The notes under the pieces were generated by a model. That model did not search any database and had not been told where the DNA came from. It worked only from the letters and a program-made list of their open reading frames with translations. A DNA stretch of 6,230 bases, taken from assembly GCA_030610915.1 (NCBI GenBank), contig JAUWQS010000105.1, positions 1-6,230 on the forward strand, given 5' to 3'. The DNA is from Pseudomonadota bacterium. GTDB lineage: Bacteria; Desulfobacterota; Syntrophia; Syntrophales; JADFWA01. Of this stretch, positions 1 through 6,230 are shown in pieces (within the stretch, counting starts at the first letter, position 1; each line of letters opens with the position of its first letter). The position numbers were made by a program, and so were the translations under genes.

Positions 1-2
1 CC

Positions 3-185
3 CATGCCGGAAAATCATTGAAGGGTGAACTGACAGGTTTAAAAAGTTTCAGGACAGGTCGATTCAGAATTGTCTATAAAATATCTTCAAAACAGATTAT
101 AGATATTGTTTTTGTAGGCCCGCGACGCATAATATATGAAATTACTTACAGACTTTTGAAAAAAGAAACGGACAGAGAAAAATAA
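3..185 (+). CDS. RelE/ParE-type toxin, C-terminal fragment (5' end outside window)
   Basis: An open frame runs from the window edge to a TAA at 183-185 and gives 60 residues. It reads GKSLKGELTGLKSFRTGRFR, then a hydrophobic strand, then FVGPRR and a Tyr/Leu-rich tail. This is the usual C-terminal pattern of RelE/ParE-superfamily toxins: a 'L.G.L.G..SFRvGrYRIvY' core, then 'vGhRr.vY'. Family members are about 85-95 aa ribosome-dependent mRNA nucleases or gyrase inhibitors, normally encoded with an antitoxin. The start and any upstream antitoxin gene lie outside the window, and no antitoxin follows it here. The family assignment rests on motif recall and the fragment is short. The usual GhR is GPR here, so activity cannot be judged. 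Confidence 0.72.
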   Translation, partial: HAGKSLKGELTGLKSFRTGRFRIVYKISSKQIIDIVFVGPRRIIYEITYRLLKKETDREK

Positions 186-189
186 TTGA

Positions 190-235
190 AGCTCCCCGCA
201 AAATAGGGGGACATCCTTACTGATTATGGATGTTC
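190..235. other. Two small inverted repeats after the toxin gene
   Basis: Just past the toxin stop, TCCCC and GGGGGA form a short stem around 192-211. ACATCC and GGATGT (211-233) form a second 6-bp stem. Neither has a clear following T-run, so they are only weak terminator candidates. Nothing else is recognised between 186 and 286. Confidence 0.25.
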
Positions 236-286
236 TCGGATTGCGTTGCCCTTGCGTTATACCTTTTTTGGGCTGAAAGCTGACAG

Positions 287-502
287 ATGGCAGCTAATAC
301 CACTTGTCACCTCTTTTCTATGGTGCTATATAAGGAAGACCTGCGACAGCTATGGTCTCAAAAAGACAAATCCTCGGCGGAAGCCTTCTTGAGTGATTGG
401 GTCAGACGAGCCCAGGCTTCCAAAATATCCATGCTTGTAAAATTCGCCAAGACGCTCGCTTCACATCGCACAGGCATATTGTCTTACTATGATTATCCGT
501 AA
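287..502 (+). pseudogene. ISL3-family transposase fragment
   Basis: The 71-residue frame carries LYKEDLRQLWSQ, a middle with FLSDWVRRAQAS, then KFAKTLASHRTGILSYYDYP. This is the conserved late region of ISL3-family DDE transposases, where 'YKEDLRQLW...FL.DW...A..SGI..L.KFAKTLA.HR.GIL.YYDYPISTGPLEG' is typical. The similarity begins near residue 8. The ATG at 287 is not a natural start, and the N-terminal part of the enzyme (about 400 aa in full) is missing. The frame breaks exactly at YDYP, where the GTAA end of a small repeat element begins at 499, and the expected ISTGPLEG is absent. It is a dead remnant with no inverted repeats of its own visible. Confidence 0.8.
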
Positions 503-708
503 GCATTCACGGGTTCAGGAGTTCAAGGTTCAACAGTTGAAGGAAGAGAATCGAGTAATATCTCAATAAATTCAGGTAGTGGCGACCTGTCTGCATGCGG
601 AGACGCACAGGCAGGCTTTAGTCGCCCATATCGGGAGGTTAAAACCTCCTTATCCTGATTTATTGGGAAGTTACTGTGAATCTTGAACCTGATAACCTGA
701 ATAGTTAC
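499..708. mobile_element. MITE-like element A, TIR-bounded, about 210 bp
   Basis: The left end reads GTAAGCATTCACGGGTTCA. The right end, read on the other strand, starts GTAACTATTCAGG. Both begin with GTAA and continue into TTCA/GTTCAAG-type repeats. The interior (about 520-650) is nearly the same as that of element B at about 1107-1245. It includes a hairpin of CCTGTCT with AGGCAGG around a GAGA loop, and the palindrome GGAGGTT-AA-AACCTCC. There is no ORF of note. The flanking 8-mers (gattatcc and cagatttc) do not match, so no target duplication is seen. The left end resembles that of element C (18/19) and the right end that of B, so A may be a recombinant. Confidence 0.6.
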
Positions 709-733
709 CAGATTTCTAAGTAAAATCAAATAT

Positions 734-810
734 ACCCCCGTAGCTCAGTAGGATAGAGCAACGGATTCCTAATCCGTGTGCCGTGCGTTCGAATCGCACC
801 GGGGGTACCA
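734..810 (+). tRNA. tRNA-Arg (anticodon CCT)
   Basis: A complete cloverleaf can be drawn. The acceptor stem is ACCCCCG with CGGGGGT. The D-arm is GCTC/GAGC. The anticodon stem ACGGA/TCCGT encloses the loop TTCCTAA, giving anticodon CCT, which reads AGG (Arg). The T-arm is GTGCG/CGCAC with loop TTCGAAT. Discriminator A is at 807 and CCA is encoded at 808-810. The gene lies between repeat element A and an integrase remnant. That arrangement is typical when a tRNA 3' end serves as an integration site. Confidence 0.95.
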
Positions 811-824
811 GAAAAGACAAGGAG

Positions 825-993
825 TTAGCTGTTTTCGGTTGAGTCCCTTTTTTCGTTGGTGCCTGTATAGGTACCTATCGGCGGATTTACAAGCCCTCTC
901 AAATCATCTTCCTAAACCGTATTATACCGCTTAAAAACAGACATCGTCTTGTGACCGGAGACGGCCCATAATGCGGGGAAAGTCATGGAACTT
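825..993 (-). pseudogene. Decayed tyrosine recombinase (phage/island integrase), C-terminal remnant
   Basis: Read on the minus strand, positions 958 down to 825 give SGHKTMSVFKRYNTV, a stop, then EDDLRGLV and a tail ending at TAA (825-827). This matches the C-terminal signature of tyrosine recombinases, 'SGHKT..VF.RYN.V.EEDL', containing the box II His and the catalytic Tyr. A TAG at 912-914 falls where Ser is usual, so a TCG-to-TAG change is plausible. Upstream at about 973-993, KFHDFPR (the HDLRR-like motif) lies in another frame and only 14 nt from SGHKT. The roughly 20 residues normally between them are therefore deleted and the frame is shifted. The enzyme is dead. Its position, pointing at the tRNA-Arg 3' end 14 nt away, suggests a former tRNA-targeted island. 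Confidence 0.75.
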
Positions 994-1074
994 TAAACAG
1001 GTTGAAAGACTGCCTGTAACAAAAAGTCTTGCTTGAAACTTTGGAGATGTGAGTAGTGTCTGTTACTGTAACAT

Positions 1075-1288
1075 GTTAAACTGTAACTACTCAGGTTCAC
1101 AGTTCAGGGGTTCAAGATTCAACAGTTGAAGGGAGAGAATCGAGTAATATCTCAATAAGTTCGGGTAGTGGCAACCTGTCTGCGTGCGGAGACGCACAGG
1201 CAGGCTTTAGTCGCTCGCCCATATCGGGAGAGGTTAAAACCTCCCTGAGTTACTGTGAACCTGACAACCTGAGTAGTTACGTTAAACT
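1075..1288. repeat. 8-bp target-site duplication around element B
   Basis: GTTAAACT at 1075-1082 is repeated exactly at 1281-1288, directly abutting the two GTAAC ends of element B. An exact 8-bp direct repeat at both borders is direct evidence of a transposition event. Confidence 0.85.
1083..1280. mobile_element. MITE-like element B, 198 bp, with perfect TIR and TSD
   Basis: The terminal inverted repeats are perfect for 15 bp: GTAACTACTCAGGTT at 1083-1097 and its reverse complement at 1266-1280. The flanking 8-mers are identical. The interior shares about 90% identity by eye with element A and can fold: CCTGTCT-GC-GTGCG, loop GAGA, CGCAC-AGGCAGG, then GAGGTTAAAACCTC. No transposase is encoded, so it is non-autonomous. 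GTAA termini plus 8-bp duplications are known traits of the IS66 family. Mobilisation by an IS66-type transposase is therefore a reasonable inference, but no such gene lies in the window. Confidence 0.82.
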
Positions 1289-1305
1289 TATTATACTTAT
1301 TTTTT

Positions 1306-1518
1306 GTAAGCGTTCACGGGTTCAAAGGTTCAGGGTTCTATTCTCGTTCCCGGACTGTATCTGGGATGCGAATTTACGAGAAAAGCGTCAGCTTCGTCAG
1401 GCCTAATCCAAAATCTGGAACCAAACTGGCAATTACTTGAGAAAAGGAGCATCTGTCGCGAGGCCTTCGGGCCTTCAATCCCTTTTTTGTCCTTCACCCT
1501 GAACCTGTGAACGGTTAC
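1306..1518. mobile_element. MITE-like element C, about 213 bp
   Basis: The left end GTAAGCGTTCACGGGTTCA (1306-1324) pairs with the right end (1500-1518), whose reverse complement is GTAACCGTTCACAGGTTCA, a 17/19 match. The interior differs from A and B. It holds a nested inverted repeat, CTCGT (1343-1347) with ACGAG (1376-1380) enclosing TCCCGGA/TCTGGGA, and an AGGCC-TTC-GGGCCT hairpin near 1461-1475. No clear 8-bp target duplication is present. The element ends 49 bp before the radical SAM gene. Nothing recognisable lies in 1519-1567, which is AT-rich. Confidence 0.6.
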
Positions 1519-1567
1519 TTAATATTCTTCTAATATTTCACCATAAACCACAACCCGCTTATCCATC

Positions 1568-3613
1568 ATGAAGATCGTTTTAGTCTTTCCGCCTTTTTAT
1601 CTCGAGTCTATGTATAACCTTCCGCCACTGGGTTTGATCAACCTGGCTACAGCGCTCAAAGATACGCCGCACGAAGTGGTCATTATGGATTTTGTCCTGT
1701 ATCTTCGCAAGGGAAAGCTGGGATTTGGAAAAGACATATATGACGATTGCGCCGATATGATATTGGAGCATGAGCCGGATCTGGTCGGCTTTTCCGCTCA
1801 GTGCGCCACCTATCCTCCGGTGATACAAATTGCCGGGAGGATCAAGGCGAGAAGACCGCAAGTCTTAACAGTCATCGGAGGACATAATGCCTCCTTCGTG
1901 GACCGGTTTACCCTTGAAAGATACCACTGGATTGATGCCATCATTCGCGGGGAAGGTGAAATTACCTTCCGGGAACTGATCAATGCTTATGACGGTGGTT
2001 GTAATGAGAAAGGGATAGAAGGAATAACCTGTCGAAGAGGAAACGAGATAATCAGAAATAAAGATCGGGCGCTTATTCAGGACCTTGATATGTTGCCCTT
2101 GCCTGATTACACCTTTACACCCTCTTTTTCAGAATATCGCGATGCCTGTGACCTGCCGAGGAGTATCGCCATCTTAGAGGTTGGGAGAGGATGCCCCCAC
2201 CGCTGCATCTATTGCTCGGAATCAATATTCTGGAGACGCAGACCAAGAAATTTTTCAGTAGACCGTCTAACGAAGGAGATGCAATATCTCCACGGAAACT
2301 CAGGCGCCGAATGTTTTCTCCTGGCATACGATCAGTTCACCGCCAAAAAGGAGTTTGTAGAAGCATTCTGCCGAAAAGTGATAGAAAAAAGATTAAACCA
2401 CATCCCGTGGTACTGTATATCCAGGCTCGACACTGTGGATGAGCCCCTCCTTCGGCTGATGAGGGACGCAGGATGCGAATCGATGTGTTATGGCATCGAT
2501 TCCGGGTCAAAAAGGACACTGACATTTATTCGTAAAGACATTAATAGAGAACTCCTGTACCAGCGCGTCAGGGAAACAACGGAGCAGGAGATCATCCCCA
2601 CATTAAGCTTTGTTGTTGGATTCCCGGAGGAAGAGGAGGAGGATATCGATGCCACCTTGACTCTTGCTCTCAAGACCGGGGCGCTGGGCAATATAAACCC
2701 CTTAATCCAGATGCCGACTGTGCTGCCGGGAACAGACCTGTGTAAAGAATATAGCGGCCGCCTGTCGCGAGAGGTTGACACCTACTTTTCCCTGGGAATA
2801 GATTTTGACAATGGGAAACGACTTCATGGCGACGAAGAATTGATCAACAAAGACCCTCTGATCTACAGCAGTTTTTACAACCTTCCCTGTAAGGGACTTT
2901 CATCGGTAGAGTTAACCCTCATCGCCTCCTATTTTCCGTTAATGGTAAATTTCTATGCAAAGACCTTCTTACTGTTGACCACCCCGCGCCGGAAATCAAC
3001 CTCGGCCCTTTTCTTTGAGTGGCTCTACTGGCTTACTGCACGATTAAAGAGGGATCGACCCACACTTTGTCCGCAGGATTGTTACCGTCACTTCACGACC
3101 TTTGTCCATGAACTCTTACAAAATAAAAAAAAAGGGTATCTAAAGCATCTCCCCGACATCCTGAAATACGAGACCCTCGGCCTCGAGGCAGGAAAAAGCA
3201 GCGTGCCGGCAACCGGTTTCCATATCGATCTCAACAAGATTCAAGGGTTCACGCCCCGGAAGAGCGAGGGGCTAATCATCGGGGAATTCGATTTTGAGAT
3301 CCCCCTGATCATAAGAGATTTTAAGGCAGGCATCTTCATGAAGGACTACCCGCCGAGGGAGACCATCCTCGTATTCAGGCATGAAGGAGAACAGTTGGAA
3401 GTTACCGAGATCAATGACTTCGGCAGCGATTTTTTAAACCTCTGCGATGGGAGGAGGACATTGCCCGCCATTTCCGATGCGCTCTATCCATGCTGCGAAT
3501 CCGGTATGAGTCCCGGCAGTTTCTTTGAATCGTGTCTAAAGGCGGCCCAGGTATTGGGCCGGATGGGACTTCTTGAACCTGGTGACATAACTGTTCGCCG
3601 CAGAGAACGCTGA
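1568..3613 (+). CDS. Cobalamin-binding-type radical SAM peptide maturase with C-terminal PqqD-like domain
   Basis: This 681-aa protein has three parts. Residues 1-150 form a B12-binding-like Rossmann domain (MKIVLVFPPF, PPLGLINLATAL, IGGHNASF, IIRGEGE); the DxHxxG lower-ligand His motif is not evident, as in many class B radical SAM proteins. Residues about 195-400 are the radical SAM barrel with the [4Fe-4S] motif C209-PHR-C213-IY-C216; GIDSG (309-313) and VVGFPEE (349-355) are typical of B12-radical SAM proteins. Residues about 600-670 (EINDFGSDFLNLCDGRRTL...GRMGLLEP) look like a PqqD/RRE-type winged helix for binding a precursor peptide. The ATG gives the canonical N-terminus, but no Shine-Dalgarno is seen. 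The 36-aa Cys-His repeat peptide gene lies 144 nt downstream, so the likely role is modifying that peptide (C-methylation, epimerisation, or a bond to sulfur). The exact reaction is unknown. Confidence 0.85.
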   Translation: MKIVLVFPPFYLESMYNLPPLGLINLATALKDTPHEVVIMDFVLYLRKGKLGFGKDIYDDCADMILEHEPDLVGFSAQCATYPPVIQIAGRIKARRPQVLTVIGGHNASFVDRFTLERYHWIDAIIRGEGEITFRELINAYDGGCNEKGIEGITCRRGNEIIRNKDRALIQDLDMLPLPDYTFTPSFSEYRDACDLPRSIAILEVGRGCPHRCIYCSESIFWRRRPRNFSVDRLTKEMQYLHGNSGAECFLLAYDQFTAKKEFVEAFCRKVIEKRLNHIPWYCISRLDTVDEPLLRLMRDAGCESMCYGIDSGSKRTLTFIRKDINRELLYQRVRETTEQEIIPTLSFVVGFPEEEEEDIDATLTLALKTGALGNINPLIQMPTVLPGTDLCKEYSGRLSREVDTYFSLGIDFDNGKRLHGDEELINKDPLIYSSFYNLPCKGLSSVELTLIASYFPLMVNFYAKTFLLLTTPRRKSTSALFFEWLYWLTARLKRDRPTLCPQDCYRHFTTFVHELLQNKKKGYLKHLPDILKYETLGLEAGKSSVPATGFHIDLNKIQGFTPRKSEGLIIGEFDFEIPLIIRDFKAGIFMKDYPPRETILVFRHEGEQLEVTEINDFGSDFLNLCDGRRTLPAISDALYPCCESGMSPGSFFESCLKAAQVLGRMGLLEPGDITVRRRER

Positions 3614-3616
3614 AAG

Positions 3617-3645
3617 TTGACAAAACAGCTAAATAGGATTACAGA
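3617..3645 (+). promoter_or_regulatory. Possible promoter for the peptide gene
   Basis: A perfect -35 hexamer TTGACA (3617-3622) is followed 17 bp later by a weak -10, TACAGA (3640-3645). It lies directly after the maturase stop and about 110 nt before the peptide start, so the precursor could be made in excess of the enzymes. The -10 matches only about half the consensus, and this is a guess from spacing. Confidence 0.3.
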
Positions 3646-3742
3646 AGTGGTCATCTATAGGTTCCAGGTTCACGGTTAATCTGCTGATGAAAGAGAGATC
3701 GGGTTCCAATATCTTTGAAAAGGTCTTGGAAATTTTAGATGA

Positions 3743-3750
3743 AAGGAGGT
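3743..3750 (+). promoter_or_regulatory. Strong ribosome binding site of the peptide gene
   Basis: AAGGAGGT is a full anti-16S match, placed 7 nt before the ATG at 3758. It is the strongest Shine-Dalgarno in the window. It decides the start of the short ORF and argues that this ORF is really translated, and at a high rate. Confidence 0.88.
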
Positions 3751-3757
3751 GAAAAAT

Positions 3758-3868
3758 ATGTTGAAAGTGAAGAAGGTAGAGAGAAAGGTTTCCTATGCAT
3801 CCAGTTGCCACGCACCGTCATGCCACGCACCGGCTTGTCATGCGCCGTCATGTCACGCACCTTCATAG
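3758..3868 (+). CDS. 36-aa Cys-His repeat peptide, candidate RiPP precursor ((S/A)CHAP x4)
   Basis: Translation gives a basic leader MLKVKKVERKVSYAS (1-15), then four 5-residue units S/A-C-H-A-P with a final Ser. Cys17-His18, Cys22-His23, Cys27-His28 and Cys32-His33 form four Cys-His pairs spaced exactly five residues apart. The repeats differ at silent positions (TGC/TGT, CAC/CAT, GCA/GCG, CCG/CCT) while the protein repeat is kept. The sole amino-acid change is Ser to Ala before the third Cys. A perfect ribosome binding site lies upstream. The gene sits between a radical SAM maturase with a PqqD-like domain and a methyltransferase plus dipeptidase, so it is best read as their substrate. There is no signal peptide. 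The likely core is residues 16-36. An unmodified metal-binding peptide is the alternative. I do not recognise a named family. Confidence 0.85.
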   Translation: MLKVKKVERKVSYASSCHAPSCHAPACHAPSCHAPS

Positions 3869-3898
3869 ACATAGGAAAGAAATTTCAGTAACCTGAAG

Positions 3899-3922
3899 TG
3901 GGGGGTGGCAAGCCCCCCATTT
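3899..3922 (+). terminator. GC-rich hairpin after the peptide gene (terminator or attenuator)
   Basis: TGGGGGG (3899-3905) pairs perfectly with CCCCCCA (3913-3919) around a 7-nt loop, 30 nt after the peptide stop. Only three to four T residues follow, so termination is probably partial. Removing the later insertion of element D would place this hairpin only about 40 nt before the methyltransferase start. That fits a leaky hairpin that makes more peptide message than enzyme message. Confidence 0.6.
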
Positions 3923-4050
3923 CCAGATTGTAAATACTCAGCCACAGATTCACACAGATGAACGCAGATATGTTTAAATACAAAGAAATCGCGTGACTAT
4001 ACAGGTGGGTAGGCTGAAGGCTGTTAGTCTATTAATTGTAAAGTTCTTGC

Positions 4051-4083
4051 CTGCCTGTGCCGGCACGGCAGACACACAGGCAG
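4051..4083. repeat. CTGCCTGTG hairpin inside element D
   Basis: CTGCCTGTG (4051-4059) is complemented by CACAGGCAG (4075-4083), with a nested GTGCCGGCAC palindrome at 4058-4067. A related CCTGTCT...AGGCAGG hairpin is found in elements A and B, so this motif travels among otherwise different elements. Confidence 0.6.
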
Positions 4084-4106
4084 AAATGGCTTCGGCGTGA
4101 GCGTTC

Positions 4107-4170
4107 GCCCTTCGACAAGCTCAGGGTGCGTCCTAAAGCTCACGGCGTGCCCTGAGCCTGTCGAAGGGGC
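4107..4170. repeat. REP-like inverted repeat (CCCTTCGACAAGCTCAGGG type)
   Basis: CCCTTCGACAAGCTCAGGG at 4108-4126 is mirrored by CCCTGAGCCTGTCGAAGGG at 4150-4168, with one mismatch over 19 bp around a 23-nt spacer. This palindrome type is a familiar dispersed repeat in many bacterial genomes. Here it lies inside element D and would form a strong transcript hairpin between the peptide gene and the methyltransferase gene. Confidence 0.75.
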
Positions 4171-4321
4171 GTGAGCTTAGTCAAACGGTAAAAGAATTTA
4201 AAGTTATTACGAAGTCCGGAAATTACGAAATAACTGCGTGGAGACAGGAAATAGAAAAAAATATCAGTGATAATCCGCTTAGATCGGTGGCTGAGTAGTT
4301 ACTCCAGGTTTACCTCTCATA

Positions 4322-5263
4322 ATGAAAGAAAGACTGATCGATCTGCTTATCTGTCCCGCGTGCCTCCCTGAAGAGAAGAGATTGGCCTTAAGTATCTTTG
4401 AAAGGGATGGAGCGGATATCGTGAGCGGGGCGCTGAAATGTGTCAGATGTGGATATCATTATCCCATCAGAGACGGGATCGCATTTTTGCTGCCGCCCTC
4501 TTACAGACCCCAGTCCCAAAACTCCCCATATGAAAGCTCGCCTTTAATCTCATCTTATCTCTGGAGTCATTACGGCGACATATTCAATGATCAGGATGCA
4601 AGCCTGGCCTATGGGGAGTGGGCCGGCCGGATCACGAAAGGTCATGGCATTTCTCTCGATACAGGATGTGCCGTGGGCAGAATGACCTTCGAAATGGGCC
4701 GCAAAAGCGATTTTGCCATCGGACTCGACAATTCAGAAGGTTTCATCCGGGCAGCCAGGTCTCTCATGACCGAAGGACATCTGGATTTTCCCATCCCTGT
4801 GGAAGGCCATATTATGGAGAATCGCTCCATTTTCCTTCCGGAGGAGAGCGCGCGCGAAAAGGTGGAGTTTATCGTCGGCGATGCCCTTGCCGTTCCCTTT
4901 GCGTCGAACAGCTTTTCCTGCCTTGCCTCACTTAACATTGTAGATAAGATACCCCTGCCTGTATTTCATTTGAAAGAGATAGACAGGCTTGCGAAAAGAT
5001 CCCGGGCGCAATTTCTCTTTTCAGATCCCTTCTCATGGTCTGCGGATGTCACACAAGAGAAAAACTGGCTCGGAGGAAAGGAGAGTGGCTCCTGTGCCGG
5101 TGAGGGTATTGAAAACATGCTGGCCATACTGAAGGGAGAAAAATATGACCTCTTCAACCCCCCGTGGAAGATTGAGGAGAAAGGATATATCTGGTGGAAG
5201 ATTCGCAAGCACCGGAACCTTTTTGAACTGATACGAAGTTGTTTTATCAAGGCAAGGAGATAA
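4322..5263 (+). CDS. SAM-dependent methyltransferase, zinc ribbon plus OvoA C-terminal-like domain
   Basis: The 313-aa protein starts with a Trm112-like zinc ribbon: C11-PA-C14 and C40-VR-C43, followed by YPIRDGIAFLLP. A class I methyltransferase fold follows: motif I LDTGCAVGR (112-120), acidic IGLDNSEGF (133-141), GDAL (186-189). Residues 235-252 (DPFSW...KNWLGG) and the ending 'WKIRKHRNLFEL' closely recall the C-terminal domain of OvoA and stand-alone 4-mercaptohistidine N1-methyltransferases ('SPYTWLEEFTP.ENWLGG', 'PF.IRET.RKFQ'). The OvoA sulfoxide-synthase part is absent. In this context the likely substrate is a modified His (or Cys) of the CHAP peptide; that is inference. No Shine-Dalgarno precedes the ATG, and element D ends 19 nt upstream. 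The methyltransferase call is firm; the OvoA link is from recalled motifs. Confidence 0.82.
   Translation: MKERLIDLLICPACLPEEKRLALSIFERDGADIVSGALKCVRCGYHYPIRDGIAFLLPPSYRPQSQNSPYESSPLISSYLWSHYGDIFNDQDASLAYGEWAGRITKGHGISLDTGCAVGRMTFEMGRKSDFAIGLDNSEGFIRAARSLMTEGHLDFPIPVEGHIMENRSIFLPEESAREKVEFIVGDALAVPFASNSFSCLASLNIVDKIPLPVFHLKEIDRLAKRSRAQFLFSDPFSWSADVTQEKNWLGGKESGSCAGEGIENMLAILKGEKYDLFNPPWKIEEKGYIWWKIRKHRNLFELIRSCFIKARR
5254..5260 (+). promoter_or_regulatory. Ribosome binding site deciding the dipeptidase start
   Basis: AAGGAGA lies inside the last codons of the methyltransferase gene, 5 nt before the ATG at 5266. It supports that start over the in-frame ATG at 5239, which lies within the methyltransferase gene and has no such site. 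Confidence 0.75.
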
Positions 5264-5265
5264 TA

Positions 5266-6219
5266 ATGAACGACAGGCCTTCGGAACTTCCAATCGTGGA
5301 TGGTCATGTTGACATCCTCTATGAAATGATACGTCACCACCCTGATACACCTTTTCACGAGATATCAACCGGCCCGGTAACTCTAAAAAAACTGGAAAAG
5401 GGAGGCATCCGCATCATAGTGACGGCCCTCTACTGCCCCGATGAGTACAACGGCCCCGGCTCAGCTACAGAATACCTTGAAGGCCTCTTTGATATGGCAG
5501 ACAAATACCTCACTCGCCTCGATCACATCCGGACAGCAAAGGGGCTTGATTCATGTTTTAAGGGGGAGACAGGGATCGGAAAGATACTTCTACTTGAAAA
5601 TTCCGACGCTCTTTTAGAGATGGGAACAGATAAACTTGAAGAGAATGGCCTCAAGGTTGTCGGGCTAACACATGCGGGAAGAAATCGGATAGGGGATGGC
5701 AACGGAATAAGGTATCCGGAAAAACTTACCACGGAAGGAAAGAACCTTATCAAAATCTTAGACAATAACGGGTTTGCCATAGACCTGGCCCATCTCTCAC
5801 AGCCATGTTTTTGGGAGGTTATCGATACCTTCAAGGGGCCTGTCATCTCATCCCATACGGGTATCCGCCCTCTTTGTGACATACCGAGAAATCTTTCACC
5901 GGAACAGGTTGACATCATACTGCAGAGAGACGGAATGATAGGGATAACCATAAACCCGGAGATGCTTTCAGAAGATCAGATTGCCGATGCTGAAGATGTC
6001 TTTGAACATATTGACTTTATAGCCCAGAAATATGGGGTGGACGGCATCGCGCTGGGCTCTGACCTTTGCGGCTTTGATATGGTCACAAGTGGGGTGGAAG
6101 ATATATCAAAACTCAGTAACCTGGTGGAAATCCTTGAGAGACACGGATACCCCCGGGAAGCTGTTCAAAAAATCATGGGGGAGAATTGGCGCATTTTTTA
6201 TTCTTCTCTCCTTTCATAG
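5266..6219 (+). CDS. M19 family (membrane/renal-type) dipeptidase
   Basis: This 317-aa zinc peptidase of the amidohydrolase fold hydrolyses dipeptides; the family includes renal dipeptidase, which acts on Cys-Gly and accepts D-residues at the C-terminal position. All expected binuclear metal ligands are visible: H14 and D16 in DGHVD, bridging E111 in LLENSD, H176 in DLAHLS, H197 in SSHTG and D266 in GSDLCG. LTHAGRNRIGDG (134-145), the RNL loop (208-210) and GENW (305-308) near the end are also typical, and length is normal. No signal peptide or membrane segment is seen, so it should be cytoplasmic, unlike the animal enzymes. It begins 2 nt after the methyltransferase stop and is surely co-translated. 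The probable job is trimming the modified peptide or recycling Cys-His-type dipeptides. The start at 5239 would add nine residues but is not favoured. Confidence 0.9.
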   Translation: MNDRPSELPIVDGHVDILYEMIRHHPDTPFHEISTGPVTLKKLEKGGIRIIVTALYCPDEYNGPGSATEYLEGLFDMADKYLTRLDHIRTAKGLDSCFKGETGIGKILLLENSDALLEMGTDKLEENGLKVVGLTHAGRNRIGDGNGIRYPEKLTTEGKNLIKILDNNGFAIDLAHLSQPCFWEVIDTFKGPVISSHTGIRPLCDIPRNLSPEQVDIILQRDGMIGITINPEMLSEDQIADAEDVFEHIDFIAQKYGVDGIALGSDLCGFDMVTSGVEDISKLSNLVEILERHGYPREAVQKIMGENWRIFYSSLLS

Positions 6220-6230
6220 TCATAATCCAT

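Follow-up and report, generated by a model that had tools for sequence, protein, structure and literature searches.

The window, a stretch of DNA of 6,230 nucleotides analyzed here over its whole length, encodes a short peptide in which a Cys-His-Ala-Pro unit is repeated four times behind a leader. This peptide belongs to a family of precursors encoded next to a B12-binding radical SAM enzyme, and we regard the CHAP family as a new class of RiPP. The precursor pointed out in an initial annotation of the window is confirmed as real, and its reading as a RiPP precursor is supported, with the modification itself being predicted from the sequences. A predicted selenocysteine branch, the kinship of the neighboring methyltransferase to OvoM and OvsM, and likely release enzymes are added to that annotation in this study. 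No description of the CHAP family was found in our searches of the literature on ovothiol and thiohistidine, B12-radical SAM enzymes, CefA and selenocysteine RiPPs.

The precursor gene and its neighbors in the window

The precursor gene occupies positions 3758..3868 of the forward strand, on which all features described below are located. It runs from ATG to TAG and encodes a product of 36 aa, MLKVKKVERKVSYASSCHAPSCHAPACHAPSCHAPS, composed of the leader MLKVKKVERKVSYASS (3758-3805) and four CHAP(S/A) units. A perfect ribosome binding site, AAAGGAGGTG (3742..3751), lies 6 nt ahead of the ATG, and the proposal of a tiny gene driven by such a site is thus borne out. The tandem core CHAPS-CHAPA-CHAPS-CHAPS (3806..3865) is made of 15-nt repeats; a repeat search returned four copies with exact 15-nt spacing and 80-100% identity to the first copy. 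The exact fourfold period given in the initial annotation stands, and its register of (S/A)CHAP is better written as CHAP(S/A), judging from the C-terminus of the peptide. No Pfam or NCBIfam family matched the window peptide, and no NCBIfam model scored above its cut-off among the precursor peptides scanned (for 13 peptides, from the table of the first member and the family tally). Downstream of the stop codon, a G+C-rich hairpin (3893..3926) resembles an attenuator or terminator and may act as one. The 70 nt 3' of the stop fold with -24.7 kcal/mol and a z score of -2.65, and z scores below -2 were found after the precursor in 19 of the 32 loci folded, a set that leaves out L148, L174, L175 and L186.

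The gene upstream of the precursor (1568..3613) encodes a B12-binding radical SAM enzyme of 681 aa with a CxxxCxxC motif at residues 209-216. The B12-binding and Radical_SAM families of Pfam were both matched by all 42 homologues, in which C209, C213 and C216 are invariant. The AlphaFold model of the enzyme has a pLDDT of 90.9, and its nearest structures are TsrM, TokK, CysS, MgmA, AprD4 and OxsB. SPASM is not among the six Pfam families matched by the 42 homologues at E<=0.01, with coverage mainly of enzyme residues 1-615. Fold kinship assigns the C-terminal residues 445-673 (2900..3586) to an RRE/TglI-like domain of the leader-binding type, and this domain is predicted to bind the leader. 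The closest curated model is ApyD (NF050148), but membership in that family was rejected, with a score of 238.9 bits against a cut-off of 750.

Two further genes follow the precursor. The first (4322..5263) encodes a protein of 313 aa which combines a Trm112-type zinc ribbon with an OvoM/OvsM-like SAM methyltransferase, as identified by sequence and fold matches. The second (5266..6219), whose ATG lies 2 nt past the methyltransferase stop, encodes a peptidase of 317 aa in the M19 membrane dipeptidase family (Pfam, 203.5 bits), and GliJ is among its solved relatives. The placement of the peptide between a radical SAM maturase and a methyltransferase/dipeptidase pair is therefore upheld by the Pfam and NCBIfam annotation. 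The radical SAM assignment holds as well, and the identities of the neighbors are refined to B12-binding and leader-binding-type domains for the maturase, a Trm112/OvoM-like methyltransferase and an M19 dipeptidase.

Several minor features were seen elsewhere in the window. A 19-nt inverted repeat, CCCTTCGACAAGCTCAGGG / CCCTGAGCCTGTCGAAGGG, at 4108-4168 lies within the 450-nt gap between the precursor and the methyltransferase, and it resembles a REP element. A degenerate element, ttcaacagttgaag...gacgcacaggcaggctttagtcg, was recognized by eye in two copies (520-670 and 1080-1260), which flank a tRNA-Arg(CCT) gene at 734-810. At the edge, positions 3-185 encode a partial RelE/ParE-like C-terminus, with scores below the curated cut-offs.

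Spread, conservation and two core types of the precursor family

A genome scan was performed with an alignment of 22 methyltransferases as the query, and the best 80 of 132 loci were taken. Close relatives of the radical SAM enzyme (54-61%) were present in eight of these best 80 loci, and a CHAP array follows the enzyme in all eight; a ninth candidate, L032, has only 25% identity. In 33 whole genomes, drawn from 34 of the 80 loci, the DNA pattern for CHAPxCHAP occurred in 8/8 enzyme-bearing and 0/25 other genomes, and the pattern read backwards occurred in none. A sample of 395 genomes from one phylum gave the pattern in ten, all of them among the 12 enzyme-bearing genomes (E<=1e-80), and the repeat was absent from the 383 sampled enzyme-negative genomes; both counts come from the same draw, as judged by the genome labels. 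Class-wide enzyme searches in two classes were positive for 16/55 and 14/85 genomes. Pooled with the phylum search, they provided 35 different enzyme-bearing genomes.

The precursor gene directly follows the enzyme gene in 33 of the 35 enzyme-bearing genomes, starting 9-148 nt past the end of the enzyme match, with a second precursor at 506 nt in L178. A leader consensus of M(L/V/I/M)x(V/I/L)(K/R/S/T)x(V/I)E is common to the precursors listed, and ribosome binding sites of the AGGAGG type, such as AAAGGGGGTG in L174, are found ahead of those examined. The family precursors are 26-61 residues long. This recurrent leader, together with a number of units that varies from three to nine, agrees with the expectation in the initial annotation of a RiPP precursor family beside homologues of the 681-aa enzyme. 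The two genomes without a precursor are G446 (L175) and G506 (L186). At L175 the enzyme frame continues into a PESPVRR tail and a hairpin, as would be expected after a deletion of the precursor. L178 (genome G450) carries two precursors at one locus, a peptide with five spaced CHAP units and a UHAP peptide.

Two types of core were distinguished, namely tandem arrays of four to nine CH(A/S/G)P units ending in TAA or TAG, and a single unit with an in-frame TGA as the Cys codon. The 20 array loci hold 128 units, with the repeat number at L003 being uncertain because of a run of N within the array. The database protein P0248 has three repeat units, and another database protein, P0251, contains one CNAP unit. 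In the 19 loci with a complete array, which do not include L003, no full slot of five residues departs from CH(A/S/G)P. At positions 1-4 of adjacent units in the 20 loci, 233 codon changes are synonymous and 30 are non-synonymous, against an expectation of 22% synonymous. All 30 non-synonymous changes fall at residue 3, since the units were selected by the pattern CHxP. The codon comparison indicates that selection acts on the array units at the protein level.

A peptide-profile search of 5.8 billion predicted proteins gave only 12 matches at E<=1, one of them from a contig labelled Spirochaetota, and a search with the enzyme gave 515 matches at E<=1e-60, not necessarily all of this family. 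This difference fits the under-annotation foreseen for a peptide that gene callers easily miss, and the RiPP family is hardly present in predicted-protein databases.

The single-unit type was found at 14 loci (L147, L148, L173, L174 and L176-L185). In every one of them a TGA stands exactly at the Cys position and is followed by codons for HAP(T/S)(E/Q)SPVRR and a stop, and all 21 array-type genes, the L178 array peptide included, end in TAA or TAG. When the HAP codons after the TGA were compared pairwise across 12 distinct sequences, all 127 differences were synonymous. SelB scored above the cut-off in 13/14 single-unit genomes, which makes it very likely that selenocysteine replaces cysteine at the in-frame TGA, a prediction based on the sequences; the 14th genome, G453, has SelB fragments below the cut-off. 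SelB is not specific to this branch, because it is above the cut-off in 32/35 enzyme-bearing genomes overall, compared with 2/14 controls (SelB alone was searched). Homologous clusters consistently without a Cys-His reading frame had been named as evidence against a precursor. The seeming cases dissolve when the TGA is read as selenocysteine, all 14 carrying UHAP, and a precursor is truly absent in only the two genomes mentioned. With the TGA taken as a stop, the single-unit precursors seem to end in ...YVVPT or ...CHVPT and to have no terminal CHAP unit. Cores free of Cys and His had been considered for these loci and were rejected, given the in-frame TGA followed by HAP.

An element of the form ATCTCCG-GTN-CGGAGAT overlaps the gene end in the single-unit loci, with one mismatch in L182. 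Its sequence is conserved; relative to shuffled sequences, the hairpin energy gave z scores of -0.4 to -1.5 in five of six cases and -2.05 in one, and the hairpin is not the lowest-energy fold in two of the six. Rfam searches of eight sources at gathering thresholds matched only tRNA and gave no SECIS match. At L186 the enzyme gene itself contains one match to TGA plus HAP near a half-hairpin, a hit that we take as chance. In a midpoint-rooted tree of 34 enzymes, from which L003 and L011 (partial enzyme) were excluded, enzymes of the array type are placed around the base. The 14 selenocysteine-type rows form one supported group (99/93) with L175 and L186.

The methyltransferase, peptidases and PLP enzyme

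The window methyltransferase is, by sequence and fold, a relative of OvoM and OvsM and not an equivalog. In structural comparison, OvoA, OvoM and OvsM account for the 11 best matches (E 2e-22 to 2e-19, the next at 1e-11), its best sequence match is OvsM, a 5-selenohistidine N-methyltransferase, and its nearest solved relatives are N-methyltransferases of 5-thio- and 5-selenohistidine. Against the ovoA_Cterm model (TIGR04345) it scored 90.4 bits, below the cut-off of 170. NmbA, a bacillithiol methyltransferase, was dropped as a candidate relative, being a different enzyme by the description available in the source (PMC12719100).

The methyltransferase gene adjoins the array in 19/20 array loci and in 0/14 selenocysteine-type loci. 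The array genome G423 (L172) yielded no methyltransferase, and the selenocysteine-type genomes carry a single methyltransferase gene elsewhere in the genome. This unlinked gene (L191-L204, from the selenocysteine-type genomes and G446) is located beside a CysQ-type phosphatase gene in 12 of 14 loci, where L204 and others end at contig ends and the G441 locus is outside the set; the phosphatase was identified from one representative (291 bits, cut-off 229). In two classes, with 140 genomes in all, the methyltransferase occurs in 28/30 enzyme-positive versus 24/110 enzyme-negative genomes, without correction for kinship, and this co-occurrence may partly reflect lineage.

The methyltransferase family has another frequent partner. 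A molybdopterin oxidoreductase of about 687 aa, similar to the formate dehydrogenase alpha subunit (e.g. L001:2362-4428), accompanies it in 51 of the best 80 of 132 loci and lies directly downstream in 43 of the 49 loci with both genes called. The best NCBIfam match of the oxidoreductase is formate dehydrogenase alpha, with 313 bits, below the cut-off of 666. At E<=1e-150 it was found in none of the 30 enzyme-positive genomes and in 14 of the 24 enzyme-negative genomes with a methyltransferase (kinship uncorrected). Because the methyltransferase is paired with this oxidoreductase where the radical SAM enzyme is missing, its substrate need not be the CHAP peptide. At L208-L210 the methyltransferase is followed by a protein of 735-779 aa. 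L044 has a methyltransferase and M19 tandem, and the 595 nt between the contig end and this tandem contain neither a CHAP nor a leader motif. Viral carriage was considered and dropped, as no methyltransferase relative was confirmed in viral contigs.

The sulfoxide synthase domain of OvoA (ovoA_Nterm, TIGR04344) exceeded its cut-off of 400 in 0/59 genomes and in 1/14 controls, with weak matches in 50 of the 59 genomes. Since no genome of the 59 has this domain above the cut-off, another source of the methyltransferase substrate is needed. Open frames of 433-545 aa for OvoA/EgtB-like proteins, at 126-137 bits with the same cut-off, were observed in the selenocysteine-type genomes G447, G448, G451, G454 and G456.

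Peptidase and PLP enzyme genes recur near the precursors. In a set of 36 loci that includes the window, and in which short contigs (e.g. L177 and L172) hide genes beyond their ends, an M19 gene is present beside 21 loci: 7/20 of the array type, 13/14 of the selenocysteine type (the contig of the 14th being too short) and L175. Beside 8/36 loci there is a gene for a class-V PLP enzyme in the cysteine desulfurase family, with the active-site Lys aligned, and beside 4/36 a gene similar to M3 oligoendopeptidase (PepF), both counts resting on queries from L011 and L018, themselves within the set. No other cluster of neighbors was found in more than two of 15 loci, where most neighbors are unannotated, and thus no exporter or immunity gene recurs.

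Proposed pathway, alternatives and related systems

We consider it very likely that the 36-aa peptide is a ribosomal precursor in a pathway of the RiPP type. The sequences themselves establish the peptide family with its leader and unit, the synteny, the TGA at the Cys position and the relatives of each enzyme; the reading of TGA as selenocysteine, each chemical step and the release of a small molecule are inferred from them. We propose that the conserved leader would be bound by the B12-domain radical SAM enzyme, which would then couple the S or Se of each Cys-His-x-Pro or predicted Sec-His-x-Pro unit to the imidazole of the neighboring His. The imidazole would be N-methylated by the OvoM/OvsM-like methyltransferase. 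The M19 dipeptidase, in some loci together with the M3 oligopeptidase, would cut the units down, and the PLP enzyme of the cysteine desulfurase family could act in some loci as a C-S/C-Se lyase. The end product would be a small thio- or selenohistidine similar to ovothiol or ovoselenol; a peptide with tandem Cys copies would yield several product units, and the selenium version would keep one. To our knowledge, such Cys/Sec-His coupling chemistry would be unprecedented if confirmed. We favor this course from a RiPP-type precursor through coupling and N-methylation to a released thio- or selenohistidine-like product, at slightly less than an even chance. The narrower version, an O2-independent and ribosomally templated route to ovothiol- or ovoselenol-like products, with Cys/Sec sulfur or selenium placed onto the His of every CHxP unit, OvoM/OvsM-type methylation, and harvest by peptidase and C-S/C-Se lyase, is tentative and more doubtful.

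The cysteine arrays and the predicted selenocysteine core represent a natural S/Se swap beside a conserved His, and this interchange hints at which atom reacts. The reactions reported for B12-radical SAM enzymes include the formation of C-S bonds, according to PMC10635010. Counterpoints to the coupling are that most of the solved structures closest to the enzyme are methylases, and that M19 and PLP genes are present at some loci only. If the coupling is true, it would explain how an anaerobe lacking OvoA could supply an OvoM-like methyltransferase with its substrate, and it would provide a new way from a ribosomal template to a small redox molecule. The templated route, if true, would mean that a genome encodes a small redox metabolite in several copies per peptide.

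Since most of the nearest structures, TsrM, TokK, CysS and MgmA, are methylases, the radical SAM enzyme may instead C-methylate the units, for example at a beta-carbon or an imidazole carbon of His, with the second methyltransferase acting on the His N or Cys S, and the result would be a peptide, cleaved or intact, that carries several methyl groups. The TglI-like domain conforms to this, as does the nearest curated family, ApyD, which methylates the C-beta of Tyr according to the text available (PMC10635010). However, C-methylation gives no reason for a chalcogen residue, Cys or predicted Sec, being retained beside His. It also leaves the OvoM/OvsM kinship and the dipeptidase and desulfurase-family PLP neighbors unexplained, and we consider it rather unlikely. 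The (C/U)-H-(A/G/S)-P unit of all loci also resembles the active site of formate dehydrogenase, as PMC13188914 lists UHxP as the motif around Sec in formate dehydrogenase alpha and in formylmethanofuran dehydrogenase B, though the motif there belongs to a molybdoenzyme and here to a short peptide, where it is often repeated. The unit might therefore copy that site, such that the methyltransferase recognizes Cys/Sec-His in an FDH-like Mo/W enzyme or in the peptide, and the modified peptide serves as a metal ligand, carrier or mimic. The FDH-alpha-like second partner of the methyltransferase, its mutual exclusion with the radical SAM enzyme, an SVCHV stretch in three sequences (unaligned to the Sec site of FDH) and arrays of up to nine units would suit such mimicry. 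The single unit of the selenocysteine relatives would make a poor chelator, and the dipeptidase and PLP neighbors suggest breakdown, which leaves mimicry improbable; a metallothionein-like chelator as the main reading was dropped in view of the single UHAP units.

The pentapeptide units might also be cleaved off to act as signals or antimicrobials, in the manner of multi-core RiPPs, which would account for three to nine near-identical units in a multi-copy peptide. The single unit of the selenocysteine type and the absence of a recurrent exporter or immunity gene in the 15 loci with mostly unannotated neighbors make this very improbable. A chance repeat without a gene, compatible with the shortness of the reading frame and the missing Pfam and NCBIfam matches, is refuted by the ribosome binding sites, leaders and mostly synonymous variation across 33 of 35 genomes, and its probability is negligible.

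Among known systems, the ovothiol/ovoselenol pathway (OvoA, OvoB, OvoM; OvsM) shares with the favored route the Cys-His chemistry, here proposed, methyltransferases related by sequence and fold, and both sulfur and selenium versions. It differs in that the putative substrates here are residues of a ribosomal peptide, and a B12-radical SAM enzyme would stand in for the sulfoxide synthase. In the ovothiol pathway, as PMC12631010 describes it, 5-thiohistidine is first released by a PLP lyase and is then N-methylated.

The thio(seleno)oxazole RiPPs resemble the CHAP family in their description (PMC11002830, in part), which gives a predicted precursor interchangeable between Sec and Cys, a TGA with an element just downstream, and SbtM, a radical SAM maturase of the SPASM type. 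The CHAP enzyme is B12-binding, and membership with SbtM was rejected because no SPASM family was matched in the 42 homologues; the same partial description names no His-x-Pro unit or OvoM-like methyltransferase. Predicted Sec-containing RiPPs have been described before, in an account whose available text mentions no CHAP unit, B12-radical SAM enzyme or OvoM-like partner (PMC4979651). For aminopyruvatides (ApyD, ApyI), the RiPP cluster encodes both a B12-radical SAM enzyme containing an RRE and a methyltransferase, according to PMC10635010. This likeness in enzymes is set against a different precursor, and no MNIO or P450 is among the annotated genes of the window.

CefA (NF038108) is similar to the array peptides in having Cys at each fifth residue. 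Weak matches to it were found in 11/13 peptides (best E 0.00028) and none for the window peptide; membership was rejected, with 16.3 and 17 bits in the matches listed against a cut-off of 30. The partner enzyme of CefA is of the SPASM type, and the catalyst of the 3-thiaglutamate system, TglH, is an MNIO. The latter system (TglA, TglHI) likewise builds on a peptide scaffold, and proteolysis then frees a small sulfur-containing amino acid (PMC9016710); the CHAP enzyme carries a TglI-like domain. There, Cys is appended to the C-terminus of the peptide, whereas the CHAP repeats are encoded. Gliotoxin is fungal, glutathione-derived and non-ribosomal. In its pathway the M19 dipeptidase GliJ and then the PLP C-S lyase GliI free a thiol from a cysteine conjugate, and the M19 and PLP genes found beside the CHAP loci are reminiscent of this pair of enzymes.
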